Of a stretch of 64,000 nucleotides of DNA, positions 1 to 64,000 are shown one piece after another. Position 1 is the stretch's first letter. The number at the start of each line of letters is the position of its first letter. Position numbers and translations under genes: made by a program. The notes under the pieces are model-generated. The model ran no database searches and was not told the origin of the DNA. It saw only the letters and a program-made list of their open reading frames with translations. The stretch covers positions 496,001 through 560,000 of the forward strand of contig NZ_CAJZAH010000001.1 of NCBI RefSeq assembly GCF_914271545.1. The letters are read 5' to 3'. This stretch comes from Cupriavidus respiraculi (lineage in GTDB: Bacteria; Pseudomonadota; Gammaproteobacteria; Burkholderiales; Burkholderiaceae).

Positions 1-1551
1 GCGGTGCTGGTCGTCGCCACGCCCTGCCCGCTCATCCTTGCCGTGCCGGTGGCGATCATGGCGGGCGTGTCGCGCTGCGCCCGGCGAGGCGTGTTGGTCA
101 AAGGCGGAGGCGCGCTCGAGCGACTGGCGCAGGCGAGCATCCTGTTCTTCGACAAGACCGGCACACTGACCGGCGGCAATGTCCGTCTTGGCTCGATAGC
201 ATGCGCGCCCGGATGGACGCCCGCAGCGCTGCTGCAAATCTCGGCGTCGCTGGCACAGGCATCCGGCCATGTCGTCGCCGAGGCCATCACCACGGCGGCG
301 CGCGAGCGCGGCTTGCCGATGGAGCTGCCGGCGGACGTCACGGAGACGGCCGGGGCCGGCATCGCTGGCCGCGTCGGCGCCCGCGCCGTATTGCTGGGGT
401 CCCCTGCCTTCGCCGGTGGGCACGAGGACGTGCCGCAATGGTGTCGGGCCATGCAGCAGCGGGCGGCCTATGAGGGTGCCTCGGTCTCGCTGGTGACGGT
501 GGACTGCGCGGTCGTCGGCGCGCTGCAGTTCGTCGACAGGATACGCACCGACACGCCCCGCGCGCTGCGGTTGCTGCGCCACGCCGGCATGCGCAGGGTC
601 GCCATGCTCACCGGCGACCGGCGCGACGTTGCCGAGACCGTCGGGGCGATGCTCGGCGTTGCCGAAGTGCACGCCGACCTTTCCGCCGCCGACAAGCTCG
701 CCGCCATCGAAGCCGCCCGCAGGGAAGGGGTGGTCCTGATGGTGGGCGACGGCGTCAACGACGCGCCGGCGTTGGCGGCCGCGGACGTGGGCGTCGCCAT
801 GGGGGCCCGTGGCGCCGCTGCGTCGGCGGAAGCGGCGGATGTGGTGCTGCTGGTGGACCGGCTGGACAGGCTGGTCGAGGGCGTGCGCATTGCGCGCCGG
901 TCCCGCCGGCTGGCGACGCAGAGCGCCATGACCGGCATGGGCCTGTCGTTCGTGGCGATGGCAGCCGCCGCGCTCGGCTATCTGCCGCCCCTGGCGGGCG
1001 CGGCGCTGCAAGAAGCAATCGATCTCGTGGTGATCGCCAATGCGCTGCGCGCGTTGCGCGGCGAGCGCGCTTTACCGTCCCTGCGCCTGTCCACGGCCGA
1101 CGCCGAGCGGCTGACCCGCGAGCACGCCGCGCTGGCGCCATTGATGGAGCGGATTCGCGCCCTGGCGGACGGCTTGCCGACGATGCCCGCGGACGTAGCG
1201 GGCGCCGAACTGCGCCTGCTGTGCGCGTCCCTCACCGCGACGCTGCTACCCCACGAGCAGCACGACGACATGGCGCTCTATCCGCAACTCGCGCGCCTGA
1301 TCGGTGGCGACGACCCCATGGCCGCCATGAGCGCGATGCATCGCGAGATCTTCCGGGTCGTCCGCCTGCTGCAGCGCATGGCGGACGACTTGCCGCGCGA
1401 TGGCCCGGACGAGCAGCGCATCAGGGAATACCAGCGCCTGTTGTATGGGCTGGACGCGGTCCTGCGCCTGCATTGCGCGCAGGAGGAAGAACTATTCCAC
1501 GCGCTGCGCGATGACGGGCCCGTGGACCGCCGCGCCATGGCGAGCGCGTAG
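1..1551 (+). CDS. P1B-type (P1B-5-like) metal-transporting ATPase with C-terminal hemerythrin-like domain, 5' end missing
   Basis: The 3' part of a heavy-metal efflux P-type ATPase; the N-terminal membrane segments lie before the window. The visible part opens with the metal-site helix motif TPCPL, then the phosphorylation motif DKTGT (about 50 residues in), MLTGDR and the hinge GDGVNDAP (about residue 248). Two closing membrane helices follow (about 309-352). The TPC motif, rather than CPC or SPC, is typical of the P1B-5 subgroup, which is known to carry a C-terminal hemerythrin-like diiron domain. The last 150 residues fit: REHAAL, LLPHEQHDD, MHREIF and HCAQEEELF supply regularly spaced His and Glu ligands. 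Nickel, cobalt or iron export is the family expectation; the metal cannot be read from sequence. It faces the convergent usp gene downstream. Its promoter is outside the window. Confidence 0.88.
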   Translation, partial: AVLVVATPCPLILAVPVAIMAGVSRCARRGVLVKGGGALERLAQASILFFDKTGTLTGGNVRLGSIACAPGWTPAALLQISASLAQASGHVVAEAITTAARERGLPMELPADVTETAGAGIAGRVGARAVLLGSPAFAGGHEDVPQWCRAMQQRAAYEGASVSLVTVDCAVVGALQFVDRIRTDTPRALRLLRHAGMRRVAMLTGDRRDVAETVGAMLGVAEVHADLSAADKLAAIEAARREGVVLMVGDGVNDAPALAAADVGVAMGARGAAASAEAADVVLLVDRLDRLVEGVRIARRSRRLATQSAMTGMGLSFVAMAAAALGYLPPLAGAALQEAIDLVVIANALRALRGERALPSLRLSTADAERLTREHAALAPLMERIRALADGLPTMPADVAGAELRLLCASLTATLLPHEQHDDMALYPQLARLIGGDDPMAAMSAMHREIFRVVRLLQRMADDLPRDGPDEQRIREYQRLLYGLDAVLRLHCAQEEELFHALRDDGPVDRRAMASA

Positions 1552-1637
1552 GCCGGCGCATGGTGGCGAGTGGCGCTGTAGCGCCATGGGACTGCCCGTC
1601 CCGCCCTTGTGACGCGGCGGTGCGGGCGCACCGTCTC

Positions 1638-2090
1638 TCAGGCAGGTGGCGCGCGCACCAGCAGCACGGGCGCGTTGGCCTGGGCGACGACACCCTGCGC
1701 GACGCTGCCCATGACGAGCCGCCGCATGCCGCGGCGACCATGCGTGCCCATCGCGATCAGGTCCGCGCCCCAGCCATTCGCTTCCGCGGCAATGGTGACG
1801 GCAATGTCGCCCTCGACCATCGGCCGACCCAGCAAGGCGGTCTGGTGGCGCAGGCGCGCGGCGGCCAGCCTGCCAGCGGCGCCTGCCAGTACGCTCTCGC
1901 CCGCGGTCGTGAGATCTTCGATCAGCCTCACGGGGTCCAGGCCGGTGACGTCCAGAAACGGACTCCGGTCGTCGACCACGTGCACCACCTCCACCTGGGC
2001 GTTGGCGGCCCGCGCGATCACCATGGCCTGCTCCAGGGCCAGTTCGGACGCCGCGCCGCCGTCCATGGCGACAAGGATTCGCTGGTACAT
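1638..2090 (-). CDS. Universal stress protein (UspA family)
   Basis: A single Usp domain of 150 residues, the usual family length. It starts MYQRILVAMDG and ends with the ATP-binding signature G-x2-G-x9-G-S (MGTHGRRGMRRLVMGS) followed by a PVLLVR strand, so it is an ATP-binding type. I chose the ATG at 2090 because an aggagag ribosome site precedes it and the Usp fold begins exactly there; an upstream in-frame ATG adds 23 unrelated residues. The gene is divergent from the flavodoxin-like gene. Its own promoter contains an Fnr-type box at 2177-2190 and a TACGCT -10 at 2149-2154. Expected role: cytoplasmic survival protein during oxygen or energy limitation (inference from promoter and neighbours). 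Confidence 0.93.
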   Translation of the reverse strand: MYQRILVAMDGGAASELALEQAMVIARAANAQVEVVHVVDDRSPFLDVTGLDPVRLIEDLTTAGESVLAGAAGRLAAARLRHQTALLGRPMVEGDIAVTIAAEANGWGADLIAMGTHGRRGMRRLVMGSVAQGVVAQANAPVLLVRAPPA

Positions 2091-2176
2091 GGCAGTCTCT
2101 CCTGCAAGGCCAGTTCGAGTGGATAACGGTGGGTACGCCCACACGCTAAGCGTAGGCACGCCCGGCTGCTCCGGCC

Positions 2177-2190
2177 TTGATGCGGGTCAA
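2177..2190 (-). promoter_or_regulatory. Fnr/Anr-type box of the usp gene at 1638-2090
   Basis: TTGAT-GCGG-GTCAA, one mismatch from the ideal TTGAT-N4-ATCAA palindrome. On the minus strand a TACGCT -10 lies at 2149-2154, which puts the start point near 2142. The box centre is then at about -41.5, the classic position for Fnr activation. Confidence 0.75.
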
Positions 2191-2235
2191 GGGCAACGCG
2201 CAGCGTGGTCCGGCCCGCAAGCAACGACGGGCAGG

Positions 2236-2249
2236 TTGATGCGCGTCAA
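2236..2249 (+). promoter_or_regulatory. Fnr/Anr-type box of the flavodoxin-like gene
   Basis: TTGAT-GCGC-GTCAA. A TAGGCT -10 at 2271-2276 predicts a start near 2283, so the box is centred at about -40.5. It sits 59 bp from the oppositely acting box of the divergent usp gene. Confidence 0.75.
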
Positions 2250-2319
2250 TGGGGCGGCGATCGCAGCGCCTAGGCTGCAACCCATGACCCTTTCATCCCC
2301 AACCCTGCGGAGCCCTGTC

Positions 2320-2856
2320 ATGACCCGAGCGATCGTGTATTACTCCCGCACCGGAACCTCCCGCAAGGTGGCGGAAGCCCTCGCCGCGCGCACTGGCTGG
2401 CCGCTGGCGGAAGTCGCGGACGCCACCAGCCGTGCAGGCTTGCCCGGTGATCTGCGATGCGTGATCGACGCCCTCCTCCGGCGCCGGGTGGCGTACCGTT
2501 ACGGCGGCCCGCCACTGCAGGAATGCGACCACGTGGTGGTGATCGCGCCCGTGTGGGTCGGACGGCTCGCCGCCCCCATGCGCAGTTTCCTTGCTGCCAG
2601 TGCGGCATCGAAGCCCCTGCGCGCGCGGGTCTCGGCAGTCTGCGTCATGGCGGCGCGCGGGGGCTTCCGCGCCGAGGCCGATGTTGCGCAGCTGACCGGG
2701 CAAAACCCCGCCCCGGCTCTGCTTCTGCTCGAGCGCGACGTGCTTAGCGGCGAGGCGGCGGCAGACATCGACGACTTCGTGCGGGCCCTGCGGCTCGAGG
2801 ATAGCGAGCCCAAGCACCAGGAACGCGCCGTCTGGCTTTCGCCCAGCGAGCCCTGA
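2320..2856 (+). CDS. Flavodoxin-like / FMN-binding protein
   Basis: A 178-residue protein starting MTRAIVYYSRTGTSRKVAEAL, in which YSRTGTSRKVA matches the phosphate-binding loop of flavodoxins (T/S-x-T-G-x-T). VVVIAPVWVGRLAAPMRSFL resembles the second flavin-contacting loop of the WrbA/flavodoxin-like family. It is probably a cytoplasmic FMN protein acting in electron transfer or quinone/nitro reduction under low oxygen; the reaction cannot be named. The ATG at 2320 is preceded by gcggag. An upstream ATG at 2284 coincides with the predicted transcription start and is unlikely. Expression from the Fnr-type promoter at 2236-2276 fits this role. Confidence 0.75.
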   Translation: MTRAIVYYSRTGTSRKVAEALAARTGWPLAEVADATSRAGLPGDLRCVIDALLRRRVAYRYGGPPLQECDHVVVIAPVWVGRLAAPMRSFLAASAASKPLRARVSAVCVMAARGGFRAEADVAQLTGQNPAPALLLLERDVLSGEAAADIDDFVRALRLEDSEPKHQERAVWLSPSEP

Positions 2857-2896
2857 TTCGCCTGGGCCGCGGCGCCTGCCGCTGCGGGGTCCGACC

Positions 2897-2916
2897 GGCC
2901 GGACGTCGATCCGGCC
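2897..2916. terminator. Perfect hairpin between convergent genes
   Basis: GGCCGGA and TCCGGCC form a perfect 7-bp stem around a 6-base loop, between the convergent flavodoxin-like and usp genes. There is no U tract, so termination is inferred from position only. Confidence 0.4.
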
Positions 2917-2927
2917 TCGGCCGCTTG

Positions 2928-3392
2928 TCAGGTACCGCGACGCGTGGGCCCATCCCGCACCAGCAGGACGGGCCGTGCTGTCTGGCTGACGACGAGCTCG
3001 GATACCGAGCCCAGCAACATCCGCCGCACGCCCCGGTGCCCATGGGTACCCATCACGATGACATCCGCGCTCCAACGATCTGCCTCTGCGACGATGGCTT
3101 CGGCCACCGTCGCATCCCCGTGGGGCGCCTCGGTCAGTCGGGTAGTCCAGCGCACGCCCGCCGCGCTCAGGCGCTCGCCGGCCCGCGACAGCACACCCTT
3201 TCCATAGGCGACGACGTCGGCCATCAGCCAGGCCGGGTTGCCGGGAACCGTCTCGAAGGACGGGTCGGTGTCGTCCGCCACAAAGACGGCGCTCACCTCG
3301 GCGCGGGTCGCTAGCGCCATGGCGACGGCCTGCTCCATGGCACGGCCGGAAGCGCGGCTGCCGTCGATGGCCACCAGGATGCGTCGGTACAT
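2928..3392 (-). CDS. Universal stress protein (UspA family)
   Basis: A single Usp domain of 154 residues beginning MYRRILVAIDGSRASGRAM, with the nucleotide loop MGTHGHRGVRRMLLGS and a final PVLLVRDG strand. It is closely similar to the usp proteins at 1638-2090 and 5622-6077 and probably arose by local duplication. The chosen ATG has a gacgagg ribosome site; the open frame continues 17 codons further upstream without homology. It is convergent with the flavodoxin-like gene and driven by the Fnr-type box at 3449-3462. Confidence 0.93.
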   Translation of the reverse strand: MYRRILVAIDGSRASGRAMEQAVAMALATRAEVSAVFVADDTDPSFETVPGNPAWLMADVVAYGKGVLSRAGERLSAAGVRWTTRLTEAPHGDATVAEAIVAEADRWSADVIVMGTHGHRGVRRMLLGSVSELVVSQTARPVLLVRDGPTRRGT

Positions 3393-3448
3393 GGCAACCT
3401 CGTCTCGGAGTGGGTTTTGACAGGGTATGTGGCTTGCGCGCACAGGAC

Positions 3449-3462
3449 TTGATGGCGATCAA
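3449..3462 (-). promoter_or_regulatory. Perfect Fnr/Anr box of the usp gene at 2928-3392
   Basis: TTGAT-GGCG-ATCAA, the exact palindromic consensus. TACCCT at 3422-3427 on the minus strand serves as -10, giving a start near 3415 and a box centre at about -40.5. Confidence 0.82.
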
Positions 3463-3546
3463 CGAAGCTGCCGACGGCTATCGCGGCCTACGACGCGTCT
3501 TATGGGGCGACCCGGCGCGCGACGCCCTTGCGGCAGTGCACGGGCT

Positions 3547-3560
3547 TTGATGCAGAGCAA
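3547..3560 (+). promoter_or_regulatory. Degenerate Fnr/Anr box of the hsp20 gene
   Basis: TTGAT-GCAG-AGCAA: one perfect half-site and one with a single mismatch. A weak -10 (CAAAGT, 3582-3587) sits at the spacing seen in the other promoters and predicts a start near 3594, about 38 bp before the ATG. Confidence 0.55.
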
Positions 3561-3631
3561 ATGGCGATCGCCACGATTTGCCAAAGTAGCAGCATGCGGC
3601 GCACTCGGCGCCGCCACTTCAGGAGATCGAG

Positions 3632-4054
3632 ATGAGCAACATCAAGCGCTACGACCCGTTTTCCATCGAACCGCTGGGCGACATGCTGCAGGGCATGCTG
3701 CGCAACTGGCGGATGCCGCCGGAGCTCGATCTGCCATTCAAGGTCGACGTGACCGAATCAGAGTCCGCCTACGCCGTCACCGCGGACCTGCCCGGCGTGA
3801 AGAAGGAAGACATCAATGTCAATGTGGATCGCGGCACCGTGATGATCTCTGCCAAGCTGGAAAAGGCGTCGGAGCAAAAGGAAGGCGACCGCGTGATCCG
3901 CCAGGAGCGGTACAGCGGTTCGATGCAGCGCGCCTTCACGCTGGACGGCAACATCGATACGGAGAAGATCGATGCGAGCTTCCAGGATGGCGTGCTTCGC
4001 GTCACGCTGCCCAAGAAGGAATCGTCGCAGCAGCAGCGCATCACGGTGCGCTGA
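3632..4054 (+). CDS. Small heat-shock protein, Hsp20/alpha-crystallin family
   Basis: A 140-residue ATP-independent holdase chaperone. After a short N-terminal arm (MSNIKRYDPFSIEPLGDM) the alpha-crystallin domain runs from about residue 35 to 130. It contains the usual ADLPGVKKEDINV strand pair and the A-x-x-x-n-G-v-L-like motif ASFQDGVLRVTLPKK, then a short basic tail. The ribosome site aggagatcgag fixes the start. It has its own Fnr-like box upstream. The two BON-domain genes follow after 52 bases, including a small GCGCCG/CGGCGC hairpin at 4068-4083, so hsp20 and BON may be partly co-transcribed. Confidence 0.95.
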   Translation: MSNIKRYDPFSIEPLGDMLQGMLRNWRMPPELDLPFKVDVTESESAYAVTADLPGVKKEDINVNVDRGTVMISAKLEKASEQKEGDRVIRQERYSGSMQRAFTLDGNIDTEKIDASFQDGVLRVTLPKKESSQQQRITVR

Positions 4055-4106
4055 AACTGCCACTACGGCGCCGACGGCGGCGCATTGCCTTTGCGGGAGT
4101 TTGCAT

Positions 4107-4769
4107 ATGAAGACAGATCACCAGATCCGGAAGGAGGTCGAGGAGGAGCTCGACTGGGACCCGTCGATCGAGGCGGCGTCCATCGGCGTGGAAGTGCACG
4201 ATGGCATTGTGTCGCTGGACGGGCACCTGCCCAGCTATGCCCAGAAGCTGGCGGCGGAGCGCGCCGCAGAACGCGTCGCGGGTGTTCGCGCGGTAGTGGT
4301 CAAGCTCGACGTCCACCCGCCCGGCACCTTTCTGGACGAAGCCATCGCACAGGCGGCCCGCGAGGCGCTGCAGTGGCATGTGCACGTGCCCACGGACGCG
4401 GTCAAGGTCCGCGTGGAGCGCGGCTGGGTCACGCTTTCGGGGCATGTGGACTGGGGCTACCAGAGAAGGCTGGCGGAGCGCATGGTCAGCCAGTTGCGCG
4501 GCGTGGCCGGCGTCGTCAACAACATCCGCATGAGCGAGAAGACCGCACCGCCCGACGTGGAAAAGCGCATCGAGGAGGCGCTGCGCCGCCATGCCCTGCG
4601 CGAGGCGCACCGCATCAGCGTCGATGTGCGGGATGGCACCGCGACCCTGAGCGGCCGGGTCGATTCCCTGCAGGACCGCCGCGCCGCGATCGGGGCGGCG
4701 TGGTCCGCCCGCGGCATCTCGACGGTGGTCGACAAGCTCGAAGTCACGGCAGGGAGACGGACGTCATGA
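4107..4769 (+). CDS. Triple BON-domain protein (first of pair)
   Basis: A 220-residue protein made of three BON domains at about 7-66, 77-145 and 150-215. Each has the alpha-beta pattern ending in V-x-V-x-x-G-x-V-x-L-x-G-x-V (for example VEVHDGIVSLDGHL, VRVERGWVTLSGHV and VDVRDGTATLSGRV). BON domains bind phospholipid or membrane surfaces in the OsmY family. No signal peptide is visible, so it appears cytoplasmic, unlike OsmY. The ATG follows gggag. The stop overlaps the start of the next, paralogous gene by four bases (ATGA), so the two are translationally coupled. Role: envelope or osmotic stress protection (inference). Confidence 0.88.
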   Translation: MKTDHQIRKEVEEELDWDPSIEAASIGVEVHDGIVSLDGHLPSYAQKLAAERAAERVAGVRAVVVKLDVHPPGTFLDEAIAQAAREALQWHVHVPTDAVKVRVERGWVTLSGHVDWGYQRRLAERMVSQLRGVAGVVNNIRMSEKTAPPDVEKRIEEALRRHALREAHRISVDVRDGTATLSGRVDSLQDRRAAIGAAWSARGISTVVDKLEVTAGRRTS

Positions 4770-5419
4770 CAGGCGATATCCAGCTCAAGGAGCATGTGGT
4801 GGAGGAACTGGCCTGGAATCCGGCTGTGGATGCCACGCAGATCGGTGTCCAGGTACGCGACGGCATCGTGACTCTGACCGGCCACCTCGACAGCCACGCC
4901 GCCAAATACGCCGCCGAGGAAGCCATCGGGCGGGTACCCGGTGTGAAGGGACTGGCCGTGGAGATCGACGTGCGCCTGCCCGACGACGCACGGCGCACGG
5001 ACGCCGATATCGCTCGGGCCGCCAGCAACATCCTGGCGTGGACCTCAGTGCTTCCCGCTGACCGCATCCGCGTGATGGTCGAGGGCGGCTGCGTCACGCT
5101 GAGCGGCACGGTCGATTGGCAGTATCAGCGGCAGGCGGCGGAACGCGCCGTGGCGGGCCTGTACGGTGTGGTGAGCGTGGCCAACGCGATTTCGGTGCGG
5201 CCCGCAGTTTCGCCCGACGATGTGAGGCAACGCATCGCAAACGCCATCGAGCGCCAGGCTCAGGAGGATGCCAGCCACGTTACCGTCAGCGTCAAGGACG
5301 GCGTGGTGACACTGTCCGGTAGCGTGCGCACCTGGGCCGAACGCGTCGCCGCGTTCGACGCGGCCTGGTCGGCGCCCGGCGTGGTCAAGGTATCGAACCT
5401 GATTCAGGTAAACCTCTGA
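4766..5419 (+). CDS. Triple BON-domain protein (second of pair)
   Basis: A 217-residue paralogue of the preceding gene with the same three-BON layout (about 6-66, 75-145 and 150-215), including VQVRDGIVTLTGHL, VMVEGGCVTLSGTV and VSVKDGVVTLSGSV. The ATG lies inside the stop of the preceding gene and has an agggag site, so the two are made together, probably in similar amounts. There is no signal peptide or membrane segment. The order hsp20-BON-BON-usp argues for a shared protective function at membranes under stress, which is inference. Confidence 0.88.
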   Translation: MTGDIQLKEHVVEELAWNPAVDATQIGVQVRDGIVTLTGHLDSHAAKYAAEEAIGRVPGVKGLAVEIDVRLPDDARRTDADIARAASNILAWTSVLPADRIRVMVEGGCVTLSGTVDWQYQRQAAERAVAGLYGVVSVANAISVRPAVSPDDVRQRIANAIERQAQEDASHVTVSVKDGVVTLSGSVRTWAERVAAFDAAWSAPGVVKVSNLIQVNL

Positions 5420-5527
5420 TGCCCCTGCGCAGGCCGGAGAGCGGAGCGGTGCACGCGCGGCGGCCGCGCCCTACCGGCCTGGGCGCACGACCACTCGCGT
5501 CTCGGCTCGCCGTGAACGTCCTTGCCC

Positions 5528-5541
5528 TTGACCTTCGTCAA
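5528..5541 (+). promoter_or_regulatory. Fnr/Anr-type box of the usp gene at 5622-6077
   Basis: TTGAC-CTTC-GTCAA, a perfect palindrome of the TTGAC variant. TATGCT at 5563-5568 is a good -10 and places the start near 5575, with the box centred at about -40.5. Confidence 0.75.
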
Positions 5542-5621
5542 GCCTCGTCCGCCACCGCTACCTATGCTGGTGTCGTGCGCCTCCGACTACGTGCAGGGGC
5601 GCGTCCTTCAGGAGATCCCCC

Positions 5622-6077
5622 ATGTATCGAAAAATCCTGCTTGCCGTCGATGGCAGCCGCTCGGCCGATCTTGCCCTGACAGAGGCCGCTCGGATCGCGA
5701 AGGCCATGGGTGCGGAGGTAGAGGTCCTGTTCGTCGCGGACGACAGCGATGTCTTCCTCGGCGCGCCGCATTTCGATCCGACGAAACTGCGGCAAGGCAT
5801 CGTGGCGCTCGGACACCGGACGCTGCGGGCCGCGGGGGAAACGCTGGAAGCGGAAGGCGTGCGTGCCACCACCCGGCTGCTGGAGCAGCCCGTGGCACCC
5901 GGCAAGTTTGCAGCCACCATCGTCGCCGAGGCGGACCGCTGGGGCGCGGACCTCATCGCAATGGGGACGCACGGGCGGCGCGGCATCAATCGCGTGGTCA
6001 TGGGCAGTGTCTCCGAGGGTGTGATCCGTGCCACCACCACCCCCGTGCTGCTGACACGCGCGCCAGGCGAAGAGTAG
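5622..6077 (+). CDS. Universal stress protein (UspA family)
   Basis: A 151-residue single-domain Usp starting MYRKILLAVDGSRSADLAL, with the ATP loop MGTHGRRGINRVVMGS and ending PVLLTRAPGEE. The start is fixed by aggagat just upstream and the domain begins immediately. It is likely the first gene of a run that continues through the secreted protein, alcohol dehydrogenase and DUF1488 genes. No other Fnr box appears between them, and gaps are 31 to 138 bases. Confidence 0.94.
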   Translation: MYRKILLAVDGSRSADLALTEAARIAKAMGAEVEVLFVADDSDVFLGAPHFDPTKLRQGIVALGHRTLRAAGETLEAEGVRATTRLLEQPVAPGKFAATIVAEADRWGADLIAMGTHGRRGINRVVMGSVSEGVIRATTTPVLLTRAPGEE

Positions 6078-6215
6078 GCACCGGGACAGCTACTGCAGCC
6101 ACGAAAGTCACGACAGCCGCGTCCGATCGAGGGCGTGCGCCCGCAGGCGCCGCCACACCGATCCGCAATGCCGCACAGCGTCGGCCGTCCAATCCTCTGA
6201 GCGGAGTAACAGACA

Positions 6216-6985
6216 ATGGCAAGTACATACAGGCACTTCCGGATGATCGGGATGACCTTGCTGGCGATCGCCACAGCAGTTGCACAGGCGCAACCTCCGG
6301 ACAACCGCCCAGGGCCGCGTGGCGGGCCGCCGGCGACGAGAGGCGCGGACATGATCACCAGCGAGGAGCGAGCCGCCTTTTGCACCCGCATGCGCGAGAG
6401 CCGAACGCCGGAGGAACGCGAGGCCATCATGCGTGGCATGCACGAGCTGATGCAATCGCGGGCCCGCGAGCGCGGCGTGCCGCCGCCGCAGGGCCAGGGA
6501 TATGGCCCCCGTGGCTTGGATCAAGGAATGGGCTGCGGGCCGATGATGGAAGGTGGGCCGCGCGGTCCCGCAAGATCGGGCGCCCCGCCCGCGGCGGCCG
6601 GAGCCGGCAGCGGCGCGGCGGCGATACCTCCCACCGCCGGCGGGGTGGCCTCTCCACGCGAACGGCAGGTCGACGGGCTGGTCTACCTGAGCGGCGGCAT
6701 CGGCACCGACGAAGCCGCGGCGATGCGCAGCGCTGCAGACCGCTACAGCTTGCGGCTCACCTTCAGTGGCAGGGGGGCGAATACCTGGCCGATGTCGAAT
6801 CGCGCATCTACCGCCCCGACGGCAAGCAGATATTCGCGGCGATCTCGGACGGCCCTTTCCTGTTTGTGCGACTGCCTCCCGGCAGCTACCGGGTCGTGGC
6901 CACGTGGGAGGGAACGGAGAGGACGGCGCAGGTGACCGTCCCGGCCAGGGGCGGTGTGGCACGCAATCTGACCTGGCCATCGTAG
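6216..6985 (+). pseudogene. Secreted protein with carboxypeptidase-regulatory-like domain, frameshifted in a G tract
   Basis: The protein starts MASTYRHFRMIGMTLLAIA with a Sec-type signal, then a proline/glycine-rich linker. A C-terminal domain starts near LVYLSGGIGTDEAAAMRS. At the six-G run 6772-6777 the frame is lost: the 6216 frame gives an Arg-rich tail to 6935. The continuation EYLADVESRIYRPDGK...LPPGSYRV, which is homologous to the paralogue at 9901-10461, is in the next frame up to 6985. One extra G would restore a protein of about 256 residues. Either it is a recent inactivation, a slippery tract that varies, or a sequencing error. The start has a ggag site. The domain resembles carboxypeptidase-regulatory-like beta-sandwiches (GSYRVVATWEG); the function is not known. 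Confidence 0.7.
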
Positions 6986-7015
6986 GAGACCCTTGCCACC
7001 GGGAGAGAAGCGACC

Positions 7016-8071
7016 ATGCCGGATACCATGCGCGCCATGATCTTCGACGGAGCCCATCCCGCGTTGCGGCTGGACCGCGTTCCCATCCCCGTTCCCGGGC
7101 CGGGCGAAGTTTGTATCGCGGTCTCGGCATGCGGTGTCTGCCGGACCGATCTTCACCTGGTCGACGGCGAACTCCCGCAGCCGAAGGCGCCGGTGATGCC
7201 TGGTCACGAGATCGTGGGGCGCGTGCATGCGCGCGGCGCGGGTGTGACGGCATTTCGCGAAGGCGACCGGGTGGGCGTCCCATGGCTGGGATACACCTGC
7301 GGCCACTGTGCCTTCTGTGCGGCCGGGCGCGAGAACCTGTGCGATTCACCGCAATTCACCGGCTACACCCGGGACGGCGGCTATGCGGACTATGCTGTTG
7401 CCGACGCGCGGTATTGCTTTGCCGTGCCCGACCACTATGACGACGTGCATGCCGCTCCCCTGCTGTGCGCCGGCCTGATCGGCTATCGCACACTGCGCAT
7501 GGCCGGACCCGCACGACGCCTGGGCATCTACGGATACGGCGCCGCCGCCCACCTCGTAGCGCAGATCGCGCTGGCGCAGGGCCGGGAGGTCCATGCGTTT
7601 ACGCGGCCCGGTGACAGCGCGGCCCAGCAGCTTGCCCGCGAGACGGGTGCGGCGACGGTGTGCGGGAGCGACGAGCCGGCGCAGGCACCGCTCGATGCCG
7701 CGCTCATCTTCGCTCCGGTCGGCGCCCTGGTGCCCGTGGCGCTCGGCGCGGTCGTCAAGGGCGGCACGGTGGTCTGCGGTGGCATCCACATGAGCGACAT
7801 CCCCGCTTTTCCCTATCGACTGCTGTGGCAGGAGCGCCGGCTACTGTCGGTCGCCAATCTGACCCGCGCCGACGGTCTGGAGTTGATGCGGATTGCCGCG
7901 CAGACGCCGCTGCGCACACATGTCACGCCCTACCCGCTGGAGCGCGCCAACGCAGCGTTGGACGACCTGCGCCAGGGCCGCCTCGCGGGAGCGGCGGTTC
8001 TCGTCACCGGCAATGCGCCCGGAATTGGCCAGGGCGCGCGGGGGGCCGAACGTCGACAATCCCCGCCATGA
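7016..8071 (+). CDS. Zinc-dependent alcohol dehydrogenase (medium-chain, AdhP-like)
   Basis: A 351-residue NAD(P)-dependent alcohol/aldehyde oxidoreductase. Catalytic zinc ligands are the Cys of GVCRTD (residue 42), His-Glu of PGHE (64-65) and a later Cys. The structural zinc site is complete: Cys95, 98, 101 and 109 in TCGHCAFCAAGRENLC. The Rossmann loop near residue 170 reads GIYGYGAAAHL, with alanines where GxGGxG is usual, as in some AdhA-type relatives. An upstream gggagag decides for the ATG at 7016; a second Met lies four codons on. The low-oxygen neighbours suggest a fermentative or redox-balancing role (inference). Confidence 0.9.
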   Translation: MPDTMRAMIFDGAHPALRLDRVPIPVPGPGEVCIAVSACGVCRTDLHLVDGELPQPKAPVMPGHEIVGRVHARGAGVTAFREGDRVGVPWLGYTCGHCAFCAAGRENLCDSPQFTGYTRDGGYADYAVADARYCFAVPDHYDDVHAAPLLCAGLIGYRTLRMAGPARRLGIYGYGAAAHLVAQIALAQGREVHAFTRPGDSAAQQLARETGAATVCGSDEPAQAPLDAALIFAPVGALVPVALGAVVKGGTVVCGGIHMSDIPAFPYRLLWQERRLLSVANLTRADGLELMRIAAQTPLRTHVTPYPLERANAALDDLRQGRLAGAAVLVTGNAPGIGQGARGAERRQSPP

Positions 8072-8170
8072 CCGCATGGCGGCCCGCGCAGTGCCGCCCG
8101 CTTGCGTCGGCTTCGGCTTGCCGAAGCGCCTGGGCGCCGTTGTCCTTACCTTGACCGGAGTGCCAGCACC

Positions 8171-8449
8171 ATGAAAACCATCGAATTTCCCGACGTGCAA
8201 CCCTCCTACTCCTCGGCGGAACCATGCCTGCAATGCGTGGCCACCGTCGGTGGAGACCCCGCCTCCTTCGCCGTCACGGCGGAGGCGCTGGAGGACCACT
8301 TCGGAGCGCGCTCGTATCAGGCGGAGGATCTGCTGGCAGCCTTTCATGAACACCGGGAAGAAATCCTCTGCGTCGCGCGGAACATGCTCGAGCTAAGCGA
8401 CTCGCACAACGTCATGCTGCACAGCGGGCATTTCCGCTTTGCGCTGTAG
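8171..8449 (+). CDS. DUF1488-type small protein
   Basis: A 92-residue soluble protein beginning MKTIEFPDVQPSYSSAEPCL, with a central CVATVGGDPASFAVTAEALEDHF and a tail ending GHFRFAL. The pattern (a short conserved protein with an alpha-helical core rich in acidic residues) matches the DUF1488 family as I remember it. No catalytic function is known. The start follows ggagt at a reasonable distance. It is the last gene of the usp-adh run, and its 3' end overlaps the end of a possible small lipoprotein gene on the other strand. Confidence 0.6.
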   Translation: MKTIEFPDVQPSYSSAEPCLQCVATVGGDPASFAVTAEALEDHFGARSYQAEDLLAAFHEHREEILCVARNMLELSDSHNVMLHSGHFRFAL

Positions 8450-8773
8450 CGGGGCAGCACCATCCGGACCACGGCTGGCTGGCGCCAGCTGTTGAGCCGT
8501 GGCCCGCGCAACGATGGGATGCCCGCCGCGCGTGGCGGCGGGTGGGGCGGCAGGCAGTACTGCCGCCGGCTTCGACTTCGGCCGCGGCGGCCGCAGGTAG
8601 TCGGGCGCACCAGCGCAGCCTGCGAGCGCCAAAGCGAAAGCCAGCGCCATCCCGGCATGAACGCGACAGCGCGCGGCCTGCGCGATGCTGGTCGCCGCAC
8701 CTGGATTGGGCCGCAACAGGTTCTTCGGCGGCGAAGGCCGTGCGTATGGCCGCATCGACGTGGCGATTGTCAT
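8393..8773 (-). CDS. Possible small lipoprotein
   Basis: An open frame of 126 codons with a ggagaa ribosome site placed well before ATG 8773. The product has a long basic N-terminal stretch, then AGMALAFALALAGC, a hydrophobic segment ending in a lipobox-like ALAG|C, followed by a proline/alanine-rich, low-complexity tail. No family is recognised. In favour: ribosome site, lipobox, and otherwise empty space. Against: overlap of 57 bases with the DUF1488 gene, the unusually long region before the hydrophobic core, and GC-rich DNA that gives chance frames. Confidence 0.35.
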   Translation of the reverse strand: MTIATSMRPYARPSPPKNLLRPNPGAATSIAQAARCRVHAGMALAFALALAGCAGAPDYLRPPRPKSKPAAVLPAAPPAATRGGHPIVARATAQQLAPASRGPDGAAPLQRKAEMPAVQHDVVRVA

Positions 8774-8825
8774 GTCTTCTCCGACAGGGGCCGCGGCACG
8801 CGAACCTGTCACCGCGGCGATGGGG

Positions 8826-9659
8826 TCAGTGGGACATCAGCACTGGAACCGTCATCGACTGCAACAAGGTATGTGTCACGCCGCCCAGCACGAGCTCGCG
8901 CAGCCTGCCACGCCCATACGCGCCCATCACGATCAGATCCGCGCCGAAGTCGGCAGCGCGTGACAGAATCTGCTCTCCGACGGCGAGATCGCTGCCGCTT
9001 GTGCCGTGCTCGACCTCGTGCGCAATGCCATGGCGGCTCAGCGCCGATGCCGCGTGGCTCGCCGGCGCGGCATCCGGCCGCAGGCCGGAAGGCGGCGGGG
9101 CGCATAGCACGCGGACCCTGCCGGCTGTCATCAGCGGGACGGCATCGTGCAGCGCCCGTGCCGACTCGCGGCTGCCGTTCCACGCCAACACCACCCGCTG
9201 TCCCAGCGACGTAAAGGTACCTGCATGCGGGACGACGAGCACTGGCCTGCCGGCTTCCAGCACTACGGTCTCCAGGAATTGCGGTGCAATAAAACCTGCC
9301 GGGTCGCCGGAATCGAATTGGCCTGCGACGACCAGATCTGCTTCGCGTACATGACGCAGGACAGCTGGAATGGGAAAGCCTTGGGTTTCCCTCCATTCGG
9401 CATCGAGGTCCAGCGCTTTCGTCACCTCGTGGAACTTGCGCCGCACGCCATCGCAGACCGCATGGTGGTGCCGGCGGTCCGCCTCGATGTATCGAGCGGC
9501 GTCCTCCATCAGATAGAACCACGCTGGATCCGGCTCGAAAATCGCGAAGAGGCCGCTCAGGCGGCAACCTTGGGCGGCAGCCAGCCTCGCGGCGACTTCC
9601 AGCCTGTGTGTTGCCCTGGCGCTTCCGTCCAGATGGACCATGATGCTGGCATATGTCAT
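8826..9659 (-). CDS. Tandem two-domain universal stress protein
   Basis: A 277-residue protein with two Usp modules. The N-terminal one (about 1-145, MTYASIMVHLDGSARATHRL) has lost the glycine-rich nucleotide loop. The C-terminal one (about 153-277) begins RVVLAWNGSRESARAL and keeps MGAYGRGRLRELVLGG, so only it should bind ATP. This matches the known two-domain UspE-like architecture. The start has a gggagag site. The Fnr-type box at 9716-9729 and a TAGACT -10 at 9688-9693 drive it, divergently from the secreted protein gene at 9901. Confidence 0.92.
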   Translation of the reverse strand: MTYASIMVHLDGSARATHRLEVAARLAAAQGCRLSGLFAIFEPDPAWFYLMEDAARYIEADRRHHHAVCDGVRRKFHEVTKALDLDAEWRETQGFPIPAVLRHVREADLVVAGQFDSGDPAGFIAPQFLETVVLEAGRPVLVVPHAGTFTSLGQRVVLAWNGSRESARALHDAVPLMTAGRVRVLCAPPPSGLRPDAAPASHAASALSRHGIAHEVEHGTSGSDLAVGEQILSRAADFGADLIVMGAYGRGRLRELVLGGVTHTLLQSMTVPVLMSH

Positions 9660-9715
9660 GACGCTCTCCCTCGCCCCGGATGTCGTCAGTCTATGAAGGC
9701 ATCGGGCCGTGCAGG

Positions 9716-9729
9716 TTGACTTACGTCAA
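9716..9729 (-). promoter_or_regulatory. Fnr/Anr-type box of the tandem usp gene
   Basis: TTGAC-TTAC-GTCAA. TAGACT on the minus strand at 9688-9693 gives a start near 9681 and a box centre at -41.5. Confidence 0.75.
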
Positions 9730-9810
9730 GCCATGCAATGCGAAACCTTGGGACGCCCTCCCCTCCCGAGAAAGGCCAACCGCACCGAAGCAACGTGCGC
9801 GTCCACGCGT

Positions 9811-9824
9811 TTGACCTGAATCAA
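9811..9824 (+). promoter_or_regulatory. Fnr/Anr-type box of the 9901-10461 gene
   Basis: TTGAC-CTGA-ATCAA. TACTCT at 9846-9851 acts as -10, giving a start near 9858 and a box centre at about -40.5. Confidence 0.75.
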
Positions 9825-9900
9825 TCCACGCCGGTGCATGCCCCCTACTCTTCGGTGCAAGCGGATGCTTCCGCCCGCTATTCTTTGGGGGACATAGGCC

Positions 9901-10461
9901 ATGCAGCAGCACATGCGGCCGTCAGCCGACGGCGAATTCGCTACTGGACGGGCATCCGCGCGGCCAATGCTGGTGGCGCTGATCGCCATCATGGCTACCT
10001 CGGCCGCCGTCTCGTTGGCAGCCGGAGAAGATGCCCGGTCCCCCGGCGCCGCGCAGCCCCTTCCCGCCCCCATGGTGCAGGAGAGAAATGGCATTACGTT
10101 CGTCACCGGCGGCGTCACCGATCAGGAGGCGGAAGCGGTGCGCGCAATGGCCCACCGCTTCAATGTACGGCTTGGCTTCTACAACGCTCGGCGCGGCCAG
10201 CCACTCTCCGGCGTGGCGGTCACGCTGTCGGAAGATGACGGCGCGCGGCTGCTGCAGGTGACCACAACCGGCCCGCTGCTGTTCATGGCTGTGCCGCGCG
10301 GGACCTACCGCGTGCACGCCGAACTGGGAGGCGACGCGCAGACGTACCGGTTCATGCTTAACGACGAGGCAGTCGACTATTCCTTCCGGCTGCGCGTCAA
10401 CGAGATGGAGGAGGAGTGGCTCCTTTGCCGCACCGAATGCCCCGCCCCGGCAGGCCGATGA
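9901..10461 (+). CDS. Exported or membrane-anchored protein with carboxypeptidase-regulatory-like domain
   Basis: A 186-residue protein with a hydrophobic segment at about 22-41 (ARPMLVALIAIMATSAAVSLA) that could be a signal peptide or an anchor. A domain then begins NGITFVTGGVTDQEAEAVRAM and contains LFMAVPRGTYRVHAELGG. It is the intact paralogue of the frameshifted gene at 6216: both share the G-G-V/I-T-D/x-E-A-x-A-x-R core and the P-x-G-T/S-Y-R-V strand. It is cotranscribed with the usp gene that starts 70 bases downstream, under an Fnr-type promoter. The function is unknown; a periplasmic partner of the low-oxygen response is my inference. Confidence 0.72.
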   Translation: MQQHMRPSADGEFATGRASARPMLVALIAIMATSAAVSLAAGEDARSPGAAQPLPAPMVQERNGITFVTGGVTDQEAEAVRAMAHRFNVRLGFYNARRGQPLSGVAVTLSEDDGARLLQVTTTGPLLFMAVPRGTYRVHAELGGDAQTYRFMLNDEAVDYSFRLRVNEMEEEWLLCRTECPAPAGR

Positions 10462-10531
10462 CAGGAGCCAATGGCGAGCAAGGCGGCGCGTGCGGCGTGG
10501 GCCCGGGGCAGCCGCGCGACCAGGAGGAAAG

Positions 10532-10972
10532 ATGAGCAATATCGTTTTGGCTACGGATGGCTCGCGGTTCAGCGATGCGGCGGCTAGGGCAATCGCCGCG
10601 AAATGGATGTTCCACGACGGCGTCATCGTGCATGTGGTGCATTGCGAGCCGGATCTGTCACCGGAGGTAAAGCCCTTTGTCAGCCACAAAGAACTCGTCA
10701 AGTGGCAAACCGAGCAGAATGCGGCCGCCATGCGTTCCGTCGTTGACATCCTTCGCCGGGCAGGCGTGACCTTCGAGGTTCACGGATTGGTGGGCTTCGC
10801 GCCCGAGCGCATCGTTGAACTCGCCAGAGCCGTCAACGCGGTGGCTATCGTGATGGGAACGCATGGACGGGACGCCTTTCTGGACGCCGTGGTCGGCTGG
10901 GTCGCCCGCCGTGTGCTGTCCACGGCGTCGTGCCCGGTGGTGCTGGTTAAGCCGCCTGGGATAGCCAGCTGA
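10532..10972 (+). CDS. Universal stress protein (divergent UspA family)
   Basis: A 146-residue single Usp domain starting MSNIVLATDGSRFSDAAARA, with a VMGTHGRDAFLDAVVGWVARRVL loop. The G-x2-G-x9-G spacing of ATP-binding Usps is partly kept (the third Gly is replaced by an AVVGW arrangement), so nucleotide binding is uncertain. It ends with PVVLVKPPG. The ribosome site aggagg is strong. It is cotranscribed with the gene at 9901 and convergent with the two-component regulator. Confidence 0.9.
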   Translation: MSNIVLATDGSRFSDAAARAIAAKWMFHDGVIVHVVHCEPDLSPEVKPFVSHKELVKWQTEQNAAAMRSVVDILRRAGVTFEVHGLVGFAPERIVELARAVNAVAIVMGTHGRDAFLDAVVGWVARRVLSTASCPVVLVKPPGIAS

Positions 10973-11008
10973 CCGACCGCCATCCAAGGCGGACCATCGC
11001 CCCATGTC

Positions 11009-11656
11009 TCACAGATCCGACTCCTCGCCGAACAGCCGATGCCGTATGGCGTAGCGCACGAGGGCCGCCTCGCTAGGAAGCTGCAGCTTGTCCATTAGCC
11101 GCATCTTGTATGTGCTGACAGTCTTGGCGCTCACGCACAGGGCGGCCGCAATGGCGGTGAGGGGCTCGCCCAGCACGAGCCGTCGATACACCTCCATCTC
11201 CCGGTCGGACAACCGCTCGTGCAAGGCTTCGTTCCCCTGGTCCTGCAGTCCGGTCGCGAGCTTCTCGGCCATCGCCTGGCTCACGTAGGTGCCGCCATTG
11301 GCGACTTTGCCGATGGCGTTCACCAGCTCCGTTGCGGCGCTCTCCTTGGTCAGATATCCCGCGGCTCCGGCGCGAAAGGCGCGGACGATGTACTGCTCCT
11401 CGGCATGCATGGTCAGGACGATGATGCGCAGCGACGGCTGTTCAGAGCGCAACTGCCGTATGAGTTCCAGGCCGGTGCGTCCCGGCATGGACAGGTCCAT
11501 CAGGATCACGTCGGCCGGGGTACTCCTGGCTACATGGGACACCTGGGCTCCGTCGACAGCTTCCCCAACCACTTCGAATCCGCCCTGACGCTCCAGAATG
11601 TGGCGCACGCCGTCGCGCACCACGGCATGGTCATCGGCGATCAAGACGCGAATCAT
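11009..11656 (-). CDS. NarL/FixJ-family response regulator
   Basis: A 215-residue two-component regulator. The receiver domain (about 1-120) has the acidic pair Asp8-Asp9, the phospho-acceptor Asp54 (ILMDLSMPG), a Thr in VLTMHAE and a Lys in YLTKES. A LuxR-type helix-turn-helix follows (about 145-210, LSDREMEVYRRLVLGEPLTAIAAALCVSAKTVSTYKMRL). Its first four bases overlap the end of the kinase gene (ATGA), so the pair is coupled. The context suggests it senses redox or respiratory state. Its target is unknown; the twin CTGA promoters at 13165 and 14455 are candidates. Confidence 0.93.
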   Translation of the reverse strand: MIRVLIADDHAVVRDGVRHILERQGGFEVVGEAVDGAQVSHVARSTPADVILMDLSMPGRTGLELIRQLRSEQPSLRIIVLTMHAEEQYIVRAFRAGAAGYLTKESAATELVNAIGKVANGGTYVSQAMAEKLATGLQDQGNEALHERLSDREMEVYRRLVLGEPLTAIAAALCVSAKTVSTYKMRLMDKLQLPSEAALVRYAIRHRLFGEESDL

Positions 11657-13005
11657 CTGTCTGTCCCCCCAGAGTTGACGCTTTCACGATCGGCTTCAGC
11701 GCCGGCATCACGGACCCATGCTCCGTCCCGGGCGTGGGATCGCCCGGGACGCGCTTCTGGCGTGGCGCGGGGGAAGCGGACCACCAGCCGAAAACCCTGC
11801 CCGGGCGTATGGCGCACCCATGCCCGCCCCTGCAGCAGCCTTGCCCGCTCCCGGATGCCAATCAGTCCGAACGACTTGCGCGTTGGGGTGGGGCGCCGCG
11901 CGCCATCCCAGCCGCAACCGTCGTCGGTGACGCTCAGCTCGTAGTCCTCGCCATCCCGGACCAGCTCGATGTCCACCGTGGTGGCATTGGCGTGGCGGAC
12001 GACATTGTTCAGCGCTTCCTGGACGATGCGAAATACCGCCACCGTGGTCGGCTCGCCCACGTCGTCCTCGTCGGCGGCCCGAATCGTCACGGTGATGCCA
12101 TAGCGGTTGGCGAAATCCTTGGCCAGCCACTGGATCGCCGGGACCATGCCGAGCTCGTCCAGCAGCGCAGGACGCAGATCGGCAGCGATCCGCCGGACCG
12201 AGCCCACCGTTTCGTCGATGACGCCGTGCATGGTATCGATCTGGTCCAGCAGCGCATCCGCAGCGCCGCTATCGCGCAGATCCGCCCCCAGCATTGCCAG
12301 GTCCATCTTCAATGCACTCAACCGCTGTCCCAGATCGTCGTGCAGCTCCCTCGCGATACGGCGCCTTTCATCCTCGCGTGACGCAATGACGCTGTCGGAT
12401 AGTTGCTGCAATTCCTCCCGCGAATGCCGCAGCGCGTCCTCCGCGCGCACCCTGTCGGTGATATCGCGCAACATCACCGTGTAGAGCTTTCCGCCGCCAT
12501 CGGCGGTCTGCGAAATGGAGGCCTCGATGGGAAACTCGACGCCGTCCGTCCGCAGCGCGTAGAGTTTGCGTTGCCGTCCCATCTCCCGCTCGGAGACACC
12601 CGTAACGCCGAAGCGCCGCACATGCTGTTCGTGCACGGTGCGGAACCGTTCGGGGAGGAAATCGCCAAGCGGGCGGCCGATGGCGTCGCCGGCGGTGCAG
12701 GCAAAGAGCTTTTCCGCCATCGGGTTGAAGAGGACGATGCGCTGGTCCGCATCGATCGAGATGATCGCCTCCATCGAGGAGCGGATGATGCCGGCCAGCC
12801 TGGCGGCATCCTGGTCCAGTCGTACGAGGCTGGGCGTCTCAGCGGCTGCACGCATGCGCTTGGCCCGCCATCTAAACCACGCCAAAGCGGACAGCGCAAA
12901 CATGGCAAGTGTCTGCTTGAGCGCTAACTGTCCTCGCCCGGTGGACAGGGATGCCGCTGGCGGCTCATGTTGTTCTGGGGTTCCCTCACTACCTTCCTTT
13001 GTCAT
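11653..13005 (-). CDS. PAS-domain sensor histidine kinase (HisKA_3 type)
   Basis: A 450-residue partner of the NarL-type regulator. It has one likely membrane segment near residues 29-46, a PAS domain (about 70-190, IISIDADQRIVLFNPMAEKLF, ending in the PAC motif RDITDRVRAEDAL), and a HisKA_3 dimerisation helix with His222 in IARELHDDLGQRLS. A HATPase_c domain closes it (about 320-415: N box EALNNVVRHANA, DDGCGWD, FGLIGIRERARLL). No haem- or flavin-binding residue can be assigned to the PAS domain from sequence alone. The start has a cggag site. Confidence 0.92.
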   Translation of the reverse strand: MTKEGSEGTPEQHEPPAASLSTGRGQLALKQTLAMFALSALAWFRWRAKRMRAAAETPSLVRLDQDAARLAGIIRSSMEAIISIDADQRIVLFNPMAEKLFACTAGDAIGRPLGDFLPERFRTVHEQHVRRFGVTGVSEREMGRQRKLYALRTDGVEFPIEASISQTADGGGKLYTVMLRDITDRVRAEDALRHSREELQQLSDSVIASREDERRRIARELHDDLGQRLSALKMDLAMLGADLRDSGAADALLDQIDTMHGVIDETVGSVRRIAADLRPALLDELGMVPAIQWLAKDFANRYGITVTIRAADEDDVGEPTTVAVFRIVQEALNNVVRHANATTVDIELVRDGEDYELSVTDDGCGWDGARRPTPTRKSFGLIGIRERARLLQGRAWVRHTPGQGFRLVVRFPRATPEARPGRSHARDGAWVRDAGAEADRESVNSGGTDR

Positions 13006-13164
13006 CGCGTCTCCGTCGTTCGAGATCGCGGCGTATCGCCAGCGTATAACCGGCGGGCCGGCACCTTAGAAACTAGTGCATTCCCCGCCGATGGAAAGGC
13101 CGTTTTGAGCGCAAGCCGTAACTTGCCACCCCGCGCTCTCGTGGATCGGCTGCGACGGTGGCGC

Positions 13165-13260
13165 GTCAGGGAACCCTGACGTCGGAATGGTGGACTCTGA
13201 CGCCAGTCTCAGCCGCTGCTGATTCTGGGCTGGAAGCGTGGCGACCATACTGCTTCCATG
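13165..13260 (+). promoter_or_regulatory. CTGA-motif promoter module, copy 1
   Basis: GTCAGG-N4-CCTGAC (13165-13180), then CTGA-N8-TCAG, then GCTGATT, a CATACT -10 and an ATG that starts six bases after the -10. The module aligns without gaps to 14455-14550 at about 67 of 96 positions. There is no good -35, suggesting activator dependence. The predicted start falls on or next to the ATG, so the mRNA may be leaderless. Confidence 0.65.
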
Positions 13261-13674
13261 ACATCCCTGCACAGTCCTCCGTCTTACGCCGTCTTCGTAC
13301 TAAGCGGCTCCCGGCTGCTTGTCAGCCGGCTGATCCGCACGCTGCAAACGATGGACGGCTTCCGGCTCATGGGACACGCCAAGGATGGGGTATCCGGGCT
13401 TCTCGCTATCCAAAGGGACCGGCCGGACGCGGTGCTCTACGAGTTGCCCGCATGTCGGCCTCTCCCGCTCGACGTGTTGAGCGCTCTGCGAGCACAGGAC
13501 GCCCCGCCGCAAGTGATCGCCTTGACGGACTCCATGGCGTTGGCTGTCAGGCAGGCCTGTCTGACAGCCGGAGCGACACACTGCTTCGACAAGACGCTGG
13601 AGTACGACCGACTCCGGGCGACGCTTTACGGATTGCGTATGGAAAAGCAGCGCGGACGGCTGCCGGCGCGATAA
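13258..13674 (+). CDS. Stand-alone degenerate receiver-domain protein
   Basis: A 138-residue protein with the receiver fold only and no output domain. Compared with true receivers, the acidic pair is gone (VFVLSGSRLLVSRL), and the phospho-acceptor position is Glu62 (DAVLYELPA) instead of Asp. The conserved Thr89 (ALTDS) and Lys111 (FDKTLEYD) remain. It therefore cannot be phosphorylated in the usual way and may be locked in an active-like or purely protein-binding state (inference). There is no ribosome site; the CTGA promoter module ends at its ATG. It is divergent from the two-component system. Confidence 0.75.
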   Translation: MTSLHSPPSYAVFVLSGSRLLVSRLIRTLQTMDGFRLMGHAKDGVSGLLAIQRDRPDAVLYELPACRPLPLDVLSALRAQDAPPQVIALTDSMALAVRQACLTAGATHCFDKTLEYDRLRATLYGLRMEKQRGRLPAR

Positions 13675-13789
13675 CGCAGTGCCGGGCACGGTGTGTCTCA
13701 GTCCGACCGCGCGAGCGTCTTGAACCCGCCGGGGCGGGCGCCCGGCCATAGGGCGGCACGCGAGGGGCCGCTTGTAATGTCGCGGAACG

Positions 13790-14212
13790 CTAGCCGCCAA
13801 CGCGGCGCGACTTCCATTCGCCATCGGCCTGCTTGCAGAACCAGCCGGTCCAGCGCTCCTCGCTGGTGCCGCGCCTGAGTTCGGTCGTCATCCTCCGGCA
13901 TGGCTGCCCCCGATCCGTTCTGCTTTCCAGTGCCGTGATGGTGGCGTGGATGGGGTCGCGTCTCCCCGGGTTCGGGGACGTCCATTCCATCGTGTCGCCG
14001 TCCGCCGTATTGGCGAGGGCCTTTCCGGCGGCCTCCGAGAAGGCGTTGGCCTCGGCCACGGTCATGGAGCCGACGACGGTATTGCGCATGTAGTTCCGCA
14101 GGAAGGCGTGGGCCGGTGCGCTCGCAATCGCGCTGGCCACAACCAGCGCGAGAACGGTGGATCTGGGCGATGCACTGATGTAGGTGAGGCGAAAGGCTTT
14201 GCGGTCCTGCAT
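13790..14212 (-). CDS. RT0821/Lpp0805-type surface antigen (17-kDa-antigen-like) protein
   Basis: A 140-residue exported protein. MQDRKAFRLTYISASPRSTVLALVVASAIASAPAHA is a Sec signal cleaved after AHA. The mature part has the family pattern: a helical stretch (TVAEANAFSEAAGKAL) followed by GDTMEWTSPNPG, then TDRGQPCRRMTTEL and WTGWFCKQADGEWK, with two Cys that may pair. It resembles the C-terminal domain of rickettsial 17-kDa surface antigens, normally in the outer membrane or periplasm. Start 14212 is chosen for its ggagggg site; the frame stays open 26 codons further upstream. The function is unknown. Confidence 0.65.
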   Translation of the reverse strand: MQDRKAFRLTYISASPRSTVLALVVASAIASAPAHAFLRNYMRNTVVGSMTVAEANAFSEAAGKALANTADGDTMEWTSPNPGRRDPIHATITALESRTDRGQPCRRMTTELRRGTSEERWTGWFCKQADGEWKSRRVGG

Positions 14213-14454
14213 GGAGCCCCTCCAGAGCGGTATGAGGATTGGCTGCCGGCAACGAAACGTGTGTCGCGGCGAGGATTCGATTCTAGACACCGCCCCGGGA
14301 TTTTTCGCGGTTGGGCCGAGGACAGTGCCTGGCCAAGCTGATTTCCAGGGCAGTCGTCGCCTGAGTCTATGGACCTTGGTCTGGCGCGGCGCGGACTAGC
14401 GCAAGCGCTCGCTTGCCGACGTGGCCCAGCAGTTTGCGCACGCGGTGCTCAGGT

Positions 14455-14550
14455 GTCAGGAAATCCTGACGCTGGCATAGCGCGCCCTGACGCGATTCTC
14501 AGTCCATGCTGATTTCGGGGGTGCATCACGCCGACGATACTGGGTTCATG
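14455..14550 (+). promoter_or_regulatory. CTGA-motif promoter module, copy 2 (ahead of fnr)
   Basis: GTCAGG-N4-CCTGAC (14455-14470), CTGA-N8-TCAG, GCTGATT and a GATACT -10, in exactly the spacing of copy 1 and again ending at an ATG. The 335 bases between the surface-antigen gene and 14547 hold nothing else I can identify. This is likely the fnr promoter, with a roughly 200-base leader that contains a 40-codon frame. Confidence 0.65.
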
Positions 14551-14670
14551 AATCGATCCATCTGGCTGGCACCTATGCCTTCTCGGCCGGAACAGTTGCC
14601 GGTCGATCGCTTCCCAAGCGCCGATGTCGCGTTCCGCGCGGGGTACAGGCCCCCGCGTGGGCGGATGTGA
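14548..14670 (+). CDS. Possible 40-codon leader peptide ahead of fnr
   Basis: The frame MNRSIWLAPMPSRPEQLPVD and 20 more residues starts at the ATG that coincides with the predicted transcription start and stops 76 bases before fnr. The only support is its position: the ATG is at the same place in the promoter module as the start of the receiver gene. There is no ribosome site and no homology I recognise. It could be a translated leader, or the ATG may be incidental. Confidence 0.3.
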   Translation: MNRSIWLAPMPSRPEQLPVDRFPSADVAFRAGYRPPRGRM

Positions 14671-14746
14671 GAACGCTGCCACTGGGGCGCCCGTGCTCGT
14701 CGTAGGCGCCACACCGTTACCGCCATTCCAACTCTCGGAGGACGTC

Positions 14747-15532
14747 ATGCTCGAGCCCATCGCACCATCCCATCAAAGGTCCGTCCCGGGGCCAGCTTTG
14801 GAAACGGGGCGCTTTGTCGATGCCGCGACCATGGACCGGGATCCCATGTCCGAGGCGCGTTGCCTCAGTTGCATCCTGCGCGAAAGCTGCATGGCGGCGG
14901 ATCTGGATCGCGCCGAGTTGCTGAAGCTGGACACGGTCGTTCGCAACGGGCGCAGCGTCCGGCGCGGCGAGACCCTGTATCGGGCCGGCGATCCGTTCCG
15001 CAGCCTGTATGCGGTGCGCGCCGGCTCGTTCAAGAGCGTGGTGACCCATCCGAGCGGCCGCACGCACGTCACGGGCTTCTATCTCGCTGGCGAGACGCTG
15101 GGCCTGGACGCAATCAGCACGGATTCGCACCGCTCCGATGCCATCGCCCTGGAGGACAGCGCCGTCTGCGTGGTGCCCTATCGCCTGCTCGAGGCCCTTT
15201 GCCTGGAGGTTCGGTCAATCCAGCAGTATCTGCACAAGATCCTCAGCGCCGAGATCGCTCGCGAGGCCGGCGTGATGCTGCTGCTGGGCAGCCTGAGCGC
15301 AGATCAGCGCGTCGCCGCCTTTCTCCTGAATATTTCCGCGCGGCATGCCGCCCGCGGCTACTCGGCGGCGGAATTTACCTTGCGGGCCACCCGCGAGGAC
15401 ATCGGCAGCTATCTCGGTATGACGCTGGAGACCGTGAGCCGCACCTTGTCACGCTTGCAACAGGCGAACCTGGTGCGGGTGGAGGGAAAGCGTATGCGCC
15501 TGATGGATATGGAGGCGCTGGATCGTCTGTAA
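14747..15532 (+). CDS. Oxygen-sensing Fnr/Anr-family transcriptional regulator
   Basis: A 261-residue Crp/Fnr protein. The N-terminus carries Cys39-x2-Cys42-x5-Cys48 and the sensor domain Cys141, an exact +19 offset from the four [4Fe-4S] ligands of E. coli Fnr (20, 23, 29, 122). The recognition helix keeps Glu228, Ser231 and Arg232 (TLETVSRTLSRL), equivalent to Glu209, Ser212 and Arg213, which read TTGAT half-sites. It should therefore be active without oxygen and bind the boxes found through this region. The start is fixed by ggagg. Its own promoter lacks an Fnr box and carries the CTGA module instead. Confidence 0.95.
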   Translation: MLEPIAPSHQRSVPGPALETGRFVDAATMDRDPMSEARCLSCILRESCMAADLDRAELLKLDTVVRNGRSVRRGETLYRAGDPFRSLYAVRAGSFKSVVTHPSGRTHVTGFYLAGETLGLDAISTDSHRSDAIALEDSAVCVVPYRLLEALCLEVRSIQQYLHKILSAEIAREAGVMLLLGSLSADQRVAAFLLNISARHAARGYSAAEFTLRATREDIGSYLGMTLETVSRTLSRLQQANLVRVEGKRMRLMDMEALDRL

Positions 15533-15610
15533 GCGCGTGGATCAGGCAGAGGGTTGCAGCCTCAAAGGCTCGCCGGTACCACGCCATCTTCTGACTTCAG
15601 GGGAAAACCT

Positions 15611-16012
15611 ATGCGTCACGTCAGCACCAAACTTCTGGGTGTCTTCGTGCTGCTTATGGAATATCGGGACCTGCATGCCGTGGCCATGTGCACACAGTGC
15701 CGGGTTCCGACCGTTTCCTATGCTTTGGCAAAGCTGCGCGAGATCACGGGCGATCCCTTATTCGTGAAGCGTCACGGGATTCTCGAGCCCACGCCGCATG
15801 CGATGCGGATGGAACCGGCGGTGCGTCGGATGCTCGAGCAATGGGCGAATCTGACCGGACGATCCGGCGCAAGGACCGACGCGGACGCAATCCCGGACCT
15901 GAGTACCAATGCCTGCCGCCGCGGCTGCGACACCATGGTCGACGGCACCTACGCGTCTCTGGGTGAGAGTCTGCCAGGCCGTGAGCGCTACCGTATCGGC
16001 GAAATCCGATAG
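15611..16012 (+). CDS. LysR-type DNA-binding domain without effector domain
   Basis: A 133-residue protein. Residues 1-75 match the winged helix-turn-helix of LysR regulators (LLGVFVLLMEYRDLHAVA, then VPTVSYALAKLREITGDPLFVKRHGILEPTPHA). The remaining 55 residues show no substrate-binding domain, and none is found downstream in other frames. The ATG has an aggggaa site. It follows fnr by 78 bases on the same strand. It could be a working truncated regulator, or a remnant of a LysR gene that lost its 3' part. Confidence 0.65.
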   Translation: MRHVSTKLLGVFVLLMEYRDLHAVAMCTQCRVPTVSYALAKLREITGDPLFVKRHGILEPTPHAMRMEPAVRRMLEQWANLTGRSGARTDADAIPDLSTNACRRGCDTMVDGTYASLGESLPGRERYRIGEIR

Positions 16013-16169
16013 CTACTTGTTCCACCGCTTTGTTAAAGGCCCCGTAACAAGGCGCGCGGAGTGCGCGATGCCGTTCCGGCGGGAAGTCGCGCGCAACCCC
16101 TGATTCGTCGCAGAACTTCCACTGGACGAAAACTTCGGTGCGGAGATGTCTCAGGTTGCCCCGCCCCCG

Positions 16170-17108
16170 TCAGCCTCCCGCGCCGAAACACCCCTCCTCC
16201 AACCGATACTTCGCCGCACTTTCCACCGCCTGGTCCACGAACGGCAAGGTCAGGGGATTGCCGATTTCCTTGTGGAAGGCGATCCACAGTTCCAGCGCCG
16301 GCACGTCGCGGTCCGCGAGGCGGCGGTAGACCGCCCCCTTTACCGGCTGCGCCGCGGCTGACGCGGGCACCAGCGCGACCGCGATGCCAGCCGCCACCAT
16401 CGACATCACGGCATGATGCCGGGCGGCGTCGTGAATCCGTGATGGCACGACATTGTGTTCGGCCAGCCAGCTCATCATCAGGTCGTGGGCGTACTGGCCG
16501 TGGCGTCGCTCCAGGCTAGCCAGGCTTTCGCCGTTGAGGTCGCGTGCCCGCACCCGTTGGCGTCCGGCCAGCGGATGATGCTGCGGCACGGCCAGGACAT
16601 ACGCCTCCGACATCAGCCGGCGCGCCTGTAGCCGCGGGTCTGTCACGGGCGGCCTCAGGATCGCCACGTCCAGTTCGTTGCGCAGCAGCGATTCCACCAT
16701 GACCTCGGAACTGACTTCGCGCAGCGAGTACAGGACGCCCGGCACTCGCGCGGAGAAATGCCGGAGCATGTCCGGCACCAGCTCGATCGCGGAGATCGCC
16801 GTCAAGCCGATGCCGAGGTGCCCGACATCCTCACCCCGCCCCGCCTGCCCCACCATCTGCCGGGCCCGATGCTCGATATCGAACAGCTTCTGGGCTTCCT
16901 TGCGCAAGACGTGGCCCGCCGGGGTGAGCCGCACGCTGCGTTTGGAGCGCTCGAACAGTTGCGCGCCGACCTGCGCTTCGAGCTGCTTGATCTGCAGGCT
17001 CAGCGGGGGCTGCGTCATGTTGAGCCGTTGTGCGGCGCGCGTGAAATTCAGTTCCTCGGCCAGTACCAGGAACGATGTCAGCACGCGTAGTTCGAGCGGG
17101 GCGTACAT
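16170..17108 (-). CDS. LysR-family regulator (BenM/CatR type)
   Basis: A 312-residue LysR protein: helix-turn-helix at about 1-65 (LNFTRAAQRLNMTQPPLSLQIKQLEAQVG) and an effector-binding domain from about 95, starting LGIGLTAISAIELVPDML. It is divergent from the aldolase/HisD-like/SDR/Bug operon. The intergenic CAATAC-N7-GTATTG site fits the ATAC-N7-GTAT motif of BenM/CatM-type regulators. It probably activates that operon in response to its substrate, which is not identified. Confidence 0.9.
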   Translation of the reverse strand: MYAPLELRVLTSFLVLAEELNFTRAAQRLNMTQPPLSLQIKQLEAQVGAQLFERSKRSVRLTPAGHVLRKEAQKLFDIEHRARQMVGQAGRGEDVGHLGIGLTAISAIELVPDMLRHFSARVPGVLYSLREVSSEVMVESLLRNELDVAILRPPVTDPRLQARRLMSEAYVLAVPQHHPLAGRQRVRARDLNGESLASLERRHGQYAHDLMMSWLAEHNVVPSRIHDAARHHAVMSMVAAGIAVALVPASAAAQPVKGAVYRRLADRDVPALELWIAFHKEIGNPLTLPFVDQAVESAAKYRLEEGCFGAGG

Positions 17109-17128
17109 ATACAGAGTTTATATAAATT

Positions 17129-17147
17129 CAATACAAAACCAGTATTG
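17129..17147. promoter_or_regulatory. LysR operator, ATAC-N7-GTAT type
   Basis: CAATAC-N7-GTATTG is a perfect 6-bp-arm inverted repeat containing the LysR T-N11-A core, in the AT-rich 126-base interval between lysR and the aldolase gene. Confidence 0.65.
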
Positions 17148-17234
17148 GAAATATAACTCGGCACATCCCAGAATGTCTCCACTGCCCCCGGCCCCGCCGC
17201 TCCCGGGCGACACCGATAACAAGACAGGAGACCC

Positions 17235-18026
17235 ATGACGATCCAGCACCCCATCGACACGCGCTTGCCAGCGCTGCTGCGCGGCGGCGAGCCACTGCGT
17301 GGGATTTTTTCCGCGTTGCCGAGCCCGGCCATCGTGGAGATGTGTGCCTATGCCGGCTTCACCTTCGTGATCATCGACAACGAGCATGGCGCCGCCGACT
17401 TCGAGACGACCGAGCATATGCTGCGCGCCGCCCGCGCGAGCGGCATCGTTCCGGTCGTGCGCTGCTTTGCCGAGGACATTCCGCGCGTGCTGGACATGGG
17501 CGCCAGCGCCGTCCAGGTGCCGATGGTCGAGACGGCCGATCAGGCGCGCGATCTCGTCGCCCGCGTGCGCTATCCCGTGCTGGGACGGCGCGGCAGCGCC
17601 TTCAGCGGCCGGGCCGCGGGCTATGGCGCGTTTCCCGGTGCCGGCCACATCCAGCGCAGCAATGAAGGCGTAACGCTGATTCCGATGATCGAGACGCCGC
17701 AGGGCGTCGCGAACGCGGGCGAGATCGCGGCGGTGGACGGCGTCGAGGCGGTGTTCGTCGGGCCCAACGACCTCGCGCATGCGATGGGCCATGGCAACGA
17801 CTGGAAGGCGCCCGCCGTGGCAGGGGCCATCGAACACGCGCTGCGCGCGGTGCACGGCGCGGGCAAATGCCCCGGCATCATCGCCCTCGGCCCGAAAGAC
17901 GAGGCGCACTACGCCGGCTTTGGCGCGCGGTATTTCGCCACGGTGGCCACCAGCCTCATCACCCAGGCCTTTCGGCAGGCGGCACAGGGCGGCCGCGATA
18001 CCCCGCCGCCCGTGCTGCGCTACTAG
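17235..18026 (+). CDS. HpcH/HpaI-family aldolase
   Basis: A 263-residue class II pyruvate-type aldolase. Typical motifs are [15 protein letters not shown] near residue 45, [12 protein letters not shown] near 95, [12 protein letters not shown] (metal-binding Glu) near 150, and [13 protein letters not shown] (metal-binding Asp) near 178. The family cleaves 2-keto-3-deoxy or 4-hydroxy-2-oxo acids to pyruvate or glyoxylate plus an aldehyde. It is the first gene of a four-gene set with a HisD-like dehydrogenase, an SDR and a Bug receptor, controlled by the divergent LysR. The substrate is not determinable. Confidence 0.9.
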
Positions 18027-18139
18027 GCCGCAGCCACCCAGAACCCCAGCTTTCATATGACAGGAAGACCGCCGCAAGCGGGCCGGACGCGTGCGTCCCG
18101 ACGCAATGCGCGGCGAGCAGACCAATCCAGGAGATTTGC

Positions 18140-19432
18140 ATGGCCCAGTATCTGAAGACATCCAAGCCGCAGGAGGTAAAGGCGGAAATCCAGGCGCAGG
18201 TGCGCGACACCGTGGCCGGCATCCTCGCGCAGATCGCCGAACGGGGCGACGCCGCCGTGCGCGAATACTCGGCCCGCTTCGACAACTGGCAGCCCGAGCG
18301 CTTCCGGCTGTCGCAGGAAGAGATCGAGGCCTGCGTGGCGTCGCTGTCGCCCGAGGTGCTGGCCGATATCCGCTTTGCGCAGGAGCAGATCCGGCGCTTT
18401 GCGCAAATCCAGAAGGACTCGATGCGCGACGTGGAGGTCGAGACCTTGCCCGGCGTGGTGCTGGGGCACCGCAATCTGCCGGTCAACAGCGTCGGCTGCT
18501 ATATCCCGGGCGGCAAGTATCCGCTGGTCGCGTCGGCGCACATGAGCGTACTGACCGCGAAGGTCGCCGGCGTGAAGCGCGTGATCGCCGCCGCGCCGCC
18601 GTTCGACGGCAAGCCGGCCCCCGCCATCGTGGCCGCCATGCACCTGGCCGGGGCCGACGAGATCTACTGCATGGGCGGCGTCCAGGCCATCGCCGCGATG
18701 GCCCTGGGCACCGAGCACATCGCGCCCGTGGACATGATCGTCGGCCCGGGCAACGCCTACGTCGCGGAAGCGAAGCGCCAGCTCTTCGGCCGCGTCGGAA
18801 TCGACCTGCTGGCAGGGCCGACGGAGACGTTGATCATCGCCGATGACACCTGCGACGCCGAACTGGCCGTAGCGGACCTGCTGGGCCAGGCCGAGCATGG
18901 TCCCAACTCGCCCGCCATCCTGCTGACCAATTCGCGCGCCCTGGCCGAAGCCGTGCCGGCCGAGCTCGAGCGGCAGCTGGCCATTCTGCCCACGGCGCCC
19001 ATCGCCCGCGTGGCATGGCAGGAATACGGCGAGATCATCCTCTGCGATTCGTACGAGGAGATGGTGGCGGAAGCGGACCGCATCGCCTCCGAGCACGTGC
19101 AGGTGATGACGCGCGATCCCGACTATTTCCTGAAGCACATGACCAACTACGGCGCGCTGTTCCTGGGCGCCCGCACCAACGTCTCGTACGGCGACAAGGT
19201 CATCGGCACGAATCACACATTGCCGACCACCAAGGCCGCGCGCTATACCGGCGGCCTGTGGGTTGGCAAGTTCATCAAGACCTGTACCTACCAGCGCGTG
19301 ACCACCGACGAAGCCTCGGCCATGATCGGCGAGTACTGCTCGCGGCTATGCGCGCTGGAGGGATTCGCCGGGCACAAGGAGCAGGCCGACATCCGCGTGC
19401 GCCGCTACGGCAAATCGCGCAAGGCGGCTTGA
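18140..19432 (+). CDS. Histidinol-dehydrogenase-family enzyme (HpsN-like catabolic paralogue)
   Basis: A 430-residue HisD-fold enzyme, which oxidises a primary alcohol to a carboxylate in two NAD steps using zinc. Family motifs include [60 protein letters not shown] and IGTNHTLPT. The stretch [17 protein letters not shown] departs from the histidinol enzymes and resembles sulfopropanediol dehydrogenase (HpsN) as I recall it. No other his gene is nearby, and the operon is catabolic, so histidine synthesis is unlikely. The start has an aggag site. Confidence 0.85.
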
Positions 19433-19437
19433 CCGCC

Positions 19438-20199
19438 ATGGGCAAGCTGGATTTCGAAGGTCAGGTGGTGGTCGTGACCGGCGCCACCGGCGGACTTGGC
19501 ACGGCCATCTGCCACGCATTCGCGCAGGGCGGTGCGGTCATGGTGGCGGGCTATCACCGTTCGGCCGAGGCGGCGCAAGCGCTGGTGGGCGCCCTGCCCT
19601 CGCACGCCGGCGCGGTACACGCGGCGGTGGCCATGCCGGTGACCGACAGCGCCGCATTGGCACACGCCGCCGCGGCCGTCGGGCAGGCGTTTGGCCGGGT
19701 CGATGTGCTGGTCAATTGCGCGGGTACCACCCGCTTCGTGCCGCACGACGACCTCGACGCGCTCGATGACGCCCTGATCGACACGGTGCTGGCGACCAAC
19801 GTGCGCGGCCCGATTGCGATGGTGCGGGCATTCAGGCCCTTGCTTGAAGCGTCGGATAGCGCCGTGGTGGTGAACATCTCATCGGTGGCGGCACGGACCG
19901 CGATGGGCAGCAACATTGCCTACTGCGCATCCAAGGCCGCGCTGGACAACCTGACGGCATCGCTGGCCCGTGCGCTGGCGCCGCGCATCCGTGTGGTATC
20001 GGTGTCGCCGGGTCTTGTGGATACCGATTTCGTGCAGTCGATGGAGCCGGCATGGCGCAATACGCAGGCCCGGCTCACGCCGCTGGGGCGCCTGGCCAGT
20101 CCGCAGGAGGTGGCAACCACCGTGCTGGCCGTCGCCGGTGCGATGCCCTTCACCACCGGCGTGGCGATTCCGGTAGATGGCGGGCGTCCGTTGCAATAG
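19438..20199 (+). CDS. Short-chain dehydrogenase/reductase
   Basis: A 253-residue NAD(P)-dependent SDR of the FabG-like classical type: cofactor motif TGATGGLG (about 14-21), NCAG near 90, the catalytic Ser in VVNISSVAA and Tyr-Lys in AYCASKAALDN (about 155-159). It lies five bases after the HisD-like gene, so it is in the same transcript. It probably handles another hydroxyl group of the same substrate. Confidence 0.92.
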   Translation: MGKLDFEGQVVVVTGATGGLGTAICHAFAQGGAVMVAGYHRSAEAAQALVGALPSHAGAVHAAVAMPVTDSAALAHAAAAVGQAFGRVDVLVNCAGTTRFVPHDDLDALDDALIDTVLATNVRGPIAMVRAFRPLLEASDSAVVVNISSVAARTAMGSNIAYCASKAALDNLTASLARALAPRIRVVSVSPGLVDTDFVQSMEPAWRNTQARLTPLGRLASPQEVATTVLAVAGAMPFTTGVAIPVDGGRPLQ

Positions 20200-20281
20200 C
20201 GCACTCGAGGCACGCTTCCCATTGCCGACGGGACGTCGCAACGGCAGCAAGAACCAGAAGCAGAAACATAGGAGACAAACA

Positions 20282-21262
20282 ATGAAATCGATCTACCGCA
20301 CCGCACTTCGCACCGGCCTGCTAATCACTGGACTGGCGTTCGCCATGGCGGCTTCCGCGGAGTCCTGGCCCAGCAAGCCGATCAAGTATGTGGTGCCGTT
20401 CTCGCCCGGGGGCGTGTCGGATGCCACCGCACGCATCATCGCCGAGGGACTGTCGCAACGGCTGGGGCAGCCCGTGGTGGTCGAGAACAAGCCCGGGGTA
20501 TCCGGCATCCTCGGCACACAGGCCGTGGCCCGCGCCGAGCCGGACGGCTACACCGTCATGGGCGGCACCATCACGACCCACGCCGTCAACCCGTTCTTCT
20601 ACAAGAAGCTGGGCTATGACCCGCTCAAGGACTTTGTGGCGGTCAATCTGGTGGGTACGGTCAGCAACGTGCTGGTGGTATCGAACGAGAGCCAGTACCA
20701 GTCGCTGGACCAGATCATTGCGGCACTGAAGGCCAAGCCCGGCAGCCTGACGTTCGGAACGGCGGGCCCGGGCAGCTCCCAACAGCTGTCGGGCCAGCTC
20801 TTCCAGAGCATCACCGGCACAAAGCTGCAGCAGATCTCGTACAAGGGCGGCGCCGCGGCGATGACAGACCTGATCGGTGGCCAGATCGACCTGGTGTTCG
20901 AGACGGTGGCTGCGGCCAAACCGATGCTCGACGCCAGGCGGGTCCGCCCGATCGGCGTGACTTCCACCCAGGCGTTGCCCAGCCTGCCGGGGGTACGGCC
21001 CTTGTCCGAGCAGGGACTGAAGGGATTCGAGATGCAGTCGTGGCAAGGCATGTTCGCGCCGGCGAAAACGCCCAAGCCCATCGTGGACCGGCTGGCGAAC
21101 GAGATTGCCGCGGTGGTGGCCACGCCGGCGGTGCAGCAGCGGCTGCGCGGACTGGGCGTGGAACCGTCGGGCAAGACCTCCGCGGGCTTTACGGCCTTCC
21201 AGAGCGCGGAAGTGGCCAAGTGGGGCAAGATCATCCAGGATGCGGGCGTGGTGCCGGAGTAA
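20282..21262 (+). CDS. Bug/TctC-type periplasmic receptor
   Basis: A 326-residue periplasmic solute-binding protein of the tripartite tricarboxylate transporter family. A Sec signal ends at AAASAE. The mature protein has the family signatures YVVPFSPGGVSDATARI, GQPVVVENKPGVSG, PDGYTV and YKGGAAAMTDLIGGQIDLVFE. It closes the aldolase/HisD-like/SDR set and presumably delivers that operon's acid. No TctA or TctB membrane partner is in the window. The start has a ggaga site. Confidence 0.93.
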   Translation: MKSIYRTALRTGLLITGLAFAMAASAESWPSKPIKYVVPFSPGGVSDATARIIAEGLSQRLGQPVVVENKPGVSGILGTQAVARAEPDGYTVMGGTITTHAVNPFFYKKLGYDPLKDFVAVNLVGTVSNVLVVSNESQYQSLDQIIAALKAKPGSLTFGTAGPGSSQQLSGQLFQSITGTKLQQISYKGGAAAMTDLIGGQIDLVFETVAAAKPMLDARRVRPIGVTSTQALPSLPGVRPLSEQGLKGFEMQSWQGMFAPAKTPKPIVDRLANEIAAVVATPAVQQRLRGLGVEPSGKTSAGFTAFQSAEVAKWGKIIQDAGVVPE

Positions 21263-21598
21263 GGCGGCACCGGATGGCGATAGGGAACGGGCCGACAGCC
21301 TGGCCGTCTCCGTCAATGTTTTCAGCCGGCCGGTTTGGTCAAGTTGGGAGTTTCGCCGGCGTCGCGGCGAGGGGTCGCCGCCGCTTCGTCGTGTACGCCG
21401 ACACGGCGTTCTCCGAGCCTCGTACCTGAGGGAGGTAGCACAGTTGTGCTCTCTACACAGCCAATGAGCCGGCACGTTCGTGGAGAGCGCACCCTGCCGT
21501 TCATACCCAGCGTGTTGTACCGCGGCCATGGCGCACTCAGCACCATGCGCTGCGCGTATCATCGTGCGGATCCGCGTTCTTGCCGCCGACAGGTCACG
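21263..21598. other. Gene-free interval upstream of araC-type gene
   Basis: I see no gene here. The one notable element is AGCACA-GT-TGTGCT at 21437-21450, a 14-bp palindrome that may be an operator of the AraC-type regulator downstream. The araC frame is open back to 21335, but that part has no homology. Confidence 0.4.
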
Positions 21599-22381
21599 AT
21601 GTCCGATCGCTCACGCCTATCACCGAAGCTGCATATGACGGCAAAGCTGGGCTTTGCCTTGCACGACAGCCGTCAGCCCGCTTTCCGGCGCGATTGGCAC
21701 ATGCATGACTGCAGCATGTTGCTATGGCCGTGCACGGGCAGCCTGAAGGCGGTCTGGGACGCGACGCCGGATACCTGCGAGCAGACGCCCGACGCGCGGC
21801 AAGCGACGACGCTGGTGCGCGGCATGGCCGTTCTGTTGCCGGCCAACACATCGCATCTGACCGTTTCCCTCCATCGCCACCAGCACCATGGGGAGCTCTA
21901 CCTTCCTCCGGATCGAACGCCTCATGGGCGGCGGCATGGCGCGTTGCGTCTCGACGCCCCCACCATGGCCATGCTGGAGGCCATGCTGGCGCCGTCGATC
22001 TCCGAGCGGAGCGCCACCTGGCTGGTGCGGGCCGTCGTGGAGCAGATCGAGGCTGGCCGGCCGCTGGCCGTGGCCGATACGCCCGCCACCGTGGCCGTTC
22101 GCATGGTACGGCGGTTCATCCAGGCGTTGGAGCACGACCAGCCCCTGCCCTTGATCGACGCGGTGGCCAGCGAACTGGGCATTTCCGTCCGCCAGCTGCA
22201 GCGTGCCTGCCAGGACGAACTGGGGGCCACGCCGGTCGCAATCCGGCGCCGCGTGCTGGCAGCTCACGCCCGGGCATTGATGGATGCCGGCCGATCGCCA
22301 GCGAGCGTCAGCGTGCAGCTCGGCTTTGCCTCCAGCAGCCATCTGCACCGGCTGCTGCGCGAAGTTGCCGCATCGCCATAG
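21599..22381 (+). CDS. AraC-family transcriptional regulator
   Basis: A 260-residue regulator with an N-terminal cupin-like part (HMHDCSMLLWPCTGSLKAVW, MAVLLPANTSHLTVSL). A C-terminal AraC helix-turn-helix pair runs from about 175 to 258 (IDAVASELGISVRQLQRACQDELGATP, then VSVQLGFASSSHLHRLLREV). The start was taken at the ATG after acaggtcacg, where the AraC-like N-terminus begins. It is convergent with the RidA/PhzF/Bug operon. Its target is unknown. Confidence 0.85.
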   Translation: MSDRSRLSPKLHMTAKLGFALHDSRQPAFRRDWHMHDCSMLLWPCTGSLKAVWDATPDTCEQTPDARQATTLVRGMAVLLPANTSHLTVSLHRHQHHGELYLPPDRTPHGRRHGALRLDAPTMAMLEAMLAPSISERSATWLVRAVVEQIEAGRPLAVADTPATVAVRMVRRFIQALEHDQPLPLIDAVASELGISVRQLQRACQDELGATPVAIRRRVLAAHARALMDAGRSPASVSVQLGFASSSHLHRLLREVAASP

Positions 22382-22393
22382 CGGGTGCCTGCC

Positions 22394-22879
22394 TCAGGCA
22401 GCCGTTACGAGCGCGTCGATCTCGATTTCTATCCAGGCGCAGTCGGGCAGGCTCGCCACGCCCACCGCGCTGCGCGCCGGCAGCGGCTGCTCCGGAAATG
22501 CCATGCGCAACACCGCTGACGCCGCATCGAGCACGGCCGCATGCCGTGTGAATTCCGGCGCTGCGCGGATGAACCCGCGCAGCCTGACGACCTGGCGCAC
22601 GCGCGACAGATCGCCAGTGCAAGCCTGGCGCAGCGCGGCCAAGGCATTGAGCATCGATATTTCCGCTGCCTCCCGGGCAGCGGGAAGATCGGCTTCATCG
22701 CGGCATTGGCCGGCCATGGCCACCCCCTCCCGCCGGCATACCTGGCCGGAGATCGACACGGCTTGCAAGGCGCCAATGGGCATTGCGCAAGACGGCGCGT
22801 AGTGGCCCTGCGGTTTCGATACGTCGGGCAGCACCATGCCTGCCTGGGCCAGCCGGGCTTCGGGCGACTGTGCGTTCAT
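22394..22879 (-). CDS. RidA (YjgF/YER057c) family protein
   Basis: A 161-residue RidA-fold protein, which typically hydrolyses reactive enamines or imines, or serves as an accessory in amino-acid catabolism. Signatures: GHYAPSCAMPIGALQAVSISGQV at the N-terminal third, and PARSAVGVASLPDCAWIEIEIDALV at the end, matching R-s-x-v-x-v-x-x-L-P-x-x-x-x-V-E-I-E. The ATG overlaps the stop of the PhzF-like gene by four bases. It is longer than classic RidA (about 130), as in the RidA-like subgroups. Confidence 0.85.
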   Translation of the reverse strand: MNAQSPEARLAQAGMVLPDVSKPQGHYAPSCAMPIGALQAVSISGQVCRREGVAMAGQCRDEADLPAAREAAEISMLNALAALRQACTGDLSRVRQVVRLRGFIRAAPEFTRHAAVLDAASAVLRMAFPEQPLPARSAVGVASLPDCAWIEIEIDALVTAA

Positions 22880-23733
22880 TGCTCGCTCCACGTGCTCGCC
22901 CCGCTCAGCCAGCAACCGTCGATCCGCGCGCCCTCGCTGCGAGGTGCGACGAGGATTTCGGACGGACTGCCCATGGCGTCGCCCTGCCATACCGCAATGG
23001 ACGCGGGTGGCGGACCACCGAGCGTGCCCTGGCTCGCGAGGTAACCCCACAATGCCGCCGCGGCGATACCGGTTGCAGCGTCCTCCTGATACCCCGAGGA
23101 CCGTGGAAACTGCCGGGCATGGACGACAGGACGGCCTCCTGCGTCTGTCGCGCCCATGGCATAGGGATACAGCCCGGTGGAGCCGATACTGGTACAGAGC
23201 GCCTCCATCGTCGGGAAATCAGGCTGCAAGCCATCGAGCATCGACACGGACGGCAGCGCTACCAGCGTCTTGACGCGACTGGTGGAGGCATTGATCGCCG
23301 GATAGGCGCCCGGCGGCAGTCCGAGTTGCGCCTGCACGCGGCGGCAAGCCGTGTCATCCAGCGTCTGCAGTTGCACTGCCGGCTGCGAGATCCACGCACA
23401 TTGCGCCCGGTCGTCCCAGTAGGCGTGCACCATGCCGCTAAGCGTCTCGATACGGGCGGTAGGCGTGGTCCAGTGTCCCCACTGGCGCATTGCCCACAGT
23501 GTGCCCACGGTGGCATGCCCACACATTTCCATCTCGTGCTGCGGAACGAAGAAGCGCAACCGCCAGTCGGCATCGCCGCCAGCGGGCAGAACGAACGCCG
23601 ACTCGTGTCCGTACGCCGCCGCGATGGCCTGCATGTCGGCGCCGGTCATCGCCTGCGCGTCCGCCACCAATGGCACCGGATTGCCACCCTGCCCTTCGCG
23701 CACGAACACGCGGACTACGCTGACTTCACTCAC
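22876..23733 (-). CDS. PhzF-family isomerase/epimerase
   Basis: A 285-residue PhzF/diaminopimelate-epimerase-like protein. Motifs are GGNPVPLV near the start, GHESAFVLP (the catalytic Glu), VPQHEMEMCGHATVGTLWA and GYQEDAATGIAAAALWGYL. The start is GTG at 23733, with gggag upstream; no ATG fits the family N-terminus. It overlaps the Bug receptor gene before it by eight bases and the RidA gene after it by four. The reaction is unknown; family members isomerise carbon-carbon double bonds or open rings. Confidence 0.9.
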   Translation of the reverse strand: MSEVSVVRVFVREGQGGNPVPLVADAQAMTGADMQAIAAAYGHESAFVLPAGGDADWRLRFFVPQHEMEMCGHATVGTLWAMRQWGHWTTPTARIETLSGMVHAYWDDRAQCAWISQPAVQLQTLDDTACRRVQAQLGLPPGAYPAINASTSRVKTLVALPSVSMLDGLQPDFPTMEALCTSIGSTGLYPYAMGATDAGGRPVVHARQFPRSSGYQEDAATGIAAAALWGYLASQGTLGGPPPASIAVWQGDAMGSPSEILVAPRSEGARIDGCWLSGASTWSEQ

Positions 23734-24706
23734 CGGTGGCTCCCACGGATTTGGCGGTCGTTCCCCAATAGGGGATGTCCTTTTCCACGGCAGCACGCAA
23801 GGCGGCCGGCGTACCCGGACGCACCGCCACGCCCTTGGCCGCCAGGTCATCCGCCACGCTCTTGTCTTCCAGCACCTTGTTGAGCGCGGCGTTGAAGCGC
23901 ACCACGATCTGCGCGGGCGTGTTCCTGGGAAATGCGATGCCGTACCAGAGCTGCTGCTCGAAACCCCGCACGCCCTGGCTGTCGAACGTCGGCACATCGG
24001 GCAACAGCGGCGTGGGTGCGGTCGTGGCGACCGCTGCAACCTTTTGCGCCTTGATATAGGGCGCAAGGCCCACGGGGTTGTCGAACATCATCTGCACCTG
24101 CCCGCCGATAAGGTCGGTATATGCCGGTGCCGCACCGCGATACGGAACATGCGTCATGGGTACGCCGACCAGTTTCTGGAACTGCTCGCCCATCAGGTGC
24201 GAGACCGTGCCCACCCCAACCGAAGCAAAGCTGTGCGGCGTGGTGTCGGTCTTCAGCTTCGCGATAAGGGATTTCGCATCGGATGCCTTCCACTGCTTGT
24301 TGACGGCCAGCACGTAGGGGGATGTGCCAATGAACCCGGCATAACTGAAGTCCTTCGCCGGCTGGTAACCCAGCTTGGGATACAGCGCGACGCTGACAGC
24401 GTGGGTGCTCGTGGTCACCACGCCAGCGGTATAGCCGTCCGGCGTCGCTCGTGCCACGTAGGCGGAGCCGATCGTGCCGCCGGCACCGCCGCGATTGTCG
24501 ATCACGACGGGCTGGCCAAGCTCGCGTTGCAGCGCGGGCTGGATGGAGCGGACGACCAGGTCCGTACCACCACCGGCTGGAAACGGCACGACAATCACGA
24601 CGGGCCGGCTGGGCCATGTTTCCGCGTGCGCGGCGCCGCCGAGCGCGGCAACGGCGGCGATCAGGACGTGGCGCGTCATACGCCATGTTGGGGTGGGCGA
24701 TTGCAC
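23726..24706 (-). CDS. Bug/TctC-type periplasmic receptor
   Basis: A 326-residue solute receptor. The GTG start follows a perfect aaggagg site; a Met ten codons later is a weaker alternative. A signal peptide ends at AAHAE. The signatures are VVPFPAGGGTDLVVR, GQPVVIDNRGGAGG, PDGYTAG and YRGAAPAYTDLIGGQVQMMFD. It is first in a tightly overlapping operon with PhzF- and RidA-like proteins, so the imported acid may be an unsaturated or amino acid (inference). Confidence 0.92.
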   Translation of the reverse strand: MQSPTPTWRMTRHVLIAAVAALGGAAHAETWPSRPVVIVVPFPAGGGTDLVVRSIQPALQRELGQPVVIDNRGGAGGTIGSAYVARATPDGYTAGVVTTSTHAVSVALYPKLGYQPAKDFSYAGFIGTSPYVLAVNKQWKASDAKSLIAKLKTDTTPHSFASVGVGTVSHLMGEQFQKLVGVPMTHVPYRGAAPAYTDLIGGQVQMMFDNPVGLAPYIKAQKVAAVATTAPTPLLPDVPTFDSQGVRGFEQQLWYGIAFPRNTPAQIVVRFNAALNKVLEDKSVADDLAAKGVAVRPGTPAALRAAVEKDIPYWGTTAKSVGATGE

Positions 24707-24934
24707 GATTTCCTCCTTGTTGGATGCAAGGAGTCTAGACAAGCGCCGCGCCGTGATCGAACCGCAAAGCGACAGGATCCCATCCAAAATACGACCATGC
24801 ACCACGACAATGGCGCGAGCCAGCCGTACGTCCCGAGTAGCGTCCCGTCTTTGTGCAGCTCAAGACGACGCTGCAACCCTGATGTCGGAATGGCGCCTGC
24901 CAATGCCTAAGGCGCAGCGCCGACGCCAGGCCCG

Positions 24935-26329
24935 CTATACCCCGCCGCGTGCCATGCGCTCCAGATCCACCAGCCTGTCGTACTCTTCTGCCGGCATCAC
25001 GCCCAGCGCGATGGCTGCTTCCCTGGACGATATGCCGTGCGCAGCGGCATGGCGGACGATGCGCGCCGCCTGGTCGTAACCGATCACGGGGTTCAACGCG
25101 GTGGCGGCCAGCAGTGGGCTGTCGAGCTGGCGCGCCAGCCTTCCCTCGTCGGGCACGAGCCCCGGAATCACGCGTGTTGCCACCGTGGCCGCGCTATCGG
25201 CGAGCAGGCGGATCGACTGCAGCACGTTGTATATCAGCACCGGCTTGGCGACGTTCAGTTCAAAGCTGCCGGAAGCGCCCGCCATCGTTGCCGTGACATG
25301 GTTGCCGGCCACCTGCATGCCGGCCTGCACCATGACCTCGGCAATGGTCGGATTGCGCTTGCCGGGCATGATCGACGAAGTGAGCCCGTCGTCTGGCATC
25401 ACCAGTTCTCCGATGCCGCAGTGCGGTCCCGAACTCATCCAGCGCAGGTCATTGGCGATCTTGATGAACGAGGCGGCAATGACGTTCAGCACGCCGGACA
25501 ATTCCAGCAGGGCGTCGTGCGCGGCCATGCCCTCGACCTTGCAGGGGTTGGGACGGAACGGCAGACCGGTCAGGCGGCTCACTTCCCGGCAGAACGCGTC
25601 GGCAAATCCGGCCGGCGCATTCAGTCCCGTCCCGGCCGCGGTGCCGCCCTGCGGCAGCATCAGCAGGCGCCGCATCGTGCCTTCGACCCGCGCCATGCCG
25701 TGCCCGATCTGCGCGGCGAAGCCTTCGAAGCCGCGGCCCAGCGTGGTCGGCACGGCGTCCATCAGGTGCGTACGGGCCAGCTTCAGGATGGCGGCGAAGT
25801 CGGTCGCGCGGGCTTGCAGGCTGGCGTGCAGCGCGGCCAGCGCCGGCAGCATGCGGTCGTGGAGCTCCAGCACCGCGCTCAGATGCATGACCGTCGGAAA
25901 GCTGTCGTTGGATGACTGCGAGCGGTTGACGTGGTCATTCGGATGGACGGGCCGCTTGCCGCCCAGTGGTGCGCCCATCTGCTGGTTGGCCCGGTTGGCG
26001 ATCACCTCGTTCGCATTCATGTTCGTCTGCGTCCCGGAGCCGGTCTGCCAGACGGTCAGCGGGAAGTGCGAGTCGAACGCGCCGCTGCGCACTTCGGCCG
26101 CGGCGGTGACGATGGCTTGCGCCACGGCGGGGTCCAGCTCGCCGCACTCCAGGTTCGCGGCTGCCGCCGCCATCTTCTGCAGGCCGAAGGCATGGATCAG
26201 GCAGTCCGGGAAGCGTTCGCTGCCGATATCGAATACGGCCAGCGCGCGCTGGGTCTGGGCGCCCCAATAGCGGTCTGCCGGGATGTCGACGGGACCGAAG
26301 GCGTCGTGTTCTACGCGTACCGCGGTCAT
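24935..26329 (-). CDS. Class II fumarate hydratase (FumC-like)
   Basis: A 464-residue fumarase/aspartase-superfamily hydratase interconverting fumarate and malate. It opens RVEHDAFGPVDIPADRYWGAQTQRA, has TGSGTQTNMNANEV, the region-B motif ARTHLMDAVPTTLG with the catalytic His, and the signature SSIMPGKRNP with the catalytic Ser loop. The length is normal. The ATG at 26329 begins the family N-terminus, although the frame is open far upstream through the receptor gene. It sits five bases after a Bug receptor and in the same operon as a CMLE-like lyase, so it is likely a pathway-specific isozyme. Confidence 0.92.
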   Translation of the reverse strand: MTAVRVEHDAFGPVDIPADRYWGAQTQRALAVFDIGSERFPDCLIHAFGLQKMAAAAANLECGELDPAVAQAIVTAAAEVRSGAFDSHFPLTVWQTGSGTQTNMNANEVIANRANQQMGAPLGGKRPVHPNDHVNRSQSSNDSFPTVMHLSAVLELHDRMLPALAALHASLQARATDFAAILKLARTHLMDAVPTTLGRGFEGFAAQIGHGMARVEGTMRRLLMLPQGGTAAGTGLNAPAGFADAFCREVSRLTGLPFRPNPCKVEGMAAHDALLELSGVLNVIAASFIKIANDLRWMSSGPHCGIGELVMPDDGLTSSIMPGKRNPTIAEVMVQAGMQVAGNHVTATMAGASGSFELNVAKPVLIYNVLQSIRLLADSAATVATRVIPGLVPDEGRLARQLDSPLLAATALNPVIGYDQAARIVRHAAAHGISSREAAIALGVMPAEEYDRLVDLERMARGGV

Positions 26330-26334
26330 GGCGC

Positions 26335-27321
26335 TCAGTCCAGCGAGATATTGGCCTTGGCCGCCAGCACTTTCCATCGCGCCACCTCGGCCTCGGTGTG
26401 CTTGCCCAGGGCGCTCGCGGTGTACTTGTCGGCCGGCAGCATCTGGATGGCCTGCGCCGACAGCCGGTCCGTGAACGCCTTGTCGCTCATCGCCTTCAGG
26501 TAGGCAGCCTGCATCCTGTCGACGACCGGTTGCGGCGTGCCCTTGGGCGCGTAGATGCCGTACCAGGTCGCGGCCTCGAAGCCGGGCACCACCGTTTCCG
26601 CCAGCGTCGGCACGTCCTTGAGCTGGTTCACCCGCGACGCCGAGGTCACGGCCAGCGCCCTCACCTTGGACTCGGTGATCTGCGGCAGCGCCGTATTGGT
26701 CTGGTCGAACATGCCATCCACCTGCCCCCCGATCACGTCGATCAGCGCGGGCCCCGCGCCCTTGTACGGCACCAGCGACACTTTCATGCCGGCCGCCGAT
26801 GCAAACATGGCCGCTATCAGATGCGAGGTGGACCCCATGCCCGCATTGCTGACAAACAGCTTGCCGGGATTCTGCTTGCCGTACTCGACGAATCCCTTCA
26901 CGTCCTTCGCCGGATGGTCCTTGCGCACCATCAGCACCATCGGCGTATCGGGAAAGCGGAAGACGGGCGCGAAGTCCTTGACGGGGTCGTAGGCCAGCTT
27001 CTTGTACAGCGCCGGCGCCGCGCCCATGTAGCCCATGTGCCCGACCAGCATGGTGTAGCCGTCGGCCGCCGCCCGGGCGGCCTTGGCGGCGCCGATGGTG
27101 CCGCCCGCGCCCGGCGAGTTGTCGATGATGATCGACTGCCCCACCTCGCGCGAAACACGCTCGGCAATATGGCGCGCCAGGGCATCGGTCGGCCCCCCGG
27201 CGGCGAACGGCACGATCCACGTGATCGGTCGGGTCGGCCAGGTCTGCGCGTGGGCGGCGGTGGCGGCGACCATCGCGGCGATGGTCAATGCGCCGCGCAG
27301 GAAGCGGGGGAAGGGGTGCAT
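26335..27321 (-). CDS. Bug/TctC-type periplasmic receptor
   Basis: A 328-residue solute receptor with a Sec signal ending ATAAHAQ. Family motifs: WIVPFAAGGPTDALAR, GQSIIIDNSPGAGG, ADGYTMLVG and YKGAGPALIDVIGGQVDGMFD. The ATG at 27321 has an aggagac site. It lies between the lyase and the fumarase genes, all under the GntR-type operators at 28865-28902. It probably captures a dicarboxylate-type substrate. Confidence 0.93.
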   Translation of the reverse strand: MHPFPRFLRGALTIAAMVAATAAHAQTWPTRPITWIVPFAAGGPTDALARHIAERVSREVGQSIIIDNSPGAGGTIGAAKAARAAADGYTMLVGHMGYMGAAPALYKKLAYDPVKDFAPVFRFPDTPMVLMVRKDHPAKDVKGFVEYGKQNPGKLFVSNAGMGSTSHLIAAMFASAAGMKVSLVPYKGAGPALIDVIGGQVDGMFDQTNTALPQITESKVRALAVTSASRVNQLKDVPTLAETVVPGFEAATWYGIYAPKGTPQPVVDRMQAAYLKAMSDKAFTDRLSAQAIQMLPADKYTASALGKHTEAEVARWKVLAAKANISLD

Positions 27322-27454
27322 GTGTTGTCTCCTGGATTGGCTTTCTATGGCGGTGGATCGGGCGTGCGTGGGCACGCGCGAGGGCTTGCCGCCCAGAGCG
27401 GGCAGCTGAACCTGTCGGGGGATGGATGCGGGCCGGTGCCGAAGCACCCCGGTA

Positions 27455-28828
27455 TCAGGGCACCTGCGCGGACAAGGCGATGGCGCGGTCGACCATCTGC
27501 GGCGCCAGGCCCAGATAGTTGGCCGGGTCGACCATCTGTTCGATGGCGGCGCGATCGAAGTGCCGAGTCACGGCCGGCAGCGCGCACAGCGCGTCGGCGA
27601 GCGTGCCGCCCGACTCGTTGACGGTGCGGCAGGCGTCGTAGACCACGTCGTGCGCCTGCTGGCGGCCGATATGCGGGGCCATGCGCATCATCACCGCTTC
27701 CGCCACGATCAGGCCCTTCGAGATGCCCAGGTTATGCGCCATGCGCGGCGCGTCGACGATCAGCCCGCCGAGCGCGAACTTCGCCTGGTGCAGTGCCCCG
27801 GCCGTCAGGATGAAACTCTCGGGAATGGCGATCCACTCCGCATGCCACGGCCCCGTGGCGCGCTCGAAGTCCTGGACCATGGCGTCGATCATCAGCCCCG
27901 CGTGCTGGCGCACGGCCTTCGAGGCGGCGAGCATCAGTTCGCTCGAAATCGGATTGCGCTTCTGCGGCATGGTGCTGCTGGCGCCGCGGCCCTTGACGAA
28001 GGGCTCGTAGACCTCGGCGAATTCGGTCGACGCCATGATCATGATGTCCAGCGCGATCTTGCCCAGCGAGCCGGTGACCAGCGCAAGCAGGTTCACGGCC
28101 TCGGCCAGTCCGTCGCGGGCCACGTGCCACGTGGTGGCTGGCACGCCCAGTCCCAGTTCTTCGGCCAGCGCGTGCTGTACGTCGAATCCCTTGTTCCCCA
28201 GCGACGCCAGGGTGCCGGCGGCCCCGGCGAACTGTACGACCGCCACGCGGGGGCGCAATTCCGCCAGGCGCTGCTGATGGCGGTCGAACATTGCGAGCCA
28301 GATCGCCACCTTGTAGCCGAAGGTCACCGGCAAGGCTTGCTGAAGGTGGGTGCGGCCGGCCATCGGGGTGTCCCGGTGCCGGCTCGCCAGGTCGGCGAGG
28401 ATGGCGCGCAGCGCCCGGATATCGGCGTCGATGGCGTCCAGGGCGTCGCGCACCTGCAGCGCCACGGCGGTATCCATGATGTCCTGCGTGGTCGCGCCCC
28501 AATGGACGAAGCGGCCCGCGTCCCCGCACATCGCCACCAGCTGGTGGACCAGCGGGAGGATCGGATAGCCGACAATGTCGGTTTCCTCCCGCATATGGTC
28601 GAAGTCGATGCGATCGATCCGCGATTCGCGGGCGATCGCCTGGGCGGCCTCGGCCGGGATCACGCCGACACGCGCCTCGGCTTTCGCCAGCGCGACCTCG
28701 ACATCGATGTAGCGCTGCACGAGCGCCCCGTCGGAGAAGATCTCGCGCATGGCCTTGGTGCCGAAGGCATCGCGAAACAGCGCGGAATCGACGACGGTGC
28801 TGGCGGCGGGGATCGAGTAGTTGGGCAT
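27455..28828 (-). CDS. Fumarase/aspartase-superfamily lyase, CMLE (PcaB)/PurB-like
   Basis: A 457-residue lyase/cycloisomerase. Motifs: HWGATTQDIMDTA (region A), GRTHLQQALPVTFGYKVA (region B) and the signature GASSTMPQKRNPISSELML. These are closest to 3-carboxy-cis,cis-muconate cycloisomerase and adenylosuccinate-lyase-like catabolic enzymes. No other protocatechuate gene is present, so a muconate role is doubtful. A lyase releasing fumarate would explain the fumC in the same operon (inference). The ATG at 28828 has an aaggtag site. The divergent GntR regulator likely represses it. Confidence 0.8.
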   Translation of the reverse strand: MPNYSIPAASTVVDSALFRDAFGTKAMREIFSDGALVQRYIDVEVALAKAEARVGVIPAEAAQAIARESRIDRIDFDHMREETDIVGYPILPLVHQLVAMCGDAGRFVHWGATTQDIMDTAVALQVRDALDAIDADIRALRAILADLASRHRDTPMAGRTHLQQALPVTFGYKVAIWLAMFDRHQQRLAELRPRVAVVQFAGAAGTLASLGNKGFDVQHALAEELGLGVPATTWHVARDGLAEAVNLLALVTGSLGKIALDIMIMASTEFAEVYEPFVKGRGASSTMPQKRNPISSELMLAASKAVRQHAGLMIDAMVQDFERATGPWHAEWIAIPESFILTAGALHQAKFALGGLIVDAPRMAHNLGISKGLIVAEAVMMRMAPHIGRQQAHDVVYDACRTVNESGGTLADALCALPAVTRHFDRAAIEQMVDPANYLGLAPQMVDRAIALSAQVP

Positions 28829-28864
28829 GGTGCTACCTTGTGGCATGCTGACAGGAACGCGGAT

Positions 28865-28876
28865 ATGTTCGAACAT
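28865..28876. promoter_or_regulatory. GntR operator, copy 1
   Basis: ATGTTCGAACAT, a perfect 12-bp palindrome between the lyase operon and the divergent gntR gene, 36 bases before the lyase ATG. An identical copy lies 26 bp away. Confidence 0.75.
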
Positions 28877-28890
28877 GTTGGTCATTAAAT

Positions 28891-28902
28891 ATGTTCGAAC
28901 AT
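28891..28902. promoter_or_regulatory. GntR operator, copy 2
   Basis: ATGTTCGAACAT again, identical to copy 1. The flanking AT (ATATG on the left side of both) is also shared. Two sites 26 bp apart suit binding of two regulator dimers on nearly the same DNA face. Confidence 0.75.
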
Positions 28903-28975
28903 AACTCCGAAATACGTATAAACCCTCGGATCCGCCGGCGGGCGACGAGCGGGCAACGAACGCCGCAAGGCCACT

Positions 28976-29710
28976 ATGAGCAAAAGAAACGCAACCGAAA
29001 TCACCGGCGAACTGCTAGAGGGCATCACGACTGGCCGTTTTCCCGTGGGCTCGCTGCTGCCCACCGAATTCGAGCTATGCGAGCAGTTCGGTGCCAGCCG
29101 CTACACCATCCGTGCGGTGCTGCAGGCGCTCCAGGACATGGGGCTGGTGTCGCGCCGCAAGAATGTCGGTACGCGTGTGGAAGCCGCGCAGCCCCGGCCG
29201 GTGTTCAAGCCGACGCTGGCATCGGTGGAAGACCTGATGCAGTTCGGGCAGGCGCACCGGCGCGTGGTGCAGTCGGTCGATACGGTCAAGGCGCCGCCCG
29301 ACGTGGCCGCCGACCTCGGCGGCGGGCCGGATGCCCGATGGCTTCGCATTTCCAGCGTGCGGCTGGACGACGATGCGAGCGCGGCGCCCATGGCGTGGAC
29401 CGACATCTATATCGATGCCGGCTATGCGGACATCGGGCCGATCGTGCGAGACACGCCGGACGTGCTGGTCAGCTCGCTGATCGAATCGCGTCATGGCCGG
29501 TGCATTGCCGAGATCGAACAGAAGGTCCGGGCGTCGACGCTGCAAGACGCGCGTATCGGGCGGGCGCTGGGGCTCGAACCCGGGGCGCCCGTGCTGAAGA
29601 TCGTTCGCCGCTACTTTGACGAAGCGGGCGACACCTTCGAGGTATCCGTGACCACCCATCCCGCCGAGACGTTCTCGGTCGTCACCCGCATGAAACGGTC
29701 GGCGGGCTAG
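28976..29710 (+). CDS. GntR-family regulator, HutC/UTRA type
   Basis: A 244-residue regulator with an N-terminal winged helix (about 5-72: GRFPVGSLLPTEFELCEQFGASRYTIRAVLQALQDMGLVSRRKNVGTRV). A UTRA ligand-binding domain follows (about 95-240, ending ALGLEPGAPVLKIVRRYFDEAGDTFEVSVTTHPAETFSV). It is divergent from the lyase/Bug/fumarase operon, with two perfect palindromes in between. It probably represses both itself and the operon until a pathway acid binds. Confidence 0.9.
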   Translation: MSKRNATEITGELLEGITTGRFPVGSLLPTEFELCEQFGASRYTIRAVLQALQDMGLVSRRKNVGTRVEAAQPRPVFKPTLASVEDLMQFGQAHRRVVQSVDTVKAPPDVAADLGGGPDARWLRISSVRLDDDASAAPMAWTDIYIDAGYADIGPIVRDTPDVLVSSLIESRHGRCIAEIEQKVRASTLQDARIGRALGLEPGAPVLKIVRRYFDEAGDTFEVSVTTHPAETFSVVTRMKRSAG

Positions 29711-29760
29711 CCATCGCGCCAGCAGCGGCGCGCCGGTCGCCGCGGTGTCCTGCTGTCGCG

Positions 29761-30720
29761 TCAGGCGCGCTGCTGCTCTCCCAGATGCTCCGCCAGATGA
29801 TCGATCAGCGCCCGCACCTTCGGCGGCAGCACGCGCTTGGGCGGGTACAGCAGCCACACCGCCCCCTGATAAGCACGAGCGCGGAAGTCCCAGTCGGGCA
29901 GCACCTGCACGAGCTTGCCGGACCGCAGCGCGGCGCGCGCGGCGAAGTCCGGCAGCGCCGCGATGCCCAGGTGGCCCAGCGCCCCTTCGAGCCGGGCGCC
30001 GACATGGTTGGCGATATAGCGGCCCCGCACGCTCACGGTGTGCGCCTCGCTGCCGCGGCGGAAGCGCCAGCGGTTGTCGTCCGCGTGTTCGCCCAGGAAC
30101 AGGCAGTCGTGGCCGGCCAGCTCCCGCGGATGCGCGGGCGCCCCGGCCTTGCCGAGATAGCGCGGCGAGGCGCACAGCATCCAGCGCACCGCGCCGAGGC
30201 GACGGCCGGCCAGACCGGGGGGCGGGTCGTCGGTGAGCCGGATCACCAGGTCCACTTCGTCGGCGACCGGATCGACCGCCTGATCGGAAAACCGCAGATG
30301 GACGTCGACCTCCCCGTACTGGCGCAGGAACGACGGCATCAACGGGTGAATCATGGTCTTGGCGTACGCGACCGGCGCGCTCAGCGTGACCCGCCCTTGC
30401 GGCCGTTCGCCCATCTGGCCCGCGGCATCGATGGCACCCGCGGCGGCACCGACCATATCGCGGCAGAAGCGCGCCACCTGCTCCCCGGCTTCGGTAACGC
30501 GGACCTTGCGGGTCGAGCGCTCCAGCAGCCGGGTTGCCAGCGCCTCCTCCAGCCGCTTGATCTGCCGGCTGACGGTCGACGGCGTGGTGCCAAGCTGGCG
30601 CGCCGCCAGCGAGAAGTTGCCCGTATCGACCACGCGGGCAAAGACCGCGAGGTCGGGCAGCAGTGCGATCAGGGCGTTCGGGTGCATTCGGGGCTTCGAC
30701 GATTGATGATTCAGCGACAT
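29761..30720 (-). CDS. LysR-family regulator (CrgA/DsdC-like subgroup)
   Basis: A 319-residue LysR protein: helix-turn-helix about 18-75 (LAVFARVVDTGNFSLAARQLGTTPSTVSRQIKRLEEAL), then an effector domain with GRVTLSAPVAYAKTMIHPLM, WRFRRG and LVQVLPDW, the pattern of regulators that often control neighbouring efflux or oxidoreductase genes. It is divergent from the EamA transporter, the likely target. There is no strong ribosome site for either Met 30720 or 30687, so the start is uncertain by 11 codons. Confidence 0.87.
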   Translation of the reverse strand: MSLNHQSSKPRMHPNALIALLPDLAVFARVVDTGNFSLAARQLGTTPSTVSRQIKRLEEALATRLLERSTRKVRVTEAGEQVARFCRDMVGAAAGAIDAAGQMGERPQGRVTLSAPVAYAKTMIHPLMPSFLRQYGEVDVHLRFSDQAVDPVADEVDLVIRLTDDPPPGLAGRRLGAVRWMLCASPRYLGKAGAPAHPRELAGHDCLFLGEHADDNRWRFRRGSEAHTVSVRGRYIANHVGARLEGALGHLGIAALPDFAARAALRSGKLVQVLPDWDFRARAYQGAVWLLYPPKRVLPPKVRALIDHLAEHLGEQQRA

Positions 30721-30810
30721 CAAAGATGTGCGGGCGTAGCGGATTATCGCCGCCCACGCAATGCCAGACAATGCGTCACCGATCATTCTCCGCCGCCCGG
30801 CTTCCCGACC

Positions 30811-31761
30811 ATGACCGCCCGACAAGCCCGATTGCTGACGTTGTCCGACCTGATGCTGCTCGGCGTCGCGGTGGTCTGGGGCACCAGCTATGGCGTCGCC
30901 AAGCAGGCGCTGGACTATTACCCGGTGCTCGGCCTGCTGGCGTTGCGCTTCGGTCTGACATTCGTGCTGCTGTCCCCCACGCTCGCAGGCCTGCGCGGCA
31001 TTCCGGCGGCATCGCTGGCGCGGGTGCTGGGCGCCGGCGTGCTGCTGCTCGGCATCTTTCTGTGCGAGATGTTCGGCCTGTTGCTGACGCGCGCCGCCAA
31101 TGCGGCGTTCCTGATCAGCCTGTGCGTGGTGTTGACGCCGTTGATCGAATGGCTGCTGCTGTCGCGCCGGCCGTCGCGCGTCGAATGGGCGGCCGTGCTG
31201 CTGTCGCTGTGCGGCGCCTGGATCCTGGCGGCCGACGGCGCATGGTCGCTTTCCTTTCATCCCGGCGACGCGCTGATCCTGCTTGCAGCGCTGCTGCGTG
31301 CGATCTATGTCTGCGTGATGAAGCACAGCCTGGGCAGACAGTCGCCTCCGGCGCTGACCGTCACCGCATTGCAGGCCGGCGTGGTGTCGCTGGGCAGCGT
31401 GCTGGTGGCCTGGGTGGGTGGCGCCGCCACGTGGCCATTGCCGCCGCTGCCTGGCTTCGGTGCAAGCAGCGCCTTCTGGCTGGCCGTGTTGTACCTCGTG
31501 GGCGCCTGTACGCTGTTCGCATTCTTCGCGCAGAACTATGCGATCGCGCGCAGCAGTCCCACGCGCGTCGCGCTGTTGACGGGCAGCGAGCCGGCATTCG
31601 GCGCGCTGTTCGCCTGGCTGTGGCTGGGCGAACGCATCTCGCTGTCCGGCTGGATCGGCGGCGGCCTGATCGTGGTCGCTTCGCTGGCCGCGACGGTCCG
31701 CTGGCAGCGTCCGGCCGCACGGCCCCACGCCGGTGTGGCGCAGGCCGGGAAACGCGCGTAG
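30811..31761 (+). CDS. EamA/DMT-family transporter
   Basis: A 316-residue inner-membrane protein with ten predicted hydrophobic helices in two EamA repeats. The first begins LMLLGVAVVWGTSYGVAKQAL and the second follows ALILLAALLRAIYVCVMKHSL. The C-terminal repeat has the typical ARSSPTRVALLTGSEPAFGALFAWLWLGE. Family members export amino acids or metabolites. It is divergent from a LysR gene, which likely controls it. The substrate is unknown. Confidence 0.88.
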   Translation: MTARQARLLTLSDLMLLGVAVVWGTSYGVAKQALDYYPVLGLLALRFGLTFVLLSPTLAGLRGIPAASLARVLGAGVLLLGIFLCEMFGLLLTRAANAAFLISLCVVLTPLIEWLLLSRRPSRVEWAAVLLSLCGAWILAADGAWSLSFHPGDALILLAALLRAIYVCVMKHSLGRQSPPALTVTALQAGVVSLGSVLVAWVGGAATWPLPPLPGFGASSAFWLAVLYLVGACTLFAFFAQNYAIARSSPTRVALLTGSEPAFGALFAWLWLGERISLSGWIGGGLIVVASLAATVRWQRPAARPHAGVAQAGKRA

Positions 31762-31834
31762 CACGGACGGTTGGCTGGGCTCGCCGTCGCTCCGTCGACG
31801 CCGCCTGGCACGTACCGTGCGTCCGCGCAGCGGC

Positions 31835-32827
31835 ATGCACATCCATTCCCGCTCGATCAAATACTTCGACATGATCCGCCGCTGCGGATCCATCCGCGAG
31901 GCGGCGCGGCGTCTGCATGTGGCCTCGTCCGCCGTGAACCGGCAACTGCTGCAGCTGGAGGAGGACATCGGCACGCCGCTGTTCGACCGCTTGCCGGCCG
32001 GGCTGCGGCTGACCCCGGCCGGCGAGGTGTTTTCGCGCCATGTGCTCACCGTGCTGCAGGACGAGCATCGGCTGATCACGGAGCTGGAGATGCTGCGCGG
32101 CGTGCGGCGCGGCTCGGTGAGCATCGCCGCGGTGGAGGGTCTCAATGCCGATCTGCTGCCTGCGATGCTCAACGCGATGCACGTGCGCTACCCGACCATC
32201 CAGATCCATGTGCGCACCTGTGGCTCTGAACAGGCCGCGCAGGCCGTGATCCAGGGCGACGCCGACGTGGGCATCGGCTTCTCCATCCGCCGCCATGAGG
32301 CCCTGCGGCAATGCGCGGTTGGGCGCTTTGCCCTCGGCGCCATCGTGCCGCCCACCCATCCGGTGGCGAGCCTGCCGCGCGTGGATTTCACGAGCTGCGC
32401 GGCCTATCCCCTGATCCTCCCCTCGGCCGAGCTGTCGATGCACGGCCTGCTGCAACCGGTCATCGCCCACCACAAGCGCGTGTTGCAAGTCCTGCTGGAG
32501 ACCTCTTCGATCGAGCTGGCCAAGGGGCTGGTCGAACGCGGCGTGGGGCTGTTCTTCCAGAGCCGGCTCGGGCTGGAGCGCGAACTGCGCGAGCGCCGGC
32601 TGGTTCATGTCCCGCTCGATACGCCGACACCGCTGTATTCGGAGCTGGGCGTCTACATCCGTGCGGGCCGCACGCTGCCGTCCGCGCTCGACGCCTTTAT
32701 CCGCATTGCCACCGACGCCATCGCGGTGCGCGAGGACGAGGAGCGCAACGCGCTGCCGCAGCCGGCCGAGCCGCCCCACCGCGGCGCGCCCGCCATGCCC
32801 CAGGATTGGGCCACCCCGCTTCCCTAG
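31835..32827 (+). CDS. LysR-family regulator
   Basis: A 330-residue LysR protein: helix-turn-helix about 5-62 (IKYFDMIRRCGSIREAARRLHVASSAVNRQLLQLEEDIG), then an effector domain from about 88 (GSVSIAAVEGLNADLLPAML). The sequence is of the type that starts MHIHSRSIKYF and regulates oxidoreductase operons. It lies upstream of and in the same direction as the dioxygenase/ABC/hydroxylase block and may control it. The proline-rich C-terminal tail (about 300-330) is longer than usual. Confidence 0.88.
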   Translation: MHIHSRSIKYFDMIRRCGSIREAARRLHVASSAVNRQLLQLEEDIGTPLFDRLPAGLRLTPAGEVFSRHVLTVLQDEHRLITELEMLRGVRRGSVSIAAVEGLNADLLPAMLNAMHVRYPTIQIHVRTCGSEQAAQAVIQGDADVGIGFSIRRHEALRQCAVGRFALGAIVPPTHPVASLPRVDFTSCAAYPLILPSAELSMHGLLQPVIAHHKRVLQVLLETSSIELAKGLVERGVGLFFQSRLGLERELRERRLVHVPLDTPTPLYSELGVYIRAGRTLPSALDAFIRIATDAIAVREDEERNALPQPAEPPHRGAPAMPQDWATPLP

Positions 32828-33008
32828 CTGCACTGGACACGGGAATCGAAGCGTCGCGATGCACAAGCGTTGCGCACGCGGCTGCGCGGGCGACGCCGGT
32901 GCAAGGTGCTGCTCGCATTTCGGCATCGCCCCGCGCAGAAAACGGCGCTATCTGGAACGGCGCGCGCTCCCTACACTCGGCTCCATCGTTCTCTACAGCC
33001 CGATTGCC

Positions 33009-34022
33009 GTGACCCGCGACGCTCCCACGCCCAGTTTGCCCCTGATCGACATCGCCGGCCTGCGCAGCAGCGATCCGGCCGCCCGGCTTGCCGTTGCGGC
33101 CCGATTGCGCGAAGCGTGCCAGCAGCGCGGCTTTTTCTATGTGTGCAATCACGGCATCGACCCGGCTCTGATCGACGAGGTGTTCGCGGCCAGCCAGCGC
33201 TTCTTCGACCTGAGCCTGGCCGAGAAGCTGGCGGTGGACAAGTCGCTGTCGCCATGCAATCGCGGGTACGAGCCACTGCGCGCGCAGACGCTGGAGACCG
33301 GCGCGCCGCCCGATCTGAAGGAGAGCTTCTATCTCGGTGCGGAGGTGCCCGCCGACGATCCGCGCGTGCTGAGCGGGCGCTTCAATACCGGCCCCAATCA
33401 GTGGCCGGCCGACCTGCCCGGCTTTCGCGCGGCGATGCAAGCCTACTACCGCGCCGCCAGTGCGCTCGGCGCGACGCTCGTGCGGGGGCTGGCGCTATCG
33501 CTCGATCTGCCCGAGGACCACTTCGCCGGCTATCTGGAGGACGCCGCCTGTACGCTGCGCCTGCTGCATTACCCGCCCCAACCGGCGCAGGCGCAGCCGC
33601 GCGAGAAAGGCTGCGGCGAGCATACGGACTTTGGCGGGATCACGCTGCTGCTGCAGGACGAGACCGGCGGCCTGCAGGTGTGGGACGCGAGCCGGCGCGA
33701 CTGGATCGACGCGCCGCCCGTACCGGGCGCCTATGTCGTGAACATCGGCGACCTGTTCGCGCGGTGGACCAACGACCGCTACGTCTCGACCCTTCACCGC
33801 GTCATCAACCGCTCGGGCCGCGAGCGGTATTCCGTGCCCTTCTTCTTCACCGGCAATCCGCTGCACCGGGTGGCCTGCCTGCCGACGTGCCTCGCGCAAG
33901 GCGAGACGCCGCGCTATCCGGAGGTCACCGTGGAGGAGCATCTGATGGCGTGTTACCGGCGCACCTATGCGGCTTCCGGGGCGGCCACCGCATCTGCCGC
34001 GGGCGGGCGCGCATCAGCATGA
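33009..34022 (+). CDS. 2-oxoglutarate/Fe(II)-dependent dioxygenase (isopenicillin-N-synthase-like)
   Basis: A 337-residue non-haem iron oxygenase. The N-terminal DIOX_N part (about 10-115) contains GFFYVCNHGI. The catalytic jelly roll (about 170-290) has iron ligands His and Asp in GEHTDFGGITLLLQD and the distal His in STLHRVINR, followed by the 2-oxoglutarate-binding R-x-S motif (RERYSVPFF, with Tyr between). No ATG fits, so I take GTG at 33009 as start, without a clear ribosome site. It overlaps the next gene by four bases. A hydroxylation or demethylation step is expected; the substrate is unknown. Confidence 0.88.
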   Translation: MTRDAPTPSLPLIDIAGLRSSDPAARLAVAARLREACQQRGFFYVCNHGIDPALIDEVFAASQRFFDLSLAEKLAVDKSLSPCNRGYEPLRAQTLETGAPPDLKESFYLGAEVPADDPRVLSGRFNTGPNQWPADLPGFRAAMQAYYRAASALGATLVRGLALSLDLPEDHFAGYLEDAACTLRLLHYPPQPAQAQPREKGCGEHTDFGGITLLLQDETGGLQVWDASRRDWIDAPPVPGAYVVNIGDLFARWTNDRYVSTLHRVINRSGRERYSVPFFFTGNPLHRVACLPTCLAQGETPRYPEVTVEEHLMACYRRTYAASGAATASAAGGRASA

Positions 34023-34789
34023 CGTCGCCGCATATCGTCCTCATACACGGCGCCTGGCAGGGAAGCTGGGCGTTCGCGGCGTGGCAGCCGCTGCTGGAAG
34101 CGGCGGGCTGGCGCGTCCATGCCGTGGACCTGCCCGGCAACGGCCACGGCCCGGCGCTGTCCGGGCAGGCCAATCTGCAGGGCTATACCGATCATGTGGT
34201 CCGCCTGCTGGAGACCCTGGACGGGCCGGCCGTGGTGCTCGGCCATAGCGGTGGCGGTGTCACGGCGTCGCAGGTGGCGGAGGCCGCGCCGGAACGGGTC
34301 CGCGCGCTGATCTATCTGGCCGGCATGATGCTGCCCAGCGGCCTGCGCTTTGCCGACCTGATCGCGCAATGCCGCGCGGCCGATCCGGACTTTGCCTACG
34401 CCGGTGTCGAACCGCACCTGCAATGGGACGGGCTGCGCGCCGCCAGCCGCGTGCCCGTCGATGCCGCGCTCGACCTGTTCCTGCACGACTGCGAGCCCGG
34501 CGCCGCGAGCGCGGCGGCGGCGCGCCTGTGCGCCCAGCCCGAGAGCGGACGCAGTATGGCCAACCGGCTCAGCGCGGCGCGCTTCGGCAGCGTGCCGCGC
34601 ATCTATGTGGAATGCCTGCGGGACCGCTCGGTCACGCTCGTTCTGCAACGCCGCATGCAGGCGCTGGTGCCCGGCGCGCGCCGTGTGAGCCTGGACTGCG
34701 GCCACGTACCGCAGCTCGCCTGCCCCCGCACGCTCACCGATGCCTTGCTGCCAGCGCTCGACGCGCTGGCCAGCACCAGCCGCGTCTGA
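34019..34789 (+). CDS. Alpha/beta hydrolase (salicylate-esterase/EstC-like)
   Basis: A 256-residue alpha/beta-hydrolase. HGAWQGSWAF forms the oxyanion region. The nucleophile elbow is GHSGGG, giving the catalytic Ser near residue 78, and the His is in DCGHVPQLACP near 225. The size and HGAWxGxWxW-type opening match small plant-type or bacterial esterases of this fold. It is translationally coupled (ATGA) to the dioxygenase, so it probably works on the same compound, opening an ester, lactone or amide. Confidence 0.85.
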   Translation: MTSPHIVLIHGAWQGSWAFAAWQPLLEAAGWRVHAVDLPGNGHGPALSGQANLQGYTDHVVRLLETLDGPAVVLGHSGGGVTASQVAEAAPERVRALIYLAGMMLPSGLRFADLIAQCRAADPDFAYAGVEPHLQWDGLRAASRVPVDAALDLFLHDCEPGAASAAAARLCAQPESGRSMANRLSAARFGSVPRIYVECLRDRSVTLVLQRRMQALVPGARRVSLDCGHVPQLACPRTLTDALLPALDALASTSRV

Positions 34790-34859
34790 CACCCCCGGCC
34801 CCGGCTTCCACGGATTCAGACACCGACCTTTCCTTGCCATGCCCAACAGGAGTTCCATC

Positions 34860-35843
34860 ATGATCGTGCGCCCTCTTCTCGTCTCGATGCTGCTGGCGGT
34901 GACCGCCGGCACGGCCTCGGCCGCCGACAAGCTGACCGTCCAGCTCGACTGGCTGCCCGGTGGCGACAAGTCCTTCGTCTACGCCGGCGTGCAGCAGGGC
35001 TTCTTCAAGGAGGAGGGACTGGACGTGAAGATCGTGCCGGGCCGGGGCTCAGCCGATGCGGTCACCAAGATCGCCTCGGGCTCGGCCGACGTGGGCTTCG
35101 GCGGCATCTCGGCGTTGATGACCGCTGCCGCGGAAGGCGCCATCCCGGTCAAGGCGGTGATGTCGCTGTACGCCCGACAGCCGGACGCCCTGTTCACGCG
35201 CGCGGACAGCAAGATCCGCAGCCTGAAGGACATGGAGGGCAAGACCGTGGCCATGCCGACCTTCTCGTCGTCGAACGCGCTGTGGCCGGTGGTGTTGCAG
35301 AAGAACGGCATCGACCCCGCGAAGATCAAGGTGATCAAGTCCGATCCGGCCACGCTGGCACCCATGCTGGCGCAGGGCCGCGTGGACGCCACCATCAATT
35401 GGGTGACCGTGGCCCCGGCCTTCGATGCGGTGCTGAAGCAGGCCGGCAAGGAGCTGACGGTGCTGCCGTGGAGCCAGTTCGGCCTGGATGGCTATGGCTG
35501 GTCCGTGCTCGCCAGCGACCGGACCATCAAGGAGCGCCCGGAAGTGCTCAAGCGCTATGTGCGCGCCTTGCAGAAGTCGCTCGCCTTCTCCATCAAGAAC
35601 CCCGGCAAGGCCGCCGAGGCGCTGAAGGCCAGCGTGCCGGAGGCCGATGTGGCGGTGCTCAAGGCGGAGTTCGAGTCGTCCCTTCCGCTGCTGCAGAACG
35701 ACATCACCCAGCGCGATGGCATGGGCCGGTTCGAACCCGCCCTGCTCGCCGCCACGTGGAACTGGGTCGCGCAGTCGATGCACTACGCCCCCGCCAAGGT
35801 CGACCCCGAAAAGCTGGTCGACCGCGGATTCCTCGCCAAGTAG
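34860..35843 (+). CDS. ABC transporter substrate-binding protein (NMT1/SsuA/THI5-like)
   Basis: A 327-residue periplasmic protein with a Sec signal (MIVRPLLVSMLLAVTAGTASAAD). The mature part starts LTVQLDWLPGGDKSFVYAGVQQGFFKEEGLDV, the opening of the NMT1/SsuA family, then GSADVGFGGISALMTAAAEG and a specificity lobe with TFSSSNALWPVVLQKNGID. These proteins capture pyrimidine-, thiamine-, sulfonate- or riboflavin-like compounds. Its ATPase and permease genes follow directly. Confidence 0.9.
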   Translation: MIVRPLLVSMLLAVTAGTASAADKLTVQLDWLPGGDKSFVYAGVQQGFFKEEGLDVKIVPGRGSADAVTKIASGSADVGFGGISALMTAAAEGAIPVKAVMSLYARQPDALFTRADSKIRSLKDMEGKTVAMPTFSSSNALWPVVLQKNGIDPAKIKVIKSDPATLAPMLAQGRVDATINWVTVAPAFDAVLKQAGKELTVLPWSQFGLDGYGWSVLASDRTIKERPEVLKRYVRALQKSLAFSIKNPGKAAEALKASVPEADVAVLKAEFESSLPLLQNDITQRDGMGRFEPALLAATWNWVAQSMHYAPAKVDPEKLVDRGFLAK

Positions 35844-35845
35844 CC

Positions 35846-36619
35846 ATGCCATCCGTCATCGACCTGAACGCGGTCACCCAGACCTTTGTCGCCAGCGACG
35901 GCAGCGCCGTCACGGCCCTGCACGGCGTGGACCTGCATCTGCGCCGCCACGAGTTCGTCTCGCTGATCGGACCGTCCGGCTGCGGCAAGTCGACCATCCT
36001 GCGGCTGATCTCGGGGCTGCTGCGGCCCACCGCCGGCGAGGTGGCGATCTTCGGCATGCCGGTGACCGAGCCGCGCGACGAAATCGGCATGGTGTTCCAG
36101 AAGCCAACGCTGCTGCCCTGGCTCAGCGTGCTGGACAACATCTGCTTTCCGATGCGCCACAAGTACGGCCGTGTCGATGCGCGCGACCAGGCCCGTGCGC
36201 GCGAACTGCTGGCGATGGTCGGGCTGGGGGATTTTGGCCACAAGCGGCCCGACGAGCTGTCGGGCGGCATGCAGCAGCGCGTGTCGATCGCGCGCTCGCT
36301 GCTGCATGACCCGGACATCCTGCTGATGGATGAGCCGTTCTCGGCCCTGGATGCGCTCACGCGCGACGTGATGAGCTTCGAGCTGCTGCGGATCTGGAAC
36401 GAGCGGCCCAAGACGGTGGTGTTCGTGACCCACTCGATCCAGGAGGCACTACTGCTGTCCGACCGGATCGTGGTGATGAGCGCGCGCCCGGGCCGCGTGG
36501 CCGACATCATCGATGTGCCGCTGCCGCGCCCGCGCAGCATGGCCACGCTGGCCGATCCGCTGTTTACGCGGATGGCCAACGAAATCCGCATGCAGGTTTT
36601 CAGCCACCAGCCGCACTGA
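35846..36619 (+). CDS. ABC transporter ATP-binding protein (SsuB/TauB type)
   Basis: A 257-residue ATPase with Walker A GPSGCGKST (about 43-51), Q loop FQKPTLLPW, signature LSGGMQQRV (about 135), Walker B ILLMDEPFSALD and a switch His in FVTHSIQEALLLSDRI. It belongs to the nitrate/sulfonate/taurine importer subfamily. It starts two bases after the binding-protein stop. Confidence 0.94.
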   Translation: MPSVIDLNAVTQTFVASDGSAVTALHGVDLHLRRHEFVSLIGPSGCGKSTILRLISGLLRPTAGEVAIFGMPVTEPRDEIGMVFQKPTLLPWLSVLDNICFPMRHKYGRVDARDQARARELLAMVGLGDFGHKRPDELSGGMQQRVSIARSLLHDPDILLMDEPFSALDALTRDVMSFELLRIWNERPKTVVFVTHSIQEALLLSDRIVVMSARPGRVADIIDVPLPRPRSMATLADPLFTRMANEIRMQVFSHQPH

Positions 36620-36682
36620 CCCCCGCTGTCCGACACCCGCCCCGACGCTGTTCCGACTCCTGTCCGCCCAGACCCGCGCCCC

Positions 36683-37444
36683 ATGCCCGCCCTGCTCCAT
36701 CGCCACGCCAGCCTGCTGGTATTCCTGCTGGCCCTCGTCCTGTGGGAGTTCGCCTGCCGCACCCTGCACGTGCCCGAGTACATCCTGCCCGCGCCGACGA
36801 AGATCTGGCACGCCGCGCGCGAACTGGGCGCGGCACGCTGGGCCGAGCATCTGTTCGCCACGCTGGAGGTGGCGCTGGCCGGCTACGCGGTGGCGATCTG
36901 CCTCGCATTGCCGCTGGCGGTGGCCATCACCCGCTCGGCGCTGCTGTCCCGCATCGTGATGCCATGGCTCGTGGTGATCCAGTCCACGCCGATCGTCGCG
37001 GTGGCCCCGATCATCGTCGTCACGCTGGGCGCCGGCGTGCTGCCGCGCGTGGTCATCACCACCATGATCGCCTTCTTCCCGCTGGTGGTTTCCACCGCGC
37101 TGGGCCTGGCCTCGGTGCCCGCCGAGTTGATCGAGCTGTCGCGCTCGCTGCGCGCCACCACCGCGCGGCAGTACTGGCAGATCCGCATGCCGTTTGCGGT
37201 GCCCTACCTGTTCTCGGCGCTGAAGGTGTCCATCACGCTCGCCATCGTCGGCGCGGTGGTGGCCGAGTTCGTGGCCGCGGAGAAGGGACTGGGCTATCTG
37301 ATCCTGTTCACCACGTCGTCGTTCAAGATCCCCGTGGCCTTCGCCGCGCTCGCCCTGCTGGTCATCAGCAGCCTGCTGCTGTACGGACTGGTGCAGTGGC
37401 TGCACCGGCGCCTGTTCCCCTGGAGCCAGGGCGCGCAGCATTGA
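36683..37444 (+). CDS. ABC transporter permease (SsuC/TauC type)
   Basis: A 253-residue permease with about six membrane helices and the EAA loop LIELSRSLRATTARQYWQIRMPFAVPYLFSALKVS that docks on the ATPase. It completes the importer with the two genes before it, after a 63-base gap without a promoter that I can see. Confidence 0.93.
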   Translation: MPALLHRHASLLVFLLALVLWEFACRTLHVPEYILPAPTKIWHAARELGAARWAEHLFATLEVALAGYAVAICLALPLAVAITRSALLSRIVMPWLVVIQSTPIVAVAPIIVVTLGAGVLPRVVITTMIAFFPLVVSTALGLASVPAELIELSRSLRATTARQYWQIRMPFAVPYLFSALKVSITLAIVGAVVAEFVAAEKGLGYLILFTTSSFKIPVAFAALALLVISSLLLYGLVQWLHRRLFPWSQGAQH

Positions 37445-37494
37445 AGCGTATGCGACCGCCTGGAATCTGCCATGACCCACAACCTCACGCCGCG

Positions 37495-38280
37495 ATGCAA
37501 TTGCTGACGCCCGCCACGCCGCAAGCCGCACAGGATCTGGCCGACCGCCTGGGCGCGCGTGCGCGCTTCATCGCCGGCGGCACTGTCATCCAGCAGGAAT
37601 GGGAGGGCTCGCGGCTCGCGCCGGACGATGCCTGCCTGATCGACCTGCAACGCTGGCCGCAGACGCAGGGCATCGCGCTCGAGGGGCACAGCCTGCGCAT
37701 CGGTGCCGGCGCGCGGCTCGAAACGGTCCGCACCGATGCGCTGGTGCGCGCGCACGTACCGCTGCTGGTGCAGGCACTGGACCAGCTGGGCGCGCTTGGC
37801 GTGCGCCGCCTCGGGACGCTGGGCGGAAACGTCGGCTGGGGAATGGGCGATGCGGTGCCGGTCCTTCTGGTGCTCGACGCCGAAGCCGAGCTGGCCGATG
37901 GCAGTCGGGTGCCGCTGGCCGAGGTGCTGGCGCGTCCGGCGCTGCCGCTGCTGGTGGCCTTCCATCTACCGCGCGCGGATACCCGCGAGCCGGTCCATGC
38001 CGTCTTCGAAAAGGTCGGCCACCGCGCCGCGTTTTCCCCGGCGCGGCTGCGCATGGCGCTGCGCTGGCGGAGCGCGGAACGGGGGCGCGACCTGATCCGC
38101 GTGGCGGCCGGCGCGCCGGGAGCGCCGGTGCGGCGGCTCGCCGCGGTGGAAGCGCTGCTGTCGCCGGATGCGCCGTGCCCCGACCTGTACGCGCTGCGGC
38201 GCGCCTGCGCGCAAACCCTGCCGCCGTCGATGGCCCTGATTGCCAGCCGGCTGATCGCCGGCCATTGCGGCCTGCTGTAG
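37495..38280 (+). CDS. FAD-binding subunit of xanthine-dehydrogenase-family hydroxylase
   Basis: A 261-residue medium (CoxM/XdhB/KdhA-type) subunit. The FAD-binding motif ARFIAGGTVIQQEWEG stands near residue 25, and the second FAD loop RRLGTLGGNVGWGMGDAVP near 105 replaces the usual T-I-G-G-N. The C-terminal domain has VFEKVGHRAAFSPARLRMAL. It passes electrons from the iron-sulfur subunit to NAD or another acceptor. In this set, order is FAD, molybdopterin, 2Fe-2S. An earlier in-frame ATG at 37450 is possible. Confidence 0.87.
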   Translation: MQLLTPATPQAAQDLADRLGARARFIAGGTVIQQEWEGSRLAPDDACLIDLQRWPQTQGIALEGHSLRIGAGARLETVRTDALVRAHVPLLVQALDQLGALGVRRLGTLGGNVGWGMGDAVPVLLVLDAEAELADGSRVPLAEVLARPALPLLVAFHLPRADTREPVHAVFEKVGHRAAFSPARLRMALRWRSAERGRDLIRVAAGAPGAPVRRLAAVEALLSPDAPCPDLYALRRACAQTLPPSMALIASRLIAGHCGLL

Positions 38281-38307
38281 ATCGTCTGCCCAACCGCCCG
38301 TGCCGCC

Positions 38308-40620
38308 ATGCCCGATTCCGCTTGCACCAACGATCCTCCGCCGCCGTCGGCATTCGTGCCGCCGCACCAGACGCTACGCCTGACCGACGTGGCGGCGGAC
38401 ATCCGCCCCGATGCCTGGAGCAAGCTCGGCGGCGACCCCGGCTTTCTCACGGACCGCATCGCCGACGGCCAGTTGCGCGGCGCGATCCTCGGCAGCCCGC
38501 ATCCGCACGCCCGCATCGTGTCCATCGATACCGCGGCGGCGCGCGCGCTTCCCGGCGTGCATGCCGTCGTCACGCATGCGGACATTCCGGGCGCCGCCGT
38601 CTACGGCCTGCGCCGCGCCGACCGCCCGGTGCTGTGCCACGACAAGGTGCGCTACGTCGGCGACCCGGTGGCCGCGGTCGCGGCGGTGGACATGGAGACG
38701 GCGCGCGCGGCGCTGGAGCGCATCGTGGTCCGCTATGCGCCCCTGCCGCTGGTGGACGATCCGGAAGCTGCGCTGGCGCCGCAGTGCGCGCCCGAGGCGA
38801 GGGTCCACGAGACGGGCAATCTGCTCCACCACGTCGCGTATCGCCGCGGCGACCTGGCGCCGGCCGAGGCGCAGACGGTGCATGTGGTGGAGGACAGCTA
38901 TGTCACGCCGCGACAAATGCATGGCTTCCTGGAGACCGAAGGAGGCGTTGCGGAGCCGGACGGCAAAGGTGGCCTGCGACTGTTCTTCGCCGGGCACAAT
39001 CCGGCGCGCGAACGGCAGGTCGTCGCCGACATGCTGGGCCTGCCGCATGACATGGTGCAGGCGACCGGCACGCCGGTGGGCGGCTCGTATGGCGGCAAGG
39101 ACGAACTCACGGTGCAACCGATCGCGGCACTGCTCGCGTGGAAGGCCGGGCGCCCGGTGCGCCTGCACCTGACGCGGCCGGAATCGGTGGACTTCGGCGT
39201 CAAGCGGCATCCCATGCGTATCCGCATGCGAACCGGTTGCGATGCCAACGGCCGACTGACCTTCCAGCAGGTCGACATCGTCGCGGACACCGGTGCCTAC
39301 GCGACGCACGGTCCCGAGGTGCTCGACGCCGCGGTCGAACACGCGCCCGGCCCCTACCGCTACCGCGCGGTGCGGATCGACGCGCGGCTCGCCTACACCA
39401 ACAATGGCGTGGCCGGCGCGTTCCGCGGCTTCGGCGCTACCCAGGTCCAGTTTGCGCTGGAGCAGCAGATGGACCGCCTGGCGGCGCGCGCGGGCCTGGA
39501 TCCGGCGCACTTCCGCGCGCTCAATCTGGCCGAACCCGACGCGCCGGGGCCGCTCGACCAGGAGGTCGTGCCGTTCGACGGACCGCATCGCGCCCTGGAC
39601 GTGGCGCGTCGGCAGCCGCTGTGGCAAGGGCCGCGCCGCTGGCAAAGCCAGGACGGGCGCTATCTGCACGGCGTGGGCCTGGCCCTGGTCCACCGCAGCG
39701 ATGGCTTCGGCAAGGGCGGTCCGAGCGGCAGCCGCATGACCCTGCTGCTTGCCGAGGATGGCGCCATCGAATTGCGCTGCGGTTTCACCGAACTTGGGCA
39801 GAACCTGGTGGGCGCGATGCGGCAGTTGTGTGCGCGGCATCTGGGCTGCGCACCGGACGACGTACGGCCGGTGCTGGGCGACACGGCCCGCACGCCCGAC
39901 TCGGGCGCCGTGGCGGCATCGCGCGCCACCACGCTGGTCTGGCACGCCTTGATCCAGGCGCGGGCCGGCTGGGAACGGGCCCTGCTGGACGCGGCCGCGC
40001 AGGCCCTGCATTGCGACGCGGACGCGCTGCGTACTGGCCCTGGCGGCGTCCACGATGCCAGCGGCCTGCGCCTGTCCTACCGGACGCTGGCCGCCAGGTT
40101 CGGCCCTGCCCGGCCATGCTTCATGGTGGACCTGCACGGCGAAGACCCGGCGGGAAATGAGCACGGCACCCACTTCGTGTTCGGCGCCTGCGCGGCGATT
40201 GCGCATGTCTGCGTCGATGGCTGGAGCGGCGCGGTTCGCGTGCACGATCTGGTGATATGCAGCGCGCTGGGCCCGGTCGTCTCGCCGCAGGGATATCTCG
40301 GCCAGATGGAGGGCGGCGCCGTGATGGGCATGGCCATGTGCACGCAGGAGGACCTGCCCTGCGAGCGGGGCCACTACCGCGCGCGCAACCTCGATGCCTA
40401 CCTGATGCCCACGCTGGCGGATGCCCCGGTGATGGAGGTCATCGCCATCCAGAACCTGCCCGATGGCGATCCCATCGGGCCGCGCGGCGCCGGCGAGATC
40501 GGCGTCAACCTCGCCACGCCGGCCGTGGCCAACGCCATTGCGATCGCGCTGGACCATCCGGTTGCGCGCCTGCCGGTGCAGCCCGAGCACGTGATCGCCA
40601 TGCTGGAGACTCCGCGATGA
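38308..40620 (+). CDS. Molybdopterin-binding large subunit of xanthine-dehydrogenase-family hydroxylase
   Basis: A 770-residue catalytic subunit. The N-terminal aldehyde-oxidase/xanthine-dehydrogenase a/b hammerhead lies at about 35-140 (YVGDPVAAVAA). The molybdopterin domains follow, with GTPVGGSYGGKDELTVQP, GAFRGFGATQVQFALEQQMD, a GFTELGQN-type loop and the C-terminal GAGEIGVNLATPAVANAI. In that last motif the Glu corresponds to the catalytic base of the family. It hydroxylates a carbon next to ring nitrogen or an aldehyde, using water. Together with the ABC importer it suggests N-heterocycle catabolism; the substrate is open. Confidence 0.9.
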   Translation: MPDSACTNDPPPPSAFVPPHQTLRLTDVAADIRPDAWSKLGGDPGFLTDRIADGQLRGAILGSPHPHARIVSIDTAAARALPGVHAVVTHADIPGAAVYGLRRADRPVLCHDKVRYVGDPVAAVAAVDMETARAALERIVVRYAPLPLVDDPEAALAPQCAPEARVHETGNLLHHVAYRRGDLAPAEAQTVHVVEDSYVTPRQMHGFLETEGGVAEPDGKGGLRLFFAGHNPARERQVVADMLGLPHDMVQATGTPVGGSYGGKDELTVQPIAALLAWKAGRPVRLHLTRPESVDFGVKRHPMRIRMRTGCDANGRLTFQQVDIVADTGAYATHGPEVLDAAVEHAPGPYRYRAVRIDARLAYTNNGVAGAFRGFGATQVQFALEQQMDRLAARAGLDPAHFRALNLAEPDAPGPLDQEVVPFDGPHRALDVARRQPLWQGPRRWQSQDGRYLHGVGLALVHRSDGFGKGGPSGSRMTLLLAEDGAIELRCGFTELGQNLVGAMRQLCARHLGCAPDDVRPVLGDTARTPDSGAVAASRATTLVWHALIQARAGWERALLDAAAQALHCDADALRTGPGGVHDASGLRLSYRTLAARFGPARPCFMVDLHGEDPAGNEHGTHFVFGACAAIAHVCVDGWSGAVRVHDLVICSALGPVVSPQGYLGQMEGGAVMGMAMCTQEDLPCERGHYRARNLDAYLMPTLADAPVMEVIAIQNLPDGDPIGPRGAGEIGVNLATPAVANAIAIALDHPVARLPVQPEHVIAMLETPR

Positions 40621-41210
40621 CCGTTCCCGATTCCACCACCGACGCTGCGCTGGCGCCCATCCCGCCAACCTTCACGCTTGCCATGCGGCTCAACGGTGCG
40701 CCCGTGCAAGTGGGCTGCCGCCCCGATACACGCCTGCTCACCTTGCTGCGTGAGCACTGGAAGCTCGCCGGCGCCAAGCCGGGCTGCGAGATTGGGCGCT
40801 GCGGCGCCTGCATGGTGTGGCTCAACGATGCGCCCGCGAACGCCTGCCTGTTGATGGCGTACCAGTTGCAGGGCCAGTCCGTGCGGACCATCGAATCGGT
40901 CGGCGCGGATCCGGCCAGCCTGCCGGTGCGCGAGGCGCTGGCGCGGTGCGGCGGCGTGCAATGCGGCTACTGCACCGCGGGCATGGTGATGACCATGACG
41001 TATCTGCATCAGCTCGACCCGAAGCCCGGCGTGCAGCAGGCCGAGGCGCTGCTATGCGGCAATCTTTGCCGCTGCACGGGCTATGGCGGCATCCGCCGCG
41101 CGGTGCAGCACCTGTTCGCGCCGGCGCAACGGGAAAACCCAGCGCAACCGGCGGCTGAGAGTACGGCCGCGACGCGTGCCGCCCTTCCCCCGGCGTGCGA
41201 CTACGGCTGA
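40617..41210 (+). CDS. 2Fe-2S subunit of xanthine-dehydrogenase-family hydroxylase
   Basis: A 197-residue small subunit with two [2Fe-2S] clusters. The plant-ferredoxin-type ligands are in GCEIGRCGACMVWLNDAPANAC, and the second set in CGYCTAGMVMT and CGNLCRCTGYGGI. A longer-than-usual N-terminus (about 22 residues) and a low-complexity tail flank the core. It overlaps the large-subunit stop by four bases and the convergent lipoprotein gene by ten at its 3' end. Confidence 0.93.
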   Translation: MTVPDSTTDAALAPIPPTFTLAMRLNGAPVQVGCRPDTRLLTLLREHWKLAGAKPGCEIGRCGACMVWLNDAPANACLLMAYQLQGQSVRTIESVGADPASLPVREALARCGGVQCGYCTAGMVMTMTYLHQLDPKPGVQQAEALLCGNLCRCTGYGGIRRAVQHLFAPAQRENPAQPAAESTAATRAALPPACDYG

Positions 41211-43231
41211 TCGTAGACCCACACGGCGCCATCCGACATCTGGGCAGCCAGGCGCGCCTTGCCGTTGCCATCGACCGCGCCCTCGAACGCCAGCACGGTG
41301 CCGGTGCCCGGAATCGTCAGCGGGACGGTAGCGAGCGCCCCGGCATCGAACAAGGTCATCGCCGGGCCGGCCAGCCACGCCACGAAGTTCTGGAACACGC
41401 GGAAATTGGTTACCGGTCCGGTATGCGCGAAGACCAGCCGGAAGGGGGCGAATACATCGTCCCTGACCACGAGTCCGGCCCCGTTCCGGAAGCCGTAGTT
41501 CGGCCCACCGAACGATGTGGATGCCGTCGGCAGCGGGCCGAAGTGAGAGAACGCGCCCACATTCAGCGGTGTCTCGGGCGGGTGCGTCCATGAGGTCAGG
41601 ACGCCGTCGGCTTCCATGCGGTAGCGCGTCGTATACAGCGGATCCAGGCCGTAGGCCGAGCCATTCGGCATCGGCAGCATATCCGTCAGCAATGGGACGC
41701 TCGCCCGGGACAAGACGGCGGTCTGGCCCGCGCGCTGGACGAACCACGTGGTGGAGCATTGGGCGGTCGTGATCAGGTCCACGCCGTCGGTCGCCACCAC
41801 GAAGCGCCGCCCGGTCGGCACGCGCTGCGACGCGCAGGTGGAGAAGGAAGCGTGCGCGCGCGGGCTGTCGAAGTCCGCATCGAGCCTGCCGAATGCGTTT
41901 GTGGTATCGGCTCCCATCTGCACGACCACGGTCGGGAAGCGGCCGGCCATATTGTCGGCGTACCAGATGCGGCTGGCGTTACCGGGCAACGCCTCAGCCG
42001 GCTCGCGTGCGGGCTCGGCGACGCCGGCGAACCGCTCCAGGCGCGCCGGCTGGCTGCCGTCGGCGGATAGCCGCCAGACACGCGTGCCGTCGATCGCCAG
42101 GCTTGTCACCGTGGGCGCGTCGATCGGTGCGTCGGGCAGCCGGTGCCAGGGTCCGGGCGACGAGAGCGGCAGCGATGCGCTGTGGGTCCGCCCGTCCGGA
42201 TACGACGCCGTCAGTGTCAGTGATCCGCTATAGCTCGACAGTTGCGTGGCATCCGAGCTGACGGCAACCGTCGCCCCATCTGCCGCGCCGGCGATGACGG
42301 CGGCTGAGCCCGTCTGCTGGATCGACCATGCGAGGTTGGCCAGGCCTGCCAGATGTCCCTGCGGCGCGTCGCTCAGTGTCGCGGTGATGGTGCCGGTGCG
42401 GCCGGGCTTGACCACGACCGACGGCGCCGAAAACGCGATTGCGGGCAGCGGCGTCTCGGGGCGCGCCAGCGGCACGTTGGCGCACAGCCGCTCGCGGCCC
42501 GGCGTATCGGCGCACGCGGTCAGCGCACCCGTGCCGGCCAGAGTCGCGCTGGCGGGGCTGGCCAGTCCGGCGCTGCGGCCGTCCGCGGCCGGAGTGGCCA
42601 CGAACGTGGCGTTGTCGGTGGACCAGTTCCAGTTGGCGAGGTCGCCGACACCGTCGGCACCGTCCGAACGCAGTACCACCGCGGTAACCCGCTGCGGCGC
42701 GCCGCCCGCGCCGATGGTCAGCGCCGACGGCGACAGCGCCAGGGTGTAGGTGATCGCGGCCTCCGGCTGCACCACCAGGTGCGTCACGCTGGCCGCGCGG
42801 CTGCCGTCACCGAACGTCGCGGTGGCGGTGATATCCACCGCGCCGGCCCGCAGCGTACGCACCGTCGCATACGTGCCGACGGGCGCAGGCATGCTCGCGT
42901 CTTGCGCTACCTTGTCCGCCACCCTGTCCGCCGCCGTTTCGGAAGCGGACGCGACGACGGCCACGGATTCATCGGAAGAGGTCCAGGAGAACGAGGCGCC
43001 CTTGATTTCTAGTCCGTCGGCGCCCAGAACGCTCGCCTTCAGCGTCAGCGTACCGCCGGCAACCGGCGTGGCACTGGCCGTATCGACGACAAGGCGGCTA
43101 CTGGCCGCCACGGGCGCGGCGGAGCCCGCCTCGTCCGAACCGGCGTCGCCGGACCCGCAGGCCGCCAGCAACGCGGCGACAAGGCAAAGGCCGGCGGCAC
43201 GCGCGCCGGCATGAAAGCGTGGAAACATCAA
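41201..43231 (-). CDS. Large lipoprotein with bacterial Ig-like (BIG_2) domain
   Basis: A 676-residue secreted lipoprotein. MMFPRFHAGARAAGLCLVAALLAAC is a type II signal with lipobox LLAA|C, then a Gly/Ser/Ala linker. At about 45-150 a BIG_2-type Ig domain (TPVAGGTLTLKASVLGADGLEI...FSWTSSDESVAVV) is followed by a second Ig-like segment near 165-265 and possibly a third (VKPGRTGTITATLSD). The C-terminal half has repeated W-x-R-L/Y-D-type beta strands that could be a propeller (inference). Cell-surface or periplasmic binding is plausible. It is convergent with the 2Fe-2S subunit, whose end it overlaps. Confidence 0.75.
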   Translation of the reverse strand: MMFPRFHAGARAAGLCLVAALLAACGSGDAGSDEAGSAAPVAASSRLVVDTASATPVAGGTLTLKASVLGADGLEIKGASFSWTSSDESVAVVASASETAADRVADKVAQDASMPAPVGTYATVRTLRAGAVDITATATFGDGSRAASVTHLVVQPEAAITYTLALSPSALTIGAGGAPQRVTAVVLRSDGADGVGDLANWNWSTDNATFVATPAADGRSAGLASPASATLAGTGALTACADTPGRERLCANVPLARPETPLPAIAFSAPSVVVKPGRTGTITATLSDAPQGHLAGLANLAWSIQQTGSAAVIAGAADGATVAVSSDATQLSSYSGSLTLTASYPDGRTHSASLPLSSPGPWHRLPDAPIDAPTVTSLAIDGTRVWRLSADGSQPARLERFAGVAEPAREPAEALPGNASRIWYADNMAGRFPTVVVQMGADTTNAFGRLDADFDSPRAHASFSTCASQRVPTGRRFVVATDGVDLITTAQCSTTWFVQRAGQTAVLSRASVPLLTDMLPMPNGSAYGLDPLYTTRYRMEADGVLTSWTHPPETPLNVGAFSHFGPLPTASTSFGGPNYGFRNGAGLVVRDDVFAPFRLVFAHTGPVTNFRVFQNFVAWLAGPAMTLFDAGALATVPLTIPGTGTVLAFEGAVDGNGKARLAAQMSDGAVWVYDQP

Positions 43232-43444
43232 CCCAACCCGTTTTTGTAATTGGAATCGCGCCCCGCTTCCGGTGTGCCGGGTATGGAGTCGCGGCGCCGG
43301 TGTCCGGCATTTTCAGGCGGCGACTGTAACAGCGTTGCCGCAGCCGGTGAATAGCGCGTTCGGACTACGCAGGGGCACTCCGAGGCGTCGCGTCAATGCG
43401 GCGTTGCAGGGCTGGCCACGACCCGTGCGGGGCCGTGGTTTTGG

Positions 43445-43486
43445 TTGACATGCAAACCATTCGGCAACGATAATGGTTTGCATGTC
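43445..43486 (+). promoter_or_regulatory. marR promoter and operator with perfect 15-bp arms
   Basis: GACATGCAAACCATT (43447-43461) and AATGGTTTGCATGTC (43472-43486) are exact inverted repeats separated by 10 bases. TTGACA at 43445-43450 and GATAAT at 43469-43474 (18-bp spacing) make a near-consensus promoter inside the operator. The start point is predicted at 43481-43482, the first base of the marR ATG. Confidence 0.8.
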
Positions 43487-43952
43487 ACCTAATCGCCGTC
43501 CTGCATCGGCCGGTTCCGTCGAACAAGCCCAGGCCCGCCTGGGTCGCCTGATCGGCACGGTCTACCGGCGCTGGCGCAAGGCCATCGACCGGAGCTTTCG
43601 CGAGGTCGGCCTCACCGACGCCTCCCGCGCGCCCTTGATCGCGCTCTACGAATCCGGGTCGCCCTGGATGCGGCAGAAGGAGCTGGCGGAGGTGCTGTCG
43701 CTGGACAAGTCCTCGCTGGTGCGCGTGCTCGCCCAGTTGCGCGAGGCGGGTTTCGTGGAGTGGGAAACGCACGAGACCGATCGCCGCGCCAAAAGCATCC
43801 GCCTGACCGATGAAGGCCGGGTCATGGCCGCGCGCATGGTGGGCGAGAGCCTGGCGATCGAGGCGCAGATTCTGGACGCGCTATCCCCAGCGGAGATGCG
43901 GGCCACGCGCGAAGCGCTGGAAAAGATCGCCCGCCGGCTGGACGAGCTGTAA
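43482..43952 (+). CDS. MarR-family regulator
   Basis: A 156-residue winged-helix repressor: the core (about 45-115) includes MRQKELAEVLSLDKSSLVRVLAQLREAGFVEWETHETDRRAKSIRLTDEG, with the basic wing DRRAK typical of MarR. It begins at ATG 43482; an ATG nine bases earlier lies inside the -10 element and cannot be used from that promoter. It is probably autorepressed at its own operator and controls the MFS gene 12 bases downstream. The ligand is likely a drug or aromatic compound (inference). Confidence 0.92.
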   Translation: MSPNRRPASAGSVEQAQARLGRLIGTVYRRWRKAIDRSFREVGLTDASRAPLIALYESGSPWMRQKELAEVLSLDKSSLVRVLAQLREAGFVEWETHETDRRAKSIRLTDEGRVMAARMVGESLAIEAQILDALSPAEMRATREALEKIARRLDEL

Positions 43953-43964
43953 AGGGTGCCGTCC

Positions 43965-45161
43965 ATGCAGACTTCGGAACCACCGTTTACGCCCGCGCTG
44001 CGCGCGCCGATGTGGCTGCTGGTGCTGGTGACGCTCAGCGGCACGATGGCCATGCACATCTTCGTGCCGGCGCTGCCGCTCGCCGGCGCGGACCTGCATG
44101 CCGGTCCCGCCGGCATGCAGCAGACCATTACCTACTACGTCCTCGGGCTGGCCTTCGGACAGCTGATCTATGGGCCGGTCTCCGACACGATCGGCCGCCG
44201 GCCGACGCTGCTGGTCGGGCTGGGCCTGTACCTGGTCGCAGGCGTGCTGGCCCTGCTGGCCCCGTCGCTGGAGTGGCTGCTGTTCGCCCGCATGGCGCAG
44301 GCACTGGGCGGCGCGGCGGGCATCACGCTGGGCCGGTCCATCGTGCGGGACACCGCGGCGCCGGGGCGGGTCACCAGCGATCTCGCGCTGCTGAACCTGC
44401 TGACGCTCGTGGGCCCCGGTGTGTCGCCCGTGGTGGGCTCGCTGCTGGCCGACCTGTTCGGCTGGCGGGCGATCTATGTGTTCCTGGTCGCCCTCGCGAG
44501 CCTGATGCTGTGGTGCGCCTGGCGCATTCTGCCGGAGACGAACGCGCACCGCCGCTCGCTCCAGGTGGCGAGGATCGCGCGCGACTACGGCCGCCTGCTC
44601 GGCAGCCGCCGCTATCTCGGGTTCATGCTCGGTGGCGCCTGTTCCACCACCGCGCTCTACCCCTATCTGGCCACCTCGCCCTACATCGTGCATGAGCAAC
44701 TGGGCCTGCCCATCTGGCAGATCGGCTGGTTCGCGTCGGTGACCATTGCCGGCGCGAGCCTGGGCACGATGGTGACGCGGCGCCTGGCCGAGCGCCTGGA
44801 GCCGGAAGTATTCCTCAATGCCGGCGCCGGCCTCAGCCTCTCCATGGCCGCGTTGCTGCTGGTGGTGCAGATTGGCGGCTGGCTGAGCGCGCCGTTGCTG
44901 ATCGCGATCACCTTCGTGCTGACCGCCGGAGCCGGGCTCGCCAGCCCTGCCGCCCTGTCGCGCTCGATCTCGGCCGTGCCCGGACTCACCGGCGCCGCCG
45001 CGGGGCTCTATGGCTGCGGCCAGATGGCGGTGGGAGCCCTTGGCACCAAGCTGGTGGGATACGGTTCGTCGCCGACCGTCTCCTGCGCGGTGGTGCAGAT
45101 CCTGATCACCGGCACCGCGCTGGGCGCATATCGCATTGCCGCGCGGTCGAAGGTCGCGTGA
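43965..45161 (+). CDS. Bcr/CflA-family MFS drug efflux transporter
   Basis: A 398-residue inner-membrane protein with 12 hydrophobic segments. The motif-A loop GPVSDTIGRRPTLLVGLGLYL sits after helix 2 (about 70-90), and the opening MAMHIFVPALPLAGADL matches the Bcr/CflA group (proton-driven export of bicyclomycin, chloramphenicol or sulfonamides). It is the second gene of the marR operon. The ATG at 43965 has an aaaggg site; a GTG three codons earlier is also in frame. Confidence 0.92.
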   Translation: MQTSEPPFTPALRAPMWLLVLVTLSGTMAMHIFVPALPLAGADLHAGPAGMQQTITYYVLGLAFGQLIYGPVSDTIGRRPTLLVGLGLYLVAGVLALLAPSLEWLLFARMAQALGGAAGITLGRSIVRDTAAPGRVTSDLALLNLLTLVGPGVSPVVGSLLADLFGWRAIYVFLVALASLMLWCAWRILPETNAHRRSLQVARIARDYGRLLGSRRYLGFMLGGACSTTALYPYLATSPYIVHEQLGLPIWQIGWFASVTIAGASLGTMVTRRLAERLEPEVFLNAGAGLSLSMAALLLVVQIGGWLSAPLLIAITFVLTAGAGLASPAALSRSISAVPGLTGAAAGLYGCGQMAVGALGTKLVGYGSSPTVSCAVVQILITGTALGAYRIAARSKVA

Positions 45162-45230
45162 ACGACCGATTCCCGCACGCCCAACTTACAATCCAATCAA
45201 CAAGTATGTTCGGGTAAACGCCGGGCGCTG

Positions 45231-45271
45231 TTTACTTGCGGTACGTACCGCTTGTAAATACACTGCCTCGC
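45231..45271 (+). promoter_or_regulatory. tetR promoter and palindromic operator
   Basis: GCGGTAC-GTACCGC forms a perfect 14-bp palindrome flanked by TTTAC and GTAAA (28 bp in all, 45231-45258). TTGCGG at 45236-45241 and TACACT at 45259-45264, 17 bp apart, place the start at or one base before the ATG at 45272. No ribosome site is seen, so the message may be leaderless. Confidence 0.65.
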
Positions 45272-46015
45272 ATGCCACGAAAACTTTCCTCTCTTCCCGT
45301 CGTTGAGCCCGCGCCTGCCGCGACGGAGCAGCCTGCCAGCGCTTTCCCCAGGCCTGGCGAGCCGCGCGCCGGGACCGTCGCCGTGCCCGCGAAGCGCCAG
45401 CGGCGCACGCAGGCCGAGCGCGTTGCCGAGTCCGACAGCCGGCTGCTCGCCGCGGCCACGCGCCTGATCGCCACCCGCGGCTACACACACACCACGCTGG
45501 AAGCGACCGGCATCGAGGCAGGCTATAGCCGCGGCCTCGTGCAGCATCGCTTCGGCACCAAGGACGGGCTGCTCGAAGAGCTGATCAAGCATATTGCGAA
45601 TGCGCACCGCGAACGGCTGCTGGCGCGCATGCAGGGCCTCACGGGGCTCGACGCGATCCTGTGCGAGATCGACTGCTACCTGGAAGGCATGGACGACCCG
45701 TCCGAAAGTTCGCGCGCCTTCTTTGTACTGATGCTCGAATCGATCGGACCCGCGCCGCAGGTCCGCCCCACCTTCGCCGCCATCAGCGCCCGCTGGCACC
45801 GGGCGATCACCCGCCATATCGAAGCCGGGCAACGCGCGGGCCAGATCCGTCCCGACGTCGCCGCCGCCGAGGAAGCCGGCCTGCTCATCGCGACCGTGCG
45901 CGGCCTGCGGATGCAGTCGATGCTCAATCCCACGACGAGCAATATCGCGGTCGCGATCCGCGCGCTGAAGGACAACCTGCGCCAGCGCCTGCTGCTGCCG
46001 CAAGAGCCCGACTGA
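45272..46015 (+). CDS. TetR-family regulator
   Basis: A 247-residue regulator with a 50-residue low-complexity N-terminal arm. The TetR helix-turn-helix stands at about 62-110 (LLAAATRLIATRGYTHTTLEATGIEAGYSRGLVQHRFGTKDGLLEELI). A helical ligand domain follows. It precedes and faces the same way as the acyl-CoA operon starting with a Bug receptor, the probable target. It likely represses itself through the palindrome on its promoter and responds to an acyl-CoA. Confidence 0.9.
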   Translation: MPRKLSSLPVVEPAPAATEQPASAFPRPGEPRAGTVAVPAKRQRRTQAERVAESDSRLLAAATRLIATRGYTHTTLEATGIEAGYSRGLVQHRFGTKDGLLEELIKHIANAHRERLLARMQGLTGLDAILCEIDCYLEGMDDPSESSRAFFVLMLESIGPAPQVRPTFAAISARWHRAITRHIEAGQRAGQIRPDVAAAEEAGLLIATVRGLRMQSMLNPTTSNIAVAIRALKDNLRQRLLLPQEPD

Positions 46016-46142
46016 CCGGCTGACCGTCCCTGCCCTGCCTGTTTCATCGACTGCGCGCGACGAGGCGCGACGCGGTCGGACGGCGCTCGTCCGTACGCGC
46101 GCACGACACGCCCCGGATCACACAACAAGGAGACACCGCTTC

Positions 46143-47113
46143 ATGTCACATCGCTGGTTCCAACGCTGCGCCGCGGCTTGCGCGACCGCACTGGTCACGC
46201 TGGCCCATGGCGCCGAATTCCCCGACAAGCCCGTGAAGCTGGTGGTGGGGTTCCCGCCGGGCGGCGCCTCCGACATCGTCGCGCGCCTGTTGCAGCCGCA
46301 TTTGCAGAAGGACCTGGGCCAGCCGGTCGTGATCGAAAACCGTCCGGGCGCGAACGGGAATATCGCCAACGAGGTGGTGGCGCGGGCCGATGCCGATGGC
46401 TACACGCTGCTGCTCGGCAATCCCGGCCCGCTGGTGCTCAATCCCTTCCTGTACAAGCGCGTGCCCGTGGACCCGGTCAAGGCCTTCACGCCGGTCACGC
46501 AGCTGACCGAGAGTCCGATGGTGGTCGTAGTGCCGGCGGCGTCCCCGCTGAAATCGATTGGCGATCTGCTGGGCAAGGCGCGGCAGCAGCCCGGCAAGCT
46601 GACCTACGGCTCGGCCGGCAACGGCAGCTCGATGCACGTCGCGGGCGCGACGCTGCAGGTGCGGCTGCAGACGCCGCTGATCCACGTGCCCTACAAGGGC
46701 AGCGGCCCGGCGCTGAACGACTTGCTGCCGGCCAGCTGGACTTCATGGCGGACAGCCGCTCCACCACCCTGCAGCTAATCCGCGACGGGCGCCTGCGGGC
46801 GCTGGCGGTGACCGGCAGCCGCCGCGTGGCGGATCTGCCCGACGTGCCGACCGTGGCCGAAGCGGGCGTGGGCGGGTTCGACGTGACCACCTGGCTTGGC
46901 GTGGTGGCGCCGGCGGGCACGCCGGCACCGGTGGTGCAGCGGATCTACGCCGCGTTCGCCGGCGCGCTGAAGGACAAGTCGGTGCAGGCCCGCCTCGCGG
47001 AGCTGGGCACCAACATCAAGGCCAGCACGCCGGCGCAGTTCGCCAGCGCGCTGGAAGAGGAGCGCAAGAGCGCGCGCCAGCTGGTGCGCGAATCGGGAAT
47101 GTCCATCGAATGA
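46143..47113 (+). pseudogene. Bug/TctC-type receptor gene with a one-base deletion
   Basis: The N-terminal 195 residues read normally: signal ending LAHGAE, then LVVGFPPGGASDIVARL, GQPVVIENRPGANG, DGYTLLLGN and VPYKGSGPALNDLL. After 46727 the sequence reads ctg-ccg where family members and the next frame expect ctg-gcc-ggc (L-A-G-Q-L-D). The remainder, MADSRSTTLQLIRDGRL... to SGMSIE, continues in another frame to 47113. One missing G explains it. It may be a true pseudogene or a sequencing error; all downstream genes are intact. It opens the acyl-CoA operon. Confidence 0.78.
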
Positions 47114-47538
47114 ACCACACACTCTCAGCAGACGGGCGTACCCCCGTCCTCCAGGCCGCGCGTTGCGGCCAGTGCGGCGGGCACAGCTATCCCGCCAACG
47201 TACCCGGATGCCGCCACTGCGGCGCACCGGGCCACACGCTCGAAGCGGTGGACTGCATGGGCGCCGTGCCGTTGCGCAACGTGGTCACGGTCCATGCGCC
47301 GCTCGCGCCCGGGCTTGCCGTGCCGGCCATCATCGGGGAAATCGAGCTGTGTCCGGGCCTCGTCGAGGAAGTCCGCGTGGATGCGCGGGACGAAGCCGAC
47401 GCGATGCCGGGCACCGTCGTGCGGCCGGTGTGGATCGACGACGGGCAAGGCGGAAGCTGGGCATTCCGGCCGGTCGCGCAGTCCGGCTCCGATCCCGCCT
47501 CGCCGCCGGCGCCGGACCGGCAGGGAGGCGCGCAATGA
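47110..47538 (+). CDS. DUF35 OB-fold, zinc-ribbon protein (acyl-CoA-binding partner)
   Basis: A 142-residue protein. The rubredoxin-like zinc ribbon has Cys pairs CGQC and CRHC at about 19-37. An OB fold follows (about 50-115, AVPLRNVVTVHAPLAPGLAVPAIIGEIEL). DUF35 proteins pair with thiolase-like enzymes (as in ChsH2/Ltp2-type or acetyl-CoA acetyltransferase-type complexes), and the thiolase-like gene follows by a four-base overlap. It also overlaps the receptor stop by four bases. Confidence 0.87.
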   Translation: MNHTLSADGRTPVLQAARCGQCGGHSYPANVPGCRHCGAPGHTLEAVDCMGAVPLRNVVTVHAPLAPGLAVPAIIGEIELCPGLVEEVRVDARDEADAMPGTVVRPVWIDDGQGGSWAFRPVAQSGSDPASPPAPDRQGGAQ

Positions 47539-48680
47539 GCCGCACGCTGTTGCAGGAACGTCCGGTATATGTGGTGGGCATCGGCATGCATCCCTACCAG
47601 TTCCCGGGCGAAACGCCCTACCCGCAATTGGGCCTGCGCGCGGTGCGGGAGGCGCTGGCGGACGCCGGCCTCGCATGGCCGCAGGTGCAGAGCGCGTTCG
47701 TCGGGACCGCGGCGCTGGGTATGGCGGCGGGCCGCGTGATGCTGCGCCACCTCGGATCCACCGGCCTGGAGGTCGTACAGGTGGAGAACGCCTCGGCGTC
47801 CGGGTCGAGCGCCTTCCGCCTCGCCTGCCTGCAGGTGGCCTCGGGAGAGCGCGACGTCGTGCTGGCGCTGGGCGTGGACAAGTTCGGCGACGGCCGGCGC
47901 GCGGTGCTCAAGGATGGCCTGCCGCCGCTGAGCCCCACCGCCAACGTGCCCCTGGTGAAATTCGCCCTGCTGGCGCGACGCTACATGCGCGAGCGCGGAC
48001 TGCGGCCCGAGGACCTGGCCGCGGTCGCCGTCAAGAACCACGGCAACGCCGCGCGCAATCCCTATGCGCAGTTCCGCAAGCCCCGCACCATCGAACAGGT
48101 ACTGGCCTCGCCGCGCATCGCCGGAGACCTGACCGCGCTGCAATGCTGCCCGCGCGGCGAAGGCGCCGCGGCGGCGATCGTCGTCTCGGAGCCGGCGCTG
48201 CGGACGCTGGGCCTGGACCGCTCGCGCGGGGTGCGGGTGCTTTCGTCTGTGGCCAGCAGCGAGGAACTGGTGCAGGACGCGCCCGCGCTAGTCGAACTGG
48301 TGCGCAAGTCCGCAGCCGAGGCGCTGGCCAGGGCCGGCGTGGGCGCCCCCGAGCTCGACATCGTCGAACTGCACGACGCCTTCACGATCGAGGAGCTGGT
48401 CTACAGCGAAGCGATCGGTGTATGCCCGCCCGGCGAGGGCGCGGCCTTCGTGACCGGGGGCGGCGCGCATATCGGCGGCCGCTGCGCGGTCAATCCGTCG
48501 GGCGGTCTGATCGGCATGGGCCATCCGCTGGGTCCGACCGGCATCGGGCAGGTGGCCGAGATTGCGCGGCAGCTGCGCGGCGAGGCCGGGGATCGCCAGC
48601 ATCCGGGAGCGCGGCTGGGCCTGGCCCACATGATCGGGCTGGGCTCGGTCGCCGTCGCGCATGTCCTTTCACGAGCCTGA
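47535..48680 (+). CDS. Thiolase-like protein of SCP-x/Ltp2 type, nucleophilic Cys replaced by Ser
   Basis: A 381-residue thiolase-fold protein. Where SCP-x thiolases have the reactive Cys (ENACASG) this one reads VENASASGSSAF, with Ser near residue 83. The C-terminal motif NPSGGLIGMGHPLGPTGIGQ, with the conserved His, is kept, as is ELHDAFTIEE. With the DUF35 gene directly before it, the pair resembles thiolase-like retro-aldolases, which also lack that Cys and release propionyl- or acetyl-CoA. Whether it is aldolase or degenerate thiolase is open. Confidence 0.85.
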   Translation: MSRTLLQERPVYVVGIGMHPYQFPGETPYPQLGLRAVREALADAGLAWPQVQSAFVGTAALGMAAGRVMLRHLGSTGLEVVQVENASASGSSAFRLACLQVASGERDVVLALGVDKFGDGRRAVLKDGLPPLSPTANVPLVKFALLARRYMRERGLRPEDLAAVAVKNHGNAARNPYAQFRKPRTIEQVLASPRIAGDLTALQCCPRGEGAAAAIVVSEPALRTLGLDRSRGVRVLSSVASSEELVQDAPALVELVRKSAAEALARAGVGAPELDIVELHDAFTIEELVYSEAIGVCPPGEGAAFVTGGGAHIGGRCAVNPSGGLIGMGHPLGPTGIGQVAEIARQLRGEAGDRQHPGARLGLAHMIGLGSVAVAHVLSRA

Positions 48681-48689
48681 AGGCCAGCC

Positions 48690-49481
48690 ATGGAATATTC
48701 CACTCTCCTCTACGAAACCCGCGACGGCGTCGCGCTGATCCGGCTCAACCGTCCCGAACGGATGAACGCCATCGGCGGCAGCATGAAGGCGGACCTGGCG
48801 CACGCGCTGTTCGAGCGGGCGCGCGTCGACGACGCCGTGCGCTGCGTCGTGATCACCGGCGCGGGCGACCGGGCGTTCTGCGCCGGCGCCGACATCAAGG
48901 AACGCGCCGACCGCATCGTGCCGCAAGCCGAATACCACCTGAAGCAGAAGGCGACACACGAGCTGTTCCGGGCGCTGGAGCAGTTCGAGAAGCCGGTGAT
49001 CGCGGCGATCAACGGCGTGGCGCTCGGTGGCGGCCTGGAGATCGCGCTCTGCTGCGACGTGCGCATCGCTGCGCAGGGTGCGCGCCTGGGCTTGCCGGAA
49101 GCACGCATCGGCGTACTGCCCGCCGCCGGGGGCACGCAGCGGCTGCCGCGCCTGGTCGGCGTCGGCATCGCCAAGGAACTCATGCTGACCGGCGACCACA
49201 TCGATGCCGAGCGGGCACTGGCCATCGGCCTGGTGAACCACGTCGTGCCGGCCGGCGCGCTGCTGGACACCGCCATGGCGATGGCGGCCCGCATGGCCGC
49301 CAACGCCCCGCTCGCGCTGCGCTACGCGAAGCACGCGATCGACCTCGGCTTGCAGGTCGGCATCGAGGCCGGCCTGGAGTACGAGCGCTACGCCGCCGCG
49401 CTGGTGACCGCCAGCGAGGACCGCAAGGAAGGCATGCGGGCGTTCGTCGAGAAGCGCAAGCCGGTGTTTCGCGGGCAGTAG
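48690..49481 (+). CDS. Enoyl-CoA hydratase/isomerase family protein
   Basis: A 263-residue crotonase-fold enzyme. CoA/oxyanion loops are AFCAGADIKERADR (about 65-78) and INGVALGGGLEIALCCDVRIA (about 108-125). The two acidic catalytic positions are Glu in GGGLEIAL and Glu in LPEARIGVLPAAGGTQRLPR, so hydratase activity is expected. It sits ten bases after the thiolase-like gene and fits a hydration step just before retro-aldol cleavage (inference). Confidence 0.92.
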   Translation: MEYSTLLYETRDGVALIRLNRPERMNAIGGSMKADLAHALFERARVDDAVRCVVITGAGDRAFCAGADIKERADRIVPQAEYHLKQKATHELFRALEQFEKPVIAAINGVALGGGLEIALCCDVRIAAQGARLGLPEARIGVLPAAGGTQRLPRLVGVGIAKELMLTGDHIDAERALAIGLVNHVVPAGALLDTAMAMAARMAANAPLALRYAKHAIDLGLQVGIEAGLEYERYAAALVTASEDRKEGMRAFVEKRKPVFRGQ

Positions 49482-49560
49482 CGGACGCGGCAGCCGGCGG
49501 CATCCGCCCGCCGGCCCACTCAATCAATCAACGACGGACTACGAAGACATAGGCATCGAC

Positions 49561-50373
49561 ATGGACCTGAATCTGAACGGCAAGGTGGCATTCGTCACGG
49601 GCGGGGGCCAGGGCGTGGGCAGGCGCATCTGCCTGGACCTTGCGGCCGAGGGCGCGCGCGTGGCGGTCAACGATCTGTTCCCCACTCGCGCGCAGGCGGT
49701 GGTGGCGGAGATCGAGGCCGCGGGCGGCCAGGCCTTCGCGGCGGTGGCCGACATTACCCGCGAGGCCGAGGTCAATGCGGCCATTGCCGCCGCGGAGCAG
49801 GCGCTTGGCCCGATCGACATCCTCGTCAACAACGCGGGCGTGCTGGTCGAGCGGCGCGAAAAAGGCGGTGCGGCGCCGATGTTCGTCGAGACCACCCCGG
49901 ACGCCTGGGAGCGCATCGTGGCGCTGAACGTGTTCGGCATGATGTATTGCTGCAAGGCGGTGCTGCCCGGCATGCAGGCGCGCCGCTACGGCAAGATCGT
50001 CAACATCATGTCCGAGGCCGGGCGCGCCGGCGAAGGGCGGCTGGCGGTGTACTCCGGCGCGAAGGCGGCGATGCTGGGCTTCGCCAAGGCCATCGCGCAG
50101 GAACACGGGCGCGATTGCGTCAATGTCAATGTGATCGCGTTGGGCGCGATCTCGCACGAAGGCATTCCCGAAGGGGCGCTGCATCCCGACGCCACGCCGG
50201 AGAACAACGAGCGCCTGGGCAAGATGCTCAACGCCTACCCGATCGGCCGGGGACTGCGCCGTCTGGCACGCCCGGAAGACGTCTCCGGCATGGTGTGCCT
50301 GCTCGCGTCCGATCGCGCCGCCTATATCACCGGCCAGAGCATCGGCGTCAGCGGTGGCTACGTGATGCTCTGA
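49561..50373 (+). CDS. Short-chain dehydrogenase/reductase
   Basis: A 270-residue classical SDR with TGGGQGVG at about 14-21, NNAG near 95, Ser in IVNIMSEAGR and Tyr-x3-Lys in VYSGAKAAML. The C-terminus IGVSGGYVML is typical of FabG-like members. It presumably oxidises a 3-hydroxyacyl-CoA or cyclic alcohol in the same pathway. There is a 79-base gap before it with no visible promoter. Confidence 0.92.
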   Translation: MDLNLNGKVAFVTGGGQGVGRRICLDLAAEGARVAVNDLFPTRAQAVVAEIEAAGGQAFAAVADITREAEVNAAIAAAEQALGPIDILVNNAGVLVERREKGGAAPMFVETTPDAWERIVALNVFGMMYCCKAVLPGMQARRYGKIVNIMSEAGRAGEGRLAVYSGAKAAMLGFAKAIAQEHGRDCVNVNVIALGAISHEGIPEGALHPDATPENNERLGKMLNAYPIGRGLRRLARPEDVSGMVCLLASDRAAYITGQSIGVSGGYVML

Positions 50374-50379
50374 CGCGCC

Positions 50380-51459
50380 ATGATGCATGCGCCCGCCCCC
50401 TTCCGCACCCGGATCACCGAACGCTTCGGCATCCGCCATCCCATCTTGGCCGGTGGGCTGATGTGGCTGTCCGACGCGCGCTATGTCGCCGCGCTGGTCA
50501 ACGCGGGCGCGATGGCCTTTCTCACGCCGCGCTCGTTCGACACCCTGGCGGCCTACCGTGCCGCGCTGCGCGAATGCGGGACGCTGACGCAGGGCCGCGC
50601 GTTCGGCGTCAACCTGACGCAATCGCGCCGTGCCGAGGCGAACCGGCTGCTGCCCTCGTGGATCGAGATCGCGCTGGAGGAAGGCGTGCGGCATTTCGAG
50701 ACGGTGGGACCCGCGCCCGGGGCCCTGTTCGCGCGCATCCACGCCGGCGGCGGGCTCGCCTTGCACAAGTGCGCGTTCGTCGAGCATGCGGCAAAAGCCG
50801 AGCAGGCCGGTGCCGACGCCATCGCGCTGGTCGGCGCGGAAGCCGGTGGCCATCCGGGGACCAACGAGCTGTCGGCCTTCGTGCTCGGCGGGCTGGCGCT
50901 GGAACGCCTGCGGGTGCCGCTCGCCATCGGCGGCGGCATCGGCGACGGCCGCCAGATCGCCGCGGCGCTGGCGTTGGGCGCCGACGCGGTGCTGATGGGA
51001 ACGCGCTTCCTGACCTGCGACGAGGTGTGGGCGCACGATCGCTACAAGCGCCACCTCGCCGCCCAGCCGGCCCAGGCCTCCACGCTGGCGCTGCGCTCGA
51101 CCGGCCATCCCTGGCGCGTGCTGGACAACGCCACCGTGCGCGAGACGCGGCGCCTGGAGCACGGCGGTGCCTGCCGCTATGAAGACTTCGGCGCGCTGGC
51201 CAGCGGCGGCCTGGGCCGCGAGCACGGCTATCGGCACGGCGACTGGGACACCGGCCTGCTGTCGATGGGCCCGGCCATCGGCTTCGCGAACACCACCGAG
51301 CCGGTGGCGGCCACGGTGCGGCGGCTGATGGCGCAGGCGGAAGCCGCCGCGGGTCGGCTGCGCGCGCTGCAAGCGGCGCCCGCCGGCACCCACGCCGATG
51401 CCGGCCTTCGCACTCCCGCCCTTCCATCCGATTCCACGATTCCATGCAACCCAATCTGA
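50380..51459 (+). CDS. Nitronate-monooxygenase (2-nitropropane dioxygenase)-like flavoprotein
   Basis: A 359-residue FMN TIM-barrel protein. Motifs: HPILAGGLMWLSD, the FMN-phosphate region LAIGGGIGDGRQIAAALALGADAVLMGTRFL, and VGAEAGGHPGT with the His used by the family. In acyl-CoA operons of this kind, members often act as enoyl-CoA reductases or unknown oxidoreductases, so the name states fold rather than reaction. The end overlaps the start of the AMP-ligase gene by 16 bases. Confidence 0.85.
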   Translation: MMHAPAPFRTRITERFGIRHPILAGGLMWLSDARYVAALVNAGAMAFLTPRSFDTLAAYRAALRECGTLTQGRAFGVNLTQSRRAEANRLLPSWIEIALEEGVRHFETVGPAPGALFARIHAGGGLALHKCAFVEHAAKAEQAGADAIALVGAEAGGHPGTNELSAFVLGGLALERLRVPLAIGGGIGDGRQIAAALALGADAVLMGTRFLTCDEVWAHDRYKRHLAAQPAQASTLALRSTGHPWRVLDNATVRETRRLEHGGACRYEDFGALASGGLGREHGYRHGDWDTGLLSMGPAIGFANTTEPVAATVRRLMAQAEAAAGRLRALQAAPAGTHADAGLRTPALPSDSTIPCNPI

Positions 51460-52994
51460 CCATCCGGTTCGGCGAGCGCCGCATCGACGCCTCCACGCTC
51501 GAGGGAAACGCGGCACGCGCCGCCACCGGCTTTGCCGAACTCGGACTGCGCGCCGGCGATGCGGTCGCCGTGATGCTGCGCAACGACCTTCCCTATCTGG
51601 AACTGATCGTCGCCCTCGATCGCCTCGGAGTGCATCTGGTGGCGATCAACTGGCACTTCCAACTGGAGGAGGCCGGCTTCATCCTGCGCGACAGCGGCGC
51701 GAAGGCGCTGGTCGTCCATGGCGACCTGTTGCCGGGCATCGCCAGCGCAGTGCCCGGCGACATGCCGGTGATCGTCGTGCCGACGCCCGCGGAAATCGTG
51801 GCGGCCTATCGACTGCCCGAAGCGCCGGCGCTTGTGCCGCAGGCCCTGGCTTCCCGGGCGCTGGCGTGGCCCGCCTGGCGCGACAGCTTCGCGCCGTCGG
51901 CGGCCGAACGCGTGCCGGCGGTCGGCAGCATGCTGTACACGTCCGGCACCACCGGGCGGCCCAAGGGCGTCATGCGCCTGCCGGGCACGCCGGCCCAACA
52001 TGCCGGCTCCCTGCGGGTGCGCGCGATCGCCAGCGCAGCGCGTCCGGGCATGCGCTGCGCCGTCGTGGGACCGCTGTACCATGCCGGCCCCAATGCCGCG
52101 GCCCGCGTCGCGCTGGAGCTGGCCGAGGAGATCGTCGTGCTGCCGCGCTTCGACGCCGAGCTGCTGCTCCAGGCGATCGCGCGCCATCGCATCACGCATC
52201 TGTCGCTGGTGCCCATCATGCTGGTGCGCTTGCTCAAGCTACCCGAGGCGGTACGGGTGCGCTACGACGTCTCGTCCCTGGAGAACGTGACGCACGGCGG
52301 CTCGCCGTGTCCGCCGGAGGTGCGGCGCGCGATCATCGCGTGGTGGGGCCCCATCGTCAACGAGACCTATGGCTCCACCGAGGCCGGGCTGGTGACCTTC
52401 GCCACGGCCGCCGACTGGCTTGCCCGGCCCGGCACCGCGGGCCGGCCCTTTCCGGGGACGTCGATCCGCATCCTGGACGAGGCCGGGCGCGAACTCCCGC
52501 CCGGCGAGGTCGGCGAGATCTACGTCGACACGGGCGACAACGCGCTGCCCTTCACCTATCGCCACAATGAGGCCCAGCGCCGCGCCATCGAGCGCGACGG
52601 CTATATCACGAACGGCGATGTTGGCTATCTCGATGCCGACGGCTATCTGTACATCACCGACCGCAAGCGCGACATGATCATCTCCGGCGGCGTCAACATC
52701 TACCCCGCCGAGATCGAACATGCTCTGCTGGCCAACCCGCACGTGGCCGATTGCGCGGTGTTCGGCATTCCCGATCCCGAGTTCGGCGAGGCCGTCGCCG
52801 TCGCCGTGGTGGCCGCCCAGGACGCCGCGCTCGACGCCGCGGCGGTGCGCGACTGGCTGCGCGAACGCGTGGCCGGCTACAAGGTGCCGCGCCACGTGGA
52901 ATTCCATGCATCGTTGCCGCGCGAGAGCATGGGCAAGGTCTTCAAGAACCAGTTGCGCGCGCCGCACTGGGAACGCGTCGGACGCAAGATCTGA
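51444..52994 (+). CDS. AMP-dependent acyl-CoA synthetase
   Basis: A 516-residue ANL-family ligase that activates a carboxylic acid to its CoA thioester. The P-loop is MLYTSGTTGRPKGV (about 162-175), the A5-type motif is ETYGSTEAG (about 310), then TNGDVGYLDADGYLYITDRKRDMIISGGVNIYPAEIE (about 390-425), and the Lys of ESMGKVFKNQLR is the adenylation Lys. It provides the entry step of the CoA pathway here. The substrate may be a terpenoid, aromatic or fatty acid. Confidence 0.92.
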   Translation: MQPNLTIRFGERRIDASTLEGNAARAATGFAELGLRAGDAVAVMLRNDLPYLELIVALDRLGVHLVAINWHFQLEEAGFILRDSGAKALVVHGDLLPGIASAVPGDMPVIVVPTPAEIVAAYRLPEAPALVPQALASRALAWPAWRDSFAPSAAERVPAVGSMLYTSGTTGRPKGVMRLPGTPAQHAGSLRVRAIASAARPGMRCAVVGPLYHAGPNAAARVALELAEEIVVLPRFDAELLLQAIARHRITHLSLVPIMLVRLLKLPEAVRVRYDVSSLENVTHGGSPCPPEVRRAIIAWWGPIVNETYGSTEAGLVTFATAADWLARPGTAGRPFPGTSIRILDEAGRELPPGEVGEIYVDTGDNALPFTYRHNEAQRRAIERDGYITNGDVGYLDADGYLYITDRKRDMIISGGVNIYPAEIEHALLANPHVADCAVFGIPDPEFGEAVAVAVVAAQDAALDAAAVRDWLRERVAGYKVPRHVEFHASLPRESMGKVFKNQLRAPHWERVGRKI

Positions 52995-54205
52995 TGGACG
53001 CCGCGCATACCAGCGTGTTCGATACCGCGCCGGGGCACTTTGCCACGCGCTGGCCCGGCGAGGCGGTATTCGGCGCCGGCTGCGTCGAGCAGCTGCCCCT
53101 ATGGGCGCGGCGCGCCGGCGTCAGGCGCCCGCTGCTGCTGACCGATGCCGGACTGGCAGCCACGGGGCTGCCGGCGCGGGTGGCCCACGCGCTGGGCCGG
53201 GCGGGCATCGCGCCGGTCGCTCACGACGATGTCGCCGCCAATCCCGCGATCTCTCATGTCATGGCCGCCGCGCAGCGCTGGCGCGCGAACGGCTGCGATG
53301 GCCTGATCGCGCTCGGCGGAGGCAGCGTGATCGACGTCGGCAAGGTGCTGTGCGCGCTGCTGTGCAGCGACCTGCCGCTGGGCGAAACGATCGTGCAGGG
53401 CGATGCCGCGCTGACGCGTCCCACACCGCCGTTCGCGGCGGTGCCCACCACCGCGGGCACCGGCAGCGAGAGCACCGTGGCGGCGCTGGTCAAGGACGAG
53501 GCGGGACGCAAGCACGTGCTGCGCAGCCACCGTTGCCGGCCGCAGTGGGTGGCGCTGGACCCGCTGCTTACCTTGACCGTGCCGCGCGCCGTGACGGCCT
53601 GCACGGGCTTCGACGTGCTGATGCACGCGCTGGGCGCGGCCACCAATCGCGCCAGCCATCCGCTGGGCGAGACACTGGCGACCGATGCGCTGCGCCGGGC
53701 CATCGCCGCGTTGCCGGCGGTACTGGCACGGCCGGACGACACGGCGGCGCGCGCCGACATGATGCTGGCCAGCTACCTGGCCGGCGTGGCGATGAGCCTG
53801 CGCGGCGTCGATGGCATCCACGGTCTTTGCACGCCGCTGGAGGCGGTGGTGGACGCGCCGCATGCCCACGTGCTGGCGGTGGTCTGCGAGCCGCTGATGC
53901 GCTTCAACGTGGTGTCCATGACGGCGCGCTACGCCGCCGTCGCGCGGGCCTGCGCCCTCGTGGCGCCCGCCGTGCCGGACACGCTCGCGGCAAGGGCGCT
54001 GATCGAGACCATCTGCGCACTGCGCGACCTGGCGCAACTGCCCCGCTCGCTCGATGCGCTGGGCGTGCTGCCGGCCGACATGACGGGCGTGCACGACGCC
54101 GCCGAAGCCAACGCGTCCGCCCGCCTGAACGGCCGGCCGCTGTCGCGCGACGACATCGTCGCGCTCTATGCGGCCATGCGGCGCCCTCCCAACCTCGTCC
54201 GCTGA
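52994..54205 (+). CDS. Iron-containing alcohol dehydrogenase
   Basis: A 403-residue group III alcohol dehydrogenase. The NAD-binding motif is LIALGGGSVIDVGKV (about 95-109), followed by PTTAGTGSE. Metal ligands are Asp and His in CTGFDVLMHALGAATNRASHPLGE and His residues in GIHGLCTPLEAVVDAPHAH. It starts one base before the end of the ligase gene, so it is coupled. Probably it oxidises the alcohol precursor of the acid activated by the ligase, in partnership with the aldehyde dehydrogenase after it. Confidence 0.91.
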   Translation: MDAAHTSVFDTAPGHFATRWPGEAVFGAGCVEQLPLWARRAGVRRPLLLTDAGLAATGLPARVAHALGRAGIAPVAHDDVAANPAISHVMAAAQRWRANGCDGLIALGGGSVIDVGKVLCALLCSDLPLGETIVQGDAALTRPTPPFAAVPTTAGTGSESTVAALVKDEAGRKHVLRSHRCRPQWVALDPLLTLTVPRAVTACTGFDVLMHALGAATNRASHPLGETLATDALRRAIAALPAVLARPDDTAARADMMLASYLAGVAMSLRGVDGIHGLCTPLEAVVDAPHAHVLAVVCEPLMRFNVVSMTARYAAVARACALVAPAVPDTLAARALIETICALRDLAQLPRSLDALGVLPADMTGVHDAAEANASARLNGRPLSRDDIVALYAAMRRPPNLVR

Positions 54206-54231
54206 CTGCCACCGGTCGGCAGCGGTCATCC

Positions 54232-55719
54232 ATGCATCCTCACACCACCATGCAACCCACTTCCTTGCTGCGCAGCGGCGTCTATCCCCTACTGATCGAT
54301 GGCGAGGAGCGGCTCGCCGCGAGCGGCCGCAGCTTCGCGGTGGGCAATCCCGCCACCGGGCGCACGCTTGCCCATGTCGCCGAAGCCGGCGTCGAGGAAG
54401 TCGATGCCGCCGTGCGCGCCGCACGCCACGCCTTCGACACGCACTGGCGCAAGACGTCCGCCCGCGAGCGCAGCCGGCTGCTGCGCAGGCTCGCGCAGGC
54501 GCTCGATGGCAAGCGGGAACAATTGGCGTGGCTGGAGACCTGGAACGTGGGGCGCCCCATCACCACCACGCGCGCATCGCTGGTCACGATGCTCGACGGC
54601 ATCGACTACGTCGCCGGCGTGGCCCAGGGAATCGGCGGGCAGACGCTCAATGTCGCCGACACCTCGGTGATCAACTTCACGCTGCGCGAGCCCTATGGCG
54701 TGGTGGCGCTGATCCTGCCCTGGAACTACCCGCTGACGCTGACCATCAGCAAGCTGATGCCGGTGCTGGCGGCCGGCAACACCGCGGTGATCAAAGCCTC
54801 GGAAATCACGCCACTGTCCACCGTCGAACTCGGTGCCGCCATTCTGGAGGCGGGCTTTCCGCCGGGCGTGATCAACATCGTCCACGGGCCGGGCGCCACC
54901 ATCGGCCAGGCGCTGGTCGAGCATCCGCTGGTGGAGAAGATTTCGTTCACCGGGGGCACGGCCACCGGCAAGGCGATCTACCGCAGCGCCGCCGAGCGCA
55001 TCAAGCGCGTGACCCTGGAGCTGGGCGGCAAGTCGCCGCTGATCGTCTTCGACGACGCGGACGTCGACGCGGCGGTAGACGTGGCGGTGCAGGACATCAC
55101 GCGCAACACCGGACAGATCTGTATCGCCTGCACCCGGCTGCTGGTCCAGCACGGCATCGCGGACGCCTTCGTGGAAAAGCTGCGCGCCGCCTGCGCCCGC
55201 ATACGCATCGGCTTGCCCGACGATCCCGCCACGCAGATGGGGCCGCTGGTCAGCCGCGCGCAGCTCGAGCGCGTCACCGGCTATCTCGATATCGGCCGCG
55301 ACGAAGGCGCGGGACCGCAGGCGCTGGCCGACCTGGCCGGCCGCCCGGAGTTGCAGGAGGGCTGTTTCGTCGCGCCCACGCTGTTCGCGACCGCCGGCAA
55401 CGCCATGCGCGTGGCGCAGGAGGAAATCTTCGGGCCGGTGCAGGCGCTGATCCGCTTCGGCGACGAGGACGAGGCCGTGCGCCTGGCCAACGACAGCCGC
55501 TTCGGCCTGGCGGGCGTCGTCTATACGCGCGACGCCGGCCGCGCGATGCGGCTATGCCAGGCGCTGCAGATCGGCAACCTCGCGGTGAACAACGCGATCA
55601 AGGCCACCGTCGACGCGCCGTTCGGCGGCTACAAGGAATCGGGCCTGGGCAAGGAGCGCGGCATCGACGCGATCCTCGAGAACACGCAGGTCAAGAACGT
55701 GCGGTTCTCGATGCGCTAG
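54232..55719 (+). CDS. Aldehyde dehydrogenase (NAD(P)-dependent)
   Basis: A 495-residue ALDH. Motifs: ALILPWNYPLTLTISKLMPVLAAGNTAVIKASE, FTGGTATGKAIYRSAA, the catalytic Glu in LELGGKSPLIV and the Cys in NTGQICIACTRLLV. The C-terminal VDAPFGGYKESGLGKERG is typical. It turns the aldehyde produced by the neighbouring alcohol dehydrogenase into an acid for the ligase. The start is either 54232 or 54250 (MQPTSLLRSG); neither has a clear ribosome site. Confidence 0.92.
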   Translation: MHPHTTMQPTSLLRSGVYPLLIDGEERLAASGRSFAVGNPATGRTLAHVAEAGVEEVDAAVRAARHAFDTHWRKTSARERSRLLRRLAQALDGKREQLAWLETWNVGRPITTTRASLVTMLDGIDYVAGVAQGIGGQTLNVADTSVINFTLREPYGVVALILPWNYPLTLTISKLMPVLAAGNTAVIKASEITPLSTVELGAAILEAGFPPGVINIVHGPGATIGQALVEHPLVEKISFTGGTATGKAIYRSAAERIKRVTLELGGKSPLIVFDDADVDAAVDVAVQDITRNTGQICIACTRLLVQHGIADAFVEKLRAACARIRIGLPDDPATQMGPLVSRAQLERVTGYLDIGRDEGAGPQALADLAGRPELQEGCFVAPTLFATAGNAMRVAQEEIFGPVQALIRFGDEDEAVRLANDSRFGLAGVVYTRDAGRAMRLCQALQIGNLAVNNAIKATVDAPFGGYKESGLGKERGIDAILENTQVKNVRFSMR

Positions 55720-55838
55720 GTCTTCGCCGCCTCGCGTGGCGGCGAGAGCGCCGGCGAAGCCATGAACGGCGAAGCCGGAACCGCGAGAAAGACAACGACA
55801 AAAAAAACGACAACCAGAACAACCATGGAGACAACGAC

Positions 55839-56837
55839 ATGACACGCATCGCCGCCTTGCTGGGGGCGCTCGCCCCGGCCACGCTGCTGGCCACCCTCGC
55901 GCTGGCCCTTTCCGCCACGGCACGGGCCGCGCCGCCGACGGACTACCCCAACCGGCCCATCCGGATGATCGTGGGCTTTGCCGCCGGTGGCATCACCGAT
56001 ATCACCGCACGGCAGATCGCCGCGGAGATGGGCGAGCTGCTCGGGCAATCCGTAGTGGTGGACAACCGCACCGGCGCGGGCGGCAACATCGCCACGGCGG
56101 AGCTCGCCCGCGCGAAGCCGGACGGCTACACGCTGATGCTGGCCTCGCCAGGCCAGCTCGTCGTCAATCCGCTGACGCAGAAGTCGCTCGGGTTCGATCC
56201 GAACACCCGCTTCTCGCTGATCAGCCTGGTCAACGAGAGCCCCTTCGTGTTCCTGGTACCCGCGACATCGAAGTTCGGCAGCGTCCAGCAGTTGGTGGAC
56301 TGGGGCAAGCGCCATCCGCGCAAGCTCAGCTTCGCTTCGCCCGGCATCGGCACCACCATGCATATCGCGGGCGAGATGCTGCAGGTGTCCGCGGGCATCG
56401 AGGCCGTGCACGTGCCGTATCGCGGCGGCGCGCAGGCGACCAACGACCTGATCGCGGGCCGTGTGGATTTCATGATCGACAGCCTCGGCTCCGTCGCACA
56501 GGCGGTGCAATCGGGCCAGCTGAAGGTGCTCGCCACCGCGGCGCCGGAGCGCTTGCCCCAGTTTCCGGACCTGCCCACGCTGGCGGAGACCTACCCCAAC
56601 CTGATCGCCTCATCCTGGCTCGGCGTGGTGGCCCCGCCCGGGCTGCCCCCGGATCTCACCGCGGTACTTGCGCGCGCGGTGGAGCGTGCCTCGCGGGCGC
56701 CCCGCTACGTCGAGACGATCGAACGGCGCGGCAGCCGGCTGGCCGCGCCCGGCCCGGCTGCCTTCTCGACGCATCTGGAGAAGGAGCGCGCGCGCGTCGA
56801 GCGCACCATCGTCAAGGCCGGCATCAAGCTGGACTGA
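55839..56837 (+). CDS. Bug/TctC-type periplasmic receptor
   Basis: A 332-residue solute receptor. A long Sec signal ends ATARAAP. Motifs: MIVGFAAGGITDITARQI, GQSVVVDNRTGAGG, PDGYTLMLA and YRGGAQATNDLIAGRVDFMID. The ATG has a tggag site. It is the second receptor of this acyl-CoA set, and intact, unlike the first at 46143, so it may have taken over its role. Confidence 0.93.
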   Translation: MTRIAALLGALAPATLLATLALALSATARAAPPTDYPNRPIRMIVGFAAGGITDITARQIAAEMGELLGQSVVVDNRTGAGGNIATAELARAKPDGYTLMLASPGQLVVNPLTQKSLGFDPNTRFSLISLVNESPFVFLVPATSKFGSVQQLVDWGKRHPRKLSFASPGIGTTMHIAGEMLQVSAGIEAVHVPYRGGAQATNDLIAGRVDFMIDSLGSVAQAVQSGQLKVLATAAPERLPQFPDLPTLAETYPNLIASSWLGVVAPPGLPPDLTAVLARAVERASRAPRYVETIERRGSRLAAPGPAAFSTHLEKERARVERTIVKAGIKLD

Positions 56838-56850
56838 CCGCCTGAGGCGG
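56838..56850 (+). terminator. Small hairpin after Bug receptor
   Basis: CCGCC-TGA-GGCGG begins at the receptor stop codon. The stem is only 5 bp and has no U tract, so it is a weak terminator candidate. The rest of the 280-base interval before the porin shows nothing I can name. Confidence 0.3.
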
Positions 56851-57117
56851 CACGCAAGCTGACGTCCGCCAGCGGATAGCCGCGGCGATCGCGCCGCACC
56901 CCACCCCAACCACCCGAGCCGTTCCTCCGCGGCGCCTGCCGCCCCGTCCCGGGCCAGCGCGCGCAAGGGAGGCGCTCGCCCTTCGCATGGCGATGCTCGC
57001 CCGGCTTTGCCGTGGCCGCCATTCGCCGCGCGGCATCGACGCTTTACCAACAAAGGCCCGGCCAACGCCGGGGGACCGCACTCGTCCCGGGCCGACACAA
57101 CAGGAGAAACGCAGCTC

Positions 57118-58170
57118 ATGAAACCATCGATCGCATGCACGGCCGCGCTGGCCGCCACGGCAGCGCTCGCCGCCACGCCGGCACGCGCCAGCGTCACGCT
57201 CTACGGCGTTGCCGACATCGGCATCGAGTACATCGACCATCTGCCGGAGAGCGGCGACAGCGCAGTGCGCATGCAGGCGGGCAACCTCTCCGGCTCGCGT
57301 TGGGGCCTGCGCGGCGCCGAGGACCTGGGCGGCGGCATGCAGGCGGTGTTCGCGCTGGAAAGCGGTTTCAATCTCGACGACGGGCGCAGCGCGCAGGGCG
57401 GCCGCCTGTTCGGCCGGCAGGCATGGGTCGGCCTGAAGGGGCGCTTCGGCACGCTGACAGCCGGCCGGCACAGCACACCGCTGTACGACATCGGCGCCCA
57501 GTTCGACCCGATGGTCATCGGCCCACGCTATTCCATCGGCGCGCAGGACCCCGGCTTCCAGGCGCGGGCGGACAACTCCCTGAAGTACACCGGCGTGTTG
57601 GGGCCGCTCACCGCCGTCGCGTTCTACAGCTTCGGCGCCGACGGCACGGCCGGCGTCAATGGCGAAGTGCCCGGACACAGCACGGTCGGGCGCGAATACA
57701 GCGGTTCGCTGCGCTATGACGCCGGCCCCGCCGCGCTGGCGGTGGCCTACGACGAGGTCGCGGGCGCGAGCCTTGCAACGGCAGGCGACCGCACGCGGCG
57801 CGCCGCCCTGGTCGGCAGCTACGACATCGGCAGGGTCACCGCCTACGCCGGCTATCGCTATCGCTGGGAAACCCGTGGCGGGGAATCGGCCACCGGCAAC
57901 CTGTACTGGGCTGGCGCAACGTGGCAGCCGCGCGCACCATGGACGTTCAAGGGCGCCGCCTACTATCAGGATTTTCACGGCACGGGGGCCGACCCGTGGC
58001 TGTTCATCCTGTCGGGCGAGTATGCGTTCAGCAAGCGCACGGACGTCTACGTCAACGTGGCCTACGCGTTGAACCGCGGCGATTCCCGGCTTGGCGTCGG
58101 CGGCTTCAACGGCGTCGCCGGCAGCGCCAACCAGCTCGGCGTGGTGGCGTCCATCCGGCACAAGTTCTGA
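57118..58170 (+). CDS. Gram-negative trimeric porin (Burkholderiales type)
   Basis: A 350-residue outer-membrane porin of the Neisseria/Burkholderia 16-strand family. The signal peptide ends ATPARA|S; the mature protein starts SVTLYGVADIGIEYI, contains GSRWGLRGAEDLGGGMQAVFALESGFN and GRQAWVGLKGRFGTLTAGRHSTPLYD (the constriction loop region), and ends in Phe (ASIRHKF), as needed for Bam assembly. It has an aggagaa ribosome site. Likely it admits the substrate of the pathway before it. Confidence 0.94.
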   Translation: MKPSIACTAALAATAALAATPARASVTLYGVADIGIEYIDHLPESGDSAVRMQAGNLSGSRWGLRGAEDLGGGMQAVFALESGFNLDDGRSAQGGRLFGRQAWVGLKGRFGTLTAGRHSTPLYDIGAQFDPMVIGPRYSIGAQDPGFQARADNSLKYTGVLGPLTAVAFYSFGADGTAGVNGEVPGHSTVGREYSGSLRYDAGPAALAVAYDEVAGASLATAGDRTRRAALVGSYDIGRVTAYAGYRYRWETRGGESATGNLYWAGATWQPRAPWTFKGAAYYQDFHGTGADPWLFILSGEYAFSKRTDVYVNVAYALNRGDSRLGVGGFNGVAGSANQLGVVASIRHKF

Positions 58171-58179
58171 CGCGTGCCA

Positions 58180-58207
58180 CCGCAGGCGGCAGCGCCGCCG
58201 CCTGCGG
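58180..58207 (+). terminator. Strong GC hairpin after porin
   Basis: CCGCAGGCGGC and GCCGCCTGCGG form a perfect 11-bp stem around a 6-base loop, ten bases after the porin stop. There is no T run. Confidence 0.5.
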
Positions 58208-58440
58208 CCGCTTCGCAAAGCGACGCCATCTTGGTGCACCTGTGTGCGCCACCCCACAGAAGCGAACCTGCACGGTCAGTATCTTCGATGGCGCAGCGAA
58301 TGCCGGTGCCCATCCTGTCCGTCCGGTTGCATCACGGGATGAGGGAACTGCGTCGATCCGCCACGGAGCATTCGCCTCCACAACGCCACGAATGACATCG
58401 ATACCAGAACAGATTCCCGGGGGGAAGCTGGAGACATGAA

Positions 58441-58791
58441 TTGCATAGCGATGCAATGCCCTGGCTGTGTTCCCTGGCCTATGTCCAGGTGAGCAGCCAC
58501 ACCGCCATTGCGCAAGGCCACGGTGGCCGCGCCGGCCTGGACCTGATTGTCGCGGGCATCCATGGCGGCACCCTGTTCCGGGACCTTCGGCACGTCCTCC
58601 CGCCTGCCTGCCACTTCCGCCTCTTCGACGCGGAAGACGAGCAGGGAAAGCGCGTGGAAGCCGCGTTGCGCAGGGTGATCCACCAACCGGATGCGGACTG
58701 GCAATGGCGGGCCGACGAGGAATGCGCCGGGCTGCGGCTGCTGTCGGTGCTCGCGCACGAGGCGATGCTGCGCGGGTATTGGGAGCTGTAG
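58441..58791 (+). CDS. Hypothetical protein, uncertain
   Basis: A 116-codon frame (MHSDAMPWLCSLAYVQVSSH..., ending HEAMLRGYWEL) that ends 22 bases before the convergent PepSY gene. A helical, acidic middle (RLFDAEDEQGKRVEAALRRV) looks protein-like, but I recognise no family. The start could be MPWLCS, five codons on. Competing frames on the minus strand are less protein-like. Confidence 0.35.
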   Translation: MHSDAMPWLCSLAYVQVSSHTAIAQGHGGRAGLDLIVAGIHGGTLFRDLRHVLPPACHFRLFDAEDEQGKRVEAALRRVIHQPDADWQWRADEECAGLRLLSVLAHEAMLRGYWEL

Positions 58792-58813
58792 CACGGCACG
58801 TGCGCCGTGGCGG

Positions 58814-59926
58814 TCACTGGCGCCGCGAGCCCGCCCGTCGAACCTGCCGTCGCCGCCACCACAGCCACACGCCGGTGCCGCCAATCGCCGCAAGCAGCAG
58901 CCCGCCGACAGCGATGGACACTTCGAGAAGGACGCCGCCCAGCGTGCCCGTGTGCAGCGGGTAGACCACCGCGACAGCGCGCGCCCCGGGATCGAGCTCG
59001 TTCCAGCGGTGGACCGCCAGTACCTCGCCGCTGCGCGGGTGCAGCCACACGGAAGTCAGGCCGTTGGGATGCGGGTCGTCGGGCAGCCGGAAGCGGATGC
59101 GTACCGGACGATGCGGCTGCGCGGGGATCTGGATGTAGCCGATGGGCATGCCGGGCAGCGCGGCCTGCGCATTGGCGATCAGCACGTCGAGCGGCGGGCT
59201 GGCGTGGCTGCCGTGGCTGCCGCCGTTGTCTTTCGGGATGGCTGGGGCCGCTACCGGCACGGCGCCAGCGATGGCGGTGACGACACCGGTCAGCGGGCGC
59301 CACGCCATGTAGGCCCCCGTCGCGACCGAGACCGCGATGAGCAGGCCCGCCACGGCGCCGCCGATCCGGTGCAGGTCGAACAGCGCGCGCATGGTGCCCT
59401 TGCGCAGTTCGATGCGCAACGACGGCGGCCAGCGGCGCGGCCACCAGAGCACCAGTCCGGTCACGAGCAGAAGAAGGTAGGCCAGCGCGGCCCAGGCCAG
59501 GATGGCCTTGCCGGTGTCGCGCAGCCACAGCGAGCTATGCAGCTTGAACAGCGCGTTGGCAAACCCTTCTGTCTCGCCGCGCCGGCCGGTCTCCGCGCCG
59601 GTCGCGGGGTCGAGATAGACCGTGCCGTCCCAGGGTCCGCGCACCAGCACCCACAGCGTGTCGTCGGCCTGGCGCGGCGGGCGCAGCGTAAAGCTCGCCT
59701 TGGGCCCGAACTCGCTGCGCAGGGTGCGCACGATGCCGTCCAGCGGCACCGCCGCGCGTGCGGCATGGGCCGCGGGGGCGATAAACAGCTCGGGATGGAA
59801 CCAGCGATCCAGCGGCTTTGCGGCGACCAGCACGGCCCCCGTCAGCCCCGAGAGAACGAGGATCCAGCCAATGCCCAGCGCCACCCAGCGGTGGACGCGC
59901 AGCCACAGCCGCTGCATTCGTGCCAT
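58814..59926 (-). CDS. PepSY-associated transmembrane protein
   Basis: A 370-residue inner-membrane protein of the PepSY_TM (PiuB-like) family: four membrane helices (about 15-36, 142-163, 190-212 and 330-352) with PepSY-type periplasmic domains between. Motifs: RLWLRVHRWVALGIGWILVLSGLTG, LHSSLWL and FDLHRIGGAVAGLLIA, with His residues often linked to haem or iron reduction. It lies 39 bases after the TonB receptor gene on the same strand; the family is commonly a partner of siderophore receptors, helping release or reduce iron. Confidence 0.9.
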   Translation of the reverse strand: MARMQRLWLRVHRWVALGIGWILVLSGLTGAVLVAAKPLDRWFHPELFIAPAAHAARAAVPLDGIVRTLRSEFGPKASFTLRPPRQADDTLWVLVRGPWDGTVYLDPATGAETGRRGETEGFANALFKLHSSLWLRDTGKAILAWAALAYLLLLVTGLVLWWPRRWPPSLRIELRKGTMRALFDLHRIGGAVAGLLIAVSVATGAYMAWRPLTGVVTAIAGAVPVAAPAIPKDNGGSHGSHASPPLDVLIANAQAALPGMPIGYIQIPAQPHRPVRIRFRLPDDPHPNGLTSVWLHPRSGEVLAVHRWNELDPGARAVAVVYPLHTGTLGGVLLEVSIAVGGLLLAAIGGTGVWLWWRRRQVRRAGSRRQ

Positions 59927-59965
59927 GCGTTGCCCTGCGCCGCCGCGTCCTGGTCGGGTCCGCGG

Positions 59966-62080
59966 TCAGAAGGCCAGACGGCCCTGCACGTAGAACAGGC
60001 GCGGCGCGCCCACCATGCGGCCGGCGTTGCCGTCCACGTTGCGGGTGTAGAAGCGCTTGTCCAGCAGGTTGTTGATGCCCAGCAGCACCTCGCTGCCCTT
60101 GACCGCGGTGGGCTTCCAACTGGCCTGCACGTTCCACAGGCGGAAGCCCGGCACGCGTCCGACGCGGGCATCGGGTGTCTCGGCGACCGTGTTGGCCGCG
60201 TCGGAGAACTGCGCGCTCTGGTGCGTGCTGGACAGATTGAACGCCCAGTTGGCCAGTTCGTAGCGGGTGCCGAGCGTGCTGGTATGCCGGGAGTAGAACG
60301 GCACGTCCTTGCCCGCGTTCTCGCCCGATTCCTGGATGGCCTTGGTCCACGTGTAGTTGGCGTAGACGCTCAGGCCGGCCAGCATGCTCTTGCGGTCGAA
60401 GGCGTATTCGATGGCGCTCTCGATGCCCTCGTGGTCGGTCGCACCGATGTTCTGGAACGTCGGCGGCGTGATGCCCGGGACCTGCAGGATCTGGTTGTCG
60501 AAGCGCATCTTGAACGCCGTCAGTTCCGCGCGCACCTGCTCGCTCTGCCAGCGCCCGCCGATTTCCGTGGTCTTGGCGACTTCCGGCTGCAGCGGATTGC
60601 TGGCGGTCTGCGAGTTCAGCTGCAGGTTCTGCACCGGGCCGAACGACGTGTTGTAGTTACCGAACAGCGTGAGCTGCGGGGTCAGCAGGTAGGCGATGTT
60701 CAGCGACGGCAGCGCCTTGTTGTTCTTCGTCTCGAAGCGTTGCGTGGTGCCGCTCTGCTCGCGGTCCGACTCGATGTGCTCGAAGCGGACGCCCGGCGTG
60801 ATGCGCCACTTGCCGATGGCGATGCGGTCGTCGATATAGAACGAGTGCGCATCGGTGGCGTTGTCGAAACGAACCACCGGCGTCAGCACGCCCGTCGCGA
60901 TGATCTCGTTGAAGCTGCGGTCGTTGCCCCGCTCGCGCAGGAAGCGGTAGCCGACCGTCACGTCATGCGTGGTCGGGCCCAGCGCGATGCGATGGGTGTA
61001 GCGCGGCTCGATGCCCAGCACCTGGTAGTCCCGCGGCTGGTTGGTCAGCTGCGTGCCGGCGGTGTTGATCAGCACGCTGGAGCGCGTGCTTTCGTTGTAG
61101 TAGGCGCGAACCTCGAACTCCTGGTTGTCGGAGATCGAGTTGATGTAGCCGACATCCACGCCCTTGCGGTTGCCTTCCCAGTAGTCGGTCGGGCGCGTGT
61201 TCTGGAACGGATCGGCCTCGTACTGGGCCACGGTGAGGCCGCCGGGCGTGCGCGACTTGACGTCGAAGTACGAGAACTTCCCGTAGATCTCCGAGGTGGA
61301 CGTCAGCGCGTAGCGGAACTTCAGCGCGAGATCGTTGACCCGGTCGTCGCTGCCCTGGCGCCACTCGCGTCCGGTCATGCCCGAGTAAAGCAGGGCCAGG
61401 CCGAGACCATTGTCCAGCTGCGTGCCGAGGAAGGTGCTGTACTGGGTGTTGTCGCCGCCGCCCTGGTCGAAGATGTTCTGCCGTACCGTGGCATCGCCCG
61501 TCAGCCCCGGGGTGGTCGGAATGGACCGCGTGGTGAAGTTGATGATGCCGCCGACATTCTGCGGGCCGTAGCGCACCGCCCCGCCCCCCCGCACCACGTC
61601 GATGGACTCGATGTTGGCCAGGCTCACCGGGGCGAACGACAGCTGCGGCTGGCCATAGGGCGCGACGGCGAGCGGAATGCCGTCGAGCAGCACCGTGGAG
61701 CGCGGCGAATAGCGGCCGGTCAGGCCGCGCACGCCCACGTTCAGGGAGATGGCGCTGCCGGCGGTACCCGAGTTGTCGGTGTTCTGCACGCCGGGGATGC
61801 GGCGCAGGACGTCGCCGATATTGGTCGCGCCGGTGCTCTCGATGGTTTCCTTGTCCACGACGCTGCGCGCGCCCGGAAAGGTTTTCACACTGTTTTCGAG
61901 GCCGGTGCCGAGCCAGCTGCCCGTCACCTTCACGGTGTCGAGGGTGGAGCCCGCGGGTTCGTTGGCGTCAGCCGTCTGCTGCTGCGCGAAACCGGGTCTG
62001 GCCGCCAGCAACGCCAGCGCAATCGCGGTGGCCAGGGTGGTCGGCTTGAAAAGGGGCGCGCGAGGATTGCTCGTATGCAT
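59966..62080 (-). CDS. TonB-dependent ferric-siderophore/citrate receptor (FecA-like)
   Basis: A 704-residue outer-membrane receptor. Signal peptide ending GFAQQ, TonB-box-like STLDTVKVTG, then a plug domain (about 50-165: NIGDVLRRIPGVQ, VGVRGLTGRYSPRSTVLLDGIPL, IESIDVVRGGGAVRYG). A 22-strand barrel follows and ends APRLFYVQGRLAF with the terminal Phe. The layout is closest to FecA. The ATG at 62080 is chosen because the signal peptide begins there; an open frame continues 54 codons upstream. Upstream there is a Fur-box-like sequence. No FecI/FecR-type pair is nearby. Confidence 0.92.
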   Translation of the reverse strand: MHTSNPRAPLFKPTTLATAIALALLAARPGFAQQQTADANEPAGSTLDTVKVTGSWLGTGLENSVKTFPGARSVVDKETIESTGATNIGDVLRRIPGVQNTDNSGTAGSAISLNVGVRGLTGRYSPRSTVLLDGIPLAVAPYGQPQLSFAPVSLANIESIDVVRGGGAVRYGPQNVGGIINFTTRSIPTTPGLTGDATVRQNIFDQGGGDNTQYSTFLGTQLDNGLGLALLYSGMTGREWRQGSDDRVNDLALKFRYALTSTSEIYGKFSYFDVKSRTPGGLTVAQYEADPFQNTRPTDYWEGNRKGVDVGYINSISDNQEFEVRAYYNESTRSSVLINTAGTQLTNQPRDYQVLGIEPRYTHRIALGPTTHDVTVGYRFLRERGNDRSFNEIIATGVLTPVVRFDNATDAHSFYIDDRIAIGKWRITPGVRFEHIESDREQSGTTQRFETKNNKALPSLNIAYLLTPQLTLFGNYNTSFGPVQNLQLNSQTASNPLQPEVAKTTEIGGRWQSEQVRAELTAFKMRFDNQILQVPGITPPTFQNIGATDHEGIESAIEYAFDRKSMLAGLSVYANYTWTKAIQESGENAGKDVPFYSRHTSTLGTRYELANWAFNLSSTHQSAQFSDAANTVAETPDARVGRVPGFRLWNVQASWKPTAVKGSEVLLGINNLLDKRFYTRNVDGNAGRMVGAPRLFYVQGRLAF

Positions 62081-62175
62081 GGCAGTGATGGGCCGGTCCT
62101 GGCCGGCTTCCCGTTGTGGTGTGCTGTGCCAATGCGCGCGATTGGCTGCCGCGAATGCTGTCGCAAACGGCGACG

Positions 62176-62200
62176 GATAATACCAACGAGAATCATTCCC
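62176..62200 (-). promoter_or_regulatory. Possible Fur box of the TonB receptor
   Basis: GATAAT (62176-62181) followed by GAGAATCATTCCC (62188-62200) partly matches the Fur 7-1-7 pattern of repeated GATAAT/ATTATC hexamers. It lies 96 to 120 bases before the receptor ATG. Confidence 0.45.
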
Positions 62201-62278
62201 GTCACCGGAGAAGTGCACGGCGGTCCTGCCAAACCGTTTCATCCCGGCAACACCCCGGGAATACCCTGAGTTGCGCCC

Positions 62279-63367
62279 CTAGCACAGCCGGCTGCTTTCG
62301 CGTTCGACCAGTGCGCAGGGCACCTCCACCGCCTGCGGCCCGCCTCCCGGGGTGCCGCCCTGGAGCGCCGCGACCACGATGGCCAGTGCGCGGCTGCCGA
62401 TCGCGTAGGCGTCGGGCCGCACGGTCGTCAGCGCCGGCGTGGTGACGGCGGACAGCGGCGTATCGCCGAAACCCGCGATGGCAAGGCCGGCCGGCACGCC
62501 GATGCCCAGCGCCGGCGCGCTCAGGATGGCGGTGATGGCCATGCTGTCGTTGGCGAAAATCGCTGCCCGCGGACGCTCGGCCGGCGCCAGGGCGGCGATC
62601 GCCGCGATGGCTTCGCGGGCGGCGCCGACATCGTCGGCCGCGCCCGCGCGCCAGACGTCGGGCGCGAGGCCGGCCTCGACCATCGCCTGCGCGTAGCCCT
62701 CGCTGCGCCGCGTTGCCCGGCCGTCCTCCACGGCGCCGTTGAGCACGAAGCGGATGCGGGCGGCGCCCTGCCCGATGAAATGCCGCGCCAGCATCCGGCC
62801 CACCGTCAGCTGGCAGAACCCGACCTGGTGGAACGGGCGGCCCGCATGGAATTCCCACGCTTCGACGATCGGCACGCGCAGCCGCGACAGCAGCGCGTCG
62901 GTCTCGGGCGAATGGTCGCTGCGCGTGAGCACCAGCGCGCGCGGGTGCCATCCCGCGAAGGTACGCAGCGCCCGCCCCTCCGAGTCGCGCGAGAAATTGC
63001 TGTTGGCCAGCAGCAGTTGCAGCCCGTTGCGCTCGGCCATGTCCGACATGCCGCGCACCATGTCCGCGAAGGTCGCACTGGTGACGTTCTGCATCACCGC
63101 GCCGACCACCCCACCCTGGTTGGTGGCGAGAAAGCGCGCGGCCTGGTTTGGCACGTACGAGGTCTGCTCGACCACGCGGGCAATGCGCGCGCGGGCGGCC
63201 TCGGACACCCGCTGCGGTTCGTTGAAATAGCGCGATACGGTTACCGACGAGACACCCGCCATCGCCGCGATGTCGCGCACGGTATAGGTGCCGCTGCTCG
63301 GCCGCGCCGCCCGCTGGCGCCGGGCGGTCGACCTGCCCGATACGGGCCGTTCGGGGTCTGGAGGCAT
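62279..63367 (-). CDS. LacI-family regulator (GntR-gluconate subgroup)
   Basis: A 362-residue LacI protein. The helix-turn-helix with hinge is at about 28-85 (YTVRDIAAMAGVSSVTVSRYFNEPQRVSEAARARI). A periplasmic-binding-protein-like sugar/acid domain follows, opening VGAVMQNVTSATFADMVRGM. The long N-terminal arm (27 residues) precedes the HTH. It is divergent from the Bug receptor at 63620, with two operators of the type ATG(T/A)(T/A)ACCGGT between them. It likely represses the receptor until a sugar acid or similar ligand is present. Confidence 0.9.
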   Translation of the reverse strand: MPPDPERPVSGRSTARRQRAARPSSGTYTVRDIAAMAGVSSVTVSRYFNEPQRVSEAARARIARVVEQTSYVPNQAARFLATNQGGVVGAVMQNVTSATFADMVRGMSDMAERNGLQLLLANSNFSRDSEGRALRTFAGWHPRALVLTRSDHSPETDALLSRLRVPIVEAWEFHAGRPFHQVGFCQLTVGRMLARHFIGQGAARIRFVLNGAVEDGRATRRSEGYAQAMVEAGLAPDVWRAGAADDVGAAREAIAAIAALAPAERPRAAIFANDSMAITAILSAPALGIGVPAGLAIAGFGDTPLSAVTTPALTTVRPDAYAIGSRALAIVVAALQGGTPGGGPQAVEVPCALVERESSRLC

Positions 63368-63526
63368 GGCCACTGTCGTGTGTGTGTCGTTGCGGATTGC
63401 CGATGGCGGCGAGTCGCCCGTCGCGCTCCTTGGGGCGCTCCTTGGTGCGCTGATTGGCGTTCGTTCCGGGTGATACGCGGCAGCCCGGCATTGACCGCAG
63501 CGCGGGGCGGATTATACACTCCGCCA

Positions 63527-63542
63527 ATGTTACCGGTTTCAT
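63527..63542. promoter_or_regulatory. LacI/GntR-type operator, copy 1
   Basis: ATGTTACCGGTTTCAT, near the ATGTTACC-GGTAACAT-type operator of the gluconate regulator. The core ACCGGT is a perfect palindrome. Confidence 0.65.
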
Positions 63543-63561
63543 CGGATCCCTACGCTGACAA

Positions 63562-63577
63562 ATGAAACCGCTAACAT
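63562..63577. promoter_or_regulatory. LacI/GntR-type operator, copy 2
   Basis: ATGAAACCGCTAACAT is the reverse complement of copy 1 with one mismatch, centred 35 bp from it and 43 bases before the Bug ATG. Two sites allow cooperative binding or looping. Confidence 0.65.
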
Positions 63578-63619
63578 CCGTTAAAAAGCGACCTTCGAGC
63601 CGCCTCACGAGGAGACACC

Positions 63620-64000
63620 ATGACCCAGTTCCGCAAAGCCGCGGCTGCCCTTTCCTGCCTTGCCGCGACTTCCCTGGCCCACGCCGCCTGGCCCGACAAG
63701 CCCATCGTGATGGTGGTGCCCCAGCCGCCCGGCGGCGCGGCCGACGCGTTCGCGCGCCCGTTCGCGCAGGCGCTGTCGCAGCGGTTGGGCCAGCCGGTGG
63801 TGATCGAGAACCGCGCGGGGGCCAACGGCAATATCGCCGCCGCGTACGTGGCCAAGCAGCCGGCGGACGGCTATACGATCTTCTTCGGCTCGGTGAGCAC
63901 GCTGGCCGTCAACCCGCACCTGTACAAGTCCACCGGGTTCGATCCGCTGAAGGACTTCCAGCCGATCACGCTGACCAACCAGACGCCCAACGTGCTGGTG
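63620..64000 (+). CDS. Bug/TctC-type periplasmic receptor, 3' end beyond window
   Basis: The first 127 residues of a receptor: Sec signal ending SLAHAAW, then MVVPQPPGGAADAFAR, GQPVVIENRAGANG and ADGYTIFFG, typical of the family. An aggag site precedes the ATG. Divergent from the LacI regulator, with paired operators in between. Sixth receptor of this family in the window, none with TctA/TctB partners. Confidence 0.92.
   Translation, partial: MTQFRKAAAALSCLAATSLAHAAWPDKPIVMVVPQPPGGAADAFARPFAQALSQRLGQPVVIENRAGANGNIAAAYVAKQPADGYTIFFGSVSTLAVNPHLYKSTGFDPLKDFQPITLTNQTPNVLV

Follow-up and report, generated by a model that had tools for sequence, protein, structure and literature searches.

Two copies of a probable activator-dependent promoter module ahead of fnr and a single-domain receiver gene in Cupriavidus respiraculi, with a GacA-like regulator as candidate binder

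Promoters activated by BvgA are occupied by tandem dimers, with a strong distal site and a weaker proximal site at -35, arranged in helical phase. The targets of GacA, the response regulator of the GacS/GacA (UvrY/SirA) systems, are the csr/rsm small RNAs, while the lux boxes bound by quorum-sensing LuxR proteins have the form CTG-N10-CAG. According to the available part of one report, the GacA box is TGTAAG-N6-CTTACA (PMC8523701). The FixL-FixJ-FixK-FixT system of Sinorhizobium and Caulobacter includes FixT, a single-domain receiver described, in the accessible part of the source, as being under the control of the FixLJ-FixK cascade (PMC7078487). In Burkholderia dolosa, a fixK-lacZ fusion carrying 243 bp of upstream DNA needs FixLJ for its induction at low oxygen (PMC5234846, available part), and in the lxa locus of Burkholderia the low-oxygen genes BCAM0284-0292 include BCAM0287, which is named as a putative lxa regulator (PMC4981469, available part). 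An operator for the activation of fnr/anr in Burkholderiaceae, including the lxa-locus regulator gene, is not stated in the available parts of the literature. In the present study we describe a candidate for such an operator. It occurs twice within a window of 64 kb (the whole stretch of DNA analysed), and the reading that we favour, with a probability of about 0.75, is that the two occurrences are copies of one activator-dependent promoter, through which a kinase resembling FixL and a regulator resembling GacA would jointly induce fnr and the gene of a single-domain receiver.

The original prediction was of a gapless match between 13165-13260 and 14455-14550, at about 67 of 96 positions. Ungapped comparison gave exactly 67/96, with identity dropping to the background level on both flanks. 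The best ungapped 96-mers in ten first-order Markov sequences of 64 kb reached 55-56 matches; across the real window seven diagonals, including this pair, scored at least 67. When as many as 3 mismatches were tolerated, the 28-mer CTGACN6CTCAGN4TGCTGATT was found at two places in the window, compared with 0.03 expected. The palindrome GTCAGG-N4-CCTGAC, which both copies had been said to share, is exact in each of them and occurs nowhere else in the genome. When one mismatch was allowed, the genome contained 10 such places versus 11 for a reversed-pattern control, and the palindrome by itself was rejected as a regulon marker because of this lack of enrichment. Overlapping GTCAGG/CCTGTC/CTGAC repeats were also seen at 13546-13565, inside the receiver gene. 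With either of two models of the complete module (the R1 model and a Burkholderia-type model), only the two strong sites were found in this genome, the next matches having E values of 0.096 and 0.59; a larger regulon in this genome was therefore rejected.

Judged by sequence comparison, the paired stretches are a genuine promoter module. For the numbering of its parts we placed the predicted transcription start 7 nt after the -10 hexamer. The distal box, centred at about -85, is an 18-bp palindrome with the consensus TGTCAG-N6-CTGACA in Cupriavidus and Ralstonia; it reads CGTCAG-N6-CTGACG in the receiver copy (13164-13181, plus strand, as all module elements) and TGTCAG-N6-CTGACG in the fnr copy (14454-14471), the latter being recognized in both the self-alignment of the window and the family scan. 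A middle half-site, CTGACG, was identified from alignments of relatives at 13197-13202 and 14487-14492 (CTGAC at -61 to -57, centre -59). It is followed by a degenerate proximal box, TCTCAG-N6-CTGATT (13207-13224 and, from the 28-mer search and the alignment, 14497-14514), which is centred at -42.5 and overlaps a weak, TTTCG-like -35 region. The hexamer (C/G)ATACT of the original prediction is CATACT in the receiver copy (13246-13251) and GATACT in the fnr copy (14536-14541), i.e. a NATACT -10 element at -12 to -7, with predicted starts at 13258 (the A of an ATG) and 14548. Successive half-sites are spaced by 10, 21, 12 and 10 bp in the alignment and would thus lie near the same face of the helix. 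The proposed pairing CTGA-N8-TCAG was ruled out as a unit by the family alignments, which instead show two boxes, TGTCAG-N6-CTGACA and a degenerate TCTCAG-N6-CTGATT, as the units and CTGAC as a half-site between them.

The analysis of related genomes started from a pattern covering only the proximal part of the module, which was searched for in 60 Cupriavidus genomes; 20 stretches then taken yielded 23 sites. ATACT, absent from the selecting pattern, is present at the identical place in 21 of these sites, and the distal box, likewise not selected for, at the identical spacing in 17, with an eighteenth (L051) in which it lies 5 bp closer. The two sites that miss ATACT are L051, where it is replaced by GTACT, and L047, which also has no distal box; both were excluded from the gapless alignment, which joins the other 21 sites with the window pair (the near-copy L046 was left out of alignment A1). 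No distal box is present at four of the 23 sites, located before other genes: those of LRAT-type acyltransferases (L055, identified with Pfam, and L050, identified by eye), a pyrimidine-nucleoside-phosphorylase-like gene (L057:11921, Pfam) and an unnamed gene (L050:7444). The R1 model, built from sequence only, detected the module at E ≤ 1e-3 in 26 of the 60 Cupriavidus genomes and in 49 of 299 genomes of the family, representing 7 of 25 genera. At the same threshold the Burkholderia-type model recognized one to five sites in each of 60 out of 61 Burkholderia genomes. In Burkholderia, Paraburkholderia, Caballeronia and Trinickia the half-sites are mostly TGTAGG/CCTACA and CCTAC.

These alignments also bear on the notion that CTG-N10-CAG (CTGAC-N6-CTCAG), which is found in both window copies, serves a quorum-sensing LuxR protein as a site of the lux-box type. 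In 24 aligned Burkholderia-type modules the corresponding columns are mostly CCTAC and CTTCA, so that the CTG...CAG arrangement has been lost while the module has been kept, and we give this explanation a negligible chance. We consider it nearly as improbable that FNR itself binds the module in an autoregulatory manner: one copy precedes fnr and CTGATT is close to the FNR half-site TTGAT, but the conserved pairs are TGTCAG/CTGACA, and none of the five FNR boxes in the window (TTGAT-N4-ATCAA, up to 1 mismatch) falls in either copy. The five FNR-type boxes (at 2177, 2236, 3449, 3547 and 9811; 0.34 expected) are possible targets of the fnr product.

A scan of the whole family, performed with one base of play in the spacing and with TGT/ACA and palindrome conditions for selection, identified 111 distinct sites: 42 with a receiver gene behind them, 42 with fnr but no receiver behind, and 27 belonging to other genes or due to chance. 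The module precedes fnr in several genera; in the Ralstonia stretches inspected it does so with the kinase gene placed divergently alongside. In many relatives a single module stands ahead of a receiver-fnr pair, an arrangement that, on comparative grounds, supports the joint control of these two genes envisaged in the original prediction. Conservation in related genomes, on which that prediction depended, was thus observed for both the elements and their spacing, within Cupriavidus as well as in further genera of the same family.

Several additional features were noted in these sites. The proximal part of the module accompanies LRAT-type genes at L050:13131 (minus strand), L055:8505 (minus strand), L097 and L101, and at L162, L164, L166, L328 and L329 (L055 and L164 identified with Pfam, the rest by eye). 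The Burkholderia examples carry a distal box of the TGTCGG-N6-CCGACA type, perhaps read by a paralogous regulator. Boxes of other types among the scan sites comprise TGTCGG before genes in L162, L164 and L166, and mixed forms in L172, L175, L176, L178 and L185. In Burkholderia, a second module may follow about 3-5 kb past the first (L247:12352, L259:12375, L282:9588). Burkholderia-type modules also share a conserved CTTCC between the distal box and the middle half-site (columns 23-27 of alignment A4), an element also present in near Cupriavidus relatives (L188-L190).

The receiver copy ends at the start codon of a gene (13258-13674, plus strand) for a degenerate single-domain receiver of 138 aa (Pfam Response_reg, 2e-7, 31.6 bits, cut-off 30.2). 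The prediction placed an ATG at the end of each copy. Both are present, and the one at 13258 is indeed the start of the receiver ORF, being its first ATG, GTG or TTG, with no other ahead of the first strand of the receiver; the one at 14548, however, is not the start of fnr. At all 42 receiver sites, the window included, the ATG lies 61 nt (23 sites) or 62 nt (19 sites) past the first base of the middle half-site. Since it thereby coincides with the predicted transcription start or follows it by 1 nt in 42/42 cases, the receiver mRNA is probably leaderless. At the sites with fnr and no receiver, an ATG occupies this place in 7 of 42 (the window and L045 among them) and is absent from 35 of 42, for which reason the ATG was rejected as a general element of the module. 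Leaderless mRNAs are numerous in C. metallidurans CH34, where they account for 4.67% of primary starts (PMC7563307, available part). This strain carries the linked system, and its predicted starts on NC_007974.2 are 1126216 (plus strand) for fnr and 1048461 (minus strand) for the receiver gene. The predicted fnr start does not appear in the available main texts of the C. metallidurans start-site studies, nor does the predicted receiver start in the available main text of one of them. The aligned Cupriavidus receivers contain no phosphate-accepting Asp (the window protein has Glu), and one of them, L046, scores below the Pfam cut-off (20.3 vs 30.2). On the Burkholderia side the Asp is mostly retained, L242 having Glu. 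The receiver protein, used as a query against the genome contigs, revealed no relative.

The fnr gene encodes 261 aa (14747-15532, plus strand; NCBIfam Fnr, 1.2e-63, 214.7 bits, just under the cut-off of 228) and most likely starts at 14747, which is preceded by GGAGGA. A 40-codon ORF with no family match (14548-14670, plus strand) begins with the ATG closing the fnr copy, exactly where the fnr mRNA is predicted to start; it may be an upstream ORF or a relic. In the nearest relatives, as judged by the regulator (G020, G022, G038, G049 and G056), one module lies ahead of the receiver gene and then fnr. The window differs in that a small minus-strand gene intervenes (13790-14209; weak match to a 17-kDa surface antigen, 25.5 bits, cut-off 26.6) and fnr carries a module of its own. 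Among 37 modules the two window copies are each other's best match, at 67/96; the mean identity of the 666 pairs is 57.2, and 81 pairs reach at least 67. A duplication of the promoter, leaving a relic ATG, would be the simplest account of the window. From here it is a short step to the view that the likeness reflects nothing but the passive copying of a stretch of promoter, with no common activator, and the mutual best match, the receiver-type ATG of the fnr copy and the single module of the nearest relatives all agree with it. Duplication is likely, yet the functional elements have been retained while the remainder diverged, and the same module is found in other genera; we therefore regard duplication without a shared activator as very unlikely.

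The candidate activator named in the original prediction is the NarL/FixJ-type (GerE-type) response regulator encoded at 11009-11656 (minus strand), with the recognition helix KTVSTYKMR. Its best NCBIfam match is UvrY/SirA/GacA (NF007018; 183 bits, under the cut-off of 280), and it scores 88 bits against the FixJ model NF006900 (cut-off 255). In the 60 Cupriavidus genomes, identity to this regulator shows a clean gap: it is at least 69% in 29 genomes and does not exceed 61% in the remaining 31. The module was found in 23 of the 29 genomes with the regulator versus 3 of the 31 without it (Fisher 5e-8), a co-occurrence partly due to mere linkage; the regulator and kinase genes adjoin many modules, although in B. 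cenocepacia some 9.5 kb separates the module from the gene of the regulator. The three genomes with a module and no orthologous regulator are G023, G028 and G041. Local inspection revealed further modules in G001 (where it is weak), G022, G038 and G057. In G017 the regulator is present with no recognized module, and in G002 it is accompanied by a single weak match (E 0.019, model scan only).

A different regulator might nevertheless act here, chiefly the FixJ-like protein (G000:C2:406123-406710), by analogy with the action of B. dolosa FixLJ on fixK. Such a protein is encoded in all 60 genomes of the genus (best score per genome 232-236 bits, in every case below the cut-off of 255), the fixK-lacZ result cited above speaks for activation of this kind, and in G023 (L186, G023:C7:31000-43000) the module, receiver and fnr are retained with a truncated kinase gene, the orthologous regulator being gone. 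A protein present in 60/60 genomes does not, however, track a module that occurs in about half of them and follows the linked regulator; being universal, it cannot account for that distribution. In addition, the box is similar to that of GacA, and it is the linked regulator whose helix agrees with it. We consider the FixJ-like protein an unlikely activator, though one that retains a real minority chance, and read G023 as a natural loss of the regulator.

The agreement between helix and box is evident in 66 of the 111 distinct sites, the remaining 45 having been dropped for want of a receiver gene or fnr behind them or of a regulator in the locus; the dropped sites include the boxes of other types in L162, L164, L166, L172, L175, L176, L178 and L185, and false matches in coding sequence. 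In 66/66 linked sites the variable helix residue agrees with the left half-site. Regulators with Met (STYKMR) are accompanied by GTCAG (30/30), those with Thr, Val or Ser (STYK(T/V/S)R or STHKTR) by GTAG (32/32), and those with Ala (STYKAR) by GTC(A/G)G with CCTAC as the right half (4/4). In a tree of 109 regulators, 44 rows of which have no recognized module with a receiver gene or fnr behind it in the same locus, the box-linked Met regulators form one clade (100/99) and the Ala regulators a nested clade (100/98); the 66 agreements therefore reflect two joint changes of helix and box, not many more. The Val and Ser residues arose without a change of the box, and the agreement applies to sites that had been selected by the TGT/ACA and palindrome conditions. 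The linked regulator is thus favoured as the binder by four lines of comparative evidence: linkage, co-occurrence, likeness to the GacA box and agreement between helix and box.

Next to the regulator gene lies that of a PAS histidine kinase of the HisKA_3 type (11653-13005, minus strand). Its PAS domain aligns with the haem-PAS domain of Bradyrhizobium FixL (1dp6; E 1e-12), including the histidine which we take to be the haem ligand and which is conserved in 89 of 100 kinase segments. Against the FixL family as a whole (NF041777) the kinase scores 54 bits, far under the cut-off of 850. The B. pyrrocinia locus L282 contains, in order, genes for universal stress proteins, the regulator, fnr, an alcohol dehydrogenase and a cytochrome c, with the module between regulator and fnr; a search for the kinase gene in this locus gave no match. 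Low-oxygen control of the module is likely, because the kinase PAS aligns with the FixL haem histidine and the gene order of L282 matches that of the low-oxygen lxa genes. The operator described here is not stated in the available part of the lxa-locus paper (PMC4981469), nor is it given in any title or abstract among the literature matches listed.

In the circuit that we propose, the PAS kinase, with its FixL-like sensor domain, would phosphorylate the GacA-like regulator, dimers of which would bind strongly at the 18-bp box at -85. The half-site at -59 would assist binding to the weaker box at -42.5, over the -35 region, and the bound regulator would bring in sigma-70 RNA polymerase, the promoter itself having a good -10 element (NATACT) and almost no -35 element. 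As a result, fnr and the receiver gene would be induced together, the receiver from an mRNA beginning at its own AUG and fnr from an mRNA with a leader, and the receiver may feed back on the kinase. The sequence, its conservation and near-fixed spacing, the linkage and the agreement between helix and box are observed; we infer the binder, the start sites, the oxygen/redox signal and the receiver feedback. A broader proposal, which we hold at even odds, is that such a circuit operates throughout Burkholderiaceae: fnr and a receiver brake would be controlled, via a rigid three-site promoter, by a FixL-like kinase together with a regulator that resembles GacA and not FixJ. Operator and helix residue would have changed together (TGTCAG with Met, TGTAGG with Thr, Val or Ser, and a mixed, asymmetric box with Ala), and the mRNA of the brake would be leaderless, so that the promoter fixes the position of its start codon. 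Because the operator is defined, a candidate regulator is named and helix residues are paired with predicted operator bases, the proposal lends itself to direct testing; the receiver gene, which in several genera has its ATG where transcription is predicted to begin, would be a clean case of a gene whose start codon lies at the promoter.

Compared with the described systems, the module as predicted follows the same plan as BvgA promoters, with unrelated half-sites. The distal box shares the geometry of the GacA box, an 18-bp palindrome TGTnnG-N6-CnnACA, from which its consensus differs in one base per half (TGTCAG or TGTAGG here). The linked regulator has GacA (UvrY/SirA) as its best, though sub-cut-off, family match; in contrast to GacS/GacA, its predicted targets are fnr and the receiver gene and its kinase is a PAS-HisKA_3 protein. 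The B. pyrrocinia genes, identified by gene order alone, match BCAM0287 (CRP family) and BCAM0288 (response regulator) in the lxa table of PMC4981469 (available part). Likeness to FixL-FixJ-FixK-FixT extends to the FixL-like PAS domain, the NarL/FixJ-type regulator, the predicted FNR-family target and, as with FixT, a single-domain receiver behind the same type of predicted promoter as fnr; this receiver may act on its kinase as FixT acts on FixL. Regulator and kinase, however, fall far short of the FixJ and FixL family cut-offs (88 vs 255 and 54 vs 850 bits), and a separate FixJ-like protein is encoded elsewhere in the genome. If the proposed circuit is correct, the FixLJ-FixK-FixT arrangement has been re-invented here with a regulator of a different family.
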